Virus record (IMG/VR): IMGVR_UViG_3300011113_000640
Span: 1 to 64,000 of that record
Length of the DNA stretch: 64,000 nucleotides
Strand: one strand, 5' to 3'
DNA from: a virus
This document shows, piece after piece, positions 1 through 64,000 of the stretch. The notes under the pieces are model-generated. The model searched no databases. It was not told the origin of the DNA and worked only from the letters and a program-made list of their open reading frames with translations. A program made the translations under genes and the position numbers. The first letter of the stretch is position 1; the number at the start of each line of letters is the position of its first letter.

Positions 1-919
1 TTCCTAATCCACTTTTTTGAATGCTTTTCAACAAAGGCTTGTAGGTGGCGTGATACAGATATGTATTATCTGCAAGCTCTTGAATTTTCTTGGGCTTTTG
101 CTTGTGTGTTTTGCCATAGTCATACCAGCGATCCACAACATCAAATCCTGGCCGGAAAAATATGGCCATGGGCACACCTTGATCCTGTCTGATCATGCCC
201 ACACGAGTTTTGCCCTGCGGCGCATCTGTTTTTTCTTCTTGACCCACTCGTTGCAACCAAGCATCCGGACGCAGTCTGACCAACCAGGTGTATGGGTGTT
301 GGCTGGCAAAAAGATCGCCACCGCGTAGATAAGTTCGCAAAGGGTAGAACCACAGTGCCGGTCGTCCCGACGGTCTGGGCAGGGCCAAGGGATCATAGCC
401 AGGATCGTCAATGTCGGGTGTTCGACCAAAATGCTGGCGAGCACTGAATCCCAACTTGTCCTGATCTGTGAATCTCACAAAATATTCATCAGGCGAGCCC
501 GGCAAGATGGTTGCCATGTTTTCTATCTCAGTTCTGGCGTCTTGGGCTTCTGTGATCTGGGTTTCCCAAACATTTTGTCCTGGTCTATGTTTCTGCCAAA
601 ATGCCGCACCGGCATCGGTTTGTTGCCCACTGCGCCGGATGCGATAGCCTCGGCTTTTCACGTAGTCATACATGACAGCGGCAATGCCTTGACCTTGGAA
701 TCGTGGATCTACTTCCAGATCCTGTGGATTTAGTATCAGGCCTTGGCCGTCATAGCTCATGGTGAATAAGACATGACCTAGTTCTTTTCCGCCCCGACTG
801 GCTGTCACATATACAGTTTGATTATCAGCGTCATCATCGTCAACATAGTCATCGTCTTTTTGTATTTCAAAAGAGATATCTATGCCTTCAAAATCTCTAA
901 CAAACTCTTGGGCTCTCAT
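1..919 (-). CDS. GNAT-like protein with ART-like C-terminal start (partial, 3' end off window)
   Basis: Open reading frame on the minus strand, starting at 919 (protein begins MRAQEF) and running off the left edge after about 306 residues. Residues about 50-105 resemble a GNAT acetyltransferase core, with the acetyl-CoA loop VDPRFQGQGIAA. The last visible residues, LYHATYKPLLKSIQKSGLG, match the opening strand-helix of ADP-ribosyltransferase or KptA-like folds, so a second domain probably lies off-window. The start overlaps the stop of the upstream gene as ATGA, so the two are probably translated together. The first residues resemble those of the neighbour (MRAEEF) and the T4 capsid-targeting signal pattern. 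A virion-delivered effector is inference; the GNAT call is moderate and the ART call weak because only its beginning is visible. Confidence 0.6.
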   Translation of the reverse strand, partial: MRAQEFVRDFEGIDISFEIQKDDDYVDDDDADNQTVYVTASRGGKELGHVLFTMSYDGQGLILNPQDLEVDPRFQGQGIAAVMYDYVKSRGYRIRRSGQQTDAGAAFWQKHRPGQNVWETQITEAQDARTEIENMATILPGSPDEYFVRFTDQDKLGFSARQHFGRTPDIDDPGYDPLALPRPSGRPALWFYPLRTYLRGGDLFASQHPYTWLVRLRPDAWLQRVGQEEKTDAPQGKTRVGMIRQDQGVPMAIFFRPGFDVVDRWYDYGKTHKQKPKKIQELADNTYLYHATYKPLLKSIQKSGLG

Positions 920-2043
920 AGGCTGTAGGGATCCACTATGACCAAGTGGCCGTTGTTTCTGCGGCCAAGATTTTCCACGGCTGTCAAATCCAAGGGAGCT
1001 TGTCCACCCAGCACCTGTATCATGTCTTCGGTGGCCTGTATGAGTCCAAATATTTCCGCCTCGCTCATTTCTGCGGGCACAGGATTCCGCTGAAGAAACT
1101 GTTCACCCTGTTCACGGTCCACAGCACTCATGAGCTTTTCTATGTAGTCCAGTGTGGCTTCTTCGTTGGCCACATAGTTCACACGTTCCATTTCATACAC
1201 AAAGTAAGTTTCACCGTCTACCGTGAAGTTGCCTGAGTTGTAGATTCTTGGGTAGAAAGGATTCCGTTGATTCTGTTCAAAGAACCGCACATAGCGTCGG
1301 ACTACCTGTTCACGCTCGTCTTCGCCAATACCCAGTACTTTCAATATGGTACCACGTGGACTTTCGAACGCCATTTGATCACGTCCTTCACCGGCCAGTT
1401 CATAGCCACGCTGGAAAAAGTATTGTTGTATTCTATCACTGACTGTGAGTTCGTCGGGATAGTTTACTTCCTTGATTTGTTGAGCTGGCACCCACGCTGA
1501 GATATAATCACGATTCAGCAGATTTTTAGCGGCCCAGGCTCGGTGATTGCCATCTATGATATATCTGTTGGCATCTATCACAATAGGACGTTTGTCAATG
1601 AGATTCAGGCTGACTTCGCCAGCATGGCCAGGGTCTACTGCCATGACACGACCGTAGGGATCACTTTCAGGCTCTTGTTCCACATCGTCATATTCTTCAT
1701 CGGGTATGTTGAGATTCAGCAAGGGTACTTGTTGTAATTGCCACTGAGGATGAGATAATACTGTTTTCTCTAACTTAGGAATCAAAGATTCGTGATGTGT
1801 TTGATTGATGTAGTCTAAAACTTGTTGTGCTGTGGCGGTTTTACTTTCTTTAAGACTGTCAAATCGTTTGACCCAGACAAATCTAGTAGTGTCTGGAATC
1901 CACTTGACTCCCATGTGGCTCTTTGTGTCTGGATTGGTATTGATCAAGAAATCGCCGTCTTGATGCTTCAATATCTGTACTATTTGGCCAGTCTTTTCGA
2001 TCTTGGCCATGACTCTAGTAGAGGTAAATTCTTCGGCTCTCAT
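916..2043 (-). CDS. ParB/sulfiredoxin-like domain fused to kinase-like fold
   Basis: About 375 residues. A ParB/Srx-type core is visible near the middle (IVIDANRYIIDGNHRAWAA, with the DGNHR motif). The C-terminal half resembles the degenerate protein-kinase-like fold seen in many phages: MAFESPRGTILKV as a possible ATP-binding lysine strand, LDLTAVENLG in place of the HRD loop, and VIVDPYSL in place of DFG. The catalytic His is missing, so kinase activity is doubtful. I chose the ATG at 2043 rather than 2097: a CGTAAATA late-type octamer ends exactly 5 bases before it, and the protein then begins MRAEEF, parallel to MRAQEF of the next gene. The stop overlaps that gene's start. Function unknown; possible packaged protein. 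Confidence 0.65.
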   Translation of the reverse strand: MRAEEFTSTRVMAKIEKTGQIVQILKHQDGDFLINTNPDTKSHMGVKWIPDTTRFVWVKRFDSLKESKTATAQQVLDYINQTHHESLIPKLEKTVLSHPQWQLQQVPLLNLNIPDEEYDDVEQEPESDPYGRVMAVDPGHAGEVSLNLIDKRPIVIDANRYIIDGNHRAWAAKNLLNRDYISAWVPAQQIKEVNYPDELTVSDRIQQYFFQRGYELAGEGRDQMAFESPRGTILKVLGIGEDEREQVVRRYVRFFEQNQRNPFYPRIYNSGNFTVDGETYFVYEMERVNYVANEEATLDYIEKLMSAVDREQGEQFLQRNPVPAEMSEAEIFGLIQATEDMIQVLGGQAPLDLTAVENLGRRNNGHLVIVDPYSL

Positions 2044-2047
2044 AAAC

Positions 2048-2452
2048 TTATTTACGCGGCCTGCCGGCAGTAACTCTCTGTATGAGCTCGGCTGCATGCT
2101 CTAGGTTATTGTATTTTAATCTACAGAATGTGGCACTGACTATGCCTTTTGCGTAGGCAGTGCCCAATCCTTGTGCTATTTCGTTGAGTGCTCGAGCCGC
2201 TTTAAATCCATTTGCGTTTCTGGGAATGAATTCTGAATAGCGTTCAAATGTCATGGTCCTGCGTGTAATGTCTTGGGCATTGGCAGAACTGGCCTGGAAG
2301 TTGTCACACTGCTGACGATACTCGCCGGCCATGACTCGGATCTCAGTGATCTGCAGGTACTCGTTGGCGTCATAGGGTGCCATCAAGTAGGCATCCAACA
2401 AGGCACAACTGCTCAGCAACACACAGGTCAGGGCTAGAACAATACGTTTCAT
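2048..2452 (-). CDS. small lipoprotein, function unknown
   Basis: 134 residues. The N-terminus is a lipoprotein signal: MKR, a hydrophobic stretch, and the lipobox LLSSC with the modified Cys near residue 16. It would be exported and lipidated in the host envelope. The rest is a soluble, mainly helical domain with two further cysteines that I do not recognise. The start overlaps the stop of the 36-residue membrane peptide gene as ATGA, placing it in the same transcript as isocitrate lyase and the lysis genes. Superinfection exclusion or a lysis accessory role are possibilities, without direct support. Confidence 0.7.
   Translation of the reverse strand: MKRIVLALTCVLLSSCALLDAYLMAPYDANEYLQITEIRVMAGEYRQQCDNFQASSANAQDITRRTMTFERYSEFIPRNANGFKAARALNEIAQGLGTAYAKGIVSATFCRLKYNNLEHAAELIQRVTAGRPRK
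2049..2056 (-). promoter_or_regulatory. late-type promoter octamer CGTAAATA
   Basis: CGTAAATA followed by 5 bases and the ATG at 2043. In T4 the late octamer occupies about -13 to -6, so the predicted transcript would start at the A of the ATG. The octamer overlaps the stop codon of the upstream lipoprotein gene. Confidence 0.55.
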
Positions 2453-2559
2453 GGTCGTTCCTTGTCAGGCCAGAATATCACGGCCGCGGCCACTGACACT
2501 GCTATCATCACCACAGTCCAGCCCAGCACTTCCAACGCATAGAACATAAAATCAAGCAT
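2449..2559 (-). CDS. 36-residue single-span membrane peptide
   Basis: Starts [11 protein letters not shown], has one hydrophobic segment over about residues 7-30, and ends in a charged tail (WPDKERP). Its ATG overlaps the isocitrate lyase stop (TGATG) and its stop overlaps the lipoprotein start (ATGA), which is strong evidence that it is translated. Its position in the lysis transcript makes a holin, antiholin or other membrane-acting peptide plausible, but there is no motif to prove it. Confidence 0.65.
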   Translation of the reverse strand: MLDFMFYALEVLGWTVVMIAVSVAAAVIFWPDKERP

Positions 2560-3839
2560 CAGTGAAACTGTTCCTCTTCAGTGCTGCCCTTGAGTGCCTG
2601 TGTTGACGCTGTGGCTTCTATGGTGGTGGTCACACGGTCAAAATAGCTGGTTCCTACTTCTCTTTGGTGTTTGACTGCTTCAAAACCTCGCGCACCATCG
2701 GCAAATTCTTTTTGCTGTAGGTCCACAAATGCCGACATGCCATTCCTAGCATAGCCATGAGCCAGATCAAACATGCCGTGATTAAGAGCATGAAAGCCAG
2801 CGAGTGTAATGAATTGAAACTTGTAACCCATAGCTCCAAGTTCACGTTGGAAAACGCTGATTGTTGTATCATCTAAATTCTTCTTCCAGTTAAAAGATGG
2901 CGAGCAGTTGTAGGCCAACATCTTGTTAGGGAATTTGTCATGAATTGCATCGGCAAATTTCTTAGCAAAATCCAGATCTGGCGTGCCTGTCTCGCACCAG
3001 ATCAAATCTGCGTAAGGTGCATAGGCCAGGCCACGACTCACGGCCTGCTCAAAGCCGTTGCGTGTTTCATAGAAACCTTCCACTGTGCGCTCACCGGTCA
3101 GGAAAGGTCGGTCGTTTTCGTCCACGTCACTGGTGACCAATGCGGCTGCTTCGGCATCTGTGCGTGCCAATAATACTGTGGGCACACCCAGCACATCGGC
3201 AGCTAGTCGTGCAGCATTGAGTTTGTTGACAGCTTCGCGGGTGGGAATCAAGACCTTGCCGCCCATGTGACCGCACTTCTTGGCACTGGCCAACTGATCT
3301 TCAAAATGCACACCAGCTGCACCGGCTTCGATCATGGCCTTCATGAGTTCGTAGGCATTTAATACACCACCAAAGCCCGACTCGGCGTCGGCCACTATGG
3401 GCTGGAAAAAGTCCACATCTCCAGAACCTTCCATCCACTGGATCTGATCGGCACGTGCAAATGTGTTGTTGATTTTACGTACCATTTCAGGCACTGAATT
3501 CACGGCGTATAAACTTTGATCAGGATACATTTGTCCTGACGTGTTGGCATCAGCTGCCACTTGCCAACCACTTAGATAAATTCCTTTGAGTCCAGCCTTG
3601 ACCTGTTGCAATGCCTGCATGCCTGTTAGTGCGCCTAGGGTGTTAACATAATCTTCTTCCAACAAGCTCATCCATAGTTTGTTGGCACCACGTTCGGCCA
3701 AGCTGTATTCCACAGGATTGGATCCTTGCAAGTCCACTACCTGTTCGGCGGTGTAGTTGCGTTTGATGTGGTCCCAGCGTGGGTTGCTTTCCCATTCTTT
3801 TCTAATGTGTGTTGCTCGTGCTTTTTTGTTCAACGACAT
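2559..3839 (-). CDS. aceA: isocitrate lyase
   Basis: 426 residues, near the length of the E. coli enzyme (434). It cleaves isocitrate to succinate and glyoxylate, the first step of the glyoxylate shunt. The active-site signature KKCGHMGG is intact, with the catalytic Cys near residue 189. Other conserved segments are [10 protein letters not shown], the metal-binding [12 protein letters not shown] and [17 protein letters not shown], and the substrate-binding stretch [12 protein letters not shown]. The start at 3839 has a good ribosome binding site (AAGGAAG) that would fall inside the protein if the upstream ATG were used. It lies 21 bases after the Rz-like gene and overlaps the next gene, so it is part of the lysis operon. 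No degradation is visible. Isocitrate lyase is very unusual as a phage auxiliary metabolic gene. Confidence 0.96.
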
Positions 3840-3860
3840 TTTGCTTCCTTTCAACGGTTA

Positions 3861-4472
3861 TTATTTGCTGATGCTTTCGAATATCGTTTTCTGTTCACGA
3901 TACCATTCCTGCCAGGCCTTTAGTTTTTCTGCGTTTTCGTGGCAGGCTCCGTAGTTTTCGATGACTCGGTCGAGGAGACGACTGGCTTCAATGGCACTGG
4001 GGGTTCCATCAGTTGCGGTGGCACGCTGGGGAACTTGATTGAGACTGGCACTGTCGTGCAAGCTGACAGTGCTACGAGGCAAACTGCACTGAGCATCCAA
4101 CTGCCGACCCGCTGTGTCACGGACGATTTCTCTTGTGATGTATACATTTTCTTTGACCACCTTTACTTTTTCAATTATCTTGGTTTCAATCACAGTGTTG
4201 ACCTGCTGTGACTTCTCTTCTGCGATTCGGACTCGTTGTTTCATTTCTGCTATCTGTTCTCTGTAGCTGATGCCACCCGAGAAATAAGCGGCAATGACTA
4301 AAGCCAACACACCCATTAATTCTGCGGGCAAACGATACTGACCTATGAGTGGTATCCATGACACCAGCTTGCTGGCCACATACAGGATCACACCTGCCCC
4401 AAACAACAGATAGGTCAGCCAGACAAATATGCTGTCAGGTATCAGTTGCAGGAGCCATTGTATCTGCCACAT
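3861..4472 (-). CDS. Rz-like inner-membrane spanin
   Basis: 203 residues. Two hydrophobic segments near residues 14-32 and 50-66 are followed by a long charged helical or coiled-coil region (REQIAEMKQRVRIAEEKSQQ) and a periplasmic tail. Its start overlaps the endolysin stop (TGATG). An Rz1-like lipoprotein is fully nested inside it in another frame, the classic lambda Rz/Rz1 arrangement. Role by family: the inner-membrane half of the spanin complex that fuses inner and outer membrane at the end of lysis. Two membrane segments are more than the usual single one. This implies a Gram-negative host. Confidence 0.8.
   Translation of the reverse strand: MWQIQWLLQLIPDSIFVWLTYLLFGAGVILYVASKLVSWIPLIGQYRLPAELMGVLALVIAAYFSGGISYREQIAEMKQRVRIAEEKSQQVNTVIETKIIEKVKVVKENVYITREIVRDTAGRQLDAQCSLPRSTVSLHDSASLNQVPQRATATDGTPSAIEASRLLDRVIENYGACHENAEKLKAWQEWYREQKTIFESISK
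3920..4147 (-). CDS. Rz1-like outer-membrane spanin lipoprotein, nested in Rz
   Basis: 75 residues in a different frame, entirely inside the Rz-like gene. It has a hydrophobic export signal ending in lipobox LSAC (Cys near residue 30) and then a short proline-rich stretch (PSVPPQLMEPPVPLKP), the hallmark of Rz1 proteins. It would be lipidated, anchored in the outer membrane, and paired with the Rz-like protein across the periplasm. The nested position plus lipobox and proline content make the call strong although such proteins share little sequence. Confidence 0.8.
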   Translation of the reverse strand: MYTSQEKSSVTQRVGSWMLSAVCLVALSACTTVPVSIKFPSVPPQLMEPPVPLKPVVSSTESSKTTEPATKTQKN

Positions 4473-5098
4473 CAGTGACCGCCAAATACATGTAGGGCAT
4501 GAGCATAGTGTTTCATCCTATCCTCGAGTCCAATGGTGCCGCCGTTGATTCTTTTTGTCATGGTCAGGATGTCATTGTTGTCAGCATATTGATTCAAGTT
4601 GTTGGTCTCCCAGAACCAGCAGGCACTTTGTACTGCACCTTCAAAGGTTTCCAAGTAAGCACTGGTTTCTTCCACTGGTGTTTCTATTGAATCAGCAAAG
4701 TTTGAGTAGTTGCTCTTGCCTGTGAGCTGGATCAAGCCACGACCGCAGTAACGGAAACCATCGCCGCTCTCTTCAGGACCATTGCCCATTCTGTTGGCAT
4801 AGATCCTGTTGGCTATGGCTTCGGCCTTGTTGGGCAAACCAGCATACTGTTCAGCTAGGGCATCTGTGGGAAAATACTTGGGAAATATCTTTCTTAGACT
4901 TGCGGCACGATAATTGAGATTTTCTTTGAGGAACACAAATCCGCCTGACTCATGGGCGCATTGTGCCAAAAAAGCAGCCACACGCTGTGGAGTGTCAATG
5001 CTGTAGTCAGGCAATAATTTGTTTAGGGCACTGCACCACTGATCGATGTAGGGATTTTTAGGTATGATTTGTGCTAGTTGTTCTCTGGTGATTTCCAT
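4472..5098 (-). CDS. GH19-type endolysin (chitinase-like lysozyme)
   Basis: About 208 residues. GH19 fold features: CAHESGGF with the first catalytic Glu near residue 50, the second acidic site in LKENLNYRAASLRKIFPKYF, the NRMGNGPEESGDG...CGRGLIQLTGKSNY core, and a C-terminal helical part with ACWFW and TKRINGG. Phage GH19 proteins cleave peptidoglycan. I prefer the ATG at 5098 over an upstream start because AAGGAA lies at a good distance before it. First gene of the lysis operon, followed by the spanins. No signal peptide, so release would need a holin. Confidence 0.9.
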   Translation of the reverse strand: MEITREQLAQIIPKNPYIDQWCSALNKLLPDYSIDTPQRVAAFLAQCAHESGGFVFLKENLNYRAASLRKIFPKYFPTDALAEQYAGLPNKAEAIANRIYANRMGNGPEESGDGFRYCGRGLIQLTGKSNYSNFADSIETPVEETSAYLETFEGAVQSACWFWETNNLNQYADNNDILTMTKRINGGTIGLEDRMKHYAHALHVFGGH

Positions 5099-5120
5099 GG
5101 GTATTCCTTGATGATATCCA

Positions 5121-5128
5121 TATTTAGT
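5121..5128 (-). promoter_or_regulatory. late-type promoter octamer ACTAAATA (lysis operon)
   Basis: ACTAAATA about 22 bases upstream of the endolysin start, leaving room for a short leader with the AAGGAA ribosome binding site. It is divergent from the TATAAATA octamer at 5206. Confidence 0.4.
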
Positions 5129-5205
5129 TTGCCGCAAGTTGATTTTTTATACATTTTACTCCGCAATGATGATTACAAGTATTTTATCCAGTATTGGTTG
5201 CAAAC

Positions 5206-5213
5206 TATAAATA
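5206..5213 (+). promoter_or_regulatory. perfect T4-late promoter octamer TATAAATA
   Basis: TATAAATA, then 5 bases, then ATG at 5219. This exactly matches the T4 late consensus, and its spacing predicts a transcript starting at the start codon (leaderless). No Shine-Dalgarno sequence lies upstream of the ATG. Confidence 0.7.
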
Positions 5214-5218
5214 GCAAT

Positions 5219-6355
5219 ATGAACGTTCTTGTTTTAACTCCAGACCGTGTGGGCAGCAGCTTTTTACAACGATTGATAACCGTTTATATGACAGCGCACA
5301 AATATGATCGCCCAGTGATCAACATACACGAACTCACTGATCCTATGTTCATCAAATATCACAGCCCTGTATTCAATCAAGAAGTCATTGGGTGTTCCTT
5401 TAAACTAGGCAAACATAGATCATTGCCTGAAATTGTTGAACTATTAAAATCAACCGATCATTACAAAGTTTGTAGACTAACTCAGTTCTATTTGAAACAA
5501 CGCCAAGATTCAATAGCAGATCAGGTAGAGTTATATCACTATCTCAATGACAATTATTTTATTATCAGTGCTCGCAGAGATAACATGTTTGAGTACGGGC
5601 TGAGCTGGTGCATAGCCAAAGAATCTCATTTAATGAACGCTGCAAGTCATGAAGAAAAATTCAATTATTTTAAAAAATTATATCGTAATAAAATTACTGT
5701 AGATCCGCAAATGTTGTTGCATCACATTTATCAATATCAAGACTATATTAAATGGGTCGATGAATCATTTAAAGTTAATTCATATTTTCATTATGATCGA
5801 GACATGACTCGTATTGAGGATTACGTTCTAAACTTAAACATATTCAAAGATCAAGAAAAAAAGAAATCTTGGCAAGATATATTTGGTATCAATTTTACTG
5901 ACTGGAACAAATGTCATTATCTCATCAGCGATATGAGTGGCATTGGCCAACAGTTAGAAAAAAACTTTGATGTGCCAAAATTAACTTACGATAGTAATGA
6001 TACCGGTGTGCAATTACAGTGTGTTGAGCCCGATTATATACCACAGACTCTGACTCAGGAAGATCAACGCTTGTTGATTGAAAAAGGCCCGGCATACACT
6101 CAGGCCGCTGACGCTATACAAGAGCTGGTGGATCACAAAGTGCTGTATAAAGCTGTGCCAATTAAATTACAAACCATGATGGAAAAACGACTGTTGGTCA
6201 GTAACTTTGATGAGTGTCTTGAAGCTTATAATCGTGCTGTGGAAGATCCATTGTGTGGTCTGTATAATATGAGAAAAACTCTAGGCTTAGATGATATTTC
6301 TAAAATTTCAGAAGAAGAAATCAAACGCTGGCATAACTTGCCAAAATTAACCTAA
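5219..6355 (+). CDS. sulfotransferase-like protein, copy 1
   Basis: 378 residues. The N-terminus (MNVLVLTPDRVGSSFLQRLI) resembles the PAPS 5'-phosphosulfate loop of sulfotransferases, and ISARRDNMFEYGLSWCI near residue 150 resembles the 3'-phosphate-binding Arg...Ser stretch. The remainder is unfamiliar. It is about 45 percent identical by eye to the next gene in its N-terminal half, so the pair arose by tandem duplication. The start at 5219 is set by the late octamer 5 bases upstream; an upstream alternative would include the promoter. Substrate unknown; if the sulfotransferase reading is right it would use PAPS, which the kinase at 8609-9445 might supply. Activity not proven. Confidence 0.55.
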   Translation: MNVLVLTPDRVGSSFLQRLITVYMTAHKYDRPVINIHELTDPMFIKYHSPVFNQEVIGCSFKLGKHRSLPEIVELLKSTDHYKVCRLTQFYLKQRQDSIADQVELYHYLNDNYFIISARRDNMFEYGLSWCIAKESHLMNAASHEEKFNYFKKLYRNKITVDPQMLLHHIYQYQDYIKWVDESFKVNSYFHYDRDMTRIEDYVLNLNIFKDQEKKKSWQDIFGINFTDWNKCHYLISDMSGIGQQLEKNFDVPKLTYDSNDTGVQLQCVEPDYIPQTLTQEDQRLLIEKGPAYTQAADAIQELVDHKVLYKAVPIKLQTMMEKRLLVSNFDECLEAYNRAVEDPLCGLYNMRKTLGLDDISKISEEEIKRWHNLPKLT

Positions 6356-6439
6356 CATCGTCTCCAGACATAGGCGTAACACCGGTAGATAAACAGCTTG
6401 ATTATATAACAGACATCTATTGCAAAAATAAGTAATGGC

Positions 6440-7729
6440 ATGAATGTTCTGATCCTGACTCCAGATGCGGTAGGCAGTACTCTTTTACAGCGGCTAATTA
6501 CCATTTACATGCAGTTCCATCACTATGATCGCCCCGTGATCAATCTGCACGAACTCACCAACGGCTTGGTCAAATATCATAATGAGCATTTTGGTCACGA
6601 AGTTTTGGGCAAGAAAACTGGCAAGTGGGGCTACTATCAAAGTTTGCAAGAAGTTGTTGAATTGCTGAGCAGTGTGGATCACTACAAGACCAGCAGGCTG
6701 GCACACTATCACATACGAAATCGTCAAGACAACCTGGCAGATCAGATACCATTTTATCAATACCTCAATGATAATTTTTACATTATTAGTTGTCGCCGAC
6801 ACAACATATTTGAACATGCACTGAGTTGGTGTCTCAGCAAGGTTACCAAAAAACTCAATGTGTATTCAGGCACAGAAAAAATCGACAATTTTTTTGACAT
6901 TTACCGCAACGGTATTGAACTGGACCCCAACAGCCTACTACAAACACTAAACGCCTACAAGGACTATGTGAAGTGGTGCAATGATCATTTTGATGTGGCC
7001 AATTATTTTTTCTACGAAGAACACTTGCCCAACATTGAAAAATACATTTTGAACCTACCAATTTTCGCACAACAACCTCAACAGTTGACCTGGCAGGACA
7101 ACTTTGGCATGCAATTTAACAAGTGGAACATGTGTCATTATGTCAGCAGCGATCTAGGAACCTTGGCCTTGGACAAACCAGAAACATTTGCACAGTTGGC
7201 TGATCAATCACGCACCTACAAATTAGGCGATGCAGATCACACACTAATCAAAGGATACAAGGATGTGCGTGATCCCAGCTGGCCAGAGGTCAATACTATG
7301 GAAGATTATGAAAGTTTACCTCAACATATCAAGGATGAAGTTGAACAAAAACATGGAATAAGTCTTGGCACCAACACCAGCCTGGTCAGCTACACAGCAT
7401 TACACAAACCTTTGATCGAACTATTGCCCAAGGAACATCAAGAATTCCTGCAGCAGAATCAAGAGACTTATGATCAAAGCATGAAAAATATTCATCAAAT
7501 GGTCACCAATGGAATCATAGTCAGTGATCCTCCAATCAAAAAACAAACCTTGGCAGAAAAAAAGCACATGATCAAAAACTATCAGCATCTGTTGACCGTT
7601 TACAATCAATGGATTGAACAAAATCCAGATCTAGGGCGTCCGTTAGACAATGACACCTTGGATCAGTTTGCTGATATGGAACGAGCTAGGTGGAATCCTG
7701 CTACTACAGCAATAACAGTATCTGATTGA
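6440..7729 (+). CDS. sulfotransferase-like protein, copy 2
   Basis: 429 residues, a paralogue of the preceding gene. Shared features: MNVLILTPDAVGSTLLQRLI, YDRPVINLHELT, a DHYK..RL..Y segment, and YIISCRRHNIFEHALSWCLSK. It is longer because of an insertion near residues 265-315. The 84-base gap from copy 1 contains no clear promoter. The last 26 bases overlap the convergent SGNH hydrolase gene. Assigned as sulfotransferase-like on the two PAPS-loop-like motifs only; another P-loop-like transferase is possible. Confidence 0.5.
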   Translation: MNVLILTPDAVGSTLLQRLITIYMQFHHYDRPVINLHELTNGLVKYHNEHFGHEVLGKKTGKWGYYQSLQEVVELLSSVDHYKTSRLAHYHIRNRQDNLADQIPFYQYLNDNFYIISCRRHNIFEHALSWCLSKVTKKLNVYSGTEKIDNFFDIYRNGIELDPNSLLQTLNAYKDYVKWCNDHFDVANYFFYEEHLPNIEKYILNLPIFAQQPQQLTWQDNFGMQFNKWNMCHYVSSDLGTLALDKPETFAQLADQSRTYKLGDADHTLIKGYKDVRDPSWPEVNTMEDYESLPQHIKDEVEQKHGISLGTNTSLVSYTALHKPLIELLPKEHQEFLQQNQETYDQSMKNIHQMVTNGIIVSDPPIKKQTLAEKKHMIKNYQHLLTVYNQWIEQNPDLGRPLDNDTLDQFADMERARWNPATTAITVSD

Positions 7730-8561
7730 CCAGACTTTGACTAGTAAGGATGTCATAATGATGTCCATCACGGGCTAGATCTAACACTTTGATTTCTGGA
7801 ATCACTAGACCTTTCACTTTAGATTCCACAACACCTTTGAATGATTTAGGGACAAAATTTGGAATAAAAGTGTGTATGATTTTTGTATTGCAATCATTGG
7901 ACTCTAACACTTGATAGATATTGTGCAAGATGTTTTCGATGTCTTCTTCGTCAGTGCAGTTGCCTCCTCGCAACCTTCTCCATTCATCTTGCATACATGA
8001 ATCATTCCATCCGCCGTGTACAGAATCAATTTCATCTTGTATTTTTTGTGGTAATGTGTGGCGATTCTGTCTGGTGCAACTAGGCCAACTATCATCACGT
8101 ATGCTATTGTAAAAATTTTGCCAATGTTGATCCAATATCGTTTGCAGATTTTCTTCGCGACGATTCACATAACTCCACTGTATGATCATGAGCTTGGGTT
8201 GGATTTGTTTTAGGATATCTATAGATTTTCTGGATATCCAGTCGTTGCTGGCTCCATCCATGCTGACATTTACGGTTCTGGTGCCAATGGATTGTTGCAA
8301 AATATAGCTCCAGGTGTGTTCTCTAGGGCTTCCTAGACCCACAGTAAAACTGTCGCCTACACACCAAATGGCCTTGGATAGTTCTGACAGTGAGTCTGGC
8401 CAGCTTTGATCTCGATAGCCACGATTGTTGTAACGATATTCTACTTGATAGGGATAAGATCTATAGTGCTCACGATCCAGGCACTGATCTTCACAGTCAA
8501 TGCCAGTGGTAGACCAGCACTGGTCAACACGACTGGGTATTACAAAGTCAGGTAGGATCAT
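7704..8561 (-). CDS. SGNH/GDSL hydrolase-like protein
   Basis: 285 residues. SGNH blocks are recognisable: AIWCVGDSFTVG (nucleophile Ser, near residue 72), SMDGASNDWI (Gly and Asn of the oxyanion hole), and a C-terminal DGHHYD for the Asp-x-x-His dyad. The family hydrolyses esters on lipids, glycans or peptides; here the substrate is unknown, and removing acetyl groups from host surface glycans is one possibility. No signal peptide. One of four SGNH proteins in the window. It is convergent with the sulfotransferase-like gene, overlapping it by 26 bases. Confidence 0.75.
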   Translation of the reverse strand: MILPDFVIPSRVDQCWSTTGIDCEDQCLDREHYRSYPYQVEYRYNNRGYRDQSWPDSLSELSKAIWCVGDSFTVGLGSPREHTWSYILQQSIGTRTVNVSMDGASNDWISRKSIDILKQIQPKLMIIQWSYVNRREENLQTILDQHWQNFYNSIRDDSWPSCTRQNRHTLPQKIQDEIDSVHGGWNDSCMQDEWRRLRGGNCTDEEDIENILHNIYQVLESNDCNTKIIHTFIPNFVPKSFKGVVESKVKGLVIPEIKVLDLARDGHHYDILTSQSLVNQILLLL

Positions 8562-8608
8562 TTTTTATACGACTCAAGAAATCCACTTCATGTTCGTAGT
8601 TGTTGAGC

Positions 8609-9445
8609 CTATTCCAGGCCCATTTCGCGGCGGATTTTAGTTGCCGATATGCTGTGTGTAGCATCGTCAAAAGTTTCCTGTTCAATCTTATAACCCACAT
8701 CACGACCATAGGTGATATTAACTATGTTGGGCACTACCTGTATCTCATACTGTCCTTGAAACACAGGATCTAGATCTCTGCGAATATAGTTTTTAACTTG
8801 TTCTATGGCAAAGGGATTTGATCCTTGCCAACCCTGACAGTCGCGAATCATTATACAGACCTGTCCGGTCTTGGCTATGGCACGTTCAAACAAGGCCCTA
8901 TGGCCAGCATGCCAAGGTTGCCAACGTCCCAGCATCTGCACAGTTTCTTTCTGCCAATCAAATGTGGGTCTACGGCGCTTGTCAATGATGTGCGATCCCA
9001 CAAACTCAGCCCATTTTTCAGCATTTTGTTCTGTGATGCGGAAATCATACACTTCAGGTGGCACAAACATTTTGTTGGTGTCTTCAAAGCGACCGGCTTC
9101 GATGGTGTCCATCCATATGGTCCAGTCGGCCTTGAAGTTGTTGCGCATCTCTGGAATAGGCGCTACAAAATCGCAGATCACATAGTCCGTGCTGGTAGCC
9201 AAGGCAAACTCCAGCATCCTCAGACTTTGACGTATGCGTCCTTCTTTGCTGAAGTCCCAGTCGTTGTATTTTCTGCGCACATCATCGGCATTGAACCAGG
9301 TCACTGTGGCGTTGAGTCCACCAATGGGCATCATTTCAGGTATGTGTTGTGTGATGCCATGCTGTTCTAGATAGGTTTTTAATCTCTCTGCGAAGTAAGT
9401 CTTGCCCGAACCGGGCAAGCCCATGATCAATATTTTTTGTTTCAT
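8609..9445 (-). CDS. APS-kinase-like P-loop kinase fused to HxGH nucleotidyltransferase
   Basis: 278 residues with two parts. Residues 5-130 form a P-loop kinase of the adenylylsulfate-kinase type (Walker A GLPGSGKT at 9-16; a FNADDVRRKYNDWDFS segment; CDFVAP). Residues about 165-278 form a small nucleotidyltransferase domain (GRWQPWHAGH signature and ISATKIR near the end, the NMNAT/cytidylyltransferase pattern). An APS kinase would make PAPS, the donor for sulfotransferases; the C-terminal domain could be a nucleotidyl- or ATP-sulfurylase-like enzyme. It follows the oxygenase-like gene with an ATGA overlap, in an operon that also holds a sulfotransferase-like gene. The exact substrates cannot be read from the sequence; NadR-like or sugar-nucleotide activity is the alternative. 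Confidence 0.75.
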   Translation of the reverse strand: MKQKILIMGLPGSGKTYFAERLKTYLEQHGITQHIPEMMPIGGLNATVTWFNADDVRRKYNDWDFSKEGRIRQSLRMLEFALATSTDYVICDFVAPIPEMRNNFKADWTIWMDTIEAGRFEDTNKMFVPPEVYDFRITEQNAEKWAEFVGSHIIDKRRRPTFDWQKETVQMLGRWQPWHAGHRALFERAIAKTGQVCIMIRDCQGWQGSNPFAIEQVKNYIRRDLDPVFQGQYEIQVVPNIVNITYGRDVGYKIEQETFDDATHSISATKIRREMGLE

Positions 9446-10116
9446 AATAGTCCTTTTAGTTGGTAAGGTGATCGACTGCGTAACACACGCAAGAAATCTC
9501 TTGTGCGGTCTGTGGCCACTCCTGTGGCCTGTAGGGTAACTCGTGCGGTGTGTCCTGCGTTGGCTGTTGAGTGTGGCACATTGATCCAGTCAAAGGTCGT
9601 GACATCACCGGCCTGCCAGCCTTGATGAGTGTGATTGCCATAACTCCAGAAGTGGCCTGGTCGCCATTCTGTAAGCTGTATCATGTACCTATGTACCTGC
9701 GAAGGATCCTCAGGCATCCATTTTTCTAACTTGTCCAGGTGCAAGTTCCAAACCTGTCCTGGCAACTGCACATGTATGCGTGCCATGCTGTCGCTTAACC
9801 CAAATAGGTCGGCCAAGCGTTGTAAACCTACAGACAACTGCCAGTTGAGATTGGTTACTTCATAGTCTGCGCCATAGCCAAAGCGTTCCAGGTCATAGTC
9901 TTCTGCGACCAGTTCAGACTCAGGTCGTGCCTTGTTAGGGTTCCCACGAGTGCGCCAGGTGACACTTTTGCTGTTTTCTATGATTGTATCCAGCTGATCC
10001 GACCAAAATGGTCGTATATTACCACAGTAGGTCACTGTGTCAAAGAGCGGATCCATGCGTCTTGGATCAAAATGATATCTACTGCGTTTTCGTGTTTCGT
10101 CCCAACTGCTGTTCAT
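9442..10116 (-). CDS. 2OG-Fe(II) oxygenase / aspartyl-hydroxylase-like protein
   Basis: 224 residues. The C-terminal half carries a cupin-like pattern: HVQLPGQVWNLHLDK (H-x-D facial-triad candidate), HFWSYGNHTHQGWQAGDVTTFDW, and HSTANAGHTARVTLQATG (distal His and the Arg that would bind 2-oxoglutarate). This resembles aspartyl/asparaginyl beta-hydroxylase-like proteins. It is linked by ATGA overlaps to a sulfotransferase-like gene upstream and the kinase-nucleotidyltransferase downstream. Substrate unknown; the neighbours suggest modification of a small molecule, glycan or protein. Moderate confidence because the spacing is only judged by eye. Confidence 0.6.
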   Translation of the reverse strand: MNSSWDETRKRSRYHFDPRRMDPLFDTVTYCGNIRPFWSDQLDTIIENSKSVTWRTRGNPNKARPESELVAEDYDLERFGYGADYEVTNLNWQLSVGLQRLADLFGLSDSMARIHVQLPGQVWNLHLDKLEKWMPEDPSQVHRYMIQLTEWRPGHFWSYGNHTHQGWQAGDVTTFDWINVPHSTANAGHTARVTLQATGVATDRTRDFLRVLRSRSPYQLKGLL

Positions 10117-10748
10117 AGTTTAATTCCCTGGAATACTCGCACATACACATCACTGTCTGGATAGTCTTGTTGATACTTAGCAGGCGGTGGCGCGATTCTT
10201 AGCGTGTCACATAGATGTCTGTTGTTTAGACACATGACTGTGGCTGACTTATTTAAGGCCTGGATCATGTCCCTATTTTGTTCTGTGATCCTGCGGTGCA
10301 TCCATGTTAAATCTCTATAGTATTCAGCATAGTCAGGATAGGTTATGCCAAAGTGGCCACATCTGACCCACCACCCCAAACAGGCATCCGTTGGGCGGTA
10401 AACGGTGACTACAGGGCAGTCGGGCCAGTGTGTTCTTAGGAAGTCTATGTGATGACAAAACACATGACTTTTTACAATGCGTATGCCAGTGCCCGAGAAT
10501 GGTCTATCAAATTCTGCTTCGCATTCTGATTTGGTTAGTTGGTCAAGACGATCAAAATCTTTGCCAAACTCCATGCCAGGATCATAATAAGCACCCAGGT
10601 GCATGAGTTCGCGGTGGCCCCAGGCCTCGTGATAATAGGTTCTGGCATCTGTGTAATCCGATCTATCGATATCAGAGCTATAGTACATGTTTTTGACCAC
10701 CGAGCTCCACTTGGAACCCGGGGCTCCGGCTACGAAAATATATTTCAA
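10113..10748 (-). CDS. sulfotransferase-like P-loop protein
   Basis: 211 residues starting with TTG directly after the TctC-like stop (TAA then TTG). N-terminal MKYIFVAGAPGSKWSSV is a P-loop/PAPS-loop-like motif, and CPVVTVYRPTDACLGWW near residue 110 fits the 3'-phosphate binding strand. From memory this protein type is widespread in T4-like phages of aquatic bacteria. It is coupled by ATGA overlap to the oxygenase-like gene. Whether it transfers sulfate is unproven. It differs in sequence from the two sulfotransferase-like genes at 5.2-7.7 kb. Confidence 0.6.
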   Translation of the reverse strand: MKYIFVAGAPGSKWSSVVKNMYYSSDIDRSDYTDARTYYHEAWGHRELMHLGAYYDPGMEFGKDFDRLDQLTKSECEAEFDRPFSGTGIRIVKSHVFCHHIDFLRTHWPDCPVVTVYRPTDACLGWWVRCGHFGITYPDYAEYYRDLTWMHRRITEQNRDMIQALNKSATVMCLNNRHLCDTLRIAPPPAKYQQDYPDSDVYVRVFQGIKL

Positions 10749-11720
10749 TTATTTCTCTACTTTGATGTTTTTAGCTATGGGTGCAAAGGCTGTGCGTAGT
10801 TCTTCTGCATAGGCCATGACACCACGTGGGTTGAGTTCATCACGGTCTATGATTATATAGTTTTGTTCTGCCCAGTCTTGATATTCTTTGCTTAGTATTG
10901 CTTTAGAGAACTTGTCCACATACCAGTCCACAATGGTGTTTGGTGTCTGTGGTGGCAACACAACTACCCAGCCAGCATAAACTTTGAGTCCTGGAATAGT
11001 GTCACTGAGCAGGGGCACCGTAGGTAATGCTTTTAGTTTAGGTCCACCTGTGAGTCCTATAGTTTTGACTTTGCCTGATTCTATGAGAGGCCGGGCAATG
11101 GCTATGGGCATGATGCCAAATTCAGTGCCGGTTTTGCCGTCGTAGCTGGCCACTGATGTCACTGCCGGCAATGGCCCATTAAAAGCCACGTGTTGTATGA
11201 GCTTGGGATCAGCCTTGGTCTTGGCCATGATGTACTCATAGGCCATACGGTGTGCACCGCCACCCACAGCAATGTTCACAGTTTTACCATTGGTTATGTA
11301 TTTTACAAATTCTTGTGGTGTGTTTACTGCGCTTTTACTTGAGGCTACCAGGACCAGGGGACTCTTGCCCAGGGTTATCACAGGCTTGAAACTGTTGTAT
11401 TCAAACCGCTTGATGTCCTTCTGCCAGATATCGTTTGTGACAAACAGACTCATGTGGCTGGGCACCATTAAATGTAGTCCGTCGCTGGATGCGTTCATGA
11501 ATGCGTTTGATGCCACAGCAGCATCAGCACCAGGTCGTGTTTCAACAGTAAAGGCCACACCTGGGTTTTGATTGGCGACTATTTCGCTGGCTTTGCGAAA
11601 ACTGATTTCATTGCCACTGCCAGGAGCAAATCCAATGGTCGCGTTTACAGGTTTGTTAGGGGCCCATTGCGCCCAGGCCAAAGCAGGCACGACCAATAAG
11701 GTCAGTAATAATTTTTTCAT
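10749..11720 (-). CDS. TctC/Bug-family periplasmic solute-binding protein
   Basis: 323 residues. Signal peptide MKKLLLTLLVVPALAWA with likely cleavage before QWAP, then a Bug-type core: TIGFAPGSGNEISFR, TRPGADAAVASN, and the C-terminal AGWVVVLPPQTP segment. The start at 11720 has AGGAA at good distance; an upstream start would spoil the signal peptide. Family role: high-affinity binding of carboxylates (citrate, nicotinate, amino acids) for tripartite tricarboxylate transporters or sensing. Bug proteins are hugely expanded in Burkholderiales, pointing to a host source. No transporter subunits are nearby, so it would work with host permeases. It heads an operon with the sulfotransferase-like and oxygenase-like genes. 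Confidence 0.9.
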   Translation of the reverse strand: MKKLLLTLLVVPALAWAQWAPNKPVNATIGFAPGSGNEISFRKASEIVANQNPGVAFTVETRPGADAAVASNAFMNASSDGLHLMVPSHMSLFVTNDIWQKDIKRFEYNSFKPVITLGKSPLVLVASSKSAVNTPQEFVKYITNGKTVNIAVGGGAHRMAYEYIMAKTKADPKLIQHVAFNGPLPAVTSVASYDGKTGTEFGIMPIAIARPLIESGKVKTIGLTGGPKLKALPTVPLLSDTIPGLKVYAGWVVVLPPQTPNTIVDWYVDKFSKAILSKEYQDWAEQNYIIIDRDELNPRGVMAYAEELRTAFAPIAKNIKVEK

Positions 11721-11733
11721 AAAAGTTCCTTTG

Positions 11734-11741
11734 TGTAAATA
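11734..11741 (+). promoter_or_regulatory. late-type octamer TGTAAATA, rightward
   Basis: TGTAAATA reading toward the methyltransferase gene at 11817. It faces the leftward GATAAATA at 11791-11798, so the predicted transcripts would overlap for about 40 bases. Confidence 0.35.
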
Positions 11742-11763
11742 GTTATAGAAAATTACAGACACA

Positions 11764-11777
11764 GCAAAAATTTTTGC
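11764..11777. repeat. perfect palindrome GCAAAAATTTTTGC
   Basis: A 14-base perfect palindrome between two facing late-type octamers and between two divergent genes. It may be a regulator site or simply an AT-rich spacer. Confidence 0.4.
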
Positions 11778-11790
11778 TTTCTTGTAAAAT

Positions 11791-11798
11791 TATTTATC
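11791..11798 (-). promoter_or_regulatory. late-type octamer GATAAATA, leftward
   Basis: GATAAATA reading toward the TctC-like gene at 11720, leaving a leader of about 65 bases that includes the AGGAA ribosome binding site. The same GATAAATA variant precedes two tail genes (24826, 27654). Confidence 0.35.
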
Positions 11799-11816
11799 AC
11801 TTCTGGAAAAATCTTA

Positions 11817-12557
11817 ATGAATACTAAAATTTTTGCACTAATCAAGAAAAATTTGGACATGACTTTTGCCTTGCCCAAATACAGCTCTGTGCGCGATAGC
11901 ATTGGCGCCGATACTGTGGTAGAAGACCTGCCCTGGACTCCGGCACGCTATAGAAAGTTCAAAGATGCTGTGGAAGCCGAACTGGGCTTGCCCTGCGAAT
12001 ACCGTGGCACCCTGCGAGATATCATTGCTGATCTCAGTGAACGTTACACCAAGCGTTTTTTTGCTGAGATATGGAAGCCTAGGACTGGTGAATATGATCA
12101 CTCAGGCTGGGCCTTGGCCGAAGAAATCGCCAAACAAGATCCTCGAAATGTCTTAGATGTGGGGTGTGGATATCACCCATTCCGAGGTCGCATACCCAAT
12201 TTGACCGGCATTGATCCCTACAATAACTGCGCAGATTATGAAGTGGACATCTTGGACTATAAAGTCCGACCCGGCACACATGATCACATCATTGCCTTGG
12301 GATCAATCAATTTCAACAGCAAGGATGAGATTGAACAGCGTTTTGCTCACTGTGTAGAACTGTTGGCGCCCGGAGGCAAATTCTATCTGCGTGCCAACCC
12401 TGGACTGCCACATAAAACCGGACCTTATGTGGATATCTTTCCTTGGACCTTTGAAACGGTCAACGAGTTTGCTGAATGCTACAATCTAAAACTGCTGGAA
12501 TTCAAACGTGAACCGGCTGAGTTGGGTCGATTATTTTTTGTTTATCAAAAACTTTGA
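11817..12557 (+). CDS. SAM-dependent methyltransferase
   Basis: 246 residues. Class I methyltransferase core: VLDVGCGYHPF (SAM-binding motif I, near residue 105), GIDPYNNCADYEVDILDY (motif II region), HDHIIALGSINF (motif IV-like) and LLAPGGKFYLRANPG (post-motif). An N-terminal helical extension of about 90 residues precedes it. No target-specific domain is visible, so nucleic acid, lipid or small-molecule methylation all remain possible. The last 56 bases overlap the convergent SGNH gene, an unusually long convergent overlap in which both reading frames look genuine. Confidence 0.8.
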   Translation: MNTKIFALIKKNLDMTFALPKYSSVRDSIGADTVVEDLPWTPARYRKFKDAVEAELGLPCEYRGTLRDIIADLSERYTKRFFAEIWKPRTGEYDHSGWALAEEIAKQDPRNVLDVGCGYHPFRGRIPNLTGIDPYNNCADYEVDILDYKVRPGTHDHIIALGSINFNSKDEIEQRFAHCVELLAPGGKFYLRANPGLPHKTGPYVDIFPWTFETVNEFAECYNLKLLEFKREPAELGRLFFVYQKL

Positions 12558-13182
12558 TCATGTAGTCAGCGGCTGACTTGTGTGCTTCTTCCAATGGGTG
12601 CCAAGCTTCACTGATTGGGTAATTGTTTTTACGACTCCATGACAAAAAACCCAGACCTTCAAAAGTTGTCATATGCTTTGACACAGCATTTTGTAATTCT
12701 TTAACAGCCGAACTTGCATGCCAGCGTTGATCAAATATCAAATCATCCTCGTAGGTCATGATGAATTTTGTGCCTTTTTCCAACAAAATATCAATCACGG
12801 TTTTTACACTGATCAACGTGGTCAACTTGTCTCTGTATTCTGAGTGTAAGTTTTTGTAATATGACTCGGCGTATTTTTCAGTTGAGCTGGGTCGCAAGGT
12901 ACCCCAAGGTTGCCATATGTCCTTGGACTTGATAAAATCAAAACGATCTATCCAGGTCCAATCAATTATGTATACTGCTGAATCGTTTTTGTTGCATTCA
13001 TCGAGAACTCGTTCGGCTATTTGTAGATTTCCGCTTCCCGGTCTGGCATGGCATTCATAATCATACCCTAATCGGTTAGCCAACACAGCAGGCCAAGTCA
13101 ATTCACTGTATTTCCATATGTGTGGGTCGTCACTGAGCTCACTGCCATATATGAAACTGCAACCAAAACTTTTTATTTTCAT
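12502..13182 (-). CDS. SGNH hydrolase-like protein (HPLEEAH type)
   Basis: 226 residues. IKSFGCSFIYGSEL carries the nucleophile Ser block, RPGSGNLQIA the Gly/Asn block, and WHPLEEAHKSAADY the C-terminal His. The C-terminal half (GLGFLSWSRKNN...HPLEEAH) closely matches the SGNH gene at 33794-34486, so these two are paralogues distinct from the copies at 7.7 and 15.2 kb. The start at 13182 lies 5 bases after a TATAAT element. Substrate unknown. Confidence 0.75.
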   Translation of the reverse strand: MKIKSFGCSFIYGSELSDDPHIWKYSELTWPAVLANRLGYDYECHARPGSGNLQIAERVLDECNKNDSAVYIIDWTWIDRFDFIKSKDIWQPWGTLRPSSTEKYAESYYKNLHSEYRDKLTTLISVKTVIDILLEKGTKFIMTYEDDLIFDQRWHASSAVKELQNAVSKHMTTFEGLGFLSWSRKNNYPISEAWHPLEEAHKSAADYMIKVFDKQKIIDPTQPVHV

Positions 13183-13187
13183 AGGTA

Positions 13188-13193
13188 ATTATA
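13188..13193 (-). promoter_or_regulatory. TATAAT element 5 bases before start codon
   Basis: TATAAT, then TACCT, then ATG at 13182; no convincing -35. The hexamer is flanked by a perfect inverted repeat (TAGGTA / TACCTA, 13183-13200 region). Predicts a leaderless transcript. Confidence 0.4.
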
Positions 13194-13212
13194 TACCTAC
13201 ATTTTGAATTTT

Positions 13213-13797
13213 CTAAATTATTCCTGCTGCTGACTGAATGGCTTGGAGTGTTCTATCCCGTTTGTCGTAGGTTGCGACCACAGGTAAGCCTGCCGCTAAA
13301 CGCACTTCGTTGAGATCCTTCTCGTAACGGTCGCGATAGGCTCGGGGACTCAAGGGCACTGTGCTATCAAAGGTGTCACGACTAAATGGAATCTCTTTGT
13401 CTCGGTAGTGCATGGTCCATGCCGACGAATCTTCCCATTCTGTGAGTGTGTTGAGATCATCCAGCAACTGTTCAACGTTGCCGCCGGCTGTACTTCTACG
13501 TCGTATTTCCACATATACCAAGTAGCGTCCAGGTTTGATTTCACCTGGACTGCGATCTGCATCCAGCACAAAGTCATAGCCCTTTTCAAACCAGCTCATA
13601 AGATCCTTGGCGGCCTGCGGATCTCTCACAAAAAAACTGATCACGATGATGTCATCATCGTCGCCCATTTTGCTAGAGAACTCGTCCACATGTATAGTGG
13701 GCTTCATCATGCCTTCGAGGTCTTTGAAGCCAAGACTTTCAGAAAGCTGGAGCGGCGGGTTGGAGTGTTTGTTGTGCATTTTGGGCTTGTTGTTCAT
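13213..13797 (-). CDS. conserved phage protein, unknown function
   Basis: About 194 residues from the ATG at 13797; starts at 13836 or 13779 are also possible, all inside the upstream gene. The centre is a mixed alpha/beta domain (DDDIIVISFFVRDPQAAKDLMSWF, KPGRYLVYVEIRRR) and the C-terminal part is charged. The frame overlaps the end of the upstream gene by about 59 bases. No recognisable catalytic motif. Expressed with the upstream gene from the late-type octamer at 14332, so a virion or assembly role is plausible. Confidence 0.6.
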   Translation of the reverse strand: MNNKPKMHNKHSNPPLQLSESLGFKDLEGMMKPTIHVDEFSSKMGDDDDIIVISFFVRDPQAAKDLMSWFEKGYDFVLDADRSPGEIKPGRYLVYVEIRRRSTAGGNVEQLLDDLNTLTEWEDSSAWTMHYRDKEIPFSRDTFDSTVPLSPRAYRDRYEKDLNEVRLAAGLPVVATYDKRDRTLQAIQSAAGII

Positions 13798-14326
13798 TCT
13801 GATAACTTTCTTGATCAAGATCCTGCTCGTAGGCATCGTCTAGATCGGCTAAATCGATTTCCTCATCTTCCAGTTCCACTGAACCTGTGCGTATGTCTGT
13901 CATAAGAGCTTTGGGCATGGTGATCTGTACCAGCCAGATTTTCTTTTCTATGAGACGAGCTTTTTTGGTACCTGGACGATAATCCGATGGATCTTCGATT
14001 TTCATGGGCACCTTCATGGCAGTTTTTTTGTATTTGACTTCGCAGTCAAACGGCAACAGTCTACGGGCGCCACGTGGGTCGGGCATGAGCTTTTCGGGCC
14101 ACATGAATATGCAGGTCACACGATATTTGCCGATGTTGGGCCCACTTACAAGTTCGCCAATTTGCCAGTTTTTGAAAGCATATAGATCCAGCTCATCCAG
14201 CACACGCTCAAAGTCCAACAGCGTGAGCAAGCTGCCTTCGCTCATGTAGATGTCGCGGATGTTTTCTGCCACCTGCCAGTAGTCTTCACCGTCGCGGAAT
14301 ATGGCTTGATCAATGGTTTTGCTCAT
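13739..14326 (-). CDS. conserved phage protein, probably late-expressed
   Basis: 195 residues. Begins MSKTIDQAIFRDGEDYW; a mixed domain occupies residues 1-140, followed by an acidic stretch (VELEDEEIDLADLDDA) and a Gln/Ala-rich tail. No enzyme motif seen. A CATAAATA octamer ends exactly 5 bases before the ATG, suggesting late, leaderless expression and hence possibly a structural or assembly protein. Followed by an overlapping gene in another frame. Confidence 0.65.
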   Translation of the reverse strand: MSKTIDQAIFRDGEDYWQVAENIRDIYMSEGSLLTLLDFERVLDELDLYAFKNWQIGELVSGPNIGKYRVTCIFMWPEKLMPDPRGARRLLPFDCEVKYKKTAMKVPMKIEDPSDYRPGTKKARLIEKKIWLVQITMPKALMTDIRTGSVELEDEEIDLADLDDAYEQDLDQESYQNEQQAQNAQQTLQPAAPAF

Positions 14327-14331
14327 GTTGT

Positions 14332-14339
14332 TATTTATG
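14332..14339 (-). promoter_or_regulatory. late-type octamer CATAAATA
   Basis: CATAAATA-N5-ATG (14326). The gene is divergent from phoH, so no upstream operon partner can supply transcription, which strengthens the promoter reading. Confidence 0.6.
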
Positions 14340-14442
14340 GAGGTTGGGTAGCTGGCCCAAGTTTGAAGATTTTACAGCGCAGTCTAATACTTAGCCCGCA
14401 CATATCAAATATCTACTACCATAAAACTTTGACAGAATATAG

Positions 14443-14471
14443 TCTAAATACCTGTGACAGCAATCGCTGTC
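14443..14471 (+). promoter_or_regulatory. octamer TCTAAATA plus start-site hairpin upstream of phoH
   Basis: TCTAAATA at 14443-14450 would place the transcript start near 14456. Exactly there begins a perfect hairpin, GACAGC-AATC-GCTGTC (14456-14471), so the phoH mRNA would carry a 5' stem-loop before its 48-base leader. Function may be mRNA stability or regulation; inferred only. Confidence 0.4.
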
Positions 14472-14503
14472 GAAGTATAATTTAACCCAACGGAGAATCG
14501 CAC

Positions 14504-15241
14504 TTGAGTAGAAATCGCGCAAGCAAAGCACAAAAGCGTATGAAACAAGTCGAGAACACCATCCAGTTTAACCAAGCCACACCCAAGCAGTACCGTCCAC
14601 GCACTATTGATCTGGTTCCTAGAACCCGTAATCAAGAGCGCCTGGTTTTGGCCTTGCAGGATAGTTCTCAGCACATTGTTGTCACAGTTGGCCCCGCCGG
14701 CACAGGTAAAACTTACTTGGCCATGCAGGCTGCTGTACGAGCCCTACAAGAAGGAACCACAGAACGCATAGTAATGACACGACCTGCAGTGGGAGTAGAA
14801 GATGAACGGCACGGATTCCTGCCGGGCAATCTTGTGGCAAAAATGGAACCATGGACTCGCCCTTTACTGGACGTATTACGCGAGAGTTACCGCCCTCAAG
14901 ACATTAGTGCGATGATTGAGGATCAGGTCATAGAAATAGCCCCCTTGGCATTCATGCGGGGTCGAACGTTCAAGCGGTCGTGGATCATTGCAGATGAAAT
15001 GCAGAATGCCACACCGGCCCAGTGTAAAATGTTGATGACCCGCATAGGTGTGGACTCAAAAATCGTTATCACGGGTGACATTGAACAAGCCGATCGCAGT
15101 CACGGCGACAATGGTCTCATGGACCTGAGTCAACGACTGGGGAAAGGGGGTGTTGAAGGAATTGCTGTGTGCGAGTTACAAGCTCGCGATGTACAGCGAC
15201 ATGCCATTATTGGCAGTGTATTGAAACTTTATTCTGATTGA
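14504..15241 (+). CDS. phoH: PhoH-like ATPase
   Basis: 245 residues with a TTG start preceded by GGAG. Single-domain PhoH: Walker A GPAGTGKT near residues 63-70, the family stretch MTRPAVGVEDERHGFLPG, RGRTFKRSWIIADEMQNA (Walker B), and MLMTRIGVDSKIVITGD. The family is an RNA-helicase-like P-loop ATPase, regulated by phosphate in E. coli and very common in marine phages, where its role is uncertain. The last 13 bases overlap the convergent SGNH gene. Standing alone on the plus strand with its own promoter region, it belongs conceptually with the pstS cluster at 41-45 kb. Confidence 0.95.
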   Translation: MSRNRASKAQKRMKQVENTIQFNQATPKQYRPRTIDLVPRTRNQERLVLALQDSSQHIVVTVGPAGTGKTYLAMQAAVRALQEGTTERIVMTRPAVGVEDERHGFLPGNLVAKMEPWTRPLLDVLRESYRPQDISAMIEDQVIEIAPLAFMRGRTFKRSWIIADEMQNATPAQCKMLMTRIGVDSKIVITGDIEQADRSHGDNGLMDLSQRLGKGGVEGIAVCELQARDVQRHAIIGSVLKLYSD

Positions 15242-15981
15242 TTGGATATTGGCCCATCGAGCAGTTTTTCTACTTGCTGGGCCAAATTCCTATAGGTATC
15301 TACTCCAGGATGAGTCAAATCTCTTGCCTGTCCATACGGAAATGGTGGATGCGGCGGAATCATGGCTCGAGTCAGCACTATGGGTGTGATACCCAACTCA
15401 GAACATACACGTTCAAAGGCCATGGTATTTTTTAACAGATTTAGTTGTTGATTGCTGTCATTGGTGAACCAAGTCTTGATAAAATAATCATGGGCACAAG
15501 GATTGGCAGTGTCCCCAGCCAGGATATTGATGGTATATGATTCAGCATCATTGAGCAGTTCGATGCGGTGTCTGTCGGCCTGCAACCAAATGGCATATCG
15601 AGGCTGTAAAAATTTCAAATAATGTTGGGCAAATCTAAATGCAGTGTCATTGCTGCTGCCAGCATGACCAAGATTGGCTATGCTCAATCCGGTCAAGGTC
15701 TCCAGTTGTTGTGGCCAAGTGTCTTCAACATGCACACCTGTGCCCATGGTAAAACTGCATCCAAAACACGCTGCGTCAAAAGACCTATCAAATTCATAGG
15801 TCCTAAATCCATGACTGTTGAATCGGTATTCTATAGGCCGATCTATAAAACCAAGATCCTGCAATCTTTGTCGGGCCTCTGGATCGGCTAAATTTTTTTT
15901 GTAAAATTCTTTGTTGTCTGAAGTATCCCAGGCAGATATCCGTCCGGCCTTTTGACTGTAGTTGTGGATGAGTGGGGTCAT
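15229..15981 (-). CDS. SGNH hydrolase-like protein
   Basis: 250 residues. SGNH blocks: DAACFGCSFTMGTGVH (Ser), GHAGSSNDTAFRF (Gly, Asn), and THPGVDTYRNLA near the end (His). It resembles the copy at 7704-8561 more than the HPLEEAH pair (YRFNSHGFR versus YRYNNRGYR before the Ser block). ATGA overlap with the HAD gene upstream. Substrate not determined. Confidence 0.72.
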   Translation of the reverse strand: MTPLIHNYSQKAGRISAWDTSDNKEFYKKNLADPEARQRLQDLGFIDRPIEYRFNSHGFRTYEFDRSFDAACFGCSFTMGTGVHVEDTWPQQLETLTGLSIANLGHAGSSNDTAFRFAQHYLKFLQPRYAIWLQADRHRIELLNDAESYTINILAGDTANPCAHDYFIKTWFTNDSNQQLNLLKNTMAFERVCSELGITPIVLTRAMIPPHPPFPYGQARDLTHPGVDTYRNLAQQVEKLLDGPISNQSE

Positions 15982-16574
15982 CCTGTAATTATTTCAAAAA
16001 TTTCTCGCCAGTTTTTTACCAGGGCAATATCAGGATGATAATGATGCATGTTGTGGCCATGTTCCAACAACAGACATTTCAACCCTGCCCGATAACCAGC
16101 TTCGGCATTTTCGGGCTTGTCCTCAATCCACCAACAACCAGTGCCTTCGTATTCTTCCAAGGCTTCATCCTTGTGGGCACCTGTGTCTAAACACACGATG
16201 CGTTCAAAGGCATCGCCGAACAGTTTATGTATGTTCATTTCTCGCAGTTTTTGGGCGTTGGGGTCCAAGCTGAGGCTGGTAATGGCATGAAAACGAAATC
16301 CGTATTCTTCGTGCAAGCGTTTGATATAATACATGGCATCACGCTGAGCTGGCAAGAAACCAATGGCCGCTGACTCGTTGAATACCTTGATCAGTTTACG
16401 GATTTGATCTTTGCTTACACCATAGCGCAGGCTCATGTCGTATTGCAATTTGCTACCAGGCACTTCTTCAAAGCCATGTTCCTGCATCCATACATTGAAT
16501 GCCCATTCCCAGTCCAGGCAAACGCCATCACAGTCTGTGAGGATCAAGCGATCTAGGTTTTTCCATTTCTTCAT
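15978..16574 (-). CDS. HAD-superfamily phosphatase-like protein
   Basis: 198 residues. HAD motif I LILTDCDGVCLDW with nucleophile Asp14 and Asp16; AITSLS as a motif II Ser/Thr candidate; C-terminal GCWWIEDKPENAEAG as motif IV acidic residues. The cap insertion between residues 20 and 95 suggests a 5'-nucleotidase or phosphoglycolate-phosphatase-like small-molecule phosphatase. Operonic with the SGNH gene (ATGA). Possible role in nucleotide recycling; substrate not determinable here. Confidence 0.75.
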   Translation of the reverse strand: MKKWKNLDRLILTDCDGVCLDWEWAFNVWMQEHGFEEVPGSKLQYDMSLRYGVSKDQIRKLIKVFNESAAIGFLPAQRDAMYYIKRLHEEYGFRFHAITSLSLDPNAQKLREMNIHKLFGDAFERIVCLDTGAHKDEALEEYEGTGCWWIEDKPENAEAGYRAGLKCLLLEHGHNMHHYHPDIALVKNWREIFEIITG

Positions 16575-16580
16575 TGTTTT

Positions 16581-16609
16581 ATTATATTATAGATTGATTT
16601 TTTGGACAA
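16581..16609 (-). promoter_or_regulatory. sigma70-type promoter TTGTCC-N17-TATAAT
   Basis: The -10 ends 6 bases before the ATG at 16574, so the predicted transcript has almost no leader. It overlaps the stop of the radical SAM gene. Confidence 0.45.
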
Positions 16610-17499
16610 TTATATTGGCAAGCTGACTGTAGATCCAAATTTTGATAAAATTCTACAACCAATTTATCAGCAAGCAACTGGCTGATAGTGGTTTTGGTTA
16701 TGTCGTAACTTTTTTTATTTTTTCCAAATTGATGCTTGTAATAAAATCTATGGTCGGCTACCCAACAACAAGGTGAATAATAGCCATCTGCGGTGATAAA
16801 ATGTTCTCTACCTGTGTTGCACTTGGGTTCGACCTGGGGTATGAGATTTTCTTTTTTCCATCTTTCCATGGAAACGAATCTTTCTCCAATTAACTCGTCA
16901 GATCTGGGCAACAGGTCCAAGGTTTGTTCGTCAAAACGATCACTGGGGTCCAGAAAAAAAGTATCTACCCCTAGTTCTTGAGACATTTTTTTGGCCTGTT
17001 CAACAGTTTCTTCATTGTAAGCAAAAGGAATGTATTTCCATACAGTTTGACAGTTGCTGGCCACACAGGTTTTAATGGCGGTTTGTATGCTGGGCCAGTC
17101 GGCATTTTTTCTATACTGCGTGAAATTATCTGGTGTGCCGTCTATGCTAAATTGCACTACGTCATCTTTATCAAGATACCCGGTCAATTGTTGCCACCAG
17201 CTTTGAGATTGATAACTGCCATTGGTAGTGATCGATATCATGGTTCCTGCTTGCTTGAGCTTGGCCACAAAATTGATCAGATCACTGTGATATATTGGGT
17301 CTCCATAGTTTCCGCAGAGAACCATGCGTTTGCCCGAAAGATCGATATCTAAAAATGACAGCAATAAGTCAATATCAAGATTGTGATTTTTCCAGTGCCC
17401 GGGCCATTGATTGATAAATCTGGTCCTGGCACATCCGGAACATTTGAGAGTGCAGATATTGGTAGGTTCTATGTGGAACCCAGTGATGGTATCAATCAT
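16582..17499 (-). CDS. radical SAM protein with C-terminal cysteine cluster
   Basis: 305 residues from the ATG at 17499. CTLKCSGC (Cys16, 20, 23) is the radical SAM 4Fe-4S signature; GNYGDPI follows as the SAM-contact segment and FSIDGT as a later barrel strand. The C-terminal part has CNTGREHFITADGYYSPCCW and CQYNCP, fitting a SPASM/twitch auxiliary cluster region. SPASM proteins typically modify peptides or install maturation marks. A 94-residue unknown gene and a second radical SAM gene lie just upstream with overlapping ends, so the three may work together. No obvious precursor peptide was found beside them. Confidence 0.85.
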   Translation of the reverse strand: MIDTITGFHIEPTNICTLKCSGCARTRFINQWPGHWKNHNLDIDLLLSFLDIDLSGKRMVLCGNYGDPIYHSDLINFVAKLKQAGTMISITTNGSYQSQSWWQQLTGYLDKDDVVQFSIDGTPDNFTQYRKNADWPSIQTAIKTCVASNCQTVWKYIPFAYNEETVEQAKKMSQELGVDTFFLDPSDRFDEQTLDLLPRSDELIGERFVSMERWKKENLIPQVEPKCNTGREHFITADGYYSPCCWVADHRFYYKHQFGKNKKSYDITKTTISQLLADKLVVEFYQNLDLQSACQYNCPKNQSII

Positions 17500-17500
17500 G

Positions 17501-17785
17501 CTAGGAAGTTTTGTTGATATCTTCTTTGGATAGTTCGTGTCCGTTTTCCTGGAACAAGCGTTCAATGGTGGTTGCATAGTGTTTGTAATAGTAGCTGACA
17601 ATGGTATCCCAATCTTTGGTGGCACTAAGTCCGGCCACGCTACACAACAACACCCGCTGTTCCTTAAAATCCAGGATAACATTGGTCATTTGCCAATCTT
17701 TGCGCCTGAGTCTTTTCGAGATAGTCATGACTTCATCAATCTTGCCCGAAGGTTTAGTGTAGTAGGTTAATAACAGATATCTCAT
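17501..17785 (-). CDS. conserved small phage protein
   Basis: 94 residues (MRYLLLTYYTKPSGKIDE...). It matches from memory a small protein family common in T4-like cyanophages. Mixed alpha/beta, no catalytic motif. ATGA overlap with the upstream radical SAM gene and 1-base spacing to the downstream one. Function unknown. Confidence 0.7.
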   Translation of the reverse strand: MRYLLLTYYTKPSGKIDEVMTISKRLRRKDWQMTNVILDFKEQRVLLCSVAGLSATKDWDTIVSYYYKHYATTIERLFQENGHELSKEDINKTS

Positions 17786-18867
17786 ATTAAATTTATTCCT
17801 AAGTAATTGCGATGATCGATGTTGCGTCTTGAATCTAGATCTTTGATGTAGGAACTCAACAAAATTGAATCTCCTGGAGTTAGTATAAGATCAGTGATGT
17901 TATCAATTTTTGTTTTAAAAATTAAATCATTTTGATAAAATCTTGATTGACGAATATTTACAAAATTATCATGTACTGTTTGTTTTATTTCTGGTGGCAA
18001 ATTATTGACCAGTAATGCCCGAGGCTTTGTTAAAATTGACAGAGTCCATTGATGGCACAGGTGTTCTATTTCTTGTAGCCGGTGTAAATTTAAAATACTC
18101 ACAGCATCAACTACTGTGTTAAATTGTATGTTACAGTTGATACTATTTGCCCACTGGAGATTTTCTAAAAATTTTGACCATTTCATTGGCCATCTGTGAT
18201 ATTCATTTATTTTTTCTACACCATCTACGCTGACCGTTAGTGTTAATTTTTTTATTCTTTTTAAAAATTCTTTCAAATTGTCATTGGTCCGGGTTAAATT
18301 AGTGTTTATAACTAGTTCGGGCTGTTGATCCAAGGTTGAAATATATTCTATTAATTGAATGAACTGATCGATAATTAAGGGTTCTCCTCCGGCCAGGTAA
18401 ACTTTTTTCGCCAGTTTTATTTTTTCTAAATCAAGTTTTAATTTACGAGACTTGGAATTTATTCCTAATTCTTTGGCCCAAAGAGAACTTTCGGTTGGAT
18501 TACAGGTAATACATGCCAAGTTGCATTTGTTATCATATCTTATGTCGTAAAAAAATACCTGGCGTGGCGAATCCTCAGTCCACTTTTCTATGTAATCGCT
18601 TACTTCTGCATGTTTTAGCCATCGAGCTGATTCCAAAAGCCTTGGACTAATTACTTGCGATTTTTCAAGATCGTAACATGATTGACAATGGACAATTTTT
18701 TCTCCGTTTTTTATTTTTTTTCTTAGTTCATTTGAACTAACAGAATCTAAATGATCAATTGAAGTAGGACTATAACAGCAAAAACGTTGGGCGTCACCTA
18801 GCGGATAAAATTGTTCAATGAATGGCAAAACACAAAAGGCCGGATTACTCAACCATTTAGTTGACAT
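17782..18867 (-). CDS. radical SAM protein
   Basis: 361 residues from the ATG at 18867. CNLACITC (Cys115, 119, 122) is the radical SAM signature, followed by YLAGGEPL (the GGE motif), VINTNLTR, and LTVSVDGVEKINEYHR. The N-terminal 70 residues contain further cysteines (FCCYSP, HCQSC) that may bind another cluster. The layout resembles twitch-domain radical SAM proteins found in phages. The gene is AT-richer than its neighbours, which may point to separate acquisition. It overlaps the clamp-loader stop by 19 bases. Confidence 0.85.
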   Translation of the reverse strand: MSTKWLSNPAFCVLPFIEQFYPLGDAQRFCCYSPTSIDHLDSVSSNELRKKIKNGEKIVHCQSCYDLEKSQVISPRLLESARWLKHAEVSDYIEKWTEDSPRQVFFYDIRYDNKCNLACITCNPTESSLWAKELGINSKSRKLKLDLEKIKLAKKVYLAGGEPLIIDQFIQLIEYISTLDQQPELVINTNLTRTNDNLKEFLKRIKKLTLTVSVDGVEKINEYHRWPMKWSKFLENLQWANSINCNIQFNTVVDAVSILNLHRLQEIEHLCHQWTLSILTKPRALLVNNLPPEIKQTVHDNFVNIRQSRFYQNDLIFKTKIDNITDLILTPGDSILLSSYIKDLDSRRNIDHRNYLGINLI

Positions 18868-19775
18868 AGTTCTACCAAGGTTGCACTCAAGTTGATTTCC
18901 TGGTCGGCCACCAAGGGAACATTGACCAAGCCGTTGCGTATGATTATGATGGCCTGATCCTGCCGTTCTGGATCCTTGGCCCACAAGTCCAGGTTGTCAT
19001 ACATCCAGCGGAATATGTCATCGGCTTCTTCGGGAGTGCTTGATTGGCAAATCAATGTTCTGGCTTCTTTGATTTTTCCGTCTTTGAACAGTTGCACACA
19101 GTCCAGTTTCCAATCTCCTGCGGCCTTGTCGGCTGAGCTGGGTGGCACCAGATGACCTGTGGTGCTGTTCTGTTGAGTCAAGTTTAGGCATTTGCGTAGA
19201 TCTGGATAAGTGGCTCGCACGTAGCTGTCAAGAGTATCAATGTCAAATTCCACCTGTTCAGTGACCAGTACCGTGGCCACTCGAGCAGTGAATTCCACCT
19301 GATCAGTTTTGACTATGTGCAGTTGTTGACAACGACTGTGTATGGGTGGAATGATCTTGTTGGGATAGTTACAGGTCAAGATGAATCTCACATGATCACT
19401 GTAGTCTTCCATGAGATTGCGTAGTGCCGGTTGCACACTTTGTGGATTCATGTAGTCAGCTTCGTCGATCAGCACAACCTTGAACGCACCAAAAGGCATG
19501 GTCTGGCAAAATGAAATCAGTTTGTCCACCCACTCGATCTTTCTAGCTTCTTTAGATCCATTGGCCCACATCACATCATATTCGTCGATACCCAGCTCAT
19601 TGATCAGCATTTTGGCCAAGGTGGTCTTGCCTGTGCCAGGGCCACCTGAAAACAACAAGTGCGGAATACTTTTTTCTTTGATCCAACTTTCAACCAGGGT
19701 TCTTTGATTGTGATCCACAAACACATAACCGTCTGCAGTTTTGGGACGGTATTTTTCTACCCAAAGTTCTTTCAT
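18849..19775 (-). CDS. sliding-clamp loader large subunit (RFC small/T4 gp44-like)
   Basis: 308 residues. AAA+ motifs: Walker A SGGPGTGKTTLA near 43-53, Walker B VVLIDEADYM near 103-112, sensor 1 LTCNYPNKI and the SRC arginine finger (IHSRCQ), then a C-terminal helical collar. It opens and loads the sliding clamp for the replisome, as gp44 with gp62 does in T4. ATGA overlap with the small membrane protein upstream. The small partner subunit is not recognisable here. Confidence 0.9.
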   Translation of the reverse strand: MKELWVEKYRPKTADGYVFVDHNQRTLVESWIKEKSIPHLLFSGGPGTGKTTLAKMLINELGIDEYDVMWANGSKEARKIEWVDKLISFCQTMPFGAFKVVLIDEADYMNPQSVQPALRNLMEDYSDHVRFILTCNYPNKIIPPIHSRCQQLHIVKTDQVEFTARVATVLVTEQVEFDIDTLDSYVRATYPDLRKCLNLTQQNSTTGHLVPPSSADKAAGDWKLDCVQLFKDGKIKEARTLICQSSTPEEADDIFRWMYDNLDLWAKDPERQDQAIIIIRNGLVNVPLVADQEINLSATLVELCQLNG

Positions 19776-19954
19776 GAGTTCTGTTCCGCAATGGCAATCA
19801 GTTCGGCCACGACTAGCAACACCGCGGCTGCTTGTATTTCGTAGTAGGCCAAAAATCCAAAGGCCACAATCCTGATGGCGTTTTTACTGAATGTGGCAAT
19901 TTTTCTTAATCGTGATTGTGGTAGTTGTGATTTAGTTGGTTTGGTTAATCCCAT
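19772..19954 (-). CDS. 60-residue membrane protein
   Basis: Basic N-terminus followed by one long hydrophobic stretch (IVAFGFLAYYEIQAAAVLLVVAELIA). Start supported by AGAGGA. First gene after the promoter at 19984; its stop overlaps the clamp-loader start. Function unknown. Confidence 0.6.
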   Translation of the reverse strand: MGLTKPTKSQLPQSRLRKIATFSKNAIRIVAFGFLAYYEIQAAAVLLVVAELIAIAEQNS

Positions 19955-19983
19955 GTGTTTCCTCTTTTGATTTTAGTCTTAAT

Positions 19984-20012
19984 ATTGTAACATACTCTCA
20001 GTTTCAAGTCAA
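19984..20012 (-). promoter_or_regulatory. sigma70 promoter TTGACT-N17-TACAAT
   Basis: Near-consensus early-type promoter upstream of the membrane protein and clamp loader. Spacer exactly 17. Confidence 0.65.
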
Positions 20013-20017
20013 GACAT

Positions 20018-20377
20018 TTACTGTTGAAGTTTTTTGCAATTTGAATCTCGCGGATGATCACGGCACCAGCGTTCACGACCACGGCGGTCCTGTTCCTCTT
20101 GACGCAGGCGTTGCCGTTCCTGTTCGTAGTTGGTGCGCTGGGTATCTTTCCTGATTGTATTGTATTCTTGCTGACTTATCTGGCGTGCTGGATCTACCCC
20201 ACACACATCACAGTTTTTCAAAATATAGGCTGGTCGATTAGTACGCTCTCTGGGCTCATGTGTGATCCATACGGCCATGGCCACGATCCATACTACGCAA
20301 CTTAACACAGTCAACCATTGTTGCCATCTAGGCAGATGTTGATACCATTGATATGCTCGTTGTAGGTCTTGTATCAT
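20018..20377 (-). CDS. membrane-anchored charged coiled-coil protein
   Basis: 119 residues. One transmembrane helix (residues about 21-39, LTVLSCVVWIVAMAVW), a CDVCG pair, then a highly charged Arg/Gln/Glu-rich helix. Start overlaps the stop of the 58-residue Cys-rich gene (ATGA). Looks like an inner-membrane protein with a soluble helical tail; function unknown. Confidence 0.6.
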   Translation of the reverse strand: MIQDLQRAYQWYQHLPRWQQWLTVLSCVVWIVAMAVWITHEPRERTNRPAYILKNCDVCGVDPARQISQQEYNTIRKDTQRTNYEQERQRLRQEEQDRRGRERWCRDHPRDSNCKKLQQ

Positions 20378-20550
20378 CTGCGTCGGAAAAAATTAAAAAA
20401 ATTACGGATTACTGTTTCAATTATTGCTGGCTCACGATGTGGACAACGTCCTTGATGCCAGTCACAATCAGGTTGGGGAATTTCTCTACAGAGCGAGCAT
20501 CGCGCCAGCTTTACCGCTTTAATATTTCTACCACTCGTTCTTGTTCCCAT
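20374..20550 (-). CDS. 58-residue Cys-rich (zinc-ribbon-like) protein
   Basis: Begins MGTRTSGRN and contains RCSLCREIPQPDCDWHQGRC followed by PHR: two Cys pairs plus His, a likely zinc site. Similar CDW-QGRCPHR proteins are, from memory, common in T4-like aquatic phages. Good ribosome binding site (AGGAG). It begins inside the upstream gene in another frame and ends with an ATGA overlap to the next gene. Function unknown. Confidence 0.65.
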   Translation of the reverse strand: MGTRTSGRNIKAVKLARCSLCREIPQPDCDWHQGRCPHREPAIIETVIRNFFNFFRRR

Positions 20551-20732
20551 GCCTCTTCTCCTACAAAAGTTGGCAATCTTTTATATTCATCTTCTAGCCA
20601 ACATTTTAACATATACAGATCTTTTTTGCAACTGCTACTGGTCCAACCGTCATTGTATGGACTGTGTATTTCAACCAAACTGCTTCGTATGACTGAATAG
20701 GTATCATCTAAATTAGGTTTACGGAATCCCAT
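20511..20732 (-). CDS. small conserved phage protein
   Basis: 73 residues (MGFRKPNLDDTYSVIRSS...). Mainly helical, no motif. A degenerate octamer (TGAAAATA) ends 5 bases before the ATG. Its 3' 40 bases overlap the Cys-rich gene in another frame. Confidence 0.5.
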   Translation of the reverse strand: MGFRKPNLDDTYSVIRSSLVEIHSPYNDGWTSSSCKKDLYMLKCWLEDEYKRLPTFVGEEAWEQERVVEILKR

Positions 20733-20751
20733 CAGTGTATTTTCACTTAAA

Positions 20752-21291
20752 TTAAAATTTTAAATTCCAGACATTATTATCAATTACATAATCTAGTGCA
20801 TCAACTACTTGTTCAATTGGTTGTCCTTGATGATCGCTCATTTTTGATTGAAACTTTGAAGGTTCTAGCACACAGTAGGTTCCACAAAATTTACCTTGCA
20901 CCACTCCATATAAGAAACTACTGATTGCATGTTTGGATTCGTTATAAGTCAATCTGGACAAACTTATGTCTGGCCAGCTGGTCCAGTTTGCCGCATTACT
21001 AGATACTACGATTGTTTTTCCTTGGTATTTTTTTTCAATCAGTTGACCAACAAGGTATGCTGGTGCCACGTAATTTACCATCCACATGTTCCATAAATCA
21101 TTATCATAAACACCAGCTGTGATGATAACAACGTCTTTTTGCGACAATAAATTGGCTAGTTGATCGCATTGTTTTTTTTGAGTTAAATCAAATTGTTCAT
21201 GAGTAAACAATTCAATATCATAATTGTTCAAGTTTTTTCTTTGCCATGCCTGTGCCAACTCACCACCGCCTATCAATGCCACTGTTTTCAT
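20752..21291 (-). CDS. short-chain dehydrogenase-like protein
   Basis: 179 residues. N-terminal Rossmann motif VALIGGGELAQAW, VVIITAGVYD, IVVSSNAANWTSW (catalytic Ser region) and YNESKHAISSF (Y-x-x-x-K). Shorter than typical SDRs (about 250 residues), as in other phage SDR-like proteins. The cofactor site and Tyr/Lys pair are present, so activity is possible; substrate unknown. AT-rich relative to its neighbours. Confidence 0.7.
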   Translation of the reverse strand: MKTVALIGGGELAQAWQRKNLNNYDIELFTHEQFDLTQKKQCDQLANLLSQKDVVIITAGVYDNDLWNMWMVNYVAPAYLVGQLIEKKYQGKTIVVSSNAANWTSWPDISLSRLTYNESKHAISSFLYGVVQGKFCGTYCVLEPSKFQSKMSDHQGQPIEQVVDALDYVIDNNVWNLKF

Positions 21292-21341
21292 ATGTGTTTC
21301 TCTATGTTATTGTAGGTTTCAAATTTGTTGTGCATCAAAGT

Positions 21342-21491
21342 TTAACTGGGCACTATGTGTGGAATGTAAGGAACGTTTCTAGGGCCGTGACGTTGTTCCA
21401 GCAACATTCTGGCTTCGACCAAATCTCGGGCCCACACACGATCTTTCCGTTCACCTTCGGGTGTGCGCACAGTGGTTTCATACATGGGCAT
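21342..21491 (-). CDS. 49-residue conserved phage protein
   Basis: Reads MPMYETTVRTPEGERKDRVW then a helix (DLVEARMLLEQRHGPRNVPY). Begins 2 bases after the co-chaperonin stop. Regular charge pattern and close spacing support translation. Function unknown. Confidence 0.6.
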   Translation of the reverse strand: MPMYETTVRTPEGERKDRVWARDLVEARMLLEQRHGPRNVPYIPHIVPS

Positions 21492-21493
21492 GA

Positions 21494-21892
21494 TTAATCT
21501 CTGCTTTGTTTGGGCACATGCACCGCGGTACTCATGGTATCGTCTTTGGGACGTTCCTCACCGTCGGCAATCAGCAGAATGTCATCGGGATCAATTTTTC
21601 GTATGGTTCGTTTGGTCTTTCCAGATCCATCGTCTATGTCTACGCCTCTAGTCCAACGACCGTGTGCTACCAAGATCCACTGTCCTACTTGCACATCCTT
21701 TTGATCCCGGCCCACTGCATACACACGACCCCATCTAGGACGTATGCCCAGGGTAGTACCATTGTCATTGGGCAGGATCAAGCCGCTTTGTGTGATACGG
21801 GTATCAAATTCCATGTCTGAAACTATGACATTGTCGTGCAGGGCTTTGATTTGGTCTTGAGTAATTTGATGTGGTGCAAATGCTGGTTTCAT
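21494..21892 (-). CDS. GroES/gp31-like co-chaperonin
   Basis: 132 residues. A GroES-type beta-barrel is visible: LHDNVIVSDM at the start, RITQSGLILPNDNGTT as the mobile loop, RPRWGRVYAVGRDQKDVQVGQWILVAHGRWTRGVD, and IRKIDPDDILLIAD at the end. Phage co-chaperonins such as T4 gp31 replace GroES on host GroEL to fold the large capsid protein. Longer than bacterial GroES (about 97), as in phages. Ribosome binding site AGAGGA. Confidence 0.85.
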   Translation of the reverse strand: MKPAFAPHQITQDQIKALHDNVIVSDMEFDTRITQSGLILPNDNGTTLGIRPRWGRVYAVGRDQKDVQVGQWILVAHGRWTRGVDIDDGSGKTKRTIRKIDPDDILLIADGEERPKDDTMSTAVHVPKQSRD

Positions 21893-21900
21893 GGGTCCTC

Positions 21901-22521
21901 TTAGATTTTTCTAAGACCGCTGTCTTGTGCTTTTTGTCTGCGTGTGCGGTCTAATTCTTGTTTGATTTCTCGGCTACGAGCTATAGCCCCTGCTAGGCCA
22001 CCGCCAGATGTGGCAGGAGCAACGTTGCCGGTTGCAGGGCTCTTGACTGGTCTTGCAGGATTTTTTAAATCCACTTCAGGAGCACGAGCCTGTGCTGGCG
22101 TAGGTTGAGGGCTCAAAGGAGGCGTAGATGCCGGGGGTGTAGGTGCCTGGCGTTGTTGAACTGGAGGAGTTTCTACTTGTGGCACGGGAGATGGGGTTGC
22201 TTCAATCACCGGCTCGGGTTGCACATCGTCCACATGCCCGCGACTTTGTATTTGTGTCTCTGGTGTGACCTGAGTTTTGTTTGCACGGTTTTTTCTGCTA
22301 CTGGTTTGCGGTGGAGCAGAACTCACATTGGTACTAGTAGAATCATTGTGCCTTTGAATACGTTCTGTTCTTGTTTCAATGACCTGATTTAAACTGTCAA
22401 TCTTGTCTCCACGAGCATTTACTTTCATGTTACCCACGGCTCGAACATGTTCGTTCTGCAACATAATGGTTCCTAGATCAACCATTTTTCCCTGGGCACT
22501 ACGGTATACTTTGCTGGTCAT
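21901..22521 (-). CDS. conserved phage protein with proline-rich centre
   Basis: 206 residues. The conserved N-terminus (MTSKVYRSAQGKMVDLGTIM, then RAVGNMKVNARGD) recalls a family in T4-like marine phages; the middle is a Pro/Gln/Thr-rich linker; the C-terminal 30 residues are a basic helix. Preceded by a GTTAAATA octamer and an AAGGAA ribosome binding site. Possibly virion-associated; function unknown. Confidence 0.6.
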   Translation of the reverse strand: MTSKVYRSAQGKMVDLGTIMLQNEHVRAVGNMKVNARGDKIDSLNQVIETRTERIQRHNDSTSTNVSSAPPQTSSRKNRANKTQVTPETQIQSRGHVDDVQPEPVIEATPSPVPQVETPPVQQRQAPTPPASTPPLSPQPTPAQARAPEVDLKNPARPVKSPATGNVAPATSGGGLAGAIARSREIKQELDRTRRQKAQDSGLRKI

Positions 22522-22544
22522 AATAGATTCCTTGTCTTATTCTT

Positions 22545-22552
22545 TATTTAAC
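22545..22552 (-). promoter_or_regulatory. late-type octamer GTTAAATA
   Basis: About 23 bases upstream of the gene starting at 22521 and overlapping the stop of the upstream PolIII-alpha-motif gene. Confidence 0.35.
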
Positions 22553-23060
22553 GCAGGAATTCCGTGATATCTAAATTATAGTATAAACTGTCAATCCTAT
22601 GCACACCCAGCTTGTACAGCACAAAACTGGACACGCTGCTACCACGTCCAACGCCCCAGATGATGTTGTTGTCACGCATGACGTCAACTAGATACTTTAG
22701 ATATCGCAATAAATCAAACAAGTCACGTTCTTGATACAGCAGTAGTTCTGCGCCACAGCGTTGCAGTTCGGCTTCGGATTTGCACAGGTTTAAAACATGT
22801 TGCGCTATATCCAGTTGCTGGTATTCATTGGGCATGTACCATTGCTGTTGATTTGCGGCATGCCATTCTGGCACACTTAAAGTGTGGAATCTTTGTTGTT
22901 GAAATCCTGGCACAGGAGTTGCAGTGTTGGGCCAGCGGGTGAGATCCACTGACTGGTCAACGATCATGCCATCAAACACAGAAAAATCTCGGCCTTTCAT
23001 GACTAGATCAACCACGTCGTTTTGGTCAAAGATCAATTCACCAAATTTATTCTGTTTCAT
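22548..23060 (-). CDS. short PolIII-alpha (DnaE) palm-entry motif protein
   Basis: 170 residues from the ATG at 23060. The C-terminal 60 residues align with the start of the PolIII-alpha palm: LLRYLKYLVDVMRDNNIIWG then VGRGSSVSSFVLYKLGV and LDITEFLR (compare the E. coli GPGRGSGAGSLVAY region). The protein stops exactly before the catalytic PDxDxD motif, so it cannot polymerise DNA alone. The N-terminal 110 residues are unfamiliar. It overlaps the upstream gene by 14 bases. It could be a relic, a split-polymerase piece or a regulator; the polymerase core at 46 kb is a separate, complete protein. Confidence 0.65.
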   Translation of the reverse strand: MKQNKFGELIFDQNDVVDLVMKGRDFSVFDGMIVDQSVDLTRWPNTATPVPGFQQQRFHTLSVPEWHAANQQQWYMPNEYQQLDIAQHVLNLCKSEAELQRCGAELLLYQERDLFDLLRYLKYLVDVMRDNNIIWGVGRGSSVSSFVLYKLGVHRIDSLYYNLDITEFLR

Positions 23061-23655
23061 TGGGTTGTTTGAAATTGGCAAATACAACTACGTTTCCTAC
23101 ATCGGTTTCACTGGGAGTGTCAGTCCAGGCCATGTCAAGATCACGCCAGGCTGTGTTCTGTGCCAGGCTCACAATCTTGTCAGACTCTTCGGACACAATA
23201 TCACTGTGTACCAGGTCGGACGTGGACCACCAAGCAGGCTGTTCAAATCCCATGCTGTCTTCGAAATCACTGTGCAGGTAGGTTATGTTTTCTCCTAGAG
23301 CACTGGCCAGTTCAGTTTCCACTATGTTCATGCGCCCTTCTGTGATGGCATTGAGTTTAAAGTATAGCATGATACCTATGATTTGATCAACTGGTTCGCT
23401 GGGCATTGTGGTCACATTGACACCTGCTGTGGCCAATTTTCTGCAAACTTCTAAATGCTGATGATTCACAAACACAGTGCTGTCTAACTGCGTGTAGATA
23501 AAATATTTGATGCGCTCAAATGCTGTGTTTTGGTCCTCGGCATTTTTGGTTGTGGTGGTCATCCACAGCCTGACACTGTAGTTGTTCATGCGCAACTGGT
23601 CATTGTAATAGATGCCAGCGGTGAAATGCATGTCGTGTTTGAGTCTCACGTTCAT
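23047..23655 (-). CDS. conserved phage protein, unknown
   Basis: 202 residues (MNVRLKHDMHFTAGIYYND...). Alpha/beta composition with acidic C-terminal half. Overlaps by 14 bases the downstream PolIII-alpha-motif gene and by 4 (ATGA) the upstream small gene. No motif recognised. Confidence 0.6.
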   Translation of the reverse strand: MNVRLKHDMHFTAGIYYNDQLRMNNYSVRLWMTTTTKNAEDQNTAFERIKYFIYTQLDSTVFVNHQHLEVCRKLATAGVNVTTMPSEPVDQIIGIMLYFKLNAITEGRMNIVETELASALGENITYLHSDFEDSMGFEQPAWWSTSDLVHSDIVSEESDKIVSLAQNTAWRDLDMAWTDTPSETDVGNVVVFANFKQPNETE

Positions 23656-23873
23656 GAAATGTCTATCACATCATTGAAATTGTTGTCAGGATTGGTGCGT
23701 ATTTTTTCTTGGTATTTGACCTGATGGCTTTCTATGGCCATCCTGATTTGATCACACAGATAAGCGTTGCCCATTCGCATGGCTATAGTTAGTTTTTTGT
23801 TCAATTCGGTGATACGATTCAGCAGTTCTTCAGCACTAAGCTCGTCTAGTTTACCGATCAAAGGATGTTCCAT
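23652..23873 (-). CDS. small helical conserved phage protein
   Basis: 73 residues (MEHPLIGKLDELSAEELLNR...). Two predicted helices and a KYQEK stretch; similar proteins occur in T4-like cyanophages from memory. The sigma70 -10 lies 6 bases before the ATG. Function unknown. Confidence 0.65.
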   Translation of the reverse strand: MEHPLIGKLDELSAEELLNRITELNKKLTIAMRMGNAYLCDQIRMAIESHQVKYQEKIRTNPDNNFNDVIDIS

Positions 23874-23879
23874 ACTTAG

Positions 23880-23908
23880 ATTGTACGGAAAAATTTGGGT
23901 TATGTCAA
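23880..23908 (-). promoter_or_regulatory. sigma70 promoter TTGACA-N17-TACAAT
   Basis: Near-perfect early promoter; its -10 ends 6 bases before the ATG at 23873, predicting a leaderless mRNA for the 20.7-23.9 kb gene run. Confidence 0.7.
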
Positions 23909-23917
23909 GCAGTTAGG

Positions 23918-24802
23918 TCAGGCAAACACACAACCGTTGTTGCCAATACAGAACCATTTGCTGTTGATATACTGTAGCGTACAAGCATCTCCAATGGTAT
24001 CAAAGGTTATAGTTCCTGTGCCTGAAGTCTTCCAACCTGCATTGGTCACAGTGATCACCATGTCTCCACCGTCGGCAAACATGGCAAATGTTTTTATCTG
24101 GCCGTTTGCTCCGGCGGCCAAGGTTGCTGTGCTGGGTGCCACAGTGCTGAAATAACTGGTGGCCAATGCCAAATTAGCTGCTGCTGAGGCGGCTAAATTT
24201 TCACTGGAATTATTGAATGGTTGGATTTGTTTGTTGATTTCGTTGACAGTAATGGTGCTTCCACCGTTGCTGGTCACAAATGTAAAACTGTAAACGCCAG
24301 TGGCGGCAAAAGTTATTGTCCTGGTAGACGTGTTGTAACCCTGGATGCCTTGACCGTTGACTGTGACCGCAGCAGGTAACACCAGTGTGTGTATGATGTT
24401 GGCCACTGTGACCTGCACTGTGACCGAGGCAGCAGCGCCAGCGGCTGGAAAATTTGTAAATGCCAGGGTTACCGCACCATTGGTAGTCAAGGTCTGGTAG
24501 CTACCCAACGAATAATTTACAACGGTTGTACCGCTGACTGTGCCCAGACTGACCACGGATTCGCTCATGCCTTGCAACTGAGCATTGCTCAAAATACTAC
24601 CACCCATGTCGTTGTTGAGTGTGGTTCCTGTAAGCGCTGCTTTTAATACAGCTTTGTTTTGCAAATCTGTGATTTCGTTGGCAGCAAACTCAAAATTGGT
24701 TTGTGTGTTGGTAAAATTGTCGCGAAAGCCCTGACTGTTGTTGTCTTGCCCGGCTACCGGGTAATTGCCATCGATGTTATTGGGGTTTATATTACTTGTC
24801 AT
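23918..24802 (-). CDS. tail/virion structural protein
   Basis: 294 residues. The N-terminus (NINPNNIDGNYPVAGQDNNS, then GFRDNFTNT) is typical of fibre-type proteins in T4-like aquatic phages; the rest is Thr/Ala/Gly/Val-rich beta structure. Ends with two cysteines (WFCIGNNGCVFA). Late-type GATAAATA upstream and an AGGA ribosome binding site. Last gene of the leftward tail block. Confidence 0.7.
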   Translation of the reverse strand: MTSNINPNNIDGNYPVAGQDNNSQGFRDNFTNTQTNFEFAANEITDLQNKAVLKAALTGTTLNNDMGGSILSNAQLQGMSESVVSLGTVSGTTVVNYSLGSYQTLTTNGAVTLAFTNFPAAGAAASVTVQVTVANIIHTLVLPAAVTVNGQGIQGYNTSTRTITFAATGVYSFTFVTSNGGSTITVNEINKQIQPFNNSSENLAASAAANLALATSYFSTVAPSTATLAAGANGQIKTFAMFADGGDMVITVTNAGWKTSGTGTITFDTIGDACTLQYINSKWFCIGNNGCVFA

Positions 24803-24825
24803 AAATTTTCCTGTTTTACCTTAGA

Positions 24826-24833
24826 TATTTATC
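24826..24833 (-). promoter_or_regulatory. late-type octamer GATAAATA
   Basis: About 23 bases upstream of the structural gene start at 24802. Confidence 0.4.
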
Positions 24834-24845
24834 ACAGCAAATGGG

Positions 24846-25292
24846 CTATGACCAATAAGTTATTGTTATAGAGCCTGAGCCGCCTGCACTGTTAGGACTT
24901 CCACCATTGGACCCAGAAGAAATCACCGCACCCGACGGTGCCAAACAGTTGCCGTTTTCTCCTGAATATGCACCATCGTCACCGCCATAGGTTAATCCTC
25001 CTGCACCACCAAGTTGGCCACCTCCACCACCTCCGCCACCAGCACCGTCACCACCGCCTTTGCCTTCACCGTAACCGCCATAGGTTGTGCCTGCGTTTCC
25101 GGGCGTGTTTTGATTGGGGCGTCCGGGCGAATACTGCCCACCACCTCCTCCACCTCCGCCGCCAGCGGCCACTGCTACCACGGTTCCATTGACAAAAATC
25201 ACACTAGCGCTGCCACCTCCACCTCCGCCACCGCTGTAACCGGATCCGCCAAAACTGCCTCCTAGTCCGCCTCGATAATCTATGCCTGGCAT
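24846..25292 (-). CDS. glycine-rich tail-tip adhesin-like protein
   Basis: 148 residues, nearly half glycine, with several runs of 7-9 Gly separated by short variable segments (for example after SGYS, AVAA, GDGA). This resembles the polyglycine sandwich of gp38-type receptor-binding adhesins (T2, S16), where variable loops between Gly runs contact the host receptor. Ends in a short beta strand (GSITITYWS). Lies in the tail-fibre block. The adhesin role is inferred from composition and position. Confidence 0.65.
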   Translation of the reverse strand: MPGIDYRGGLGGSFGGSGYSGGGGGGGSASVIFVNGTVVAVAAGGGGGGGGGQYSPGRPNQNTPGNAGTTYGGYGEGKGGGDGAGGGGGGGGQLGGAGGLTYGGDDGAYSGENGNCLAPSGAVISSGSNGGSPNSAGGSGSITITYWS

Positions 25293-25304
25293 ATTTGTTC
25301 CTGA

Positions 25305-25505
25305 TTAGTTTCTGATTTTCCAAGCAGAGTATGCTTGTATAATTTCATGCTCAGCAAAATTGGTTGTTCCACTGCGAATGTATTCTAGCAACGGCAAATT
25401 AGGTATAACTTTTGTTAAAATATCAGCATTGTCTCTTAGTAGTCTAAACAGGCGATCCTGATCTTGTTTACTTAAATTCATTACATTTTGATCTAGTGTG
25501 TTCAC
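25305..25505 (-). CDS. small helical protein in tail block
   Basis: 66 residues with a GTG start overlapping the upstream stop (GTGA). Helical, no motif. Its neighbours suggest a fibre chaperone or minor tail component; unsupported otherwise. Confidence 0.5.
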   Translation of the reverse strand: MNTLDQNVMNLSKQDQDRLFRLLRDNADILTKVIPNLPLLEYIRSGTTNFAEHEIIQAYSAWKIRN

Positions 25506-26437
25506 AATTTATTACCTTCAATTATTTTTCCCAAGTTGGCTATTAATTTAAACAGCACAAAAACCGGAACCAACATTAGTCCTTTGCCAAACCCAGCTGG
25601 CTTGTTGCTCGGACCGATAACACGTTGCCATACTCCTACTGCTTTGCAAATAGGAACACCTGCGGCTGTGATCATGCGTCCAGTTAAATTATCTTTATCT
25701 TTTTTGCCCATCTTGTAGGCCATGTGTTCTGCCCACGGTGTAGCAATATCTTTTGCCCAGGCAACCGACCAACTCTGTGCTGATACACTGAATTCCGCAT
25801 CTGACATCCAAGGCATCATCTTAGGACCTGCACCGCTCATCCAGTCAACCACAATTTCTGCCCAGGCACGATATCCATTGTATATGTCTGGACGTGTCTT
25901 GAGCAATTCTGCTCCAAATGCTTGATCTGCTTCGTAGATTTCTTTGTCCATTAGGCCAAGTTCGTATAGCTTGGTGCAAATAATCTTGCCGCCACCACCG
26001 CCACCACCGCCACTGCCACCTGCGCCTCCACCGGCGCCCACATATAAATTAATTAGGTCTCCTGGGTTGGCTGCAAAAGTTCCACCAGTTACCGTCAAAC
26101 CCGGATAGCCAGAAATACCAGGATAACTGTCCGGTCCGCCACCGCCACCACCTCCGCCAGTCATGCTGGTTATTGTAACATTACCAATCACTGTCAAAGG
26201 CAACACAATGATATTGTCACCGGTGTTGGTCACTGTCAAAGTGGTCTGGATTCCTTTTCTTGCTCCATAAAAATCGCTGATAGAAATTTGTCCGGATGCC
26301 GGCACATTAGGGGCGTAATCAGTGTCCAGCACATAAGCACCACCTTTGTAATACATACTCAGGCTAAGTGGACTAGATCCACCAAATTCTGTCTGTATAT
26401 CAGTGAGCGAAAGTGGTCCAGAGCTGGGCAAGGCCAT
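25502..26437 (-). CDS. tail protein with polyglycine segment
   Basis: 311 residues. The N-terminal 60 residues (MALPSSGPLSLTDIQTEFGG) match a common phage tail-tip segment that ends SISDFYGA. Then two polyglycine runs near residues 90-155, then an apparently unrelated helical C-terminal domain (CTKLYELGLMDKEIYEADQA, WAEIVVDWMSG) seen in other phage tail proteins. This is a mosaic of adhesin and an accessory domain. Its stop overlaps a GTG start. Confidence 0.7.
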   Translation of the reverse strand: MALPSSGPLSLTDIQTEFGGSSPLSLSMYYKGGAYVLDTDYAPNVPASGQISISDFYGARKGIQTTLTVTNTGDNIIVLPLTVIGNVTITSMTGGGGGGGGPDSYPGISGYPGLTVTGGTFAANPGDLINLYVGAGGGAGGSGGGGGGGGKIICTKLYELGLMDKEIYEADQAFGAELLKTRPDIYNGYRAWAEIVVDWMSGAGPKMMPWMSDAEFSVSAQSWSVAWAKDIATPWAEHMAYKMGKKDKDNLTGRMITAAGVPICKAVGVWQRVIGPSNKPAGFGKGLMLVPVFVLFKLIANLGKIIEGNKL

Positions 26438-27609
26438 TATAAAGTTCCAAAACCAGTGACGTTTCCGATAGTGGTAAAATTACCAGATGAATCTAGTTTG
26501 GCTATGTTTACACCGCTTCTTTGGAAATACAGAGCACCACTTATTTCTCTAAATGTCCATGTTGGTAGATTCAGAAGAGCGCCAGACACGTTTCCTGCTG
26601 TGCTCATTGATGCGCTGGCATTCAACGATGTCACGGCAATTGTTCCGCCAGTTATGGCCACATTATTGGCATATTGATTTATTTGATTGTTCACAAACGC
26701 AGTGGTAGCCACTTGATTGTTTGCAGTTCCTGTTACTGGATTGGGTGCGGTTACCAATCCTGACAGTGCAGTGGTTCCTGTTACTGCAAGGTTTCCACCA
26801 ATGGAGGTGTTTCCACCAATGGAGGTGTTTCCACCAATGGTAGCATTTCTTGTTACGGATATATTGCCAGTGGAAATAATATTACCTTGTGCAGTTATCA
26901 CTCCTAGCACTGTGAGTACATTAGAACCTTTGTTGTAGGTCAACCCGCCAACTGCATCAACGTTACCACTGGTATTGAATAAAACCTGCGTGTTAGAACC
27001 AGGAGCTCCTACGATGTTGCCTACAATGCTGCCTTGGAATGCACCAATGAAAAATGCATCGGTAATGATATTTCCCACAGCTGAAACCGCGGTCTGTGCC
27101 AACACACTGCCTGTGGTGCTGATATCAGCTGCTGCATTTATACTACCAATTGCGGTTATATTTGCACCCGAAATATTGCCACTTGCTGACATTATGCCAG
27201 CGGTGATAAGATTGCCAGCTGTCAAAGAACCTGTGGCAGAAATTGCACCGGTACTGGTTATTGCGCCAGAGGCTGTTACCGCCGCCACTGTTAAATTTCC
27301 TCCCACATTGGCATTCAATGCCACAGTCAAGGATGCTCCGGCAGTGACATTTCCAACTGCTGAAACGAACCCAGTGCTGAAAATGTTTCCAGTGGTCAAA
27401 CTTTCTGTGCTGACAATGTTTTCAGTGAAAATACTTCCGGACACAGATAAATTACTCAAGATTCCTACCGCAGTGATATTGGCCTGCACAGGATTGATCA
27501 CGGTGCCAGCGGTATTTGCGAAACCTGGAGTTACTGCAAAATTAGCATCCAGCTGGCTCAGTGGAATTGGGCTGGATTCGGTGCCAAAAGTGTATGGAAC
27601 TTGGGTCAT
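26437..27609 (-). CDS. repeat-rich tail fibre protein
   Basis: 390 residues built from short beta repeats of the SATGNI/SVSGNVT type (for example SAVGNVTAG, SASGNISG, STGNISV), typical of trimeric fibres. It contains a direct amino-acid repeat IGGNTSIGGNTSIGGN caused by a DNA tandem repeat. Shares repeat style with 30372-32849 and the plus-strand genes at 60-64 kb. Late-type octamer 45 bases upstream. Confidence 0.75.
   Translation of the reverse strand: MTQVPYTFGTESSPIPLSQLDANFAVTPGFANTAGTVINPVQANITAVGILSNLSVSGSIFTENIVSTESLTTGNIFSTGFVSAVGNVTAGASLTVALNANVGGNLTVAAVTASGAITSTGAISATGSLTAGNLITAGIMSASGNISGANITAIGSINAAADISTTGSVLAQTAVSAVGNIITDAFFIGAFQGSIVGNIVGAPGSNTQVLFNTSGNVDAVGGLTYNKGSNVLTVLGVITAQGNIISTGNISVTRNATIGGNTSIGGNTSIGGNLAVTGTTALSGLVTAPNPVTGTANNQVATTAFVNNQINQYANNVAITGGTIAVTSLNASASMSTAGNVSGALLNLPTWTFREISGALYFQRSGVNIAKLDSSGNFTTIGNVTGFGTL
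26803..26842. repeat. 18-base tandem repeat (about two and a half copies)
   Basis: Unit ACCAATGGAGGTGTTTCC repeats in frame inside the fibre gene, giving repeated Asn-Thr-Ser-Ile-Gly-Gly. A likely site of length variation in the fibre. Confidence 0.7.
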
Positions 27610-27619
27610 AATTATTGAT

Positions 27620-30370
27620 CTATTCTAAAATGTTACGTCTAGGAAACACAAGATATTTATCGAAATCCGTGGTGCTTGAACTTGAATACATATCAACTGG
27701 TGCTGTAAACAACAGACTGTTGCCATCAAATGTGGTTCCTTGACCTACATTGTTGCCATAGCCACGTGTGGCATAAGACCAGTCGGCCAAGGTCTGCAGA
27801 TTATCTTCCCAGGTGGTAATGACATTGGCATTGTTTTCCCAGGTGGCCAGACTTTGTCCTCGATCGTTCCAGTAAGTGGTATTGGTGGGCAGAATACCTG
27901 GAGTTGTAGGTAAAATACACTCATATAATTTGCTGATTCTATAAGCTGGTTCTAGACCCTGGAATACCACAGTTTGATAGATTACAGTATCACCAACTTG
28001 ATAGAAGGATCCTGTGGGCGCAGGCATGGCCCCAGTCACAGCAGTCCAGGTAATAAGGTCAGTTGAAATATAAGAATCTTGTGTGGCTAAAAATTGTTTC
28101 ACTTTCCAAGTGTTTCCAAAATCAACACTGTACATGATCCACTTAGAATCAACATCTCCAGCATACCTATAGGGACCAATTCGCTTGTAGGTTTGATTTG
28201 CTGCCAGGGTGCCTGCACCTGTGAGTGTGGTTTGATAAGGATCAAATGCTGGCACACCAAATATGTCGAACGTGGTAAGACTGGGCGGATAGGGGATCTG
28301 AGCGATGTTGTAATAACCCCAGTTCTGGCCCTCACGATTCCAGTTCTTGGTCAAGAAACCATCCAGTTCATATCTATCAACTTCATAGTCAATTTCATTG
28401 AGATTGCCTGCAAATAAGGTCTGTATGTTGTAAACGATTCTGTCAGCCTGTCCGGGTTTGGTATAGGCAATGACCCAGGCTGGCACATACCCTAGCACAG
28501 TGCCATCCGGTTGGCGGCTTAGTTGCCATCTAGGCAAGACGTTGCTGACCTGTCCCACAGTGTCTACAACCTGGTCTCGCATGTTTTGCAGGCTGTTGGG
28601 GTAGACCACGCTGATTTCGGTACTATCATCGGTGTAGACAGGAAATGGTAAGACCACTTGTTTGCCTACACTGACATCTTGGTTGTTGACCAAGTCGTCG
28701 ATTATTTTGCAGTAGACAACTTCATAGATCACTTCCCCATTGTCGTCTAATGCTCGAGCAGTTTCAATAGGGCCCAGCACTAGATTCTTCCAATAATGGT
28801 TGATATTCAAGCTGGCAACATAATCATCAATGGTGGCAGCTGTGAGTCCATAGGCATGATTGTAGACCACACGAGTAGCTACACCAAAGTTGGGATCATC
28901 GCCACGATAAATCAAGGCCGGAGTAAAGATATCAGGATTTTGCAACAGTGAATCCAAAGTGTTTCTATCATTGTTGGGCGGCATGGCCTGAATGTACAAA
29001 TTATCATAGGGCTGGTCGTAACGCCGTACCACTCGTATGGTAAATGTTTTGTTGGCGCTGACCAAGCCATTGAGGCTGTAGGCATTGACTGTGAACGTGC
29101 AAGTCATGTCAAATGTAGTGGGTTGATCCACGGTGTTTAATCCCACATCAAAGGTTGTGGTTCCACCATCTACGGCAAAAGTGTCAAAGCTCACACGACC
29201 AGCTATGTTGCCACTGGGCAACAGTTCTAGTCCCTGAGGCAGGCGGCTGTCACTGCCTGACAGCAGTTGATATTGCAGTGGAACATCAGCCACGTTACGA
29301 GCCGCTATATTAAATGTACTGGTGGCACCATTGTCAATCAGGCCAAGATCCGTAGGCGATAACCATACTACGTCGGTGTTGATGGTTCCCAGCACAGTGA
29401 GACTGTAGCTGTAAGGGTCACTGGCGTTGGAAGGATCGTTGATTTCTCTAACCACAAGCCGGAAGTCATAGGTTGTGTTACTTTGATTCAACAACGGTAC
29501 ATAACCATACAACCATCCTGAAATAGGATCTAGATTTAGCCCAGGTGGCAAGGCATCCAAGGCCACAAATTCAAATGGGTTGCCACTGTAGTTGGCACCA
29601 ACAAATTGAAATGCAAAAAAGTTATCACTGCGTGTGCTTCCTATGTTGCCCGGAGGCGTGATTATTACCGGAGGCGTGATGGTATTGGTATCTGCTGTGA
29701 TGTAGGTGTTGTCAGCTGTTATATAAGTAGTGTCTGCTGTGAGCAAAGATCGCGCATACACAAGGATGCTGAATGTTCTCACGTCACTACTGGTACCATT
29801 GCTGACTCTGAGAGTGAATGAATAGTCGGTTTGTGGCTGTGTGGCATTGGAATCTGGCGTGATATATCCTGATATAATGCCTGAATCAGAAACACTGAGA
29901 CCCGGAGGCAGTGTGCCGGCAATCAAGGTCACAACATCCACCCCAAAGACATTGGTATCATTGTATCGTACTTGCAGATCGACAACATCAACCCCATCGA
30001 TGTAATTGCCTATGTTGCCCGCGGGTGTGATCCAGGTTACGGTATTTTGATTGGTTATGGTAAGGCTAAAGGTTCTATCTGCCAAGCCTGTGATTGTGGT
30101 TCCATTTTCAGTATAGGCACGTACCACAAATGTGCTGGTGGTAGTTCTGGTAACGTCCAGTGCCGCGCCCTGAACAGTGGTGTCAGCATTGGGATTGCCA
30201 CTCAGCACACCGGTTTCATTGACCCAGATACCCGGAGGCAATCTACCAGCTATGACCTTGTAAAAAACTGTTTGTGGTGCAGTGGCTTCTAATATGATGT
30301 TACCATAAAACACACCTTCGGGTATGGTGCCCAAGGTGCCTGCTGCGGTTACCCATGTTGGTGTGGACAT
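27620..30370 (-). CDS. large tail protein with He_PIG-type Ig-like repeats
   Basis: 916 residues. At least four LPPGL-x-x-x-x-x-SG repeats mark putative Ig (He_PIG) domains: LPPGIWVNETGVLSG, LPPGLSVSDSGIISG, LPPGLNLDPISGWLYG and LPQGLELLPSGNIAG, within residues 40-420. A short repeat TYITADNTYITAD sits between domains 2 and 3. The C-terminal 450 residues are a different, Tyr/Asp-rich domain. Likely a fibre or baseplate-associated host-contact protein. Ends 10 bases before the next gene, overlapping that gene's promoter octamer. Confidence 0.8.
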   Translation of the reverse strand: MSTPTWVTAAGTLGTIPEGVFYGNIILEATAPQTVFYKVIAGRLPPGIWVNETGVLSGNPNADTTVQGAALDVTRTTTSTFVVRAYTENGTTITGLADRTFSLTITNQNTVTWITPAGNIGNYIDGVDVVDLQVRYNDTNVFGVDVVTLIAGTLPPGLSVSDSGIISGYITPDSNATQPQTDYSFTLRVSNGTSSDVRTFSILVYARSLLTADTTYITADNTYITADTNTITPPVIITPPGNIGSTRSDNFFAFQFVGANYSGNPFEFVALDALPPGLNLDPISGWLYGYVPLLNQSNTTYDFRLVVREINDPSNASDPYSYSLTVLGTINTDVVWLSPTDLGLIDNGATSTFNIAARNVADVPLQYQLLSGSDSRLPQGLELLPSGNIAGRVSFDTFAVDGGTTTFDVGLNTVDQPTTFDMTCTFTVNAYSLNGLVSANKTFTIRVVRRYDQPYDNLYIQAMPPNNDRNTLDSLLQNPDIFTPALIYRGDDPNFGVATRVVYNHAYGLTAATIDDYVASLNINHYWKNLVLGPIETARALDDNGEVIYEVVYCKIIDDLVNNQDVSVGKQVVLPFPVYTDDSTEISVVYPNSLQNMRDQVVDTVGQVSNVLPRWQLSRQPDGTVLGYVPAWVIAYTKPGQADRIVYNIQTLFAGNLNEIDYEVDRYELDGFLTKNWNREGQNWGYYNIAQIPYPPSLTTFDIFGVPAFDPYQTTLTGAGTLAANQTYKRIGPYRYAGDVDSKWIMYSVDFGNTWKVKQFLATQDSYISTDLITWTAVTGAMPAPTGSFYQVGDTVIYQTVVFQGLEPAYRISKLYECILPTTPGILPTNTTYWNDRGQSLATWENNANVITTWEDNLQTLADWSYATRGYGNNVGQGTTFDGNSLLFTAPVDMYSSSSTTDFDKYLVFPRRNILE
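27654..27661 (-). promoter_or_regulatory. late-type octamer GATAAATA inside upstream CDS
   Basis: Located in the last codons of the upstream tail gene, 45 bases before the ATG at 27609; same variant as at 24826 and 11791. Confidence 0.3.
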
Positions 30371-30371
30371 T

Positions 30372-32849
30372 TCACAGTATTACCGCGGTTATGATTTTGA
30401 CACCATCATCAAGATTGGTTTCAATGCTCTTGGCAAACACTGCCTGACCATAAGAACGATCTCGACCTATGCTGACAGCAACACCCGGGGTGTTGCCGGA
30501 AACCAAGCTGTCGCCTTTGATCACAGGTCCAGAGACTTTGACATCTACTCGGCCTCGCAAAGCTATAGGCAAACCATCACTGGCGGCGTTCATTAAATGT
30601 GCAGGATTGCGGCTGACCACTCCGGCCACACGTTCGTCGGCAAATTCTGTACATATGGTTACTTCGGTGTCACCACCAAAAATAACCACTGTGCCAGGAT
30701 CATATTGTGTGTCAGCCACATAATTTTCTGCCAGGTCGGCATATTGAGCACTGGTTGCCTTGGCAAATATGGTGTTAAAATAACCAGTGGAGCTGCCGAT
30801 GTTGCCCACAGCATTGGCATTGGCATTGACAATACTGCCTGCAGTAATGGTGCCTGTGCTGACCGAAAGATTTCCCCCGGTTATGTTGCCACTCACACTC
30901 AAGCTGGTCAAGGTTCCGACGGCTGTAATTGATGTTTGGCTGGCTGTGGCTACGGCACCCACTAGACTGGCACCAGTCACATTTCCCGAGACACTCAGTG
31001 AAGAAGCACTTATATTGGTGGCAATGACATTGCTGCCGTTGATATTTCCAGTGACACTGAGTGATGAGAGTGTGCCCACATCGGTGATTTCTGGTTGGCT
31101 GGCCGTGGCGAGTTGACCTAGCAAACTGGATCCGGTCACGTTGCCACTGACACTTACACTGATACCGGTGATAAATCCGCCAACTACCGAAGCGGCTGTT
31201 ACGTTGCCCAGGGTTGATATGCTGTTTGTGCCCAAGTTGCTCAATAAAGTGATCACATTTGAATCACTATAAATGCCGATACCAGTGAGTTGGCTACCGT
31301 TACCAAGAACATAGTTACCGGTGATGTTGCCTGTGGCACTGATCGCACCGGCAGATAAGATATTGCCACCGGTGACGTTACCTGCGACGCTGATTGATAA
31401 TCCTGTAAACAATGAGGCACTGATGTTGCCTCCAGTGGCCACATCTGTGACCACAGTCAAATTTCCGCCGCGAATGTTTCCTGCCGCTGTTATATTACCA
31501 GTGGCACTGACCACACCGGCTGTGCGCAGATTGCCACCCTGCACAGAACCGCTGACGCTGAGTGAGGTTAGTGTGCCTACTGCGGTGATGTTGGGTTGTG
31601 AAGCTGTGGCTATAGTTCCAAAATAATTGGCCGCTGTGACATTACCGGCTGTGGAAATATTGTTATTGATCACGGTGTTGGCCGTGACCAGGTTGTTGGA
31701 CGTGACATTGCCGGTGGCACTGACCGCTCCAGCAGAAACTAGGCCAGTTGTGATTATGTTGCCTCCGGTCACGTTGCCACTTGCGCTGAGTGAAGTCAAT
31801 GTTCCCACACTGGTCACATTGGGTTGTGCAGCTGTGATCAAAGTGCCAGCTATGAAATTGGCAGTGACCACGTTGGCTACCACGTTGGCTGTGGCGCTGT
31901 AACTGCCCAGCACAGTGAGTATATTAGGACCTGAGCTGTCAAATATTAGACCAGCTGTGGCTGCCACATTTCCTGAACCATCGTTGAACACCACGGCTCC
32001 GCCTGGTCCAGGTATGTTGGTAATGTTGGCCACTATGTTGCCAATGATATCACCAATGATGTAACCAGCGGTAATTATGTTGCCAGAGGCACTGACCACG
32101 CCAGTTGTGGTGACGTTGCCACCAGTGACGTTGCCCGACACCGATACTGATGTCAAAGTTCCTACACTGGTTATGTTGGGTTGTGCGGCCGTGGTTACTG
32201 TGCCTGCTGTGCCAGACGAAGTAGCATAGGTAGCATTGGCCACGGTTCCAGTGACATTGGCCGCTGTGATCGTGGTCAGCAAACTGCCATTGCCAATGAC
32301 ATAGGCGGCACTGACATTGCCTGTGGTTGATATAGAATTGTTGCCAAAACTGCCGAGCAGTGTGACCACGTTGGCATCAGTGTAGGTAGCAGGTAGTCCT
32401 GTGAGCTGGCTACCGTTGCCCAGAACGTATGATCCAATAATATTGCCTGTGGCACTGACCACTCCTAGAACACCCACTCCGTTGCCGGTAAACACTGCTA
32501 TGTTGCCGATTCCGCCCACACCGACCGTGATATCACTGTTGGGTGCTGCTATGTCAACGTTGCTGGTGCCATTGATTATTTTGGCCACAGAAACATTGCC
32601 TACCTGGGTGACCTGTGCCCAGATGGTGCTGGAACCATCGTAGTCGGCAAAACAGTAATAGAAATAACTAGAATCTACAGCATACATGCCGGCCACATCG
32701 CCTGTTTGTCCGACCAAGGACACAGGAACTGCGGTCTGGAATCTGGCGAAAAGTTGGCTAAAATTGCTATTGGTGTAGTTGAATGCTGTGGCTAAAGGGG
32801 TGCCAAGCCCGGAATTCTGCGGTGTAGTAACAATAAACAGTTGGCTCAT
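30372..32849 (-). CDS. long repeat-rich tail fibre protein
   Basis: 825 residues. The N-terminal 110 residues look like an attachment domain; residues about 110-700 consist of dozens of SVSGNVTGGN / SATGNI / ITAVGTLTSLSV repeats; the last 130 residues form a conserved C-terminal domain (AKATSAQYADLAENYVADTQ, DPGTVVIFGGD, then RGRVDVKVSGPVIKGDSLV) found at the end of fibre proteins in many aquatic myophages. The repeats differ mainly by small substitutions, favouring recombination between fibre genes. Confidence 0.8.
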   Translation of the reverse strand: MSQLFIVTTPQNSGLGTPLATAFNYTNSNFSQLFARFQTAVPVSLVGQTGDVAGMYAVDSSYFYYCFADYDGSSTIWAQVTQVGNVSVAKIINGTSNVDIAAPNSDITVGVGGIGNIAVFTGNGVGVLGVVSATGNIIGSYVLGNGSQLTGLPATYTDANVVTLLGSFGNNSISTTGNVSAAYVIGNGSLLTTITAANVTGTVANATYATSSGTAGTVTTAAQPNITSVGTLTSVSVSGNVTGGNVTTTGVVSASGNIITAGYIIGDIIGNIVANITNIPGPGGAVVFNDGSGNVAATAGLIFDSSGPNILTVLGSYSATANVVANVVTANFIAGTLITAAQPNVTSVGTLTSLSASGNVTGGNIITTGLVSAGAVSATGNVTSNNLVTANTVINNNISTAGNVTAANYFGTIATASQPNITAVGTLTSLSVSGSVQGGNLRTAGVVSATGNITAAGNIRGGNLTVVTDVATGGNISASLFTGLSISVAGNVTGGNILSAGAISATGNITGNYVLGNGSQLTGIGIYSDSNVITLLSNLGTNSISTLGNVTAASVVGGFITGISVSVSGNVTGSSLLGQLATASQPEITDVGTLSSLSVTGNINGSNVIATNISASSLSVSGNVTGASLVGAVATASQTSITAVGTLTSLSVSGNITGGNLSVSTGTITAGSIVNANANAVGNIGSSTGYFNTIFAKATSAQYADLAENYVADTQYDPGTVVIFGGDTEVTICTEFADERVAGVVSRNPAHLMNAASDGLPIALRGRVDVKVSGPVIKGDSLVSGNTPGVAVSIGRDRSYGQAVFAKSIETNLDDGVKIITAVIL

Positions 32850-32870
32850 AGATCTGCGTCCTCTGGCTTG

Positions 32871-32878
32871 TATTTACC
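32871..32878 (-). promoter_or_regulatory. late-type octamer GGTAAATA
   Basis: About 21 bases before the fibre start at 32849, with AGAGGA between. Confidence 0.35.
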
Positions 32879-32907
32879 AGAAGGCAGAGTTTGGTCGATT
32901 AGGTTGT

Positions 32908-33234
32908 TTAGTAGGGGCTAAAACTACTGCCGCACCCGCAGGTGGTCTGGGCCTGAGGGTTGTTGATGGTAAAACTGGCACCCATGACATCGTCCTTGTA
33001 GTCAATTTCGGCACCTTGCAAGTAGCCACCACTCATTGAATCAACTAGGACTTTTACACCAGAAATCTCCAGGTCCCAATCGTCTTCGTTTTGTGTTTCG
33101 TCCAAGGTAAATCCGTAGCTCATTCCGCTACATCCGCCACCCTGTACAAACACTCTGAGTTTGAGGTTGGCATTGTTTTCTTCAGCCAAGATATCTTTGA
33201 TTTTGGTTACTGCGGATTCGGTCACCGTGATCAT
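32908..33234 (-). CDS. A-type Fe-S carrier (ErpA/IscA/SufA-like)
   Basis: 108 residues, normal family length. The three cluster-binding cysteines are present: GGGCSGM (Cys35) and CGCG near the C-terminus (Cys99, Cys101). These proteins deliver Fe-S clusters to target enzymes. Candidate clients in this phage include the two radical SAM proteins. Start overlaps the superoxide dismutase stop, so both are co-translated. Closest by eye to ErpA ([11 protein letters not shown]... SYGFTLDE), but the subfamily is uncertain. Confidence 0.9.
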
Positions 33235-33785
33235 AAGCGTTCGTTGCAGACATCCCAGTCAATGATCTTCCAGATGTTGTCCAGGTATTTTTCTTTGTCC
33301 CATTGGTAATCTGTGGCCCAAACATGTTCCCACCAGTCCACCAGCACACAAATATCTGTACGAACTTGATGGTTGGGTATGGTTTTGATGGTGCCTGCGG
33401 TGCTCAAATACACCCAGCCGCTGCCTTGTATTTTCATGGCTGTTTCTTTAAAAGCCTGTTTGAAATCTTCGTAGGTTTTGAAGTTTGCTTCTATGAGCTC
33501 TAGTACAGCACCTCTAGGGCGGTTGGCACCTTTGACAGGTCTGAGTTGTGGAAAGAACTTGTTGTGCAAGAAACTGCCAGCACGGTTAAAGTCAGCGTTG
33601 CCTTCACCGGCATTGTATCTTTTTGCATAGCCCTTGGCCAAGTGTTCGTAGTGATAGTTGATGCTGTCTTTACTTAGAACCGGATCAAGATCGCCTTCGC
33701 CATAGGGCAGAGGAGTGGTTTCCAGCTTGGCTGGACGAGTCGATGCTTCTAGCAGATCTAGATCTTGTCTTATTGTATGATGCAT
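33231..33785 (-). CDS. sodB: Fe/Mn superoxide dismutase
   Basis: 184 residues from the ATG at 33785. All four metal ligands are visible: His45 ([11 protein letters not shown]), His74 (SFLHNKFF), and Asp/His in VDWWEHVW. Converts superoxide to peroxide and oxygen, in the cytoplasm (no signal). Slightly shorter than E. coli SodB (193). The metal preference cannot be fixed by eye; the symbol is by similarity. The start is set by the CATAAATA octamer 5 bases upstream, which overlaps the SGNH stop. Followed by the Fe-S carrier (ATGA). With rubrerythrin at 45.4 kb it makes an oxidative-stress pair. Confidence 0.9.
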
Positions 33786-33790
33786 GTGGA

Positions 33791-33798
33791 TATTTATG
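33791..33798 (-). promoter_or_regulatory. late-type octamer CATAAATA
   Basis: CATAAATA-N5-ATG (33785). Includes the TAA stop of the upstream SGNH gene. Confidence 0.6.
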
Positions 33799-34486
33799 CG
33801 TTTAGTGCCTGTGCGTATCTGTCTTGCCACAAATCACAAGCAGCAGCGTGTGCTTCTTCCAGTGGATGTAACCCAGGCTCTGTTACTGTGAATCCGTGTT
33901 TGTAACTCCAATCTAAAAAAGTCAATCCTTCAAAGGTCTGCAACGGATCTCGAGTCAGATCTTGTAAGGTTTTAATATAGTCTGGTGCATGCCAGGTTGT
34001 GTCCCACATCTCAGAGTCCATGTAGGTTTGTATACTAGGAACATCGATATTTTTTAAAAATTGTTGCGCGGAGTATATGGTTTGTAAGGTTCTGAATTTA
34101 TCCCACAAGGTGCTGTGTCCTGGATACTTGTTATAGAACTCTAGTACTTTTTTTGCTTCTTCAAGTCCTACCAATGGTGCTAATTTAGGTGGTACACAAC
34201 TTAATCCTAGAGTTGTCCAAGTTTCCTTTCCGGGTACATAAAAATCCCAACGGGCTCCCCAAGTCCAGTTGATCACGGCCAACACATTATCATTGGAATT
34301 ATTGGAAAAATAAGTCAGAATCTGACGACTGATATTTTCATTTCCGCATCCAGGCACAGCCAAGGTTTGGTATTCGACTCCTAGTTTTGTTGCCGCCAGA
34401 CCAATCCAGGACCGACTACCGTTGTCGTTATTTTGCAGTTCTGAACCGAACACGAAACTGTCACCAAAACTTACAATCTTTTTCAT
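33794..34486 (-). CDS. SGNH hydrolase-like protein (HPLEEAH type)
   Basis: 230 residues. IVSFGDSFVFGSEL (Ser block), VPGCGNENISR (Gly/Asn block), LHPLEEAHAAACD (His). Clear paralogue of 12502-13182, sharing AVINWTW/YIIDWTW, FEGLTFLDWS and HPLEEAH. Begins 3 bases after the IF-1 stop region with GGAGATAA as ribosome binding site. Substrate unknown. Confidence 0.75.
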   Translation of the reverse strand: MKKIVSFGDSFVFGSELQNNDNGSRSWIGLAATKLGVEYQTLAVPGCGNENISRQILTYFSNNSNDNVLAVINWTWGARWDFYVPGKETWTTLGLSCVPPKLAPLVGLEEAKKVLEFYNKYPGHSTLWDKFRTLQTIYSAQQFLKNIDVPSIQTYMDSEMWDTTWHAPDYIKTLQDLTRDPLQTFEGLTFLDWSYKHGFTVTEPGLHPLEEAHAAACDLWQDRYAQALNA

Positions 34487-34489
34487 GGG

Positions 34490-34708
34490 TTATCTCCGTC
34501 GAATAATACGGCCTCGAGTGAGATCATACGGGCTGAATTCTAGCTCAACCACATCACCGCCCAAGACCTTGATGTTGTTCATACGCATACGACCATTGAG
34601 GCTGGCCAAGACGGGCTTGTCAAAGTTTTCGATTCGTACTCGATACATGGTGTTGGGTAGCACTTCTTCTATAACACCTTCCATTTTGATGACGTCTTCT
34701 TTGGCCAA
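34490..34708 (-). CDS. infA: translation initiation factor IF-1
   Basis: 72 residues, exactly the bacterial length. S1/OB-fold match over the whole protein: MAKED at the start, GVIEEVLPNTMYRV, LASLNGRMRMNNIKVLGGD, and VELEFSPYDLTRGRIIRRR at the end; by eye about half the residues match E. coli IF-1. Starts with TTG; the next ATG would remove the conserved MAKED. IF-1 binds the 30S A-site and works with IF-2 and IF-3. The upstream TAA in frame rules out a longer protein. It sits between an ordinary conserved phage gene and an SGNH gene, so it is a phage-borne copy. Probably it alters host initiation late in infection (inference). Confidence 0.95.
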   Translation of the reverse strand: MAKEDVIKMEGVIEEVLPNTMYRVRIENFDKPVLASLNGRMRMNNIKVLGGDVVELEFSPYDLTRGRIIRRR

Positions 34709-34717
34709 AGTTGCTGA

Positions 34718-35116
34718 TTATCTCCTCATCTTACTTATGTCCACAGCTTCCTCGTCGCTGAATATTGGCACGGCATTTGACTTGTGCATGGTGCCTATGC
34801 CCTTGACCTTGGTGCCAGTGTATTCGGTATCTTGATGTTTGACACAGGGCACCCATCCAGTGTCACGGCTCTCAATTCTAGGAGTTTCACGTCCGGGTGG
34901 TACTCGCATAGTGGCTTGTAAAGTGCCTGCGGGTTTTAGGGGAGGTGCAGAAGTTCGGCTGAATCGGGGAGCCATTCGCTTGAAGTTTCCAAGACGTTGT
35001 TCCCATTCTTCCTGCAATAATTCGGCCCGTCGTTTGGCTTCGGCGCTGGCCCAGCGTCGCGGACCTTTTTTCTTACCAGTGGTTGTGAGCCATGGACCTT
35101 CCAAATGAAATGCCAT
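34718..35116 (-). CDS. conserved phage protein (MAFHLEGPW family)
   Basis: 132 residues. Begins MAFHLEGPWLTTTGKKKG and ends GIGTMHKSNAVPIFSDEEAV, both ends being strongly conserved in a widespread phage family of unknown function; the centre is a basic helix followed by a Pro/Thr-rich region with PPGRETPRIESRDTGW. Good GGAGG ribosome binding site and a strong sigma70 promoter upstream. The IF-1 gene follows within 10 bases. Confidence 0.75.
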   Translation of the reverse strand: MAFHLEGPWLTTTGKKKGPRRWASAEAKRRAELLQEEWEQRLGNFKRMAPRFSRTSAPPLKPAGTLQATMRVPPGRETPRIESRDTGWVPCVKHQDTEYTGTKVKGIGTMHKSNAVPIFSDEEAVDISKMRR

Positions 35117-35148
35117 TATATGCCTCCAGATCTTTTATTCATACTACT

Positions 35149-35177
35149 ATTATAACAGATCTGGAGTTTCGGGTCAA
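35149..35177 (-). promoter_or_regulatory. sigma70 promoter TTGACC-N17-TATAAT
   Basis: Near-consensus, spacer 17, upstream of the MAFHLEGPW gene and infA. Confidence 0.75.
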
Positions 35178-35181
35178 CCGT

Positions 35182-35496
35182 TTACTTGAACAGGATCATG
35201 GCCATGATCACGGCCTGCAACATAAAGCCCATGCCAATTGTGACAATGTTCAGCATGTCTTTGAGTACCACGGCCCGGGCAAACAACAACACCAAGCCAG
35301 TCCACATGAACAGCACTATGTCTAGATTGGGCACAGTGTCAGACAGTCCTGTGAGCAAGGCCAACAGCGTGGGTATGGTGGCACAGTGTATGACTACTAC
35401 TGCCAACCAACCCAGGGTTTCAGCACTTACTTTGGGCCAGTGTTGATCTAACCAGGTTCTTAAAGAATTGAGTAAAACGTCTAATTTGATTATCAT
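35182..35496 (-). CDS. three-span membrane protein, possible holin
   Basis: 104 residues with about three hydrophobic segments (LGWLAVVVIHCATIPTLLAL, LDIVLFMWTGLVLLFA, IVTIGMGFMLQAVIMAMILF). A similar membrane protein occurs in T4-like cyanophages from memory. Its start overlaps the stop of the SleB-like hydrolase gene (ATGA). A small membrane protein beside a wall hydrolase could act as a holin; not proven. Confidence 0.65.
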   Translation of the reverse strand: MIIKLDVLLNSLRTWLDQHWPKVSAETLGWLAVVVIHCATIPTLLALLTGLSDTVPNLDIVLFMWTGLVLLFARAVVLKDMLNIVTIGMGFMLQAVIMAMILFK

Positions 35497-36053
35497 ATTT
35501 TGTCCGCATAAAAGATGTGTCTCCCAAATTTAGCTACCTGTGGTTTGCCCCACTGGGGTTTGACATAGTCTGCGTGAAAATACAAGGCGTTCTTCACGCT
35601 GGGCAAACGGAATCCTTCTAAGAGGACTTTTTTGGCCACTTCTTCTGACTCTTTCCAGTGCGCCGGATAGATGGGTCGTACCTTGCTGGATCCATCACAG
35701 AACCACGAGAACTGACAAATTACCTTGTCGTAGACCACGTTCTTTTGATAAACCACTCCGCAGATGTCTGAAGCAAACCGGCCGGATTCCACACGGTTGA
35801 TGGTGACCTGTGCCACGGCTACCTTGCCTTCAAAAGGTTCAGTAGCACTTTCCCAGTAGATGTTTCTTGTGAGACAATCCAATTGTTTGGCACGATCTGC
35901 AGCACTGATAAAACCTTGACGTGCTACTTCGTTGGATGCTCTAAGGGCATCAAGTTTGGAATCGGTAACTGAAATCACTGCCAGGGCCACGGCCACAAAA
36001 CTAGCGAATTTTACTGCGGTACTACCCAAGTTAAACTTTGAAGATGTCTTCAA
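35493..36053 (-). CDS. SleB-like cell wall hydrolase (Hydrolase_2)
   Basis: 186 residues, TTG start with GGAG at good spacing. N-terminal membrane anchor or signal (VKFASFVAVALAVISVT), then the Hydrolase_2 core: CLTRNIYWESATEPFEGKVA with the catalytic Glu, AQVTINRVESGRFA, CQFSWFCDG, and NALYFHADYVKPQW. Members cleave peptidoglycan. A second wall hydrolase besides the GH19 endolysin; it may serve virion entry, spread of lysis, or a separate lysis route with the adjacent membrane protein. Confidence 0.85.
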   Translation of the reverse strand: MKTSSKFNLGSTAVKFASFVAVALAVISVTDSKLDALRASNEVARQGFISAADRAKQLDCLTRNIYWESATEPFEGKVAVAQVTINRVESGRFASDICGVVYQKNVVYDKVICQFSWFCDGSSKVRPIYPAHWKESEEVAKKVLLEGFRLPSVKNALYFHADYVKPQWGKPQVAKFGRHIFYADKI

Positions 36054-36401
36054 TGTCTTCTCCTTTCGGTCTTAGTGAACCGTTCACCGGAGTGCCCAGG
36101 ACGGGCGCATAGACAAAGTCGCAGGACAGATGTAGACCTCGGGCCTCAGTGCCATACTCTCAGATCTGATCTTTGTTTCCGACCAAATCATACCATTTGT
36201 CAATGAAGAGGATTTCCGAAGTCCTCTTGTAAAAAGACCAGCTTTTCGGCACTGGTCGATCCGTTGTGGAGTAGAAGCGATTTGTAATCCTCCGCTGAGC
36301 GTGTTAGTGCCAGCCTGGGTGTGTTTTCTACTCTCTAAAATACTTAGTTCCTGACTCAAATCAGGGCCAAATAACCACAAATTTTCATACATTTTTACCA
36401 T
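36031..36401 (-). pseudogene. broken gene: coding signal shifts through three frames
   Basis: A sigma70 promoter at 36413 leads into an ORF starting MVKMYENLWLFGPDLSQELS. Natural-looking coding then moves to a second frame (PRLALTRSAEDYKSLLLHNG, then STSAEKLVFLQEDFG) and to a third (SEILFIDKWYDLVGNKDQI, in-frame TGA, EYGTEARGLHLSCDFVYAPV, then LGTPVNGSLRPKGEDIEDIF), ending at 36031 inside the SleB-like gene start. Reading the TGA as TGG would give a smooth DQIWEYG. So the gene has two frameshifts and a nonsense change, or the region contains assembly errors. The uninterrupted 105-residue ORF in the first frame looks unnatural after its first 25 residues. Product unknown. Confidence 0.55.
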
Positions 36402-36412
36402 AATATACAGCT

Positions 36413-36441
36413 ATTATAGCATGTGAATCGGTTGCTGTCAA
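36413..36441 (-). promoter_or_regulatory. sigma70 promoter TTGACA-N17-TATAAT (consensus)
   Basis: Perfect -35 and -10 with 17-base spacer, in front of the broken gene; the -35 overlaps the stop of the preceding gene. Confidence 0.75.
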
Positions 36442-36896
36442 TCTATGTCAGGTGCAGGCATGGCCTTTAAGCGATCAAAGGTGGCCTGCTTGTCCAGGAT
36501 GTGTTGTTCCAGCTTTCTATACTGCTCACCCAGCTCACGCAGTTCCTTCCACTCCACTTCTAATTCTGGATTGGTCTGCATGATGTTGAGTCGGTTGGCT
36601 ATTTCCTGCATGGTTTTCCACAGGCTGACTCCGTTGATTTCGATGTCAGCGTCCTTACCATCCAGCGTGAGCTTGGAGCTGTCGATGTTAGGACTATAGG
36701 TAGCCCAGGGCGAAGATGTGGTACCAGTTGTGGTATAAACCGCATTGGGCAAGTTTATACCTGAGCTTATTGTGTAAGGACTGGTAATGCTCACGTTGCT
36801 GTATACACCGCTGAAATCTACTGAGTAGGTATCCACATCTTTGTCCAGGTTCCATTCGGCTAGAATTTCTTCTAGCCGTTGTTCATGGTCACCCAT
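36438..36896 (-). CDS. conserved phage protein (ADIEINGxSLWKTM type)
   Basis: 152 residues. Central DADIEINGVSLWKTMQEIAN followed by LNIMQTNPELEVEWKELREL and a C-terminal coiled coil (RKLEQHILDKQATFDRLK) match a very widespread phage family of unknown function, from memory often near structural or regulatory genes. The N-terminal part is variable. No catalytic motif. Confidence 0.7.
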   Translation of the reverse strand: MGDHEQRLEEILAEWNLDKDVDTYSVDFSGVYSNVSITSPYTISSGINLPNAVYTTTGTTSSPWATYSPNIDSSKLTLDGKDADIEINGVSLWKTMQEIANRLNIMQTNPELEVEWKELRELGEQYRKLEQHILDKQATFDRLKAMPAPDID

Positions 36897-36897
36897 G

Positions 36898-37083
36898 TTA
36901 CTTGGCCGCTAAGGCTTCTTTTTCTGCTGTGATTTCTTTGCGCCGTTCTTTGATGGCCTTGGACATTTCTTGCAGAGCTTTTCTAGCTCTCGCAGCAGAT
37001 GCTTTAACGCCTTTGCCTGAGAACTTGTCATTTTCGGCGATGTATGTTTCGAATGCTGTTTTGATTGCTTCATGATTGCTCAT
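36898..37083 (-). CDS. small basic histone-H1-like phage protein
   Basis: 61 residues, Lys/Arg/Ala-rich (SGKGVKASAARARKALQEMSKAIKERRKEI). Similar small proteins occur in T4-like cyanophages. Composition suggests nucleic acid binding; function not established. Follows the promoter at 37122. Confidence 0.65.
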   Translation of the reverse strand: MSNHEAIKTAFETYIAENDKFSGKGVKASAARARKALQEMSKAIKERRKEITAEKEALAAK

Positions 37084-37121
37084 TTTGATTCCTTAGGTTA
37101 GTGTGCTGACTGCACCAGTTA

Positions 37122-37149
37122 ATTATACTACAGACATCGTGATTGTCAA
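37122..37149 (-). promoter_or_regulatory. sigma70 promoter TTGACA-N16-TATAAT
   Basis: Consensus hexamers with a 16-base spacer, upstream of the 61-residue basic protein. A GTTAGTGTGC segment lies between promoter and gene, reminiscent of half the palindromic site at 51278. Confidence 0.65.
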
Positions 37150-37158
37150 GAATTTTGG

Positions 37159-37740
37159 CTATTTGAATCGTATGTGCAAGGTTCTTTTTTTGTTAGAAGT
37201 TTCTAACACTTTGATCACTTCGTATTCGGAACTGAGTTGATCTGCTTGCTGGTGTGCCGTTAAATTGCCGCGAAAATCCATGATTATTACTGCATCTTCA
37301 GAGGCATGATCTTGAATAAATTTCTTGTAGGTGGTCACTGGATAGTGGAATCCACAACTGAGCCAGCTGTAAATCACATCAAATTTCACATCCGCAGGTA
37401 CGTCTAAAGTGGCACCATCCACGTGAGTGTAAGTCATACCCTGTGAATCCCACGCTTGGCGGAGTCGTTTGATGGGTAGATACCATTGAAAGCTGTCTAC
37501 TGTGCCCCATTTGCCTATTCTTTTACCAGGACTGTTGCTCAGGTCACTTTCTAGTAGATATAATTCACATGCATATTTTTTTTGAAACAGTTCGCTGGTC
37601 TTGGCAAATCCGCAACCAATGTCCAGGATACGCCGTGGTGGTCGTGCTATATAGGCATCCATGCGTTCAAAAAGCTGACGCTTGCCTTCGATATATTGTG
37701 GTTTGCACCATACATCTTGATAATTCAAACTGTTGTCCAT
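37159..37740 (-). CDS. SAM-dependent methyltransferase
   Basis: 193 residues. RRILDIGCGFAKTSELF is motif I, LYLLESDL motif II, FDVIYSWLSCGFHY the motif IV region, and DAVIIMDFRG a later strand. Class I fold, no target domain, so the substrate is open. Ribosome binding site AGGAAAC. Confidence 0.8.
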   Translation of the reverse strand: MDNSLNYQDVWCKPQYIEGKRQLFERMDAYIARPPRRILDIGCGFAKTSELFQKKYACELYLLESDLSNSPGKRIGKWGTVDSFQWYLPIKRLRQAWDSQGMTYTHVDGATLDVPADVKFDVIYSWLSCGFHYPVTTYKKFIQDHASEDAVIIMDFRGNLTAHQQADQLSSEYEVIKVLETSNKKRTLHIRFK

Positions 37741-37748
37741 GTTGTTTC

Positions 37749-37991
37749 CTAAATGTTAATGTGCCGTTTTGACCACGGATCCCAGATTACCAAGTTGTCC
37801 CAACCATGGGTCCAAGTTACCAAAAAAAGGCTCAAAGTATTGTGATCGAATATGTGCATGCGGTTGTCCTCCACTCGCGCGGCTATGCTCTTAGAAGAAG
37901 TCGTCCAGCGTGTGAGCAGATTTCGGGCATCTGCATCACGCAGGATTACTGTGAACAAGGGTTCACCAGAACGATAAACAGATGTGGTCAT
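37749..37991 (-). CDS. small unknown phage protein
   Basis: 80 residues (MTTSVYRSGEPLFTVILRD...), mixed strands and helices, Trp-rich C-terminus. Starts directly at the stop of the upstream gene. No motif. Confidence 0.5.
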   Translation of the reverse strand: MTTSVYRSGEPLFTVILRDADARNLLTRWTTSSKSIAARVEDNRMHIFDHNTLSLFLVTWTHGWDNLVIWDPWSKRHINI

Positions 37992-38228
37992 CTAATGTAG
38001 AGGTTGATCAACAGGTCTTGGTGTGTTGACCTGGTCTACATATTTAACAAAATCTTCATCTAAGATCACTCGCTCAAGATCATGTGCGGCTGCTTTGTCA
38101 TCGGGCACGCCCAGCACACGCATGATGCCACCCACATGCACTTCGGTGATGCCACAGTCGTAGAGTACTGCCATGAGATTGAGTATGGCCATGCGTATGG
38201 CCTGATCTACGTCAAGATTTTCCAGCAT
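37992..38228 (-). CDS. small unknown phage protein, late-type start
   Basis: 78 residues from the ATG at 38228 (MLENLDVDQAIRMAILNLMA...). I reject a longer version because the extension would overlap the lipoprotein gene and a CATAAGTA element sits 5 bases before this ATG. The sequence GGIMRVLGVPDDKAAAHDLE looks like a small helical domain. Function unknown. Confidence 0.6.
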   Translation of the reverse strand: MLENLDVDQAIRMAILNLMAVLYDCGITEVHVGGIMRVLGVPDDKAAAHDLERVILDEDFVKYVDQVNTPRPVDQPLH

Positions 38229-38233
38229 AAAAA

Positions 38234-38241
38234 TACTTATG
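38234..38241 (-). promoter_or_regulatory. late-type octamer CATAAGTA (one mismatch)
   Basis: CATAAGTA-N5-ATG (38228). One base off CATAAATA but with the exact spacing seen at six other genes. Confidence 0.4.
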
Positions 38242-38535
38242 CTATCGGTATCTGCTTTCGATTTCTTGTACGCTAGAAGGTTGGACGCCGGTGGTGGTAA
38301 TTTGTAACTTGATCGTACCATCGGCTTGACAGATTTCTTCTTGCTGTAGTGCGCGACCCAGTCTACAGTCTTGCTGGGCCACGGCACTGACAGCATGATC
38401 TGTGGCTGTTCGTCCTGTGGTTTCTGTGATGGCCACACTGGTTATACCAATGCCCGTGACCACCAAAGGAGCCGCCGCACACCCAGACAGCAGTGCGGCA
38501 GTGATTAGTATGGTTGGAAAAATAGATCTTGACAT
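38242..38535 (-). CDS. small lipoprotein
   Basis: 97 residues. Signal MSRSIFPTILITAALLSGC with lipobox LSGC (Cys near 19), then an Ala/Thr-rich region (ITETTGRTATDHAVSAVAQQ) and CRLGRALQQEEIC. Exported and lipidated. No visible ribosome binding site: a 13-bp hairpin abuts the start codon. Role unknown. Confidence 0.65.
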   Translation of the reverse strand: MSRSIFPTILITAALLSGCAAAPLVVTGIGITSVAITETTGRTATDHAVSAVAQQDCRLGRALQQEEICQADGTIKLQITTTGVQPSSVQEIESRYR

Positions 38536-38568
38536 TGTCTAGCACACTAAGATAATGTGCTAGACAAT
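38534..38568 (-). promoter_or_regulatory. 13-bp hairpin touching the lipoprotein start codon
   Basis: ATTGTCTAGCACA pairs with TGTGCTAGACAAT across a 9-base loop. On the mRNA the stem runs into the AUG at 38535. It may be a translational switch or act as a terminator for the upstream gene; there is no U-tract. Confidence 0.5.
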
Positions 38569-38593
38569 ATCAGGGGCACAGGGCCCCCGAAGA

Positions 38594-38923
38594 TTAGGCT
38601 GTTACTTTGTCTGCGCTTTTTGCAGAAGCACTTGCCTTGGTTGCTTTGACCCGTACTTCGCCTTTCTTGGCGATCTTGGTCTTTTCTGCCAGCTTGTTGG
38701 CTACTGCATAGCCAGCGTCACCGGTCTGACCCAAGCTCTGTAAATGCTGGAGAGCTTCTAACTTGGTCATTGCCTTGGGCAATTCGATCAAGTTGATGTC
38801 AGTACAACCTGCCTTGTTGAGGATCTTGATACGTGCTACCAAGTCGTTGGCGAAACGAGCCTTGACTGTGCCATCGGCATTGGTTGCTGTACCTGCTACT
38901 GTGAATAATTTTTCTGCTGCCAT
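38594..38923 (-). CDS. conserved phage protein with Lys/Ala-rich tail
   Basis: 109 residues. The conserved part KLFTVAGTATNADGTVKARF then LPKAMTKLEALQHL matches a T4-like cyanophage family from memory; the last 35 residues are Lys/Ala/Ser-rich, typical of DNA- or RNA-binding tails. Strong promoter upstream. Function unknown. Confidence 0.7.
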   Translation of the reverse strand: MAAEKLFTVAGTATNADGTVKARFANDLVARIKILNKAGCTDINLIELPKAMTKLEALQHLQSLGQTGDAGYAVANKLAEKTKIAKKGEVRVKATKASASAKSADKVTA

Positions 38924-38985
38924 TTTGTGTTGCCTTTCTAAGTTGCCTTACTAAGTTGATAAATTTACTACTCGCTACAATAACC

Positions 38986-39014
38986 ATTATACTTGATATT
39001 GGCGTCAATGTCAA
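38986..39014 (-). promoter_or_regulatory. sigma70 promoter TTGACA-N17-TATAAT (consensus)
   Basis: Perfect consensus, spacer 17; drives the gene starting at 38923 with a leader of about 60 bases. Confidence 0.8.
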
Positions 39015-39043
39015 CCATAATAGCTATATTTGGTGGACCAAAA

Positions 39044-39205
39044 TTACTGCTTTTGATCCGGAATCGCAATTGGCCATGGATCCTTTTCCAAAACACCAGT
39101 GACCACACCATTGGTAACGTCTACAGCTTTGGCCAAAAGATTCTTGGTCACAGTGGGATACAAAACTGCTAAGGTAACTAGGATGCCCAAAATGAATCCT
39201 TTCAT
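39044..39205 (-). CDS. small exported or membrane protein
   Basis: 53 residues from the ATG at 39205 (MKGFILGILVTLAVLYPTV), an N-terminal hydrophobic segment followed by a short soluble tail. GGAG ribosome binding site; start overlaps the stop of the entericidin-like gene (ATGA). Function unknown. Confidence 0.6.
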   Translation of the reverse strand: MKGFILGILVTLAVLYPTVTKNLLAKAVDVTNGVVTGVLEKDPWPIAIPDQKQ

Positions 39206-39378
39206 TTTTTGTCTCCGCTCATTTTGTCCTTGGTCCATTCGGCTGCGCTTGTCACGTCCTTGCCCAAACCAGCCACAGTGCCGCAACCAGACAGCATGAT
39301 CAACATTACTACAATCAAGGTCGCTATGCCCAAGGTGGGACCATTCAATGCCATCCAGGCCATTAATCTATCTTTCAT
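39202..39378 (-). CDS. entericidin-like small lipoprotein
   Basis: 58 residues. Hydrophobic segment (LGIATLIVVMLIML), lipobox LSGC, then GTVAGLGKDVTSAAEWTKDK, which follows the entericidin pattern C-x-T-x-x-G-x-G-x-D. Entericidins A/B are tiny lipoproteins that affect cell lysis in stationary phase. Excellent GGAGG ribosome binding site, ATGA overlaps at both ends. The first 20 residues are longer than in typical entericidins. Function here is inference: membrane stress or a lysis helper. Confidence 0.65.
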   Translation of the reverse strand: MKDRLMAWMALNGPTLGIATLIVVMLIMLSGCGTVAGLGKDVTSAAEWTKDKMSGDKK

Positions 39379-40037
39379 ACTGCCTCCTGCTTTTGAATTT
39401 TGACACGACTCAGTTGCGTGGCACGGTCAGCGTGTCTTTTGACACGGCCACAAATTCGAATATTGGCACCGGGCTCGATGCGTTCGCGATAGGCAAAGAA
39501 CGCCTGACGATTAGTATCGGTGATCACGGTCACATAGTGGGTGTTGTATTGGCTGCTGTAGTTGCTACGCACCACTTCGCCGGTGATTTCTACACGTTCA
39601 TCTACTCGGCCCACAGGATCCGAATCACAGTAAGCCAATCTACCATCCACGGTTTCACGTGTCAAATTCTGGGCATGACTCTTGGGCATGGCTGTGATCA
39701 CACTCAGTTGGTAATCGGTAGTAATTGTGTCTAGACCGGCCATTTCAGCTGTGAGCAGATCCCATTCAGTGGCACGATTCCGCAAGGCGCTCATGGTGGC
39801 CTGTTTCAAAAGATCTTGGCGACATTTGCGTCCTTGTTCTAGATCGTCGGCGGTAACAGAGTCAGGCTCGGCCAAGTAAAGTCGTACCAGTTCACGATTG
39901 GTAGGGCGTACGATCTTGCCTTCCGCAGTGACTTGTGGTTGCTTGAAGTAGCCACCGTTGACCCGGTATGCGGCCGAGGCCGCGGCCCAGACCCGATCTG
40001 CTGTGAGATCCAGAGTGGGTCGTTGACGTTTAGCCAT
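39375..40037 (-). CDS. conserved phage protein with C-terminal OB-fold-like domain
   Basis: 220 residues. Helical N-terminal part (residues 1-115); residues about 140-220 resemble an OB fold (ERVEITGEVVRSNYSSQYNT, HYVTVITDT, IRICGRVKRH). This could bind single-stranded nucleic acid. Overlaps neighbours at both ends. Function unknown. Confidence 0.6.
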   Translation of the reverse strand: MAKRQRPTLDLTADRVWAAASAAYRVNGGYFKQPQVTAEGKIVRPTNRELVRLYLAEPDSVTADDLEQGRKCRQDLLKQATMSALRNRATEWDLLTAEMAGLDTITTDYQLSVITAMPKSHAQNLTRETVDGRLAYCDSDPVGRVDERVEITGEVVRSNYSSQYNTHYVTVITDTNRQAFFAYRERIEPGANIRICGRVKRHADRATQLSRVKIQKQEAV

Positions 40038-40191
40038 TGCGAGTCTCGGTCATGAATGTGTCCAAGGCCTGACCTTGTTCTGGAGTCAGCAGACGCATGT
40101 TGCGGACCATGTGCTCCACTGAACTCAAATCGTCCAGGTCTTGGTCCACGGCATACAGTCTCATGATTTCTACAGCTTGATCCAATGTCAT
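40030..40191 (-). CDS. 53-residue helical phage protein
   Basis: Reads MTLDQAVEIMRLYAVDQDLD, then MVRNMRLLTPEQGQALDTFM. AAGGA ribosome binding site, 8-base overlap with the next gene. Two amphipathic helices, no motif. Confidence 0.6.
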   Translation of the reverse strand: MTLDQAVEIMRLYAVDQDLDDLSSVEHMVRNMRLLTPEQGQALDTFMTETRNG

Positions 40192-40306
40192 TTTAGTCCT
40201 TGTTCAAAAAGTACTGGTTTTTCTTTAGAGTCTATAACCAGTAAAAATAGACTGCAAGTTTCTGGGGTATCAAGGCTCCCCAAGGACCGCACGGCCCCAT
40301 TACAGC

Positions 40307-40654
40307 CTAATCCAACCTCGAGCCAGCATAGGCACGAAAACCATATTTCTCAAAAACCTTAGCAGCCGCTTCGGCACCGGCTTCAAGGGTGTCGATATTT
40401 TGCACACCCATTTCCGACGGATTCCAGATTTGGTATGAACCGGTGTAGGATTTACGAATTCCTGCGGCCTTGAATGCTTTACCAAGACGGGTATTGCCTT
40501 TGACACCGTAGATGTCAACCCAGGCAAACCCACAACTGAATTGATCTTTGCCACCCAGCTTCTCCTGGAAGAATTTTTCAGCGGCTTCGCGGGCGGCCTG
40601 TTTGGCTTCGTTCACGATGGTGTTTACTTGAATAATGTTATTGATTTCTGTCAT
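40307..40654 (-). CDS. conserved phage protein, unknown
   Basis: 115 residues (MTEINNIIQVNTIVNEAKQA...). Conserved-looking centre CGFAWVDIYGVKGNTRLGKA and YQIWNPS. AGGAG ribosome binding site and a strong promoter at 40685. No enzymatic motif. Confidence 0.65.
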   Translation of the reverse strand: MTEINNIIQVNTIVNEAKQAAREAAEKFFQEKLGGKDQFSCGFAWVDIYGVKGNTRLGKAFKAAGIRKSYTGSYQIWNPSEMGVQNIDTLEAGAEAAAKVFEKYGFRAYAGSRLD

Positions 40655-40684
40655 CTCTTGCTCCTTTTTATTAACTATACAACT

Positions 40685-40713
40685 ATTATAGCAAATCGGT
40701 AAATTCTGGTCAA
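40685..40713 (-). promoter_or_regulatory. sigma70 promoter TTGACC-N17-TATAAT
   Basis: Its spacer and -35 are base-for-base identical to the promoter at 41041, so one arose by duplication. Confidence 0.75.
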
Positions 40714-40721
40714 CCGGGCAG

Positions 40722-40737
40722 GTTAGTGCCCACTAAC
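40722..40737. promoter_or_regulatory. operator-like inverted repeat GTTAGTG-CC-CACTAAC
   Basis: 7-base arms around a 2-base centre, starting 8 bases upstream of the -35 at 40708 and abutting the stop of the next gene. The same arms recur as a perfect palindrome at 51278, again just upstream of a -35. Confidence 0.5.
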
Positions 40738-41010
40738 TTACATGCTCCAGTAACTTTCACTGGCCGGACTGCAAAAATGTGGAGTATCATACCGCTCAGT
40801 GAACTCTCGACCACCCATTAGATTTTGCTTGGTTACAAAGGTCTCGTGAACTTCTGCAATAAAGCCTCGAAACTTCAAAACTTCAACCACGCTGTTGATA
40901 TAGTCTTGGGTCACAGGCTCAAAATCACGTTTTTCTACCAGTCTACGACCAGCTTTGATCCTGCGATCGGCTTTGTAAACTTCTACGGTGTATGCTGTAA
41001 GTTTGCTCAT
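40738..41010 (-). CDS. small conserved phage protein
   Basis: 90 residues (MSKLTAYTVEVYKADRRIKA...). Similar to small proteins of T4-like cyanophages by memory. Beta-rich N-terminus, no motif. Own promoter at 41041. Confidence 0.65.
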   Translation of the reverse strand: MSKLTAYTVEVYKADRRIKAGRRLVEKRDFEPVTQDYINSVVEVLKFRGFIAEVHETFVTKQNLMGGREFTERYDTPHFCSPASESYWSM

Positions 41011-41040
41011 CTTTTGCTCCTTATTGTTTACTATAATACT

Positions 41041-41069
41041 AGTATAGCAAATCGGTAAATTCTGGTCAA
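41041..41069 (-). promoter_or_regulatory. sigma70 promoter TTGACC-N17-TATACT
   Basis: Same spacer as at 40685; -10 is TATACT. Drives the 90-residue gene. Confidence 0.7.
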
Positions 41070-41085
41070 CCTTTTGGTAAACCCG

Positions 41086-41114
41086 TAAAAAAGCCCTATT
41101 TTACTAGGGCTTTT
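41086..41114 (-). terminator. rho-independent terminator (probably bidirectional)
   Basis: AGCCCT / AGGGCT stem with 8-base loop, A-run on one side and T-run on the other. Ends the phosphate-stress transcript 12 bases after the amidotransferase stop. Confidence 0.85.
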
Positions 41115-41125
41115 GAGTGTTGTTT

Positions 41126-41851
41126 TTAGACAACAGAACCAGCCCAGGGCGTGGTCGACAACCATTTCTTATAGATACTGTCAGCTGTGGTCTGATGCTG
41201 TGCCAAATGATACGGTAAACCTGCCAGCATGGAGATTTTGTCCTGTACGGTTTCATACAGCGATCTTGATTCAGCCCATTTGGCATCATCTTCTGCCACC
41301 CAGCTCTGCATTTTGGTTTCCGTGATTTCAATGTGGAACTGCATGGCCAGATGTGGACCCATGGCCCAGGCCTGATTGGGGCATACTGGGCTGGTAGCCA
41401 CTCGCACTGCACCTGCAGGTATGCCAAACGATTCATAGTGCCAATGCGCCACGGTGTTGGTGGGGGTGTCTCCAAACCACTCTCGAGCCACGTCTAGATT
41501 TTCATATTGGATGGGTTGCCATCCTATCTCTGGTTGAGCACTAGGACCTATAGTTGCACCCAGGGCACGGCTCATAAGTTGTCCACCTAGACAATGTCCA
41601 ACCACCGGACGATCCAAGCGCATGGCCTGCAGGATAAGGATTTCTGCTTGACGATTACTGAGCAAAGGATCATTGGCACTCATGCCACCGCCCATGACAG
41701 CCAGGGCCGAGTAAGGTTCTATACTAGCAGGAAACTCTTCATCGGCGCCAGCATTGAATATGACATAGTCAACACGATGCCGCTCCAACCATGTGGTTAG
41801 ATAAGCGGCATTTTCGGGTAGTTGATGTTGTAAGATTGCTACTGGTCGCAT
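41126..41851 (-). CDS. class I glutamine amidotransferase-like protein
   Basis: 241 residues. Nucleophile elbow VVGHCLGGQLMSRALG (Cys near residue 88), LAVMGGGMSAND, and MQFHIEI with the catalytic His-x-Glu. Resembles stand-alone GMP-synthase-type amidotransferases of proteobacteria, which release ammonia from glutamine or hydrolyse gamma-glutamyl bonds. Late-type octamer GTTAAATA exactly 5 bases before the ATG; last gene before the terminator. Its link to phosphate metabolism is unclear; a role in purine or gamma-glutamyl metabolism is possible. Confidence 0.85.
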   Translation of the reverse strand: MRPVAILQHQLPENAAYLTTWLERHRVDYVIFNAGADEEFPASIEPYSALAVMGGGMSANDPLLSNRQAEILILQAMRLDRPVVGHCLGGQLMSRALGATIGPSAQPEIGWQPIQYENLDVAREWFGDTPTNTVAHWHYESFGIPAGAVRVATSPVCPNQAWAMGPHLAMQFHIEITETKMQSWVAEDDAKWAESRSLYETVQDKISMLAGLPYHLAQHQTTADSIYKKWLSTTPWAGSVV

Positions 41852-41856
41852 CTGGG

Positions 41857-41864
41857 TATTTAAC
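41857..41864 (-). promoter_or_regulatory. late-type octamer GTTAAATA
   Basis: GTTAAATA-N5-ATG (41851), in the 27-base gap after pstS. Predicts an independent late leaderless message for the amidotransferase. Confidence 0.55.
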
Positions 41865-41878
41865 CCAGATTGGCACCA

Positions 41879-42886
41879 TTATTTTTTGATCAAAGCCCAC
41901 TGCTCGCTACGGATGCGATCTGTGACTGCCTTGGGCAGGGGAACATAGTCTAGATCAAGAGCACTTTTACCACCCTTGTCCCAAGCATAAGCAAAGAACT
42001 TGAGTACTTCTTGTGTGGCTTTGACGTCTTTGGGTTCACGATATACCAACACAAACGTGGCACCAGTGATGGGCCAAGCATCAGCACCCTTTTGATTCAC
42101 CAGGCTGATACCCATGCCCGGTGTTTTAAACCAGTCAGCGTCCTTGGCAGCTGCGGCAAAAGTCGTGTCATCGGGTTGCACGTATCGTCCATCACGATTC
42201 TGCATCTTCACGTGAGGAATGTTGTTTTTCTTGGCATAGGCATATTCCACATAGCCAATCGAACCTTTCACACGGTTGACCACAGCGGACACACCTTCAT
42301 TGCCCTTGCCACCCACGGCTGTGGCTGGAATCCATTTTACAGCGGCACCTTTGCCCATGCGTTCAGCCCAGGACTTGGATACTTCGTTCAAATAGTCTGT
42401 GAAGATAAATGTTGTGCCGGATCCATCAGCACGATGCACCACAGTGATTGGCAAGTCGGGCAAGGTCTTGCCAGGATTCAAGGCCGCAATCCGAGCATCG
42501 TTCCACTTGGATATAGTTCCAAGATAGATGTCTGCCAAGACTGCGCCTGTGATCTGTAGTTCACCAGGTTTGAAACCATCAAGGTTTATGATAGGAACCA
42601 CACCGCCCAACACAGTGGGGAACTGGATCAAGCCGGCCTGGGCTAGATCTGCTACATTCATGGGTGCATCAGTGGCACCAAAGTGAACTGTGCCAGCACG
42701 GATCTGCTTGATACCGCCCGAGCTACCAATGCTCTGATAGTTGAGCTTGACACCGGTGATTTTTTGATAATCCACTGACCATTGCGAGTAGATGGGAAAT
42801 GGGAATGTGGCACCTGCTCCTGTGATTTCCACAGCAGACACCGAAGTCGCTAATACAGTCAATACAGCGGCTAAAAACTTTTTCAT
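41879..42886 (-). CDS. pstS: phosphate-binding protein PstS
   Basis: 335 residues. Signal peptide MKKFLAAVLTVLATSVSA, then the PstS core: ITGAGATFPFPIYSQW, IGSSGGIKQIRAG, GATDAPMN, and HRADGSGTTFIFTDYL, all phosphate-contact segments. It is the periplasmic high-affinity phosphate receptor for the host PstCAB transporter. Start at 42886 with AAGGAG. A three-repeat Pho box lies 45-73 bases upstream, so host PhoB should induce it under phosphate limitation, as known for cyanophage pstS. No pstCAB genes present, as usual in phages. Confidence 0.97.
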   Translation of the reverse strand: MKKFLAAVLTVLATSVSAVEITGAGATFPFPIYSQWSVDYQKITGVKLNYQSIGSSGGIKQIRAGTVHFGATDAPMNVADLAQAGLIQFPTVLGGVVPIINLDGFKPGELQITGAVLADIYLGTISKWNDARIAALNPGKTLPDLPITVVHRADGSGTTFIFTDYLNEVSKSWAERMGKGAAVKWIPATAVGGKGNEGVSAVVNRVKGSIGYVEYAYAKKNNIPHVKMQNRDGRYVQPDDTTFAAAAKDADWFKTPGMGISLVNQKGADAWPITGATFVLVYREPKDVKATQEVLKFFAYAWDKGGKSALDLDYVPLPKAVTDRIRSEQWALIKK

Positions 42887-42930
42887 TGGATCTCCTTGAT
42901 AGTTGTTGTGCGAAGGCACACGTTTACTTA

Positions 42931-42959
42931 ATTACAATTTTGTTACAGTTTTATGACAT
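42931..42959 (-). promoter_or_regulatory. three-repeat Pho box upstream of pstS
   Basis: On the minus strand: ATGTCAT-AAAA-CTGTAAC-AAAA-TTGTAAT, i.e. three PhoB half-sites spaced 11 bases apart, matching the CTGTCAT-N4 rule with one to three mismatches per unit. A short hairpin (42907-42920) follows before the ribosome binding site. Confidence 0.75.
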
Positions 42960-42987
42960 GTCCGGTTACGGCTCCGGCGACACCTGA

Positions 42988-43995
42988 TCATTGTGCCCGA
43001 TTCACTTCTACTAAATTGTCACGGAATATGCGCCAACATGCGTCCCAGGTCCAACGCAGGCTGGCCTGTTCTACCTGGTCACGATCCAAGGTCAAGCAAC
43101 GTTCCACGGCATGTGCCAGGTTCCAGTCTAGATATCCCGTCACACCCGACTCCACTATGTCTATGGGCCCGGGCACAGGATATGCTGCCACCGGAGTGCC
43201 GCAGGCCAGGGCTTCGATGTTGACCACACCAAAGGTATCAGCTCGGCTGGCGAACACAAACACATCGGCCTGTGCATAGTAGCCGGCCAACTCCAGACCA
43301 CGCTGTGCGCCCACAAATTCCACTGTGGGATATCTGCGTTCCAATTCGGCTCGATAAGGACCATCTCCCACTATGATTTTGCGACACCAAGGCATGTCCA
43401 GCCGACAAAAATCTTCCAGACCTTTTTCACGACTCACACGACCTACGCTGAGCAGTACAGGTCGTACGTTTGAGCCAGATCGTAAACTACTGCTAAAGTA
43501 GGTGCGGTCCACACCGCGAGTCCAGACTTGAAGATTCTCAAAGCCACGAGCTGTTAACTCTTGCTCGATGCTGGCGGTTGTGACCAACACACGTTGACTA
43601 TTTTTGTGGAACCACTGCAGATACCACCAAGTCCACGACTCTGGAACATGATACATGCGTTTCAAAAACTTGGCAAAGTCTGTGTGGTAACTTGTATTGT
43701 AAGGAACACAGTTACGTTCGCACCACCAGCGGGCAAAGAAACCTACCGGACCTTCTGTAGCGATGTGTATAAAGTCTGGACGTAGCGTCTTAATTTTTTT
43801 GCTGATACCGTGCGGCCAGCACAGACGAACTTCAGGATAACCAGGGCAAGCAAAATTAGGGAACTGAGAGGGATCAACATAAACAACACGATAGCCGTCA
43901 CGGTCAGCATGATCTTCCAAGTTCCGGAAAGTTGTGACCACACCGTTGATTTGACCGGGCACATTGTCAGTTATGATCAGGATCGTTTTTGACAT
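42988..43995 (-). CDS. GT4 glycosyltransferase, Agt/SqdX-like (glycolipid synthesis candidate)
   Basis: 335 residues. GT-B fold of family GT4: N-terminal DNVPGQINGVVTTFRNL, HIATEGPVGFFARWW, a middle VLLSVGRVSREKGLEDF, and the E-x7-E nucleotide-sugar site FASRADTFGVVNIEALACGTP. This type includes SqdX, mannosyltransferases and the Agt enzymes that put sugars on diacylglycerol during phosphate starvation in proteobacteria. It lies in one transcript with the plcP-like gene upstream and pstS downstream, the arrangement expected for lipid remodelling. Sugar and acceptor cannot be read from sequence; a surface-glycan role is the alternative. Confidence 0.8.
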   Translation of the reverse strand: MSKTILIITDNVPGQINGVVTTFRNLEDHADRDGYRVVYVDPSQFPNFACPGYPEVRLCWPHGISKKIKTLRPDFIHIATEGPVGFFARWWCERNCVPYNTSYHTDFAKFLKRMYHVPESWTWWYLQWFHKNSQRVLVTTASIEQELTARGFENLQVWTRGVDRTYFSSSLRSGSNVRPVLLSVGRVSREKGLEDFCRLDMPWCRKIIVGDGPYRAELERRYPTVEFVGAQRGLELAGYYAQADVFVFASRADTFGVVNIEALACGTPVAAYPVPGPIDIVESGVTGYLDWNLAHAVERCLTLDRDQVEQASLRWTWDACWRIFRDNLVEVNRAQ

Positions 43996-44153
43996 GACGT
44001 GACTACCTTGAAACTGTCAAACTTGAGCCAATAGGCCACCGTGGCCTGTGCTCGCACGCATTCTGCTTCGGTGGCAAACTCAATGCTTGCTCTTCCGGGC
44101 ACGTCTTGAGGATTGTTCACGTGAACTGCTATCAACATCAGCAACCACATCAT
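43977..44153 (-). CDS. 58-residue protein between plcP-like and agt-like genes
   Basis: Starts MMWLLMLIAVHVNN (hydrophobic N-terminus), then GRASIEFATEAECVRAQATV and FDSFKVVTSCQKRS. Strong AAGGAG ribosome binding site. It overlaps the plcP-like gene by 74 bases and the glycosyltransferase start by 19, in a third frame. The E-x-C...S-F-K-V...C pattern is common in small phage proteins. Function unknown. Confidence 0.6.
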   Translation of the reverse strand: MMWLLMLIAVHVNNPQDVPGRASIEFATEAECVRAQATVAYWLKFDSFKVVTSCQKRS

Positions 44154-44904
44154 CTGTCTCCTTGGTCCATGTAACTATTTCCCACTGTCCTGAATGATGT
44201 TCAACTAGGGCTGTCATTGACTCAACCCAGTCTCCATCGTTCATGTAGACTACACCATCTATTTCTTTGATTTCTGCGTGGTGGATGTGTCCGCATATAA
44301 CACCATCGAATCCACGCTTCTTGCAGTACGCGGCAAGATTACGTTCGAACTGAAACAAAAAGTCACTAGCTTTCTTGACTTTGTATTTGAGATATTTGCT
44401 TAGACTCCAGTAGCCCAAGCGTAGTCGACGACGCACAGCATTAAATTGTGAATTTAGATTCAATACAAAATCATACAGTTTATCACCTAAAAATGCCAGC
44501 CATGGTGCCAATCTGGTGATGCCGTCAAACAAGTCACCGTGTGTGACTAGATAGTGTCGACCGTCTACGCCAATGTGTTCTGCTTGATTTACAACTTCGA
44601 TTAGGCCAAATCCAATGCCCAATGGTATAAGTGGTCTTAGAAATTCATCATGATTGCCAGCCACATAGATTACTCTGGTACCACGTTTGGCATGCCCCAT
44701 TACTCTACGGATCACATTGGTATGGCTCTGTTTCCAACGCCATCGGTTCTGTTGTATTTTCCAGGCGTCAATGATATCACCTACAAGATAAAGTGTTTCG
44801 CAGGTGTGGTGTTTGAGAAAGTTGTTGAGTTGTTCAGCCTTGCAGTCCTTGGTACCAAGGTGTACATCTGAAATGAATATTGATCTGTAAGTGCGGCCCG
44901 TCAT
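44080..44904 (-). CDS. PlcP-like metallophosphoesterase (phospholipase C of lipid remodelling)
   Basis: 274 residues. Calcineurin-like metal motifs: SDVHLG (Asp13, His15), GDIID (Asp43), GNHDE (Asn84, His85), THGD (His122), and GHIHHAE (His206, His208). The sequence RWRWKQSHTNVIRRVMGHAKRG-free features aside, the stretch LGYWSLSKYLKYKVKKASDF and MNDGDWVESMTALVEH is the PlcP pattern rather than classical LpxH. Database entries often label such proteins UDP-2,3-diacylglucosamine diphosphatase. PlcP removes phospho-headgroups from membrane phospholipids in phosphate-starved proteobacteria, giving diacylglycerol for glycolipid synthesis. Located two genes from pstS. A late octamer ends 4 bases before the ATG. 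Confidence 0.8.
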   Translation of the reverse strand: MTGRTYRSIFISDVHLGTKDCKAEQLNNFLKHHTCETLYLVGDIIDAWKIQQNRWRWKQSHTNVIRRVMGHAKRGTRVIYVAGNHDEFLRPLIPLGIGFGLIEVVNQAEHIGVDGRHYLVTHGDLFDGITRLAPWLAFLGDKLYDFVLNLNSQFNAVRRRLRLGYWSLSKYLKYKVKKASDFLFQFERNLAAYCKKRGFDGVICGHIHHAEIKEIDGVVYMNDGDWVESMTALVEHHSGQWEIVTWTKETDDVVADVDSSSREQSSRRARKSKH

Positions 44905-44908
44905 GCAT

Positions 44909-44916
44909 TATTTACA
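44909..44916 (-). promoter_or_regulatory. late-type octamer TGTAAATA
   Basis: TGTAAATA-N4-ATG (44904). Upstream CTGTCGT and CTGTAAC segments vaguely recall Pho half-sites but are not spaced by 11 bases. Confidence 0.5.
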
Positions 44917-44937
44917 GGCCCGTGTGTTACAGTTGTG

Positions 44938-45243
44938 TTACGACAGTCGCATCACTGCCATGAGTGCTTCGTTGGCATCCCAGAACACCCAATACCAGCG
45001 TTGATGTGTGTCGTTGTCTAGAAACACGGGTTCGGCTCTGTAGCGTAGGGCTCGGATGTCCGCATCCATGGCTTCCCATGTTGACCAGGCAAAACCACGC
45101 AAGCCCACACGTCGGTTGCGGTCCACGGGATCAACTACCAGCACTGACGCTGGTGGATTGTCGTAGTAACGATCTACCTGTTTTTGTTTTTCGTAATAGG
45201 GAATATGGCGTTCAAGCCATGTGGGCCAGTCTACAACTTGCAT
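44938..45243 (-). CDS. unknown protein beside the phosphate cluster
   Basis: 101 residues (MQVVDWPTWLERHIPYYEKQ...). Trp/Arg-rich with FAWSTWEAMDADIRALRYRA. No motif recognised. Starts directly at the stop of the DUF2061-like gene. Whether it belongs with rubrerythrin upstream or plcP downstream is unclear. Confidence 0.55.
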   Translation of the reverse strand: MQVVDWPTWLERHIPYYEKQKQVDRYYDNPPASVLVVDPVDRNRRVGLRGFAWSTWEAMDADIRALRYRAEPVFLDNDTHQRWYWVFWDANEALMAVMRLS

Positions 45244-45444
45244 TCACTTGCGACCCCAGGCAATATGTGCCCAAAGACGATCATACAGGTAGTAGGATGT
45301 CATCCAAACACAGTTGATGATGATGGTGGGAATAAGAGCCTCTGTCATGCTTTGACCTGTGACCAACAACATCACATAGGTGCTGAGGATCACCCAGCAC
45401 CTGTAGATCAAAGTTTTGACAAGAGTCCTTGTTCGTGTTTCCAA
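45244..45444 (-). CDS. DUF2061-like membrane protein
   Basis: 66 residues, TTG start 2 bases after the rubrerythrin stop. Pattern of DUF2061: a basic start (TRTRTLVKTLIYRCWVILST), two membrane helices, and the ending SYYLYDRLWAHIAWGRK. In bacteria this family often neighbours sulfate-assimilation genes; its function is unknown. Confidence 0.65.
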   Translation of the reverse strand: METRTRTLVKTLIYRCWVILSTYVMLLVTGQSMTEALIPTIIINCVWMTSYYLYDRLWAHIAWGRK

Positions 45445-45446
45445 GA

Positions 45447-45884
45447 TTACTGATCGGCCTTGTGAGCTGCCAAAGTCTTGGTGAACTTGTTGGCGTGTGA
45501 GCGTTCTGCCTTGGCCAGGGTCTCAAACCAGTCAGCGATTTCGTCAAAGCCTTCGTCACGTGCTTCCTTGGCCATGCCAGGATACATGTCACTGTATTCA
45601 TGGGTCTCGCCATGGATAGCAGCTTCAAGAGCTTCTGCAACGGTCTTGGCGCTCATGCCTGTACCTGGCTCGCCAGCACCACCAGTGATCAAATACTCCA
45701 TGTGACCATGGGCATGACCTGTTTCACCTTCAGCAGTTGAGCGGAATACACTTGCTACATCTGGTGCACCTGCTACGTCGGCCATGTTTGCGAAATACAA
45801 ATAACGACGATTTGCCTGGCTCTCGCCCGAAAATGCCGCTTTCAAGTTTTCTTCTGTGCGTGTTCCTTTTACGCTTTTTGCCAT
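45447..45884 (-). CDS. rubrerythrin (diiron domain only)
   Basis: 145 residues. Four-helix ferritin-like diiron domain: [19 protein letters not shown] (Glu ligand), [15 protein letters not shown] (E-x-x-H), [15 protein letters not shown], and [12 protein letters not shown] (second E-x-x-H). The rubredoxin domain of classical rubrerythrins is absent, as in many proteobacterial homologues. Acts as a peroxidase in the cytoplasm, complementing the superoxide dismutase at 33.2 kb. Own promoter at 45924. Unusual in a phage. Confidence 0.9.
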
Positions 45885-45923
45885 TTGTTTTCTCCTTTGA
45901 AATTAGTGATACTACTGATTAAT

Positions 45924-45952
45924 AGTATAACATTATTTAAACTATAAGTCGA
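45924..45952 (-). promoter_or_regulatory. sigma70-type promoter TCGACT-N17-TATACT
   Basis: Upstream of rubrerythrin, spacer 17; the -35 is weak (TCGACT). A TTTAAATA-like stretch lies inside the spacer. Confidence 0.5.
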
Positions 45953-46050
45953 GTGGATTTAATTAAATTTTTCTATTCTGTCCTGAATATATTTTTATAG
46001 GTATATTTGAATCGGTAAGTATTCGAGCAAGGCAACTCAGTAAGGCAACC

Positions 46051-47724
46051 ATGAACAGCAGATACGACGAACTAGAAATCCTAATCTCAAAATTTACACG
46101 ACCACTCCCCGATCTTCCAGCATACGCCCAGCGTCTTGAAGAAGAATTAGAAATCATAGCCAATCTTAACTTCGCAAAACATTTTTTGCGTGTGAGAGAA
46201 ATCCTGGATCTCACCCGCGACATACCACACATCACCCGAGGATCAGCCGGAAGCAGTCTGCTATGCTGGCTCATGGGCATTTCAGATGTGGATCCCATAG
46301 CTGAACGCATACCCTTGTCAAGGTTCATGAATCCCAAGCGAGATGACCTTCCCGACATTGATCTAGACTTTCCACACTGGCAACAGGAAACTGTGATGAA
46401 CAGAATATTCCGGCGGTGGCCTGGGCAGAGTGCCAGAGTATCAAACTATGTGATGTATAAAGAAAAATCAGCCCGGCGTGAAGCTGCCAAACGCATGGGG
46501 GCCAAAGGCAAATTAAAACGTAATTTTAAATTTGAAGAAGTAGTTCCGGACTATGTGGAAGATGCTGAACGACTCACACAAAAACTCCTGGGCAAGAAAC
46601 GTTGCATATCCAAACACTGTGGTGGCATCTTGATCTTTGACCGTGCAGTGCCTAAAAGTTTAATCAATGGCACCAACCAAATACTCTTGGACAAGTATGA
46701 GATAGAAGATCTCGAACATTTTAAAATAGACATCCTAGCCAATCGCGGACTCAGCCAGCTGTGGGAAATAGAGGAGCGAGACCTGCTGGACTATCCTGAA
46801 TACGATGAGGCTACAGCAGAACTTTTGTGTCGCGGCGATGTGTTGGGTGTAACACAAGCAGAAAGCCCAGCCATGAAAAGACTAGTAAAAGCCATCAAGC
46901 CTAAAAGTCGTAGTGACTGTGTGCTGGCCACGGCACTCATACGTCCTGTGGCTACCATGGGTCGCAGACGTGCTAGTGCTTTCCAAGACTGGTCAACGGA
47001 TCAGCTACAGGATACCATAGTGTTTGAGGATGATGCCATAGAGCTGATCTCGGAAATCCTGGGTTGTGATCAATACACCGCGGACATGTGGCGCAGAGCC
47101 TTTGCCAAGAAAGATGAAGAAAAGATCTTTGAGTTTATGGTGCTTGTGGGTGACCATCCCAAGAAAGAAGAAATATTCCTAGCTCTGCGTGAACTCAGTC
47201 ACTTTGGCCTGTGTAGGGCACATGCCATAAATCTTGGTAGACTGATCTGGGCCTTGGCCTACCAAAAAGCACACAATCCTGAAGCGTTCTGGCGTGCGGC
47301 CCTGAAACACTGCCAAGGATCGTATGCTCGCTGGGTCTACTGGCAAGAAGCCAAGCTGGCCGGTGCTGTGCCTGCTATCATCGAGGGCGGCGAAGTGGCC
47401 GAACTGAGAACCAATGGTCGTTGGAGCAGTCGAAGGTTTATTCCGGCCTGCCAAGAACGTCGTGGCCCGGGCACGGTGGAGTTCTGTGGACTCGTGGCCA
47501 ACTATAGGGTGTTTAAGGCCGACAAAAAGAAATACATAACATTTGTTACACTGGGCACCGGCAATGGTCGATATTTGGATGTGATTGTGCCGCATGCGAT
47601 TTCGTTCCATGATCAACCAATCTTGTGGGGTCAGGGCAAATTGGGGTATAAAAATAATTCGGAATATGTTACAGTGTATAAACACAAGCGTCTAGACTTA
47701 AAGGACATAGAACACTATCAATGA
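46051..47724 (+). CDS. DnaE-like (PolIII-alpha) polymerase core lacking the PHP domain
   Basis: 557 residues. Aligns by eye with the palm, thumb and fingers of PolIII-alpha: RLEEELEIIANLNFAKHFLR, ITRGSAGSSLLCWLMGISDV, catalytic PDIDLDFP (Asp102, Asp104), CISKHCGGILIF, FKIDILANRGL (Asp227, third catalytic Asp), LGVTQAESPAMKRLVK, MWRRAFAKKDEEKIFEFM, and the GLCRAHAINLGRL helix. Protein begins where E. coli DnaE is at about residue 340, so the PHP proofreading/organising domain is missing, as is most of the C-terminal clamp- and tau-binding region. All three catalytic Asp remain, so activity is plausible. Ribosome binding site AAGG. Overlaps the next gene (ATGA). It may be the phage replicase or a repair polymerase. 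Confidence 0.9.
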   Translation: MNSRYDELEILISKFTRPLPDLPAYAQRLEEELEIIANLNFAKHFLRVREILDLTRDIPHITRGSAGSSLLCWLMGISDVDPIAERIPLSRFMNPKRDDLPDIDLDFPHWQQETVMNRIFRRWPGQSARVSNYVMYKEKSARREAAKRMGAKGKLKRNFKFEEVVPDYVEDAERLTQKLLGKKRCISKHCGGILIFDRAVPKSLINGTNQILLDKYEIEDLEHFKIDILANRGLSQLWEIEERDLLDYPEYDEATAELLCRGDVLGVTQAESPAMKRLVKAIKPKSRSDCVLATALIRPVATMGRRRASAFQDWSTDQLQDTIVFEDDAIELISEILGCDQYTADMWRRAFAKKDEEKIFEFMVLVGDHPKKEEIFLALRELSHFGLCRAHAINLGRLIWALAYQKAHNPEAFWRAALKHCQGSYARWVYWQEAKLAGAVPAIIEGGEVAELRTNGRWSSRRFIPACQERRGPGTVEFCGLVANYRVFKADKKKYITFVTLGTGNGRYLDVIVPHAISFHDQPILWGQGKLGYKNNSEYVTVYKHKRLDLKDIEHYQ

Positions 47725-48029
47725 AACCCACAGGAAGATTACACATTTATCCACCCACCGGTCCCAGAGGCACCGGTTACATAGTAGCAGACAAGACGGC
47801 CTTACGGGGTTTGGCACAAGCGGCGCAGACAGCAAGTGCAGGTAATTTTGGATTTGAAACTATAAAATTATACAGTGCCGACGGTCATGAATATGAGCTG
47901 GTGGTTACATCAGCTGTGGGCGAAGAAGAATGGCAGACCATGGAAAGCCATTATGCCAAGGATGTGGTGCCTACCGTTGTCACCATCCAAGACTATCAGG
48001 ATCTAAAGCAAGAGCTCAAGGTTTCTTGA
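47721..48029 (+). CDS. conserved protein downstream of the polymerase
   Basis: 102 residues (MKPTGRLHIYPPTGPRGTGY...), basic start then alpha/beta segments with LYSADGHEYELVVTSAVGEE. Its ATG overlaps the polymerase stop, so it is translationally coupled and may be an accessory factor. No motif recognised. Its last 14 bases overlap the convergent ABC-GNAT gene. Confidence 0.6.
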   Translation: MKPTGRLHIYPPTGPRGTGYIVADKTALRGLAQAAQTASAGNFGFETIKLYSADGHEYELVVTSAVGEEEWQTMESHYAKDVVPTVVTIQDYQDLKQELKVS

Positions 48030-49077
48030 CGCCGATGTATTCGTGCGAATAGCACACACGATCAGCATCTCTACGGGCGATTTCAGCATTACCACCATAG
48101 CCAGGCATGGCTCTAATGCTGCCATCCTTGAGTAGATAACTGCTTTTTCGACTTTTCCGATTGGTTGATGTTGCACGCCATAGCGGACTCTTTTCTCTAT
48201 GTTCACCAAAGCTGGGATGAGCAGTTTTTGAAAAATATCTGTAGCCGCGATCCACATACATCTGTGCTATGGCATCACTGAAAGCTGTGCCTATGCCCAG
48301 GCCCTGGAACTCGGGCAACACCACGGTCCTGTGTCCACGCCAATAACTATGTATGTCACGGTTGGTACTGTGTATGGCCGCATGGAATGCCACGGGTTTG
48401 TCACCAATCAAGCCCACATAGCAGTGGACGCTACGGCTCATTCTAGTGTCTAGATAGTGATACTTAGAAAAACTTCGCCACATTTCTGGACCTGTGCCGC
48501 GGATGGTGAGGGTAATCGGTGGTCGTCGCCCCAGTCGATGAAGTAGCCTCCGATTATCTAATACCTGTAGGTCGGTATCGTACACCCAGTCTGGATCCAA
48601 CCAGTCTATTATGTCTCTGTGGCAACTAGCAATATACAACACGCCAGGATTCTTATTGAACCATTGTCGCACACTGTAGGCCAAGCTCTTGGCTGTGTCG
48701 CGATCCACCACACTTGTAAATTCATCTATGCAAGTAATGCCTTGATCCAAGGCCATGGCCATTTCAAATCTGTGATATTCACCATTGCTGAGTGTGCCCG
48801 GAGTGCGGAACCAAGCAGGTATGCTTCGCAAGCCCGAGGCTAGGAGCAATTCTTCACCACGTTCTGGTGTAGAGAAGTTTTCAATCACAGTAGAGCACGG
48901 ACTTGTGGTCACAGCCTGATTGTGATCCAGGTTGCGTAGGATCGTGCTCTTGCCTGATCCTGACGTGCCCACGATCAGCACTAGGCCTTCTTCGGGCAGG
49001 TCAGGTATGGTCACAGGCGTTTCCACATAGTCCTTGATGTCGTATCGGGTGCGTATGGTTTCTAAGTAGTTGCTCAT
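48016..49077 (-). CDS. ABC-type ATPase fused to GNAT acetyltransferase (COG2401-like)
   Basis: 353 residues in two domains. Residues 20-190: ABC ATPase with Walker A GTSGSGKST (37-45), degenerate signature LSNGEYHRFEMAMAL, Walker B GITCIDEF, and switch His in YIASCHRDII. Residues 195-350: GNAT fold with KYHYLDTRMSRSVHCYVGLI, VVLPEFQGLGIGTAFSDAIA and a C-terminal SFGEHREKSPLWRAT. This matches the described fusion class COG2401, whose acetyltransferase half resembles the phage Mu Mom DNA-modifying enzyme. Operon with an EH-P protein, an HNH protein and a ParB-like protein, a context known for DNA-modification cassettes. Role inferred: DNA base modification or nucleic acid acetylation. Confidence 0.8.
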   Translation of the reverse strand: MSNYLETIRTRYDIKDYVETPVTIPDLPEEGLVLIVGTSGSGKSTILRNLDHNQAVTTSPCSTVIENFSTPERGEELLLASGLRSIPAWFRTPGTLSNGEYHRFEMAMALDQGITCIDEFTSVVDRDTAKSLAYSVRQWFNKNPGVLYIASCHRDIIDWLDPDWVYDTDLQVLDNRRLLHRLGRRPPITLTIRGTGPEMWRSFSKYHYLDTRMSRSVHCYVGLIGDKPVAFHAAIHSTNRDIHSYWRGHRTVVLPEFQGLGIGTAFSDAIAQMYVDRGYRYFSKTAHPSFGEHREKSPLWRATSTNRKSRKSSYLLKDGSIRAMPGYGGNAEIARRDADRVCYSHEYIGVKKP

Positions 49078-49637
49078 AATACAAGATGTTCAAAGTAATT
49101 GTAATGCTTTTCTAGAGTCCATGTCAATGGATCAACAGCCGTTCCGTCATGTGTTTGATATGTTGCTTGAAACACATTGGTATAGCGCAGAAACGGCAAC
49201 CACATGTTGGGAGTTTTGGCTGCCCAACCAGCATCTTTGAGTGCCATGTGTTTGGCACGGCTCAATCTCACTGTGGGCGCATTGAGAGCTTGATCAACTG
49301 TGATACAATCGGCCAGCAATAAGTCACGAATCCTAGCCGCCGGAATCAAGTGTTCAAAATCGCACTCGTCGTCGGCCCCAATTTCGTGATAGTGTGCTTT
49401 CATGCCATCACGCTGCTGGATACAGTATTCGTGATATCTGCGCAGGCTGTCATCGATGTCGTTGCGAATTTCGCGCAGGAGTTGTTGATCATTTTCCACG
49501 GCATGATATTCGTTGACAAATTGACCTAGCTTGCCACGACAACGATTGGCCACGGTTCGATAAGTTTCGGGACTGCGTTGGGTCTTGCCGTAGACCGGAG
49601 CTACAAATTTTTCAAGCGATTCTTTTAACTGGTTCAT
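49074..49637 (-). CDS. phage protein with E-H-x-x-P nuclease-like motif
   Basis: 187 residues. CDFEHLIPAARIRDLLLADC in the middle followed by APTVRLSRAKHMALKDAGW; the E-H-x-x-P core resembles HNH-type or related nuclease motifs. N-terminal half helical. ATGA overlap with the ABC-GNAT gene and a 26-base overlap with the HNH gene, so they form one unit. Activity uncertain. Confidence 0.55.
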   Translation of the reverse strand: MNQLKESLEKFVAPVYGKTQRSPETYRTVANRCRGKLGQFVNEYHAVENDQQLLREIRNDIDDSLRRYHEYCIQQRDGMKAHYHEIGADDECDFEHLIPAARIRDLLLADCITVDQALNAPTVRLSRAKHMALKDAGWAAKTPNMWLPFLRYTNVFQATYQTHDGTAVDPLTWTLEKHYNYFEHLVL

Positions 49638-50097
49638 GGTATTCTTCCTCGTCGTTGTCGGATTCTAGAAAATTAAACATTCGATGAAACGCTTCAGTCT
49701 TTTGAATCTGATTGTTTAGTGATTTTTTAATTCTTTGACCATTTATCTTGTGCTTTTGATTGTTGTAATCTCCAGATCTGCGTCCTTTGTGTTTGTGACA
49801 CATTGGGCATAATTCATCTAAGTTATCAGGATTGTTGTTTTCTCGGTCACCGTCTTTGTGATCAACTTCGGTCATTCCTACAGCCCAAGGAGATTTTTCA
49901 TAGTCAATGCAACATGGAAATCCCAAATGACCATCATGGTTGCTACATTTACCTTGTTTCCAAGGTGTTACTCCAGGTGCATGTGCATGCTTGCCGTAAC
50001 TGGCCCCTTGACAATGTCCGCAATGAACTCTCCAACGTTTTCCATCATGTGCTTGCGGCTTTCCACAACCAGGATTAATACATATTCCTCTGGACAC
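49612..50097 (-). CDS. HNH endonuclease
   Basis: 161 residues. Core VDHKDGDRENNNPDNLDELC then PMCHKHKG is a canonical HNH with the CxxC zinc pair; an N-terminal CINPGCGK and CGHC add further zinc sites. Could be a homing-type nuclease or part of the neighbouring DNA-processing unit. Starts 1 base after the ParB-like stop. AT-rich C-terminal third. Confidence 0.8.
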   Translation of the reverse strand: MSRGICINPGCGKPQAHDGKRWRVHCGHCQGASYGKHAHAPGVTPWKQGKCSNHDGHLGFPCCIDYEKSPWAVGMTEVDHKDGDRENNNPDNLDELCPMCHKHKGRRSGDYNNQKHKINGQRIKKSLNNQIQKTEAFHRMFNFLESDNDEEEYHEPVKRIA

Positions 50098-50098
50098 A

Positions 50099-51157
50099 TT
50101 ATTCTCCTTGTGGAAACAGACCAGGAGCTACATTGCCATCAACAATACCAACCTTGGCACCTTCACCATGATACGGAAGATTCAATTGGCCACCGTTGCG
50201 TAGGTGCATCTCACGCAGGAAGTTGCTCATGGCAGTAGGAGCTACCCACCCTGCACCTGGATGACTGTGTTCCCATTGAATTTTTGCTTTGGCATGAATT
50301 AAGTGACTGCTTTTAAAAGTAGTCTTCGCAGATTCCAATAAAGTTTTCATCCAACCATCAGGCAATTTGCCACGAGAATTTGTGTTGTTTAATCGTTGCA
50401 ATTCACACAGGCCAATAAACACACCTTGATCAATTTCTTCTTGTAAGGGAAACACTGTTTTTATAGCATCCAGTATGGCATACAAAATCTTGCCGGATTC
50501 GTCAATTTCAATACCTTTGTATGCGTACTTGAAATGACTAAAGAAGTAATCATGATCGCCGCGTAAATTATCGCTGGACCGGGAACCTTTGTCTTGCAGG
50601 TCGATTTGTAAATTATCAAATTGATCTTGCAAGGTGCGAGCACACACATTACGACTTTCTCGACTGCCATTTTTGTAACGAACCAAAGCGTTACGATGCA
50701 AATCTCCTGGACCCAAACGCTTTACACCAGTGTCATTGAGCATTTCAAATGCCAGGCTAGCAAAGTTGGGATCATCGGTATGAACCACTGCTCCGGGAAT
50801 TTCTGTATAGCCTAAAATGGTGGCCGAAATGGTTCTGTGCTGACCATCGTAGGTATCGTTACGATCGCGATCTTTCAAACGACAAGCCGACACAGGACTA
50901 CAAATTCTAGGATCCCAGTTCTTCATGATACTGATAATGTGTTTGTGCAAGACATCTCGTTGGACTTCATAGTCAATCCAAAGATCGTCGATAGGAACCA
51001 TTTTTGATTCGGGAAAGTTGTATCCCAGAGTGTGTTTGGCTTGAGCTTGTACACGGAAAGAATCAAGTTCTCGTTGCGTGATGTTGTAGTGGGCCTTGAT
51101 TTGCTTTTCAACTTCCGCGGCCACGTCGGTGAGTTTTCTTGTGAGGCGTTGTGCCAT
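50099..51157 (-). CDS. ParB/sulfiredoxin-like nuclease-domain protein
   Basis: 352 residues from the ATG at 51157 (AAGGA upstream). ParB-type core near residues 70-135: MVPIDDLWIDYEVQRDVLHK, ISPV-like CSPVSACRLKDRD, and TYDGQHRTISATILGY with the DGQHR motif. The rest is helical. ParB-fold proteins in phages act as nucleases, CTPases or regulators of DNA modification. Heads the operon with HNH, EH-P and ABC-GNAT genes from the strong promoter at 51243. Distinct from the ParB-like protein at the left end. Confidence 0.75.
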   Translation of the reverse strand: MAQRLTRKLTDVAAEVEKQIKAHYNITQRELDSFRVQAQAKHTLGYNFPESKMVPIDDLWIDYEVQRDVLHKHIISIMKNWDPRICSPVSACRLKDRDRNDTYDGQHRTISATILGYTEIPGAVVHTDDPNFASLAFEMLNDTGVKRLGPGDLHRNALVRYKNGSRESRNVCARTLQDQFDNLQIDLQDKGSRSSDNLRGDHDYFFSHFKYAYKGIEIDESGKILYAILDAIKTVFPLQEEIDQGVFIGLCELQRLNNTNSRGKLPDGWMKTLLESAKTTFKSSHLIHAKAKIQWEHSHPGAGWVAPTAMSNFLREMHLRNGGQLNLPYHGEGAKVGIVDGNVAPGLFPQGE

Positions 51158-51242
51158 TTTACATCCTTTCATAGCAGTCCTAGGACTGTCGGTTAATAAA
51201 CAGCCGCCAATTTCCTAATTTTAAATTGGCTAGCTAATAGTA

Positions 51243-51271
51243 ATTATACTATAAATACCAGACTTTGTCAA
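51243..51271 (-). promoter_or_regulatory. sigma70 promoter TTGACA-N17-TATAAT (consensus)
   Basis: Perfect hexamers, spacer 17; drives the ParB/HNH/ABC-GNAT operon with a leader of about 80 bases. Confidence 0.8.
51250..51257 (+). promoter_or_regulatory. perfect late octamer TATAAATA inside the opposed early promoter
   Basis: Lies within the spacer of the leftward sigma70 promoter and points the other way, into the gene-poor region 51264-51537. Confidence 0.4.
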
Positions 51272-51277
51272 TCACTT

Positions 51278-51297
51278 ATGTTAGTGCGCACTAACAT
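51278..51297. promoter_or_regulatory. 20-base perfect palindrome ATGTTAGTGCGCACTAACAT
   Basis: Starts 6 bases upstream of the -35 of the ParB-operon promoter. Its core GTTAGTG...CACTAAC recurs at 40722 in the same position relative to another promoter, suggesting a shared regulator site. Confidence 0.65.
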
Positions 51298-51537
51298 AAT
51301 GCTCTGCGTCCCCCGGTGGTTACTATAGTAGAAATCCGTGCTGTAATCCAATGACAGCACATCTTGGTTGCCCGATAGGGCTCAGCAAGACTGCAATCTC
51401 TACCTCACCATCCACTCCACGACAGGGACCGTTCACGCATTGCCAGCGGCCTTTGGGTCGGAAGACTACCACCCGTGGTAGCTACTCCACTTCAATCGTC
51501 CGGGTCAGACTAGTTCCTGCTACAGAACACGTTACTG

Positions 51538-51855
51538 TCAAACTATGACCGAGTCAGTGACTCGATCACTGTAAATCTTTGTGCCATGAGCTCTGACGAA
51601 ATCCACCATGGCCTGTGGTGTGGTTTCAAACATTCCACGCACCTGTGTGAGTCCATGATCGCCTGAGTCAAAAGTGTAGATCTCATAGTGCCTTTGGCTG
51701 TTGAACTGTGCTCGTAGCTTCAGCATGTCAACACTGAATCCTGGCGTGTATTTCTTGCCATTGAGTTCGGCCCACATGCACTTTTTTTCTTCCTCAGTGA
51801 TGTCGATCACGCACTCTAGACCTTCGCTACACCACATGGCTAGTATCCGGCTCAA
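51538..51855 (-). CDS. conserved phage protein (RILAMWCSEGLE family)
   Basis: 105 residues, TTG start overlapping the upstream stop. SRILAMWCSEGLECVIDITE and LRAQFNSQRHYEIYTFDSGD match a small family common in T4-like cyanophages from memory; MFETTPQAMVDFVR follows. Function unknown. Confidence 0.7.
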   Translation of the reverse strand: MSRILAMWCSEGLECVIDITEEEKKCMWAELNGKKYTPGFSVDMLKLRAQFNSQRHYEIYTFDSGDHGLTQVRGMFETTPQAMVDFVRAHGTKIYSDRVTDSVIV

Positions 51856-52046
51856 TGTACGGTATCTCCACCATCCACCCCCCAGAATACACTGTCACCA
51901 CGATCCCAGCGTTCCTGCATGGTCTTTTCCATCACAGCTTGTTGAACTAAGACCAGGACTTCATCCACTTCGCTTTTGGTCAGCATGCTTTCAGGCAGTT
52001 TGCCCTCCAGCACAGCCATCACAATCATTTCACGTTCTGGAGTCAT
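51852..52046 (-). CDS. small acidic helical protein
   Basis: 64 residues (MTPEREMIVMAVLEG...), helical with WDRGDSVFWGVDGG near the end. Overlaps neighbours at both ends. No motif. Confidence 0.55.
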   Translation of the reverse strand: MTPEREMIVMAVLEGKLPESMLTKSEVDEVLVLVQQAVMEKTMQERWDRGDSVFWGVDGGDTVH

Positions 52047-52218
52047 TTTCCGTCCTTGAGAATCTAAATGTAAAAGCTTCGGCCAAGCAACGATAGTAAG
52101 TGTTACTTCCTACACGCCAGTATTCCACCCAGGTTTCAGCACCATTGGTGGTCACAGCGTCAATCTCAAACTCTTGTCCTTGATGGTCTCGCCAACGACT
52201 ACCTACTGACAGTTGCAT
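52030..52218 (-). CDS. small beta-rich phage protein
   Basis: 62 residues (MQLSVGSRWRDHQGQEFEID...), probably a small barrel. Overlaps neighbours in both directions (17 and 16 bases). Function unknown. Confidence 0.55.
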   Translation of the reverse strand: MQLSVGSRWRDHQGQEFEIDAVTTNGAETWVEYWRVGSNTYYRCLAEAFTFRFSRTENDSRT

Positions 52219-52610
52219 TTCATCAACCTTTCATTTCGTATCCGGTTCCATGATTCGTCCAGGTCGGCTCTGAATATCTTGTCAAACAATTTGTCGCTGA
52301 TGTCCCATCCGCCGATTTCCGAGGTGCCATCCCACCAATAGTAGTCCACTGTCCAGCGTGGCAAGCGTGTCATGGTGGCATCACCATCGTGCAAGGCCGG
52401 CATGCCACGCCACTGCAACATCAACCTATCCACCACTTCGGTCCAGTACCAACGTGCCCAGTCTGTCTTGGCCGAAGCCAGGGCCGCACGGGCCGCATCC
52501 AGTCTAGTGCCCAGGGCTTCCATTTCCATGCCCAGGAATCGCCAGTTGCGTAGATCTGTGCGATTGGGTTGGAACTCTATGGGTTGGGTCGTAGTAAAAA
52601 TATTGTTCAT
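52203..52610 (-). CDS. unknown phage protein, leaderless-type start
   Basis: 135 residues (MNNIFTTTQPIEFQPNRTDL...), Trp-rich helices, ending KCNCQ. The sigma70 -10 lies 5 bases before the ATG. No enzyme motif. Confidence 0.6.
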   Translation of the reverse strand: MNNIFTTTQPIEFQPNRTDLRNWRFLGMEMEALGTRLDAARAALASAKTDWARWYWTEVVDRLMLQWRGMPALHDGDATMTRLPRWTVDYYWWDGTSEIGGWDISDKLFDKIFRADLDESWNRIRNERLMKCNCQ

Positions 52611-52615
52611 AATGT

Positions 52616-52644
52616 ATTATACCATAAAAGTCGTTAATGGTCAA
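52616..52644 (-). promoter_or_regulatory. sigma70 promoter TTGACC-N17-TATAAT, -10 five bases before ATG
   Basis: Near-consensus with spacer 17; TATAAT-ACATT-ATG predicts a leaderless message for the gene at 52610. Confidence 0.75.
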
Positions 52645-53394
52645 TCACGCCTTTTGTAATCCAGACACATTGACCCGATTGGCCTGTTCTCGGGGCATGC
52701 ACAGCATGTTTTGGTAATCTACAATGTAATAATCATAATCTGAAACCGAGCACAGAGCTTGTTTGATTGGTTCCGCTCCGGTAATAAAATATTCCACCCA
52801 GATCCAAGGTCGGTGTTTCTTGATAGTGGCAATAGCACCGGTTAGTGCCGGAACTTCATAACCTTCTACGTCTAGCTTGAAAAAATCTAGTCTAGGTAGA
52901 TCCATGGCATCGATACTGGTAACATCAACCACACGATCATTCATCCACCCATGTTCGTTAACAGTGGTTTCATCACTCAGTGACACAGTACCAAAATCTT
53001 GCGCCATGCTGTAGTCCACTGCGGGTAGTTGTGCAATGCCAGGTTCTGTACCAAGTCCACAGTTGTGTAGATAAACATGCCGATATCCGTTGATGGCTAA
53101 ACTGCCACCAAGTGCTTGAAATAGTTGACGTTGTGGTTCAAATGAGATAATTCTTGTACCACGACCTTGTGTCCTATGGGCAACCGGCACAGTAAAAAAT
53201 CCAATGTTGGCACCGCCATCAACAACAACAGCGTCATTGGGCAAGGTATCAACAATAGCAAAAATATTGTTTAATTCCGGTTCGATATGAGTACGACCCG
53301 TTTTGACCAAGGCCTCGGCCTGGAACAAACAAGTTCTGGCTACGATAAATTTTCCATAAACACTGTCTAGGACCACAAAATTGTCTATGTTCAT
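52645..53394 (-). CDS. FkbM-family methyltransferase
   Basis: 249 residues. AVVVDGGANIGFFTVPVA (motif I), ISFEPQRQLFQAL (motif II), CGLGTEPG, and DFFKLDVEGYEVPALTGA are the FkbM signature. FkbM enzymes O-methylate sugars or polyketides, often in surface polysaccharide loci; in phages they may modify glycans. Downstream of a small conserved gene with no gap. Substrate unknown. Confidence 0.85.
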   Translation of the reverse strand: MNIDNFVVLDSVYGKFIVARTCLFQAEALVKTGRTHIEPELNNIFAIVDTLPNDAVVVDGGANIGFFTVPVAHRTQGRGTRIISFEPQRQLFQALGGSLAINGYRHVYLHNCGLGTEPGIAQLPAVDYSMAQDFGTVSLSDETTVNEHGWMNDRVVDVTSIDAMDLPRLDFFKLDVEGYEVPALTGAIATIKKHRPWIWVEYFITGAEPIKQALCSVSDYDYYIVDYQNMLCMPREQANRVNVSGLQKA

Positions 53395-53395
53395 A

Positions 53396-53662
53396 CTAAG
53401 ACCATTTCATCAGGAACGCCAAGTAATCACGCTCGTCGTCAAAATAAAATATGTAACGTCCGGGTTTGATATCATTACTCATCTCCAAGAGTTGCCAGCG
53501 CCATTCACCACGCAATTCGACCTTGCACCAGTTCAGTACATGCTCAATTACTCCAAAGGGTTTGACGATCTCGTGAGCATGGTCAAAACTATCTTTGTCA
53601 CGCATCCAGTCCATGGGTGGTAACTGTTTACAAGATACTGCTTTGCGTCTAAGCTGGGTCAT
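53396..53662 (-). CDS. small conserved phage protein
   Basis: 88 residues. Centre VELRGEWRWQLLEMSNDIKP, then GRYIFYFDDERDYLAFLMKW, resembles a family in T4-like cyanophages. The exact start is uncertain (88 residues if the first ATG is used). Overlaps the GGCT-like stop by 14 bases. Confidence 0.65.
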   Translation of the reverse strand: MTQLRRKAVSCKQLPPMDWMRDKDSFDHAHEIVKPFGVIEHVLNWCKVELRGEWRWQLLEMSNDIKPGRYIFYFDDERDYLAFLMKWS

Positions 53663-54053
53663 AGATCAAGCGATTCAAACGCTGTCGAGGTATGTTCCAA
53701 AAGTCATAACTTTCCACTATGTCACGCACATAACCCGAACCCGGTGTGCCGGTCTTGGGGTCATTCATTTCGTAGAAGAAAAACTGCACACCATCCTGTA
53801 TCCAGGTGCGCTTGGTGTAATAATATGGAAATCCTTCAAATCTATCCAGGGCCTGTTCACACTCGGCGGTGAGACTCCACAACACTCCAGCACACTCACT
53901 ACCTGGACGAGGTTCGATGGTGGCATGGCAATAGAATTTCAGTTCCCAGTCACGCAATATAAATGCTCCTTGGGCCTGTGCCTGCGGACAACGCCAGTGC
54001 ATCTGTCCCGGGTGCATGTTGGCACCATAAGCAAAATACAAATTTTCCATCAT
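53649..54053 (-). CDS. gamma-glutamylcyclotransferase-like protein
   Basis: 134 residues. YFAYGANMHPGQM (the Y-G-S/A-N loop) and a central acidic RFEGFPYYYTKRTW stretch are features of the GGCT/AIG2 fold. The family acts on gamma-glutamyl peptides; phage members are mostly uncharacterised. ATGA overlap with the upstream gene. Confidence 0.75.
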   Translation of the reverse strand: MMENLYFAYGANMHPGQMHWRCPQAQAQGAFILRDWELKFYCHATIEPRPGSECAGVLWSLTAECEQALDRFEGFPYYYTKRTWIQDGVQFFFYEMNDPKTGTPGSGYVRDIVESYDFWNIPRQRLNRLIYDPA

Positions 54054-54271
54054 ACTAGAGCCTCAGCAAACTTTAATCTAAATAATACTGCATCTTGATC
54101 GCTACGAAAACTCCAGGTCATTGACTTTTCACTGATGTCAGTGATGTATCTATCGCCAGGCAAGCCAAACAGTTCTACCGCTGATGCACACAGGTTGTCC
54201 CAGTAGAACATGGGATTCTTTCTGTCTGTCCAAGGCACAGTGCAATGATGTGTGTATTCAGGTTCGCGCAA
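54050..54271 (-). CDS. small conserved phage protein
   Basis: 73 residues (MREPEYTHHCTVPWTDRKNP...). FYWDNLCASAVELFGLPGDR and MTWSFRSDQDAVLFRLKFAE match a T4-like phage family of unknown function by memory. Overlaps both neighbours. Confidence 0.65.
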   Translation of the reverse strand: MREPEYTHHCTVPWTDRKNPMFYWDNLCASAVELFGLPGDRYITDISEKSMTWSFRSDQDAVLFRLKFAEALV

Positions 54272-54512
54272 GATAGGTCTTCCTGATGTAGTTGTCTGAC
54301 CACTCTAGGCTATTGGTGCCATAGTAGAGATGGTTGTCGGTGATGCCAAAATGATTGCAAAAACTTTGACCGTATCTGATGCCATGCAAGGCTTCCCAGA
54401 TGTAGTCATGTCGCCACTGTTCGTAATCTTCATGGGCGATAATAGCTCGGTTGATTCGACTCGACTGATCTGCAAATGCCACTAACTGTTCAAACACTTG
54501 AGTTCCTGTCAT
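54258..54512 (-). CDS. small conserved phage protein
   Basis: 84 residues (MTGTQVFEQLVAFADQSSRI...), helical with HDYIWEALHGIRYGQSFCNH. Shares a 1-base stop/start overlap with the upstream membrane protein. Function unknown. Confidence 0.6.
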   Translation of the reverse strand: MTGTQVFEQLVAFADQSSRINRAIIAHEDYEQWRHDYIWEALHGIRYGQSFCNHFGITDNHLYYGTNSLEWSDNYIRKTYLART

Positions 54513-54739
54513 TATATGACCTTGGTTAACCCATAAACATACACCAACAACAGGCTAGCATTGACTACAATCAAGCTCCACTCACGCCACATTATGCTGG
54601 TGATCAACCAGGCCAGGCTACCTAAGTTCAGCAGGTATATGCTGGTAGGGTGTAGACCTTCTACTATGGCCAGGGCCGCCAGCAACATGATACCAGTGCT
54701 GAGCCATTTCATGTATTCCACTGCGTTCAGTTTATTCAT
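54512..54739 (-). CDS. 75-residue membrane protein
   Basis: About three hydrophobic segments (STGIMLLAALAIVEG, IYLLNLGSLAWLITSI, LIVVNASLLLVYVYGL). Small multi-span protein similar to phage or bacterial SemiSWEET-sized proteins, but no motif confirms this. TATAAT ends 5 bases before the ATG. Confidence 0.6.
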   Translation of the reverse strand: MNKLNAVEYMKWLSTGIMLLAALAIVEGLHPTSIYLLNLGSLAWLITSIMWREWSLIVVNASLLLVYVYGLTKVI

Positions 54740-54744
54740 ATGTT

Positions 54745-54774
54745 ATTATACTACATGATTGCCATTTGTGTCAA
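54745..54774 (-). promoter_or_regulatory. sigma70 promoter TTGACA-N18-TATAAT, -10 five bases before ATG
   Basis: Consensus hexamers with an 18-base spacer; TATAAT-AACAT-ATG (54739). Overlaps the stop of the DUF2452-like gene. Confidence 0.7.
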
Positions 54775-55237
54775 CTTCTACCCAGGTATAATCTCCCAAC
54801 CATTTTACCCGGCAAATATATTCCCAATCCAGGGGCTGGCCCGTGGTCCAGTCCTCAGGTCCGGTTTGGATCAAGATGGTACCACCGTGTAACCGATCAT
54901 GTGCCAACCAATAGCACTGTCCGTGATAGATCTGGAAACCGTACTTGGCCGCATGCACCCAATCCGTTATTTCTAACCTGCGTTTTACTGATTCGGCCTG
55001 CTGTTGCAACACAGCCACCAAGGCCATGATTCGGTCATATTCCTGTTGACCGTGCATCCGGGCCACATTGACCATGATGTCTTTTTGCTTTTCCACAGGA
55101 ATAAGATCAAAAGCAGGACCACCAACTTCGGTGGGATATGGTGTGACATTGCGATTGATGAATGCTACTAGGTCGCCGCCGACCTCCAGATCTGCACTGG
55201 TACGACCATCTGCGACGTTGCTTTTCTTTTTAGTCAC
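54746..55237 (-). CDS. DUF2452-like protein
   Basis: 163 residues with a GTG start at 55237 overlapping the thyX stop. Core pattern: ADGRTSADLEVGGDLVAFIN, PYPTEVGGPAFDLIPVEKQK, ESVKRRLEITDWVHAAKYGF, YHGQCYWL, and WEYICRVKWLGDYTWVEV. The longer reading from 55372 is rejected because it would run inside thyX. Family function unknown. Confidence 0.7.
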   Translation of the reverse strand: MTKKKSNVADGRTSADLEVGGDLVAFINRNVTPYPTEVGGPAFDLIPVEKQKDIMVNVARMHGQQEYDRIMALVAVLQQQAESVKRRLEITDWVHAAKYGFQIYHGQCYWLAHDRLHGGTILIQTGPEDWTTGQPLDWEYICRVKWLGDYTWVEVDTNGNHVV

Positions 55238-55898
55238 CAATGAACTCTGTGACCAATGGAAATACTTTGGCAATGACCTCGGCACAGGCTCTGGCCACTT
55301 GTTGGTGTTCAAGTTGTGTGCCATTTGCTGAACGTAATTCAATAAAGTGTATCCAGCTGCGCAGGGTGCCATTCATGTATAATCGGCTTTCGGTAAGTCC
55401 TTCGGGCAAAACAGCCCGAGCTTGTTCTTTGGCTATGCCTCGGGCAATAGCCCAATTGTAGGCACTTTTTGCATAGGCAATGACCTGGTGTTGATGTTGT
55501 TCCCAATCTCTTTGCAATCGTTGGTCATCGGTGGATATGCTATTCTGTCTATTTTTTGTGTCTTGGAGTCGGGCTTCTCTGGTGACAAAATTGAGATCTT
55601 TGGTTGGGTCAGCGTAGCGTTGACTGAACTCTTGGAAGCTGAAACTCCTGTGTCTAAGGATCTGTCGGGCGATATCTCTTGTTGTGGTGATTTCAATGCA
55701 GGCCGAGACCATTTCAAGTGGGCTCCAGTGTTGATGTTTGACCAAGTATCTGATCAGCTTTTCTGATGTGTCTGTGTTGAGTTGGTTGTCAGGATTGCTG
55801 ACACGAGCACAATAAGCAATAAGTTCCTGGGCATCTGTGATACCCATGTTTTCAAATTTCTCTGTGGGTTGACTGTAACTTAGTAATTGAACTTTCAT
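55230..55898 (-). CDS. thyX: flavin-dependent thymidylate synthase
   Basis: 222 residues. ThyX motif RHRSFSFQEFSQRY (R-H-R-x7-S-x-R) near residues 82-95, with LEMVSACIEITTTRDIARQ before it and LPEGLTESRLYMNGTLRSW after it. Converts dUMP to dTMP using FAD, NADPH and methylene-THF; common in phages for DNA precursor supply. Upstream gene 3 bases away. Confidence 0.95.
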   Translation of the reverse strand: MKVQLLSYSQPTEKFENMGITDAQELIAYCARVSNPDNQLNTDTSEKLIRYLVKHQHWSPLEMVSACIEITTTRDIARQILRHRSFSFQEFSQRYADPTKDLNFVTREARLQDTKNRQNSISTDDQRLQRDWEQHQHQVIAYAKSAYNWAIARGIAKEQARAVLPEGLTESRLYMNGTLRSWIHFIELRSANGTQLEHQQVARACAEVIAKVFPLVTEFIGD

Positions 55899-55901
55899 AT
55901 T

Positions 55902-56582
55902 TTAATCCCAGAGTGCTTCGTAGTATTTGCCAAACAAGCGGAAACCATTGGCCTTGCGGTCCAACCACACCCGGTGCCCTGCTTCGTCGTATTTGACTTT
56001 ACTAGCACCTTCACTCATGTCTTTGAACCACTCATCGTGATTGGTCTTGCCTTTGAGATGTTCATAGGCGCTGTGATCAAAGAACTGGCCTTCAGCATCG
56101 TCTGCGACCTTTTGCTCAAAGGCCCAGATCATTTCGGTCAGGACCCAGTCCCAACGCATGTGCCAAAGGCTGTCAGTGTCCCATTCGTGCTCTTTGGGCT
56201 GGGCCATGTGGCTGCGTAGATATTCGGGCACATCCGCATCGTCTACATGTGGAGCACCATGTTTGGTAGCATTGAGTTGCTTCAGCATGGGCAGAATGAT
56301 GTCAGCCAAGGTATGATCCATACTCCAGGTATCATAGCGATCAATCCGGATGTAGTTGATCTGTGGATGCACAAGATCCAGCACCCACTTGATGGCTTGG
56401 CATGCAGGTTTTATATAATCTGTGGCACGCTCTACCCAGGCCGGATGGTCCACATAGTCTTTATCCTCAATCACGCCCTTGTTGCGGCCACATTTTGACC
56501 ATGCAGTCCAAAAGAACATATACTCCAACACTGTGTAAGGTGAAATCCAATGATCTCTGTAGTTGCTTTTGTAAATTTTCAT
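55902..56582 (-). CDS. conserved phage protein (RIDxYDTWSMDHTLA family)
   Basis: 226 residues. YIRIDRYDTWSMDHTLADII then LPMLKQLNATKHGAP and DDADVPEYL match a family found from memory in many large phages, often near nucleotide metabolism genes; the C-terminal part is Trp/Lys-rich. No known function. ATGA overlap upstream. Confidence 0.7.
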   Translation of the reverse strand: MKIYKSNYRDHWISPYTVLEYMFFWTAWSKCGRNKGVIEDKDYVDHPAWVERATDYIKPACQAIKWVLDLVHPQINYIRIDRYDTWSMDHTLADIILPMLKQLNATKHGAPHVDDADVPEYLRSHMAQPKEHEWDTDSLWHMRWDWVLTEMIWAFEQKVADDAEGQFFDHSAYEHLKGKTNHDEWFKDMSEGASKVKYDEAGHRVWLDRKANGFRLFGKYYEALWD

Positions 56583-56962
56583 TTCAATCTCTTTTCTTCA
56601 ATGCCTTGTGCATACCACTCTAAAAATTTGTCACCTTCTAACATTTTTAAATCTATCATGAGTCCGCACTTGAACTCAGCTTCCCATTCAATCCAGGCGT
56701 TGTTTTTGTAGCCACCGAAGTCTGTATCTTCGCGATAAAATCTTATCTTGCCCGAAAATTCCACGCACTCACGCCAACGCTTGTTGTTTTGTTCTATATA
56801 TACACCAAATATGTGGTTGGGGTCTTTTACCAATTCGGCGTCATATTCTTCCACCATCAAACGACCCAATTGATCTATACAGTACTCGTCACACATCTGA
56901 TTGGGAGTATCCTTGCTTTGATACCGATTGCCTTCCCACTCCACCCAATCAAACATGCCCAT
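56579..56962 (-). CDS. conserved phage protein
   Basis: 127 residues (MGMFDWVEWEGNRYQSKDTP...). The ending EWYAQGIEEKRLK resembles the end of the Api92-like protein at 59136 (EWYTQGVEDKGLK), hinting at a shared C-terminal motif. Function unknown. Confidence 0.65.
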   Translation of the reverse strand: MGMFDWVEWEGNRYQSKDTPNQMCDEYCIDQLGRLMVEEYDAELVKDPNHIFGVYIEQNNKRWRECVEFSGKIRFYREDTDFGGYKNNAWIEWEAEFKCGLMIDLKMLEGDKFLEWYAQGIEEKRLK

Positions 56963-57184
56963 CTATTTGATTCCCAAAGTAGCTGGACTGTGATCCAAGG
57001 TCAGTTCACCATTGTGATCATAAAAATGTGCATCAGCGTCTATGATCTTGACTCGCATGTCACAGTGACGTATGTCATAGTCCGTGAAATTGTGGTCTTG
57101 ATCATAGACTCTAAACATGTAGTTTTTGGTAGCTTGGCAGTAGATTAGATCTCCTACCACCCCATTTGCAGTTTTACTTGTCAT
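56963..57184 (-). CDS. small beta-rich phage protein
   Basis: 73 residues from the ATG at 57184, which overlaps the upstream stop as TGATG. ANGVVGDLIYCQATKNYMFR and DYDIRHCDMRVKIIDADAHF suggest a small barrel. Function unknown. Confidence 0.6.
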   Translation of the reverse strand: MTSKTANGVVGDLIYCQATKNYMFRVYDQDHNFTDYDIRHCDMRVKIIDADAHFYDHNGELTLDHSPATLGIK

Positions 57185-57366
57185 CACCAACTCCCATCAT
57201 CCTTCCATAGTCTTACGGTCAAGAATAGCCAACCCATGCTCACTGTGCGCTCCCTGGGTCCAGCCCACTCGTCTTGAAAACGATTGGCCCAGGGAACCCA
57301 ACGCCAGTGGGCAGGATTCACCGTTATTATAACACAGGCTCCGCTGTACCGCAACCATTTAAACAT
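57184..57366 (-). CDS. 60-residue phage protein
   Basis: Begins MFKWLRYSGACVIITVN and ends VSMGWLFLTVRLWKDDGSW. Hydrophobic segments at both ends suggest membrane association. Overlaps neighbours at both ends. A sigma70-like promoter lies inside it. Confidence 0.55.
   Translation of the reverse strand: MFKWLRYSGACVIITVNPAHWRWVPWANRFQDEWAGPRERTVSMGWLFLTVRLWKDDGSW
57326..57354 (-). promoter_or_regulatory. internal sigma70-type promoter TTGCGG-N17-TATAAT
   Basis: Spacer 17, within the 60-residue gene; would transcribe the genes below 57.2 kb. Could be chance in a coding region. Confidence 0.4.
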
Positions 57367-57730
57367 CTCTTACCCCACTTTCTATCCATTGTGCCAAGGG
57401 CTCATATTCCAATCGACCCCAATCAGTTTCGCCGCCAAGCACATCAATCTGCGTGCCTTGCTTTTCGGCATTGTTGATCAAGTTGCTCAAGACCGTGCCG
57501 CCATAGCCGTTGGTTCCATAACTGTCTCGATGGCAACGATACACCGATCCAGACGACCCATCAAATTCCCAATAAGGGTCTGCAAAGTGAGCACGAACAA
57601 TGCCCGAGTTCAACTTCCAGCTGTCCGACCCAGCATAGCCTGCCGACCAAGAGGCAAATACCTTGTATACGACCTCGCCTGGTGCGTGTATGCGTATGAC
57701 AGTCCAACGGTCTGGTGTGTAATCACTCAT
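57359..57730 (-). CDS. conserved phage protein
   Basis: 123 residues (MSDYTPDRWTVIRIHAPGEV...). WKLNSGIVRAHFADPYWEFD and SGSVYRCHRDSYGTNGYGGT suggest a small alpha/beta domain. One-base overlap with the metallophosphoesterase stop. Function unknown. Confidence 0.65.
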   Translation of the reverse strand: MSDYTPDRWTVIRIHAPGEVVYKVFASWSAGYAGSDSWKLNSGIVRAHFADPYWEFDGSSGSVYRCHRDSYGTNGYGGTVLSNLINNAEKQGTQIDVLGGETDWGRLEYEPLAQWIESGVRDV

Positions 57731-58545
57731 TAAACCTCCAGGTATTTTAGTTCAAACAATTCAGCACGACGCTCGTGACCCACATAGCCTCGAGGATTGC
57801 AGACCACTCTAGTGGTGCCAATTAGATAATCTGATACATTGTGCATGTGACCATGACAAATCAATCTGATCTGCGGCCTATCCAACACAAACTCACTGAG
57901 ATCTGTGTAAAAGTTTCCGTTCATCAAGAGATCGCCTTTGTAGCATTCTGCTACACTGGCACTGCTGGGCGCATGATGCACTGCTACCACAAACTTTTTG
58001 TCGCCTTGTCCTTCAGTAACCAAACGGATGTAATCCAACATGGCCCGATGATCAGCCAGAGTGTCTTCAGGTTGCAAGCGACTGGCATATCCACCACCTG
58101 AAATGCCACGACCACTGTTTTTGCACACACGGTAGTCGTTCATTCTTTGGCCAGCGTTCCACATGCATAGGCTGTCTTCCCGGTTGAAATCGGTCCATAA
58201 GGTGCCACCCACAAAGGTCACATCCTCTATGGTCACTGTGTCTTTTTCCAACAAGTGGACATTGTCACTGCCAAGATCCGCCAGCATGGCCTCCAGGCGC
58301 TCACGGCTACGGGCATAGTCACCCTGGTAGTGCTCGTGATTGCCCATGATGTAGATCACTCGCGGAAAACGATCGCTGACCTGCTGGAAAAATGTGCGGC
58401 AAGTCCTGCCCATGTTAGTTTCATTGTTGACATCCACGGCCTGGCAGATATCGCCAGCAAGAATCAGCACATCAGCTGATTGGGTATTTTCAAGTTCAAT
58501 GGCACCAAACTCAAGGTGGATGTCAGACGCTAATGCTACCCTCAT
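57730..58545 (-). CDS. calcineurin-like metallophosphoesterase
   Basis: 271 residues. SDIHLE (Asp8, His10), LAGDICQAVD, GNHEHY, VHHAPSS, and CHGHMHN are the metal ligands of the superfamily. Unlike the PlcP-like protein at 44 kb it has no lipid-enzyme features; phage relatives include phosphodiesterases acting on nucleotides or RNA ends. Overlaps the upstream gene by 23 bases. Confidence 0.85.
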   Translation of the reverse strand: MRVALASDIHLEFGAIELENTQSADVLILAGDICQAVDVNNETNMGRTCRTFFQQVSDRFPRVIYIMGNHEHYQGDYARSRERLEAMLADLGSDNVHLLEKDTVTIEDVTFVGGTLWTDFNREDSLCMWNAGQRMNDYRVCKNSGRGISGGGYASRLQPEDTLADHRAMLDYIRLVTEGQGDKKFVVAVHHAPSSASVAECYKGDLLMNGNFYTDLSEFVLDRPQIRLICHGHMHNVSDYLIGTTRVVCNPRGYVGHERRAELFELKYLEV

Positions 58546-58915
58546 TCTTTTCCTGTTCTTTTATGGTTTTCAGTTCGTTTCTCAATCGCTCAATCAGGGC
58601 CGGATCACCATCGGCCAAGAAAGCAATCTTTTCTGGATACATGTCGTTGAACCGTTTTCTTATTTCCATTAGGGTAGAGCCCTGGCACAAGAACTGGCGA
58701 TCGGTTTCACGGTAAAAATACAGTTGTCCGCCTTCTTCTTCCACCACTATGCCCACCATGTCAGCTTCAACTTCGCGAATGGTTTCACGCACTATGCCAC
58801 GCACATCGTCTTCAAATCTGCGAACAGTGCGCCAGATCCAAAATACCACCAGTCCAATGCCCAGGCCCAGGCCGATCAGGATGTTTGCTACTATATTTGT
58901 AATATCATATTCCAT
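58523..58915 (-). CDS. membrane-anchored phage protein
   Basis: 130 residues from the ATG at 58915. Transmembrane helix near residues 8-28 (ILIGLGLGIGLVVFWIW), then EDDVRGIVRETIREVEADMV and a beta-rich part (GQLYFYRETDRQFLCQG) ending in a charged helix. Looks like a cytoplasmic domain tethered to the inner membrane. Function unknown. Confidence 0.6.
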   Translation of the reverse strand: MEYDITNIVANILIGLGLGIGLVVFWIWRTVRRFEDDVRGIVRETIREVEADMVGIVVEEEGGQLYFYRETDRQFLCQGSTLMEIRKRFNDMYPEKIAFLADGDPALIERLRNELKTIKEQEKNEGSISV

Positions 58916-59136
58916 TATTTGGTTCCTTTTATATGTGCTACACCATCTACAACAGTCATAAATCCTTCGCAACAAACATTCCATTTTTGAATGTCATTTT
59001 CTACAGTTGCTTCTCCATGCATGGGCGTTTCGATCCTAAAATTACGAACCAAATGCTCTTGGCCATTTTCAAACACACGCCAAACCAAATTGCTTTCTCC
59101 GTGTCGTGTGTTGTATCTAATATGATACTTGTTCAC
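58915..59136 (-). CDS. small conserved phage protein (KYHIRYNTRHG type)
   Basis: 73 residues with GTG start overlapping the upstream stop (TAGTG). NKYHIRYNTRHGESNLVWRV then FENGQEHLVRNF and WNVCCEGFMTVVDG match a family in T4-like phages by memory. Function unknown. Confidence 0.65.
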   Translation of the reverse strand: MNKYHIRYNTRHGESNLVWRVFENGQEHLVRNFRIETPMHGEATVENDIQKWNVCCEGFMTVVDGVAHIKGTK

Positions 59137-59654
59137 TATTTCAGTCCTTTGTCTTCTACACCTTGCGTGTACCACTCTGTGAGTGGTTCTGGTTCTTCAT
59201 CTTCCACATAGCCAAACACTTCTTCGGCCAACTCCAAGTACCCTGCACGATCCGAACTCATATCTCGGTGATCGTCGTCCAAGTATTCACCATCATAACT
59301 TACACGTCCTGCAAAGGCCATGCCAGGTTCCCAGTATTCCAGGGTGAACTGCACACGCCCATCCTCTTGGGCCCAACGACTGAATGCTTCTACCGGAGGA
59401 CCCCAGGCCGTGCTAAAACTGAACTGTATTTGATCTTCGTCGGCTTGATGTTCAAAATATACATCGGCGATGTCCCATTTGGTTCCCCAGTTGTTCACAT
59501 TCCACATGTACCAATCAGAATCACCTTCGAATTTGGGTTGTGGAACCATCCAGGCCAACAACGGACTGTCTTCCTGATTCAAGACGTCTGTGATTTCACG
59601 GATAACCGGAGCCGGACCTGAAATAGTTGCACGATTCGAACACCAATTGGGCAT
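59136..59654 (-). CDS. Api92/DUF1281-like ferredoxin-fold protein
   Basis: 172 residues. MPNWCSNRATISGPAPVIRE is the hallmark N-terminus; FEHQADEDQIQFSFSTAWGP and FTLEYWEPGMAFAGRV complete the pattern. Widespread in phages and plasmids, function unclear. Own strong promoter at 59684. Confidence 0.8.
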   Translation of the reverse strand: MPNWCSNRATISGPAPVIREITDVLNQEDSPLLAWMVPQPKFEGDSDWYMWNVNNWGTKWDIADVYFEHQADEDQIQFSFSTAWGPPVEAFSRWAQEDGRVQFTLEYWEPGMAFAGRVSYDGEYLDDDHRDMSSDRAGYLELAEEVFGYVEDEEPEPLTEWYTQGVEDKGLK

Positions 59655-59683
59655 GATATACCTCTATTTAACTGTAAAACTAT

Positions 59684-59712
59684 ATTATACAGAGAGTTGC
59701 ATTTATGGTCAA
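59684..59712 (-). promoter_or_regulatory. sigma70 promoter TTGACC-N17-TATAAT
   Basis: Near-consensus; drives the Api92-like gene and probably the run below it. Immediately downstream of the terminator at 59717. Confidence 0.75.
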
Positions 59713-59716
59713 GTCA

Positions 59717-59744
59717 AGAAAAAGCCCCGCTTTGCACGGGGCTT
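59717..59744 (-). terminator. rho-independent terminator
   Basis: AAGCCCCG / CGGGGCTT stem, 7-base loop, followed on the minus strand by TTTTTC. Ends the HTH-protein transcript. A second hairpin (TGTCCG / CGGACA, 59755-59774) precedes it. Confidence 0.85.
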
Positions 59745-59785
59745 GGGTGCTCAGTGTCCGGTCTGAATCGGACAGCGGATGGGTA

Positions 59786-60049
59786 TTAGATACCTAAAGC
59801 AAGAGCACGATAGCCTGCGGCTACCAATTTACGACTTGGTTTACCGATTACGTATTCGGTAACATTTACACCATTGCCGGCTTTGCGTGAGTTTGTATAC
59901 ACAGCAAAACCATGGCTGCGAATACGGCTAACTTCAGCTGACAAATTCTTAACACCCATCTTTGATGCTTGGCTGGCTGTTAAGGCTTTACCACTTTGCA
60001 GTGCTTGAAATACACGAAACGTTTTTGTTTCTGGATTGATAAACTTCAT
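59786..60049 (-). CDS. helix-turn-helix phage protein
   Basis: 87 residues. TFRVFQALQSGKALTASQAS then KMGVKNLSAEVSRIRSHGFA is a clear winged-helix/HTH; the wing continues as VYTNSRKAGNGVNVTEYVIG. Matches a family in T4-like cyanophages from memory. Monocistronic, with its own promoter and terminator, as expected of a regulator. Candidate binder of the palindromic sites at 40722 and 51278, which is speculation. Confidence 0.75.
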   Translation of the reverse strand: MKFINPETKTFRVFQALQSGKALTASQASKMGVKNLSAEVSRIRSHGFAVYTNSRKAGNGVNVTEYVIGKPSRKLVAAGYRALALGI

Positions 60050-60097
60050 TTGTGTTACCTTTCTAAATAGTTCACTGCTTTTACACAGCGTAGGACT

Positions 60098-60126
60098 AGT
60101 ATAGCACGGAGTTGCACAATGCGCAA
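60098..60126 (-). promoter_or_regulatory. sigma70-type promoter TTGCGC-N17-TATACT
   Basis: Spacer 17; upstream of the HTH gene. The -35 sits in a GTTGCGCATTGTGCAAC inverted repeat (60109-60125), a possible autoregulatory site. Confidence 0.6.
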
Positions 60127-60149
60127 CAAATTTAGGTTACGCACTTAGC

Positions 60150-60157
60150 CATAAATA
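60150..60157 (+). promoter_or_regulatory. late-type octamer CATAAATA
   Basis: About 24 bases upstream of the large virion gene at 60182. Confidence 0.55.
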
Positions 60158-60181
60158 CTGGAAAAGGCTATCTACGACCGC

Positions 60182-63100
60182 ATGACCACTTACACAACCA
60201 CCGCTATTGCCACAAGTTCCGCAGACAACACTGTCACAGTTGCCAGCATTGCCAACATGTTTCCGGGCCTGCCCATCGCCTTTTCGGGTACGACTTTTGG
60301 TGGTATCACAGTAGGTAGCACCTATTACATAGGAACCATAACCTACGGTTATCCTACCAGCAAAATAACTTTGAGTAGTTTACCAGGCGGTGCTACATTT
60401 GTGCTGACCACGGCGTCGGGCTCAATGACAGCTACCTGGACTTCGGGCGGCCAGCTCATTATTGATACCGATCCCCCGGGTGAAAGCCTAAATTCGGCCT
60501 TTACCAAGATCAATGTAAACTTTGATCAAATCTGGGCCGCTGGTCCGGTCAACTCAAACGTCAAAATTGCGGACAACACCATTTCGACCTTGGACTCCAA
60601 TGGTGACTTGATCCTGAATCCCAACGGTATTGGCAACGTGGTGGCCAATGCTCATGTCATACCCGACCAAACCCTGATACGCAATCTGGGTGCGCCCACA
60701 CGCTATTGGAATGAACTGTATGTGGGCTATGCCGAAGTGGCCAACATAGACATTGGTCAGATAACCATACCAGTGGGCAATCTTCATATCCTGGGCGGGC
60801 TCAACGGTCAATATCTGGAAACCGACGGCAATGGCAATATATCCTGGCAGTATGTGACAGCACAGGCCGGCGGCAACAACACTCAAATACAATACAACAA
60901 TGACGGTATTTTGGATGGTTCGGCTTCATTCACATTCAATGCCAATAGCAATACTATAAGCCTGAAAAACATCACCACTTCCGGCGTGGCCAATCTCAAC
61001 AGCGTGGGCAACGTATTCATATCAGGCGGTACCGCAGGATATGTGTTGCAGACCGATGGCGAAGGCAATCTCAGCTGGACAGCACCCACTGGCAATGTGA
61101 CCAGCATCCTTGATCAACAACTGTATGGCGATGGCAACACCGTGACCTTCGCATTGGTCACGCCCAGTGTGACCAATGCTGTGATTGTCAGCATCAATGG
61201 TGTGCTACAGATACCCAATGCGGCCTATACCGTGACGTCTGGTAACATTACCTTCAACGAAGCTCCCCTAAGCACAGATCTAGTAGACATAAGATTCCTG
61301 GTGTTTGGAAGCAGCTCCAACAACACACCAGGTGGTGCCAATGGATTCATACAGTTCAACTCTGGAGGTGGATTTGGTGGTTCAGGCAATCTGCGCTATG
61401 ATGCTGCCACCGGCAACTTGTTCAGTTCCAATGTCAGTGTGTCAGGCAATGTCACTGCAAGTTATTATTTTGGTGATGGCAGTGGGTTGACAGGCATTAC
61501 CGCCAATGCTGACACCGGCACCATAACCTTTGCCAACAATGTGATCGGTACTAGCAATGCCAATGCGGCCATCAACATCATAGCACCACAATCAACTTCG
61601 GTCAGTCAGGCCACAGGTGGCAATGCGGCTGTGAGCCAATTGTTGTGGGCTACCAACATATCAGCCTTGAGTCCAGCACAAATACCCAATGGTGTGGTAG
61701 GTGGTAATACCTGGGGCACACAAATCAGTCTAGGTAACACTGGAGCGGTGATTGCATCAAACAGTGCAGTGGGTTTACGAACCTGGACGTTTCAAACCAA
61801 TGGAATTCTTAGTTCCACAGGTGGCGTCAACGCAGGCAACATAAACGCCACAGGCACAGTCAGTGCCACCGGCACCATAACAGCCAATGTCAATGTCAGT
61901 GCTGTGGGCAATGTCGCGGGCACATATATCTTGGGCAACGGCGCATTGTTGACTGGTCTGCCTGCGTCTTATGGCAACAGTGATGTGGCCAACTATCTCA
62001 ATGGCAGCATAGGCAATGTCATACCTGTGGCTTCAAACGCATATAGTCTAGGAAACGCCACCAATCAGTGGTTGGACTTATGGGTTTCAAATGCAACCAT
62101 CTACATGAATTCAGTGCCCATCACCGTGGGTGCTGGCAATGTGTTATCTGTTGCTGGCAACGCAGTTGCAACCGCTAACTCGCTGGGTAATATTGGATTT
62201 GTTGGTGATACAATCTATGACCTCAACGGAATCAGCATACAAAATTCAGATTTAACACACGGTGCCACAGCGATTATAACTATCCCAGTCAATGGTGATG
62301 CCAATGCTATCCTATTAAACAACACCTACGGCAACGTTATATTACAAGCAGGTGCCAATTCAGATCCAACTGCCGCCTGGACCTTCAGGAACAATGGCAA
62401 CCTATCACTGCCTGGTGGTGGCCTACTGGGAAATACCTACGGTGACAATCCCAACGCTGTGGGATTACAAGCTGGCCCGGGTGGCTATGCTGGCCTTAAT
62501 AGTCACGACCAAGGTCAATTTGTCCAGGCCGATGGCAATGGTGTTTACATAGGCACCGACTATACTGGAAACAGTTATATTTGGACATTCAATGCCAGTG
62601 GAAACCTTGTCTTGCCTGGCAATACATCCAGTATCAATTACGCCAACGGAGCTCCTTATGGCGGCACAGGCACCACCACGACCCCGGGTGGCAACACCAC
62701 TGAACTACAGTTCAACAATGCCAATGTCTTTGCTGGCAGTGGCAATCTCACATTCAATTCTGCCAATGCACTCCTGTCTGTGGGCGGACCTGTCAGTGCT
62801 GTGGGCAACGTCACTGGCAACTACTTTATAGGCAATGGTAGGCAACTCACAGGCATCACAGTCACGGCCAACACCGGCAACATTACATTCAACAATTCAA
62901 CCATAGTTGGACCCAGCTTTGGTGTGGCACCCAGTGCCAACAGCAGTGTGTATATCCAACCCACAGTGGATTCAGCCACTGCATATCAATTCAGCGGTTC
63001 TGCCATGTCTGCTCCTGGCAACGTCACAGTCAATGGCAATCTAACTGTTGGTGGTACATTGGTAAACAGAGTCTATTTTCTTGAAGCCTATGCAAATGTA

Positions 63101-63472
63101 ACTTACACCTTACCAGGTAGCTTTACTGAAGATCCTTGTAGATATAGTGTTGTAAGCAGTAATGTCAATGTATCAAGCAGTTGGTTCAATACTTCAACTT
63201 ATACATTTACACCACAAAAGGCCGGTTATTGGGAAATCACCGCCGCTTATGATGTTTATAGAAATGCTGAGGCAAGTATGGTAATTAAGAAAAATACCAG
63301 CATTGTAGCTTCGGCAGGATCTTTTAATGCAGTGGCTCAACAGATAACAAAAATTGTCTACCTAAATGGTTCAACTGATTATATAAACATTTACAATTAT
63401 GGTGGAGCAGCACTTTCAAGAAGTCAATACGCAGAAAGGTCTTGGTTCCAGGCAAGATGGGTAGGCGAATAA
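60182..63472 (+). CDS. large repeat-rich virion/tail fibre protein
   Basis: 1096 residues. Residues 1-100 form a unique head; then IIDTDPPGESLNSAFTKINV with NFDQIW marks a module shared with the next gene, followed by GNLHILGGLNGQYLETDGNG units and many SVSGNVTASYYFGDGSGLTG-type fibre repeats. The C-terminal 130 residues (NRVYFLEAYANVTYTLPGSF, WEITAAYDVYRNAEASMVIK) look like a C1q/TNF-like trimeric beta domain that could bind receptor or chaperone trimerisation. Late octamer upstream. Confidence 0.8.
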   Translation: MTTYTTTAIATSSADNTVTVASIANMFPGLPIAFSGTTFGGITVGSTYYIGTITYGYPTSKITLSSLPGGATFVLTTASGSMTATWTSGGQLIIDTDPPGESLNSAFTKINVNFDQIWAAGPVNSNVKIADNTISTLDSNGDLILNPNGIGNVVANAHVIPDQTLIRNLGAPTRYWNELYVGYAEVANIDIGQITIPVGNLHILGGLNGQYLETDGNGNISWQYVTAQAGGNNTQIQYNNDGILDGSASFTFNANSNTISLKNITTSGVANLNSVGNVFISGGTAGYVLQTDGEGNLSWTAPTGNVTSILDQQLYGDGNTVTFALVTPSVTNAVIVSINGVLQIPNAAYTVTSGNITFNEAPLSTDLVDIRFLVFGSSSNNTPGGANGFIQFNSGGGFGGSGNLRYDAATGNLFSSNVSVSGNVTASYYFGDGSGLTGITANADTGTITFANNVIGTSNANAAINIIAPQSTSVSQATGGNAAVSQLLWATNISALSPAQIPNGVVGGNTWGTQISLGNTGAVIASNSAVGLRTWTFQTNGILSSTGGVNAGNINATGTVSATGTITANVNVSAVGNVAGTYILGNGALLTGLPASYGNSDVANYLNGSIGNVIPVASNAYSLGNATNQWLDLWVSNATIYMNSVPITVGAGNVLSVAGNAVATANSLGNIGFVGDTIYDLNGISIQNSDLTHGATAIITIPVNGDANAILLNNTYGNVILQAGANSDPTAAWTFRNNGNLSLPGGGLLGNTYGDNPNAVGLQAGPGGYAGLNSHDQGQFVQADGNGVYIGTDYTGNSYIWTFNASGNLVLPGNTSSINYANGAPYGGTGTTTTPGGNTTELQFNNANVFAGSGNLTFNSANALLSVGGPVSAVGNVTGNYFIGNGRQLTGITVTANTGNITFNNSTIVGPSFGVAPSANSSVYIQPTVDSATAYQFSGSAMSAPGNVTVNGNLTVGGTLVNRVYFLEAYANVTYTLPGSFTEDPCRYSVVSSNVNVSSSWFNTSTYTFTPQKAGYWEITAAYDVYRNAEASMVIKKNTSIVASAGSFNAVAQQITKIVYLNGSTDYINIYNYGGAALSRSQYAERSWFQARWVGE

Positions 63473-63498
63473 GTATTAGATAATCAAGGATTGCTGTC

Positions 63499-64000
63499 AT
63501 GCCAAACATAGGAAACGTTACGCCGGATGGTCAATACATCATTGACACAACCCCTCCTGGGCAGAGCTTAAACAGTGCTTTTGTAGATGTCAACTTGAAT
63601 TTTGACCAAGTCTGGGCCACTGGACTGGTCAACAGCAACATCCAGATAGCCAACAACACTATCTATACCACCAATACCAATGGTAACTTGATCTTGAATC
63701 CCAATGGCATAGGTGCTGTAGTTGCCAATGCGCATGTTGTACCAGATTCCACCCGTGTGCGCAATCTAGGAAGTCCCAGTCTTTATTGGGATAGCCTGTA
63801 TGTTTGGTATGGCAACATACAAAGTGCCTCAATAGCCACGGCTAACATTGGCAATGCCACAATTGATAATATCAATATTGAAAACATTGGCAACCTGACG
63901 ATTCCTGTGGGCAACCTACATATCTTAGGTGGCACCAATGGCTATGTGTTGCAGACTGATGGCACTGGAAACTTGACTTGGACTGCACAGACCGGCAGCG
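63499..64000 (+). CDS. repeat-rich virion protein, paralogue of previous gene (partial)
   Basis: Open to the right edge, 167 residues visible. Begins MPNIGNVTPDGQYIIDTTPP and continues GQSLNSAFVDVNLNFDQVWA, NLHILGGTNGYVLQTDGTGN, closely matching residues 90-240 of the preceding protein, so this is a tandem duplicate without the unique head. AAGGA ribosome binding site. The 3' end is not in the window. Confidence 0.85.
   Translation, partial: MPNIGNVTPDGQYIIDTTPPGQSLNSAFVDVNLNFDQVWATGLVNSNIQIANNTIYTTNTNGNLILNPNGIGAVVANAHVVPDSTRVRNLGSPSLYWDSLYVWYGNIQSASIATANIGNATIDNINIENIGNLTIPVGNLHILGGTNGYVLQTDGTGNLTWTAQTGS

Follow-up and report, generated by a model that had tools for sequence, protein, structure and literature searches.

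Gene content and promoter-like motifs of a T4-like jumbo phage locus suggest an auxiliary metabolic operon for remodelling membrane lipids under phosphorus stress

The sequence examined here, referred to as the window, covers positions 1-64000 of a virus record 320,541 bp in length. The record contains a gene for the T4 major capsid protein Gp23 (PF07068, E 4.6e-98, positions 189123-190133 of the record), and a T4-type clamp loader of the gp44 type is encoded inside the window (phrog_168, E 2.4e-74); these two genes and the length of the record identify its source as a T4-like phage of jumbo size. Bacterial contamination is unlikely given the presence of the Gp23 gene. Among 22 long records searched, 12 contain this gene, the present record being one of them. 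Fatty-acid desaturases were observed in 14 of 20 related records, this genome among them. The locus under study lies on the minus strand, in the order plcP, a 58-aa ORF, agt, pstS and a class-I amidotransferase gene, followed by a terminator-like hairpin (Table 1), so that the five consecutive ORFs and terminator of the preliminary description were all recovered in place. Pfam matches were Metallophos for the phosphoesterase, Glyco_transf_4/Glycos_transf_1 for the glycosyltransferase and GATase for the amidotransferase.

Table 1. Features of the plcP-agt-pstS locus, listed in the direction of transcription (coordinates of the window).
Feature	Position	Strand	Basis or remark
Pho-box-like 11-bp direct repeat TCGTAACACAACTGTAAC, 5' of plcP	44926..44943	-	Position and spacing from sequence; first repeat degenerate
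TAAATA promoter element of plcP	44909..44914	-	Exactly 11 nt past the box, 4 nt ahead of the ATG
plcP, PlcP-type metallophosphoesterase (phospholipase C), 274 aa (predicted)	44080..44904	-	Pfam, identity, tree, motifs
58-aa ORF, overlaps plcP 3' end and agt 5' end	43977..44153	-	Phage-specific, function unknown
agt, GT4 diacylglycerol glycosyltransferase, Agt/GTcp group, 335 aa (predicted)	42988..43995	-	Pfam, tree, residues, identity
Tandem Pho box ATGTCATAAAA-CTGTAACAAAA-TTGTAAT, 5' of pstS	42931..42959	-	Top-scoring Pho box of the window
TAAGTA, 11 nt past the 18-nt box of pstS	42925-42930	-	Sequence
pstS, periplasmic phosphate-binding protein	41879..42886 (corrected start; listed ORF 41879-42919)	-	NF008171, TIGR00975
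Class-I glutamine amidotransferase, neighbour gene	41126..41851	-	PF00117
Intrinsic-terminator-like hairpin AAGCCCTA-GTAAAA-TAGGGCTT and T run	about 41085..41113	-	Read from sequence

The pairing of plcP with agt is a recurrent viral cassette. Searches of IMG/VR proteins recovered close relatives of plcP on 257 contigs and relatives of agt on at least 565, and the gene order seen here recurred in about 140 viral loci. Directly 3' of viral plcP, a GT4 or GT2 gene was found in 68 of the 71 loci with enough downstream sequence, either behind a 58-aa ORF (37 with GT4, 23 with GT2) or without one (5 with GT4, 3 with GT2); one of the remaining loci had only the 58-aa ORF and two had neither. Conversely, plcP was located directly 5' of agt in all 73 testable loci, 58 of them scored by a script window and 15 in which the last few bases of plcP overlap agt. 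Values of dN/dS between 0.06 and 0.13 indicated purifying selection on plcP, agt and pstS, and the amidotransferase aside, this low dN/dS and the recurrence of the gene order argue that the ORFs are not chance. The linkage to pstS was looser, with 14 of the 71 loci having a pstS gene no more than 3 kb from plcP and on its strand. What had been described as a plcP-agt pair accompanied by pstS is therefore well supported for the pair and only partially for pstS.

The slot behind plcP is constant in position and variable in content. Swaps between GT4 and GT2 numbered at least 4 on starred branches of the plcP tree and 12 by parsimony. The GT2 alternative is a GT-A enzyme with TarS/TarP-like neighbours, and diacylglycerol as its acceptor is inferred from gene position only. 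In 60 of 71 viral loci the 58-aa protein is encoded after plcP and ahead of the glycosyltransferase gene; a search of 80 bacterial plcP loci did not detect it. It has two conserved Cys residues and a predicted beta-beta-alpha-beta fold (AlphaFold pLDDT 95), and its dN/dS outside the plcP overlap was 0.04, based on the single pair that had diverged enough. Searches for it returned no Pfam family, no PDB fold match and only weak PHROGs matches, those being of unknown function.

The phage phosphoesterase shares 49-57% identity with the PlcP proteins encoded at plcP loci of named bacterial genomes, and the bacterial loci that encode its relatives mostly have an Agt-like GT4 gene directly downstream. 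As a yardstick, the characterised PlcPs of Pseudomonas and Phaeobacter share 47% identity (PMC8528852). The metal-ligand motifs D13xH15, D43, N84H85, H122 and H206xH208 (DxH, GD, GNH, GHxH) were invariant in the PlcP alignment. The top curated-family matches of the protein were LpxH models, yet both were far under their cut-offs (47.5 vs. 134 bits and 36.3 vs. 190 bits), and the motif GNHDE occurs where LpxH has GNRDF. Maximum-likelihood analysis separated four LpxH proteins at 100/100 and placed the phage protein within PlcP. One sequence (MT836169) was left out of later trees, as it resembles a bacterial segment (plcP relative, GT28-like gene, ppk, ppx). Grouping with LpxH had been named beforehand as an outcome that would refute the PlcP assignment, and the assignment passed this test. 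The phosphoesterase is, by these comparisons, a member of the PlcP family; its hydrolysis of PE/PG to diacylglycerol is inferred.

The glycosyltransferase is 36-46% identical to bacterial Agt encoded immediately 3' of plcP. In phylogenetic analysis, the viral Agts formed a single clade (100, starred) within the bacterial Agt clade, with Pelagibacteraceae GTcp orthologues as their sisters (97, starred); WaaG, WaaB and other genomic GT4s fell far outside. The label 'other GT4' in this tree is imperfect, as L264 and L277 are genomic Agts themselves and L272 was poorly extracted. Mutation of SAR11 GTcp has identified functionally important residues (G16, G82, G85, H104, T162, R163, R190, K195, D256, T257, F258, G259, E264 and W320; PMC8231724), and all 14 are kept in the phage Agt as G18, G82, G85, H104, T159, R160, R186, K191, D253, T254, F255, G256, E261 and W317. 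Ten of these were mapped by an alignment script, and the first four were placed by eye through the conserved motifs INGV, ATEGPxG and NTSYHT, because numbering by a single offset failed at the N-terminus. Glu is not tolerated in place of Asp256 in GTcp (PMC8231724). The phage Agt of this record has Asp at that position, and several viral Agts have Glu. The claim that the enzyme is Agt-like, which a grouping with LPS or capsule enzymes would have overturned, thus withstood both the tree and the residue comparison. We assign it to the Agt/GTcp group of GT4, and synthesis of a mono-glycosyl-diacylglycerol from a UDP-sugar is inferred.

The positions of both enzymes bear on the possibility that the locus serves to modify surface polysaccharide or LPS, with an LpxH-like enzyme and a capsule or LPS glycosyltransferase altering the phage receptor. 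Although LpxH models were the best curated matches to the phosphoesterase and 'lpxH' genes have been reported in viral surveys (PMC9611531, PMC10653327), the LpxH scores below cut-off together with the PlcP and Agt trees led us to reject this explanation as highly improbable. Those viral 'lpxH' genes, described from Lake Baikal (PMC9611531) and from marine surface water (PMC10653327), could likewise be of the plcP type.

PstS, as identified in the preliminary description, scored above curated cut-offs (NF008171, 409.5 bits with a cut-off of 339; TIGR00975, 364.8 bits with a cut-off of 205) and has a signal peptide, as judged by eye. The ATG at 42886, with a Shine-Dalgarno sequence AAGGAG and the signal peptide MKKFLAAVLTVLATSVSA, is a better choice of start than the GTG at 42919. 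Cyanophage PstS matches were about 35-37% identical to it, and pstC was absent from the 320,541-bp phage record. The amidotransferase, which had been counted as part of the cluster, is probably not part of the conserved unit, since it has its own TTAAATA just 5' of its ATG and its conservation in related loci was limited to one 38-residue match, in 1 of 80 loci. Membership of plcP, the 58-aa ORF and agt in the cluster was upheld.

Of all Pho-box scores in the 64-kb window, the highest was obtained directly upstream of pstS (18.4 vs. at most 16.1 in shuffled windows). The weight matrix used for this score was built on E. coli sites; the strict-pattern test across related viruses, given below, is independent of the matrix. 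In the 320-kb record, the strict pattern was found upstream of pstS and in one other place only. Across related viruses, the strict 11-bp repeat was present 5' of 44 of 121 non-redundant plcP genes (0.03 in shuffles) and of 16 of 24 pstS genes (0 in shuffles), and before none of 93 agt genes. Among repeat periods of 8 to 15 at viral plcP, none but 11 was detected. The shuffle control is blind to common descent, for which the starts of agt and the 58-aa ORF, being of the same descent, provide a control. On these counts, direct TGTNAN repeats with an 11-bp period upstream of the -10 are present across the family; in this phage the pstS box is perfect and the plcP box is partly degenerate in its first repeat. 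The absence of the strict repeat from 77 of the 121 viral plcP upstream regions and the degeneracy of the plcP box of this phage count against the PhoB-controlled operon proposed below. Upstream of bacterial plcP, a loose Pho-like repeat was found in 1 of 14 stretches, and a host-side Pho counterpart is therefore not demonstrated.

A second element, TAAATA, usually stands at a fixed distance from these boxes. The spacing from box to TAAATA is exactly 11 nt in 30 plcP and 12 pstS cases, and 21-22 nt in 14 further plcP cases. The layout upstream of plcP in this phage (TCGTAACACAACTGTAAC, 11 nt, TAAATA, 4 nt, ATG) indicates that its transcript is probably near-leaderless. TAAATA resembles the late promoter of T4, TATAAATA. 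The 50 nt ahead of 721 viral ORF starts contained 151 copies of it, against 12.7 expected, mostly beginning 10-12 nt ahead of the ATG.

Since TAAATA precedes many genes of these phages, and since the repeats (TGTAAY) are somewhat unlike the classical TGTCAT, the whole arrangement could be purely phage promoter architecture that serves a phage-encoded regulator and not PhoB. We consider this decidedly unlikely. The repeats stand at the phosphate-stress genes plcP and pstS, with the 11-bp Pho period, and not before agt; the remaining TAAATA sites among the 721 viral ORFs had no upstream consensus or repeats; and the distance from box to -10 agrees with the layout of E. coli phoA. Our reading of the box and TAAATA at plcP and pstS, and not at agt, is a phage-type promoter gated by PhoB, with PhoB binding itself inferred. 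Predicted phage Pho boxes are unreliable without binding tests, as has been cautioned previously (PMC10976474). A broader proposal is that a widespread lineage of T4-like phages drives lipid remodelling from a composite promoter, in which its own TAAATA is phased at a constant 11 nt with repeats for host PhoB, with a near-leaderless message, firing only when the cell reports phosphate starvation and with an exchangeable GT4/GT2 slot. We hold this only tentatively, at somewhat less than even odds. If the slot is exchangeable in this way, different phages would put different sugars on host lipids.

Taken together, we interpret the locus as an auxiliary metabolic operon with which the phage remodels membrane lipids under phosphorus stress, an interpretation to which we give a probability of roughly 0.78. 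Sequence analysis shows the identities of the genes, the conservation of their order, their coupling and the phasing of the promoter motifs; enzymatic activity, PhoB binding and benefit to the phage are inferred, without lipid or infection data. In a phosphate-starved infected cell, host PhoB would bind the Pho boxes and turn on plcP, the 58-aa ORF and agt as well as the neighbouring pstS. PlcP would then cleave host PE/PG to diacylglycerol and a phosphorylated head group, and Agt would add sugar from a UDP-sugar to the diacylglycerol, giving a phosphorus-free glycolipid, so that the membrane is proposed to stay intact without a build-up of diacylglycerol. Phage PstS would have to work through host PstCAB, raising phosphate capture, and the extra phosphate it binds, with the phosphorus of the head groups, could enter nucleotide and virion synthesis. 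The earlier suggestion that membrane phospholipid becomes phosphate for phage DNA is sustained as far as remodelling is concerned, by the trees, residues, coupling and Pho-type promoters. Its free phosphate is not, as the expected product of PlcP is a phosphorylated head group; host phosphatases would therefore be needed, and the supply of phosphate to DNA is an inference.

The glycolipids could also be made for a main benefit other than phosphorus, if a change in membrane charge or curvature protects the infected cell or excludes other phages and the Pho box merely times expression. Glycolipids alter polymyxin sensitivity in Pseudomonas (PMC8528852), aminolipids alter phage attachment in Ruegeria (PMC9938194), and the desaturases of the related records suggest wider membrane tailoring. 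This explanation keeps some weight but appears unlikely, given that plcP and pstS have a common promoter type and are sometimes adjacent, which makes phosphorus their common theme.

In bacteria, PlcP and Agt produce glycolipids under PhoB (PMC4796936, PMC8528852, PMC8231724). The bacterial plcP-agt operon of SAR11 HTCC7211, Phaeobacter MED193 and Pseudomonas aeruginosa (PA3219-PA3218) has the same enzyme families in the same order as the phage locus (PMC4796936, PMC8528852, PMC8231724), the Agt catalytic and acceptor-site residues are alike, and Pho-box control has been reported in bacteria. The phage version differs in residing in a T4-like jumbo phage, in the 58-aa ORF overlapping both genes, in the possible GT2 in the GT4 slot, in the TAAATA element with Pho repeats and in the nearby pstS. 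Cyanophage genes also respond to host PhoB (PMC10976474), and cyanophage pstS and phoA under host PhoBR (PMC10976474 and references there) share with this locus a phage pstS and Pho-box control. Cyanophages carry transport and phosphatase genes, in contrast to the lipid-remodelling pair of this phage, and we found no report of lipid remodelling by a cyanophage. Pelagibacter phage Mosig EXVC030M (MT647606) has a PlcP relative that is 49.8% identical and divergent from a pstS, with TAAATA just 5' of the plcP ATG. Unlike in the phage studied here, no glycosyltransferase gene is adjacent. This protein is annotated as UDP-2,3-diacylglucosamine hydrolase and is not mentioned in the Mosig genome paper. 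LpxH, the enzyme of that name, belongs to the same metallophosphoesterase superfamily and automatic annotation tends towards it, whereas phage PlcP is in a separate clade and far under the LpxH cut-off, as described above.

The preliminary description knew of no phage with a PlcP-Agt pair and pstS, and our search agreed, in that no phage-borne PlcP-Agt pair was found in the open-licence full-text literature; bioRxiv was outside its scope, and a report elsewhere is not excluded. The chemistry is already known in bacteria; within the scope of that search, what is new is the phage-borne PlcP-Agt pair with a Pho-box-like repeat and TAAATA. Genes for phosphate transport and for phosphatases are a known part of phage gene content, and the host membrane is among the largest phosphorus stores of a starved cell; no report was found of a phage mining membrane phosphorus while holding the membrane together. 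The loose idea that phages tap host lipids for phosphorus becomes testable with two genes and one promoter, and the naming of many viral genes as 'lpxH' may have to be revisited. Relatives of plcP, agt or both are carried by hundreds of related environmental viruses. If these genes are active, infection would shift the lipid composition of bacteria in low-phosphate water, with consequences for grazing, antibiotic tolerance and lipid biomarkers.

Pelagibacter phage Mosig (L002) has one intergenic region common to the divergent pstS and plcP genes (L002:7841-8000), which contains TTAAC-type repeats and, upstream of plcP, TAAATATTGATATG. L021 and L022 encode no glycosyltransferase directly behind their plcP (87% identical); a RimK-like ATP-grasp protein takes that position (L022:8001-9640). 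The rubrerythrin-like protein encoded near plcP in the window also neighbours plcP in several related loci, and L044 contained an ORF resembling the window's 557-aa protein with DNA polymerase III alpha domain matches. The second metallophosphoesterase, which matches phrog_1649, is unrelated to the plcP cassette.

Genes for fatty-acid desaturases were present in 14 of the 20 related viral records (the phage under study included), with a maximum of five per record. One such gene lies approximately 0.6 kb downstream of plcP, the 58-aa ORF and the alternative glycosyltransferase GT2 in L034.

Other features of the phage genome under study
Feature	Location	Strand	Remarks
Fatty-acid desaturase gene	G000:C1:75301-75909		beyond the window
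Two radical-SAM-like proteins	window 16582-18984	-	side by side; role unknown
Rubrerythrin-like protein	window 45447-45884	-	phage-borne
557-aa protein	window 46051-47724	+	similarity confined to the NTPase and finger domains of DNA polymerase III alpha
Second metallophosphoesterase	window 57730-58545	-	phrog_1649, E 3.3e-50

The TAAATA motif, present at 9 window ORFs and in loci L005-L084, is a phage-wide, promoter-like element. Its start was mostly 10-12 nt upstream of the ATG, a position which suggests that near-leaderless messages are common in this phage group.

Follow-up and report, generated by a model that had tools for sequence, protein, structure and literature searches.

The window analysed here, the first 64,000 nucleotides of virus record IMGVR_UViG_3300011113_000640, contains an open reading frame that, judged from its sequence, encodes an intact family C (DnaE-type) polymerase core in 557 residues, for which catalysis is predicted. 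The source is a giant T4-like phage with a normal T4-type replicase, to which this single-chain DnaE-type polymerase is added. We tentatively regard the protein as a phage-specific, PHP-less family C polymerase that would act as an accessory beside gp43, most likely in repair or gap-filling synthesis. Beyond the preliminary description of the gene, we report a coupled partner gene, a second family C polymerase in split form, and a link to endonuclease III in the relatives. The features are collected in Table 1.

Table 1. Features of the polymerase cassette and of the split enzyme (window positions unless stated otherwise)
Feature	Position	Strand	Remarks
PHP-less single-chain family C DNA polymerase (P0001)	46051..47724	+	557 aa, no internal stop
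Palm and reduced thumb (PF07733)	46117..46740	+	residues 23-230
Catalytic D102 and D104 (PDIDLDF; E. coli D401/D403)	46354..46362	+	conserved without exception in 47 aligned members
Catalytic D227 (FKID; E. coli D555)	46729..46731	+	from alignment
Fingers (PF17657)	46777..47130	+	residues 243-360, Pfam
C-terminal OB-like beta barrel (predicted)	47452..47694	+	residues ~468-548; AlphaFold model, fold search, HMM
Small partner protein d102	47721..48029	+	102 aa; 4-nt overlap of its start with the polymerase stop
Split minimal Pol III alpha, N unit (phrog_11127)	22548..23087	-	179 aa, TTG start as called
Split minimal Pol III alpha, C unit	125016-125585 of record (outside window)	-	DIDID and FKID motifs

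The catalytic core

Pfam recognises DNA_pol3_alpha (E 3e-37) and DNA_pol3_finger (E 1.4e-14) in the open reading frame, and phmmer comparison with solved DnaE structures gives E-values down to 2e-24. The preliminary description had proposed that all three catalytic aspartates and the palm, thumb and finger motifs are contained in the 557 residues. The alignment bears this out, as D102, D104 and D227 fall on the three E. coli DnaE aspartates, with the qualification that the thumb, between the catalytic motifs, falls some 30 residues short of that of E. coli DnaE. The E. coli residues R362-G-S, R390, K510, H511, K553, R709/R710 and H760 are conserved, and K758 is replaced by arginine; most of the palm and finger residues compared are thus preserved.

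The AlphaFold model of the protein, the structural check suggested earlier, has a mean pLDDT of 78.7, with low confidence at residues 298-325. A fold search with it gave solved family C polymerases as the best matches (E down to 8e-20), and the predicted model has the Pol-beta-like fold of solved DnaE and PolC, with a global TM of only 0.4-0.6. Motifs, family conservation and fold agree, on a sequence and model basis, with the minimal family C polymerase that had been suggested.

Missing domains and the predicted C-terminal barrel

The predicted protein lacks the PHP domain, the (HhH)2/beta-binding region and the CTD, and searches of the open reading frame against Pfam gave no match to PHP, HHH_6 or the C-terminal domain. 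HHH_6 is matched by E. coli DnaE and by most phage DnaEs, but not by this polymerase. The open frame measures only 585 codons from stop to stop, so that no in-frame PHP is concealed upstream, and a domain search that was positive in all control genomes found no PHP domain across the whole 320,541-base record. The short frame and the PHP-free record together indicate that the polymerase is truly without PHP, in line with the preliminary description. The PHP-free record also disposes of the idea that another gene there supplies the domain. In Pol III alpha, PHP binds epsilon and the CTD binds tau.

The same description held that most of the C-terminal region is lost as well. This stands for the (HhH)2/beta-binding region and the CTD, but is slightly too strong, since an OB-like barrel appears to be retained. 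The AlphaFold model folds residues ~468-548 into a beta barrel, OB/SSB-type proteins are among its weaker fold matches (with weak E-values), and the family HMM aligns the stretch weakly to the OB region of E. coli DnaE, with no Pfam OB match. The C-terminus, which ends just past the barrel, is variable among the members, and inspection by eye revealed no conserved clamp-binding peptide in it. With the (HhH)2/clamp-binding region absent as well, the proposal that the enzyme works with the phage clamp loader finds no support.

Other replication genes of the record

The record contains a complete gp43-type family B polymerase of 885 aa (310759-313416, minus strand), with exonuclease and polymerase domains and a phrog_262 match over its entire length, and a DnaB-type helicase and a primase at 121-123 kb. 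A gp45-like ORF, so named from its position and from a similar ORF in relatives (its PHROG has no function), adjoins gp43 at 309025-309747 of the record. The family C enzyme is thus not a replacement for gp43, as had been implied; with a complete replicase, helicase and primase in the same record, an accessory role is to be expected.

The phage also encodes the split minimal Pol III alpha that is known from group 2.2 jumbo phages (phrog_11127 plus phrog_11778; Iyer et al. 2021, PMC7824862). Two relatives, of 337 kb and 150 kb, have the single-chain enzyme together with PolB and the split C unit, the other relatives' records tested for these being shorter fragments. The split N unit of the window is followed by a hypothetical gene and a GroES co-chaperonin-like gene, an order that is also annotated in PA5oct and Phosso. 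In PA5oct, the split N unit has an annotated 'Endonuclease III-like protein' (L275:738-1073) a few genes away, which echoes the glycosylase link described below.

A conserved phage family

Scanning IMG/VR with the polymerase protein gave 99 confirmed loci (80 kept), and with the polymerase alignment at least 537. A sister subfamily, ~60% identical, comprises 293 loci. The family is thus present in hundreds of lake and ocean virus contigs (more than 500), where the habitats, and with them the labels freshwater for the first subfamily and marine for the sister, are deduced from sample numbers. It is important to point out that many loci are near-identical, or are the same contig fetched twice, so that the locus counts do not represent independent events.

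The members examined are ~555 aa long, and the catalytic and nucleotide-binding motifs are invariant in the 47-member alignment. Compared with locus L005, the only pair that is not saturated, dN/dS is 0.06 at dS 0.94, which argues for strong purifying selection on the core. The uniform length, the motifs in the relatives and this ratio exclude a gene remnant, truncation or decay. The invariant catalytic residues also bear on a non-polymerase use of the fold, for instance as a decoy that would interfere with the host Pol III holoenzyme. A host-type core without the epsilon-binding PHP and the tau-binding CTD would suit such a function, but a decoy has no need of these residues, and we consider the idea very improbable.

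Among the best matches in 50,697 phage records, the single-chain PHP-less form occurs only in the uncultured LR756508; no member of the family turned up in cultured phages. A recent bacterial origin was also considered, and one scan of a genome collection returned only ordinary bacterial DnaE, 24-29% identical. In a tree of polymerase cores, the single-chain enzymes form one clade (100/100) and the split enzymes another (100/100). For an origin by fusion of the split pair, or as its parent, the tree offers two separate clades with very long branches, which were flagged, and it does not fix their deep join.

Comparison with known polymerases

A PHP-less phage family C core is already known, in split form. 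Like the window polymerase, the split enzyme is a phage-specific core that T4-like jumbo phages carry in addition to a family B replicase. It differs in being made of two short proteins (~180 and 190 aa) from distant genes, broken just before the catalytic DxD, with hardly any thumb and no OB seen, whereas the window polymerase is a single chain in a separate clade; the window phage has genes for both.

Bacterial DnaE (DnaE1/2/3) shares the order of palm, thumb and fingers, followed in the window polymerase by the putative OB, as well as the three catalytic aspartates and the fold. In the bacterial family C survey (PMC3919608), however, the PHP-Pol3-(HhH)2 core is nearly universal, DnaE2 included, and a CTD is often present; the window polymerase has none of the three and is half as long. 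This comparison weighs on a role in mutagenic lesion bypass, as for DnaE2/ImuC. The absent PHP/exonuclease domain, the reduced thumb and the position as accessory to a full replicase would fit such a role, but DnaE2 has a (degenerate) PHP and (HhH)2, and none of the recurrent neighbours was recognised as an ImuA/ImuB or Y-family partner. We therefore judge lesion bypass improbable.

Family C polymerases of full length are also found in phages. The eight examined (PB1, SSU5, Troll4, Glittering, Targaryen, VA-RY-3, RCIP0319 and RHph_Y2_11) are 931-1172 aa long, all have a PHP match (that of PB1 below the curated cut-off), and they fall outside the single-chain clade in the tree. The DnaE of Rhizobium phage RHph_Y2_11 (L107:2957-6361) has a C-terminal uracil-DNA glycosylase domain, which is also found in DnaEX forms (PMC3919608).

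The closest counterpart in architecture is a 574-aa ORF of the LR756508 megaphage (L106), which is 36% identical over 96%, belongs to the same clade, and comes from a record that also has PolB matches. It differs in that neither a d102 relative nor endonuclease III was recognised beside it and a separate split C unit was not detected. A search for closer relatives of this form gave nothing. In the literature searched, of which coverage was partial, we found no account of a phage DnaE that is a single chain and lacks PHP, and the OB-like barrel, the partner gene and the endonuclease III association of this family are likewise unreported there.

Gene neighbourhoods and proposed function

In the freshwater clade, which includes the window phage, the polymerase gene lies outside the primase-helicase block and travels with d102 among unrelated neighbours, d102 being the only constant one. 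Of the 81 loci in the first set, 77 have a gene of ~102 aa, which in most cases overlaps the polymerase stop; the exceptions are LR756508 and three loci with little downstream sequence (0.1-0.8 kb). The protein has no match in Pfam or PHROG, and its model, though confident, has no PDB fold match at E < 0.001. At two loci, polymerase and d102 are separated by a BPL_N/glutamine-amidotransferase-like gene (L015:7662-8306 and L068:7665-8312). The window cassette is flanked by two genes on the minus strand: a convergent phrog_11143 gene (48016-49077), whose product is ATPase-like at the N-terminus and acetyltransferase-like at the C-terminus, and a divergent gene, rubrerythrin-like by eye (45447-45884), a similar one being found near the polymerase in a few relatives. 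Matches in a promoter scan were no more than expected by chance.

The usual order in the marine clade is primase, helicase, endonuclease III, polymerase. ORFs of a gp41-type helicase family are present in 76 marine loci, and endonuclease III is found upstream of the polymerase in 58 of 75 (58-61 by two counting methods), usually at a distance of 20-75 bp. Some 15 marine loci with ample upstream sequence have no endonuclease III, and in several of these the helicase is directly upstream.

This marine primase-helicase setting makes primer extension at the fork the strongest rival to a repair function. The enzyme would then be a second fork polymerase that extends the RNA primers of the primase, or some of the lagging strand, until gp43 takes over, much as B. 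subtilis DnaE extends primers before hand-off to PolC. Also consistent with this are the loci with the helicase directly upstream and the absence of an internal exonuclease, as in DnaE3 with its inactive PHP. However, the freshwater gene, that of the window phage included, stands apart from the primase-helicase block and moves with d102, and no clamp-binding region was recognised. On balance, a fork role seems unlikely.

For repair or gap filling, which we rank first, the main argument is that the adjacency to endonuclease III recurs in different gene contexts. At three freshwater loci (L008, L036 and L072), polymerase and d102 have an endonuclease III-like gene between them. The catalytic K/D pair and the Fe-S cysteines are largely conserved in the endonuclease III-like genes of both settings, marine and freshwater, and no second copy was found in the loci concerned. 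The two freshwater lineages (L008; L036 and L072) are 48% identical to each other, and one of them is 66% identical to the marine form, so that at least two separate associations with the polymerase are likely. Being often beside a DNA-repair gene or a phage helicase gene, the polymerase is probably a helper for repair or gap filling and not the main copier. The uracil-DNA glycosylase domains of the RHph_Y2_11 DnaE and of the DnaEX forms provide a precedent for this.

Against the repair reading counts the absence of endonuclease III from most freshwater loci, from the ~15 marine loci and from the window record. In 133 of 144 freshwater loci, d102 is present and endonuclease III absent within the fetched stretch, and the 320-kb record has no clear endonuclease III. 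The record does contain, outside the window, a 142-aa MBD4-like HhH-GPD protein (300322-300747, minus strand; L100:322-747), with the MBD4 mismatch glycosylase as its nearest PDB match (E 1e-11).

In the mechanism that we favour, the polymerase would extend 3' ends across short gaps, without proofreading of its own and presumably with limited processivity. Most likely this would be repair synthesis after removal of base damage: the glycosylase/AP lyase endonuclease III would cut, the polymerase would fill and a ligase would seal. The OB barrel may hold the single-stranded template, and for d102, in the freshwater clade, a role as subunit or regulator is conceivable. One may go further and speculate, with less confidence, that the one-piece PHP-less clade is dedicated to base-excision-type repair through an endonuclease III-polymerase operon, alongside the family B replicase and the split family C polymerase. 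One phage would then have three replicative-type polymerases of two unrelated folds.

Significance

A core that is under strong selection without PHP or (HhH)2, and that occurs in hundreds of environmental contigs, amounts to a natural minimal Pol III alpha, with which one can ask what PHP and (HhH)2 do. Within the literature searched, the single-chain form with its OB-like barrel, its partner gene and its link to endonuclease III is what is added to the known split form. The finding also bears on why T4-like phages that have gp43 keep family C enzymes, a question that was raised for the split form (Iyer et al. 2021, PMC7824862).
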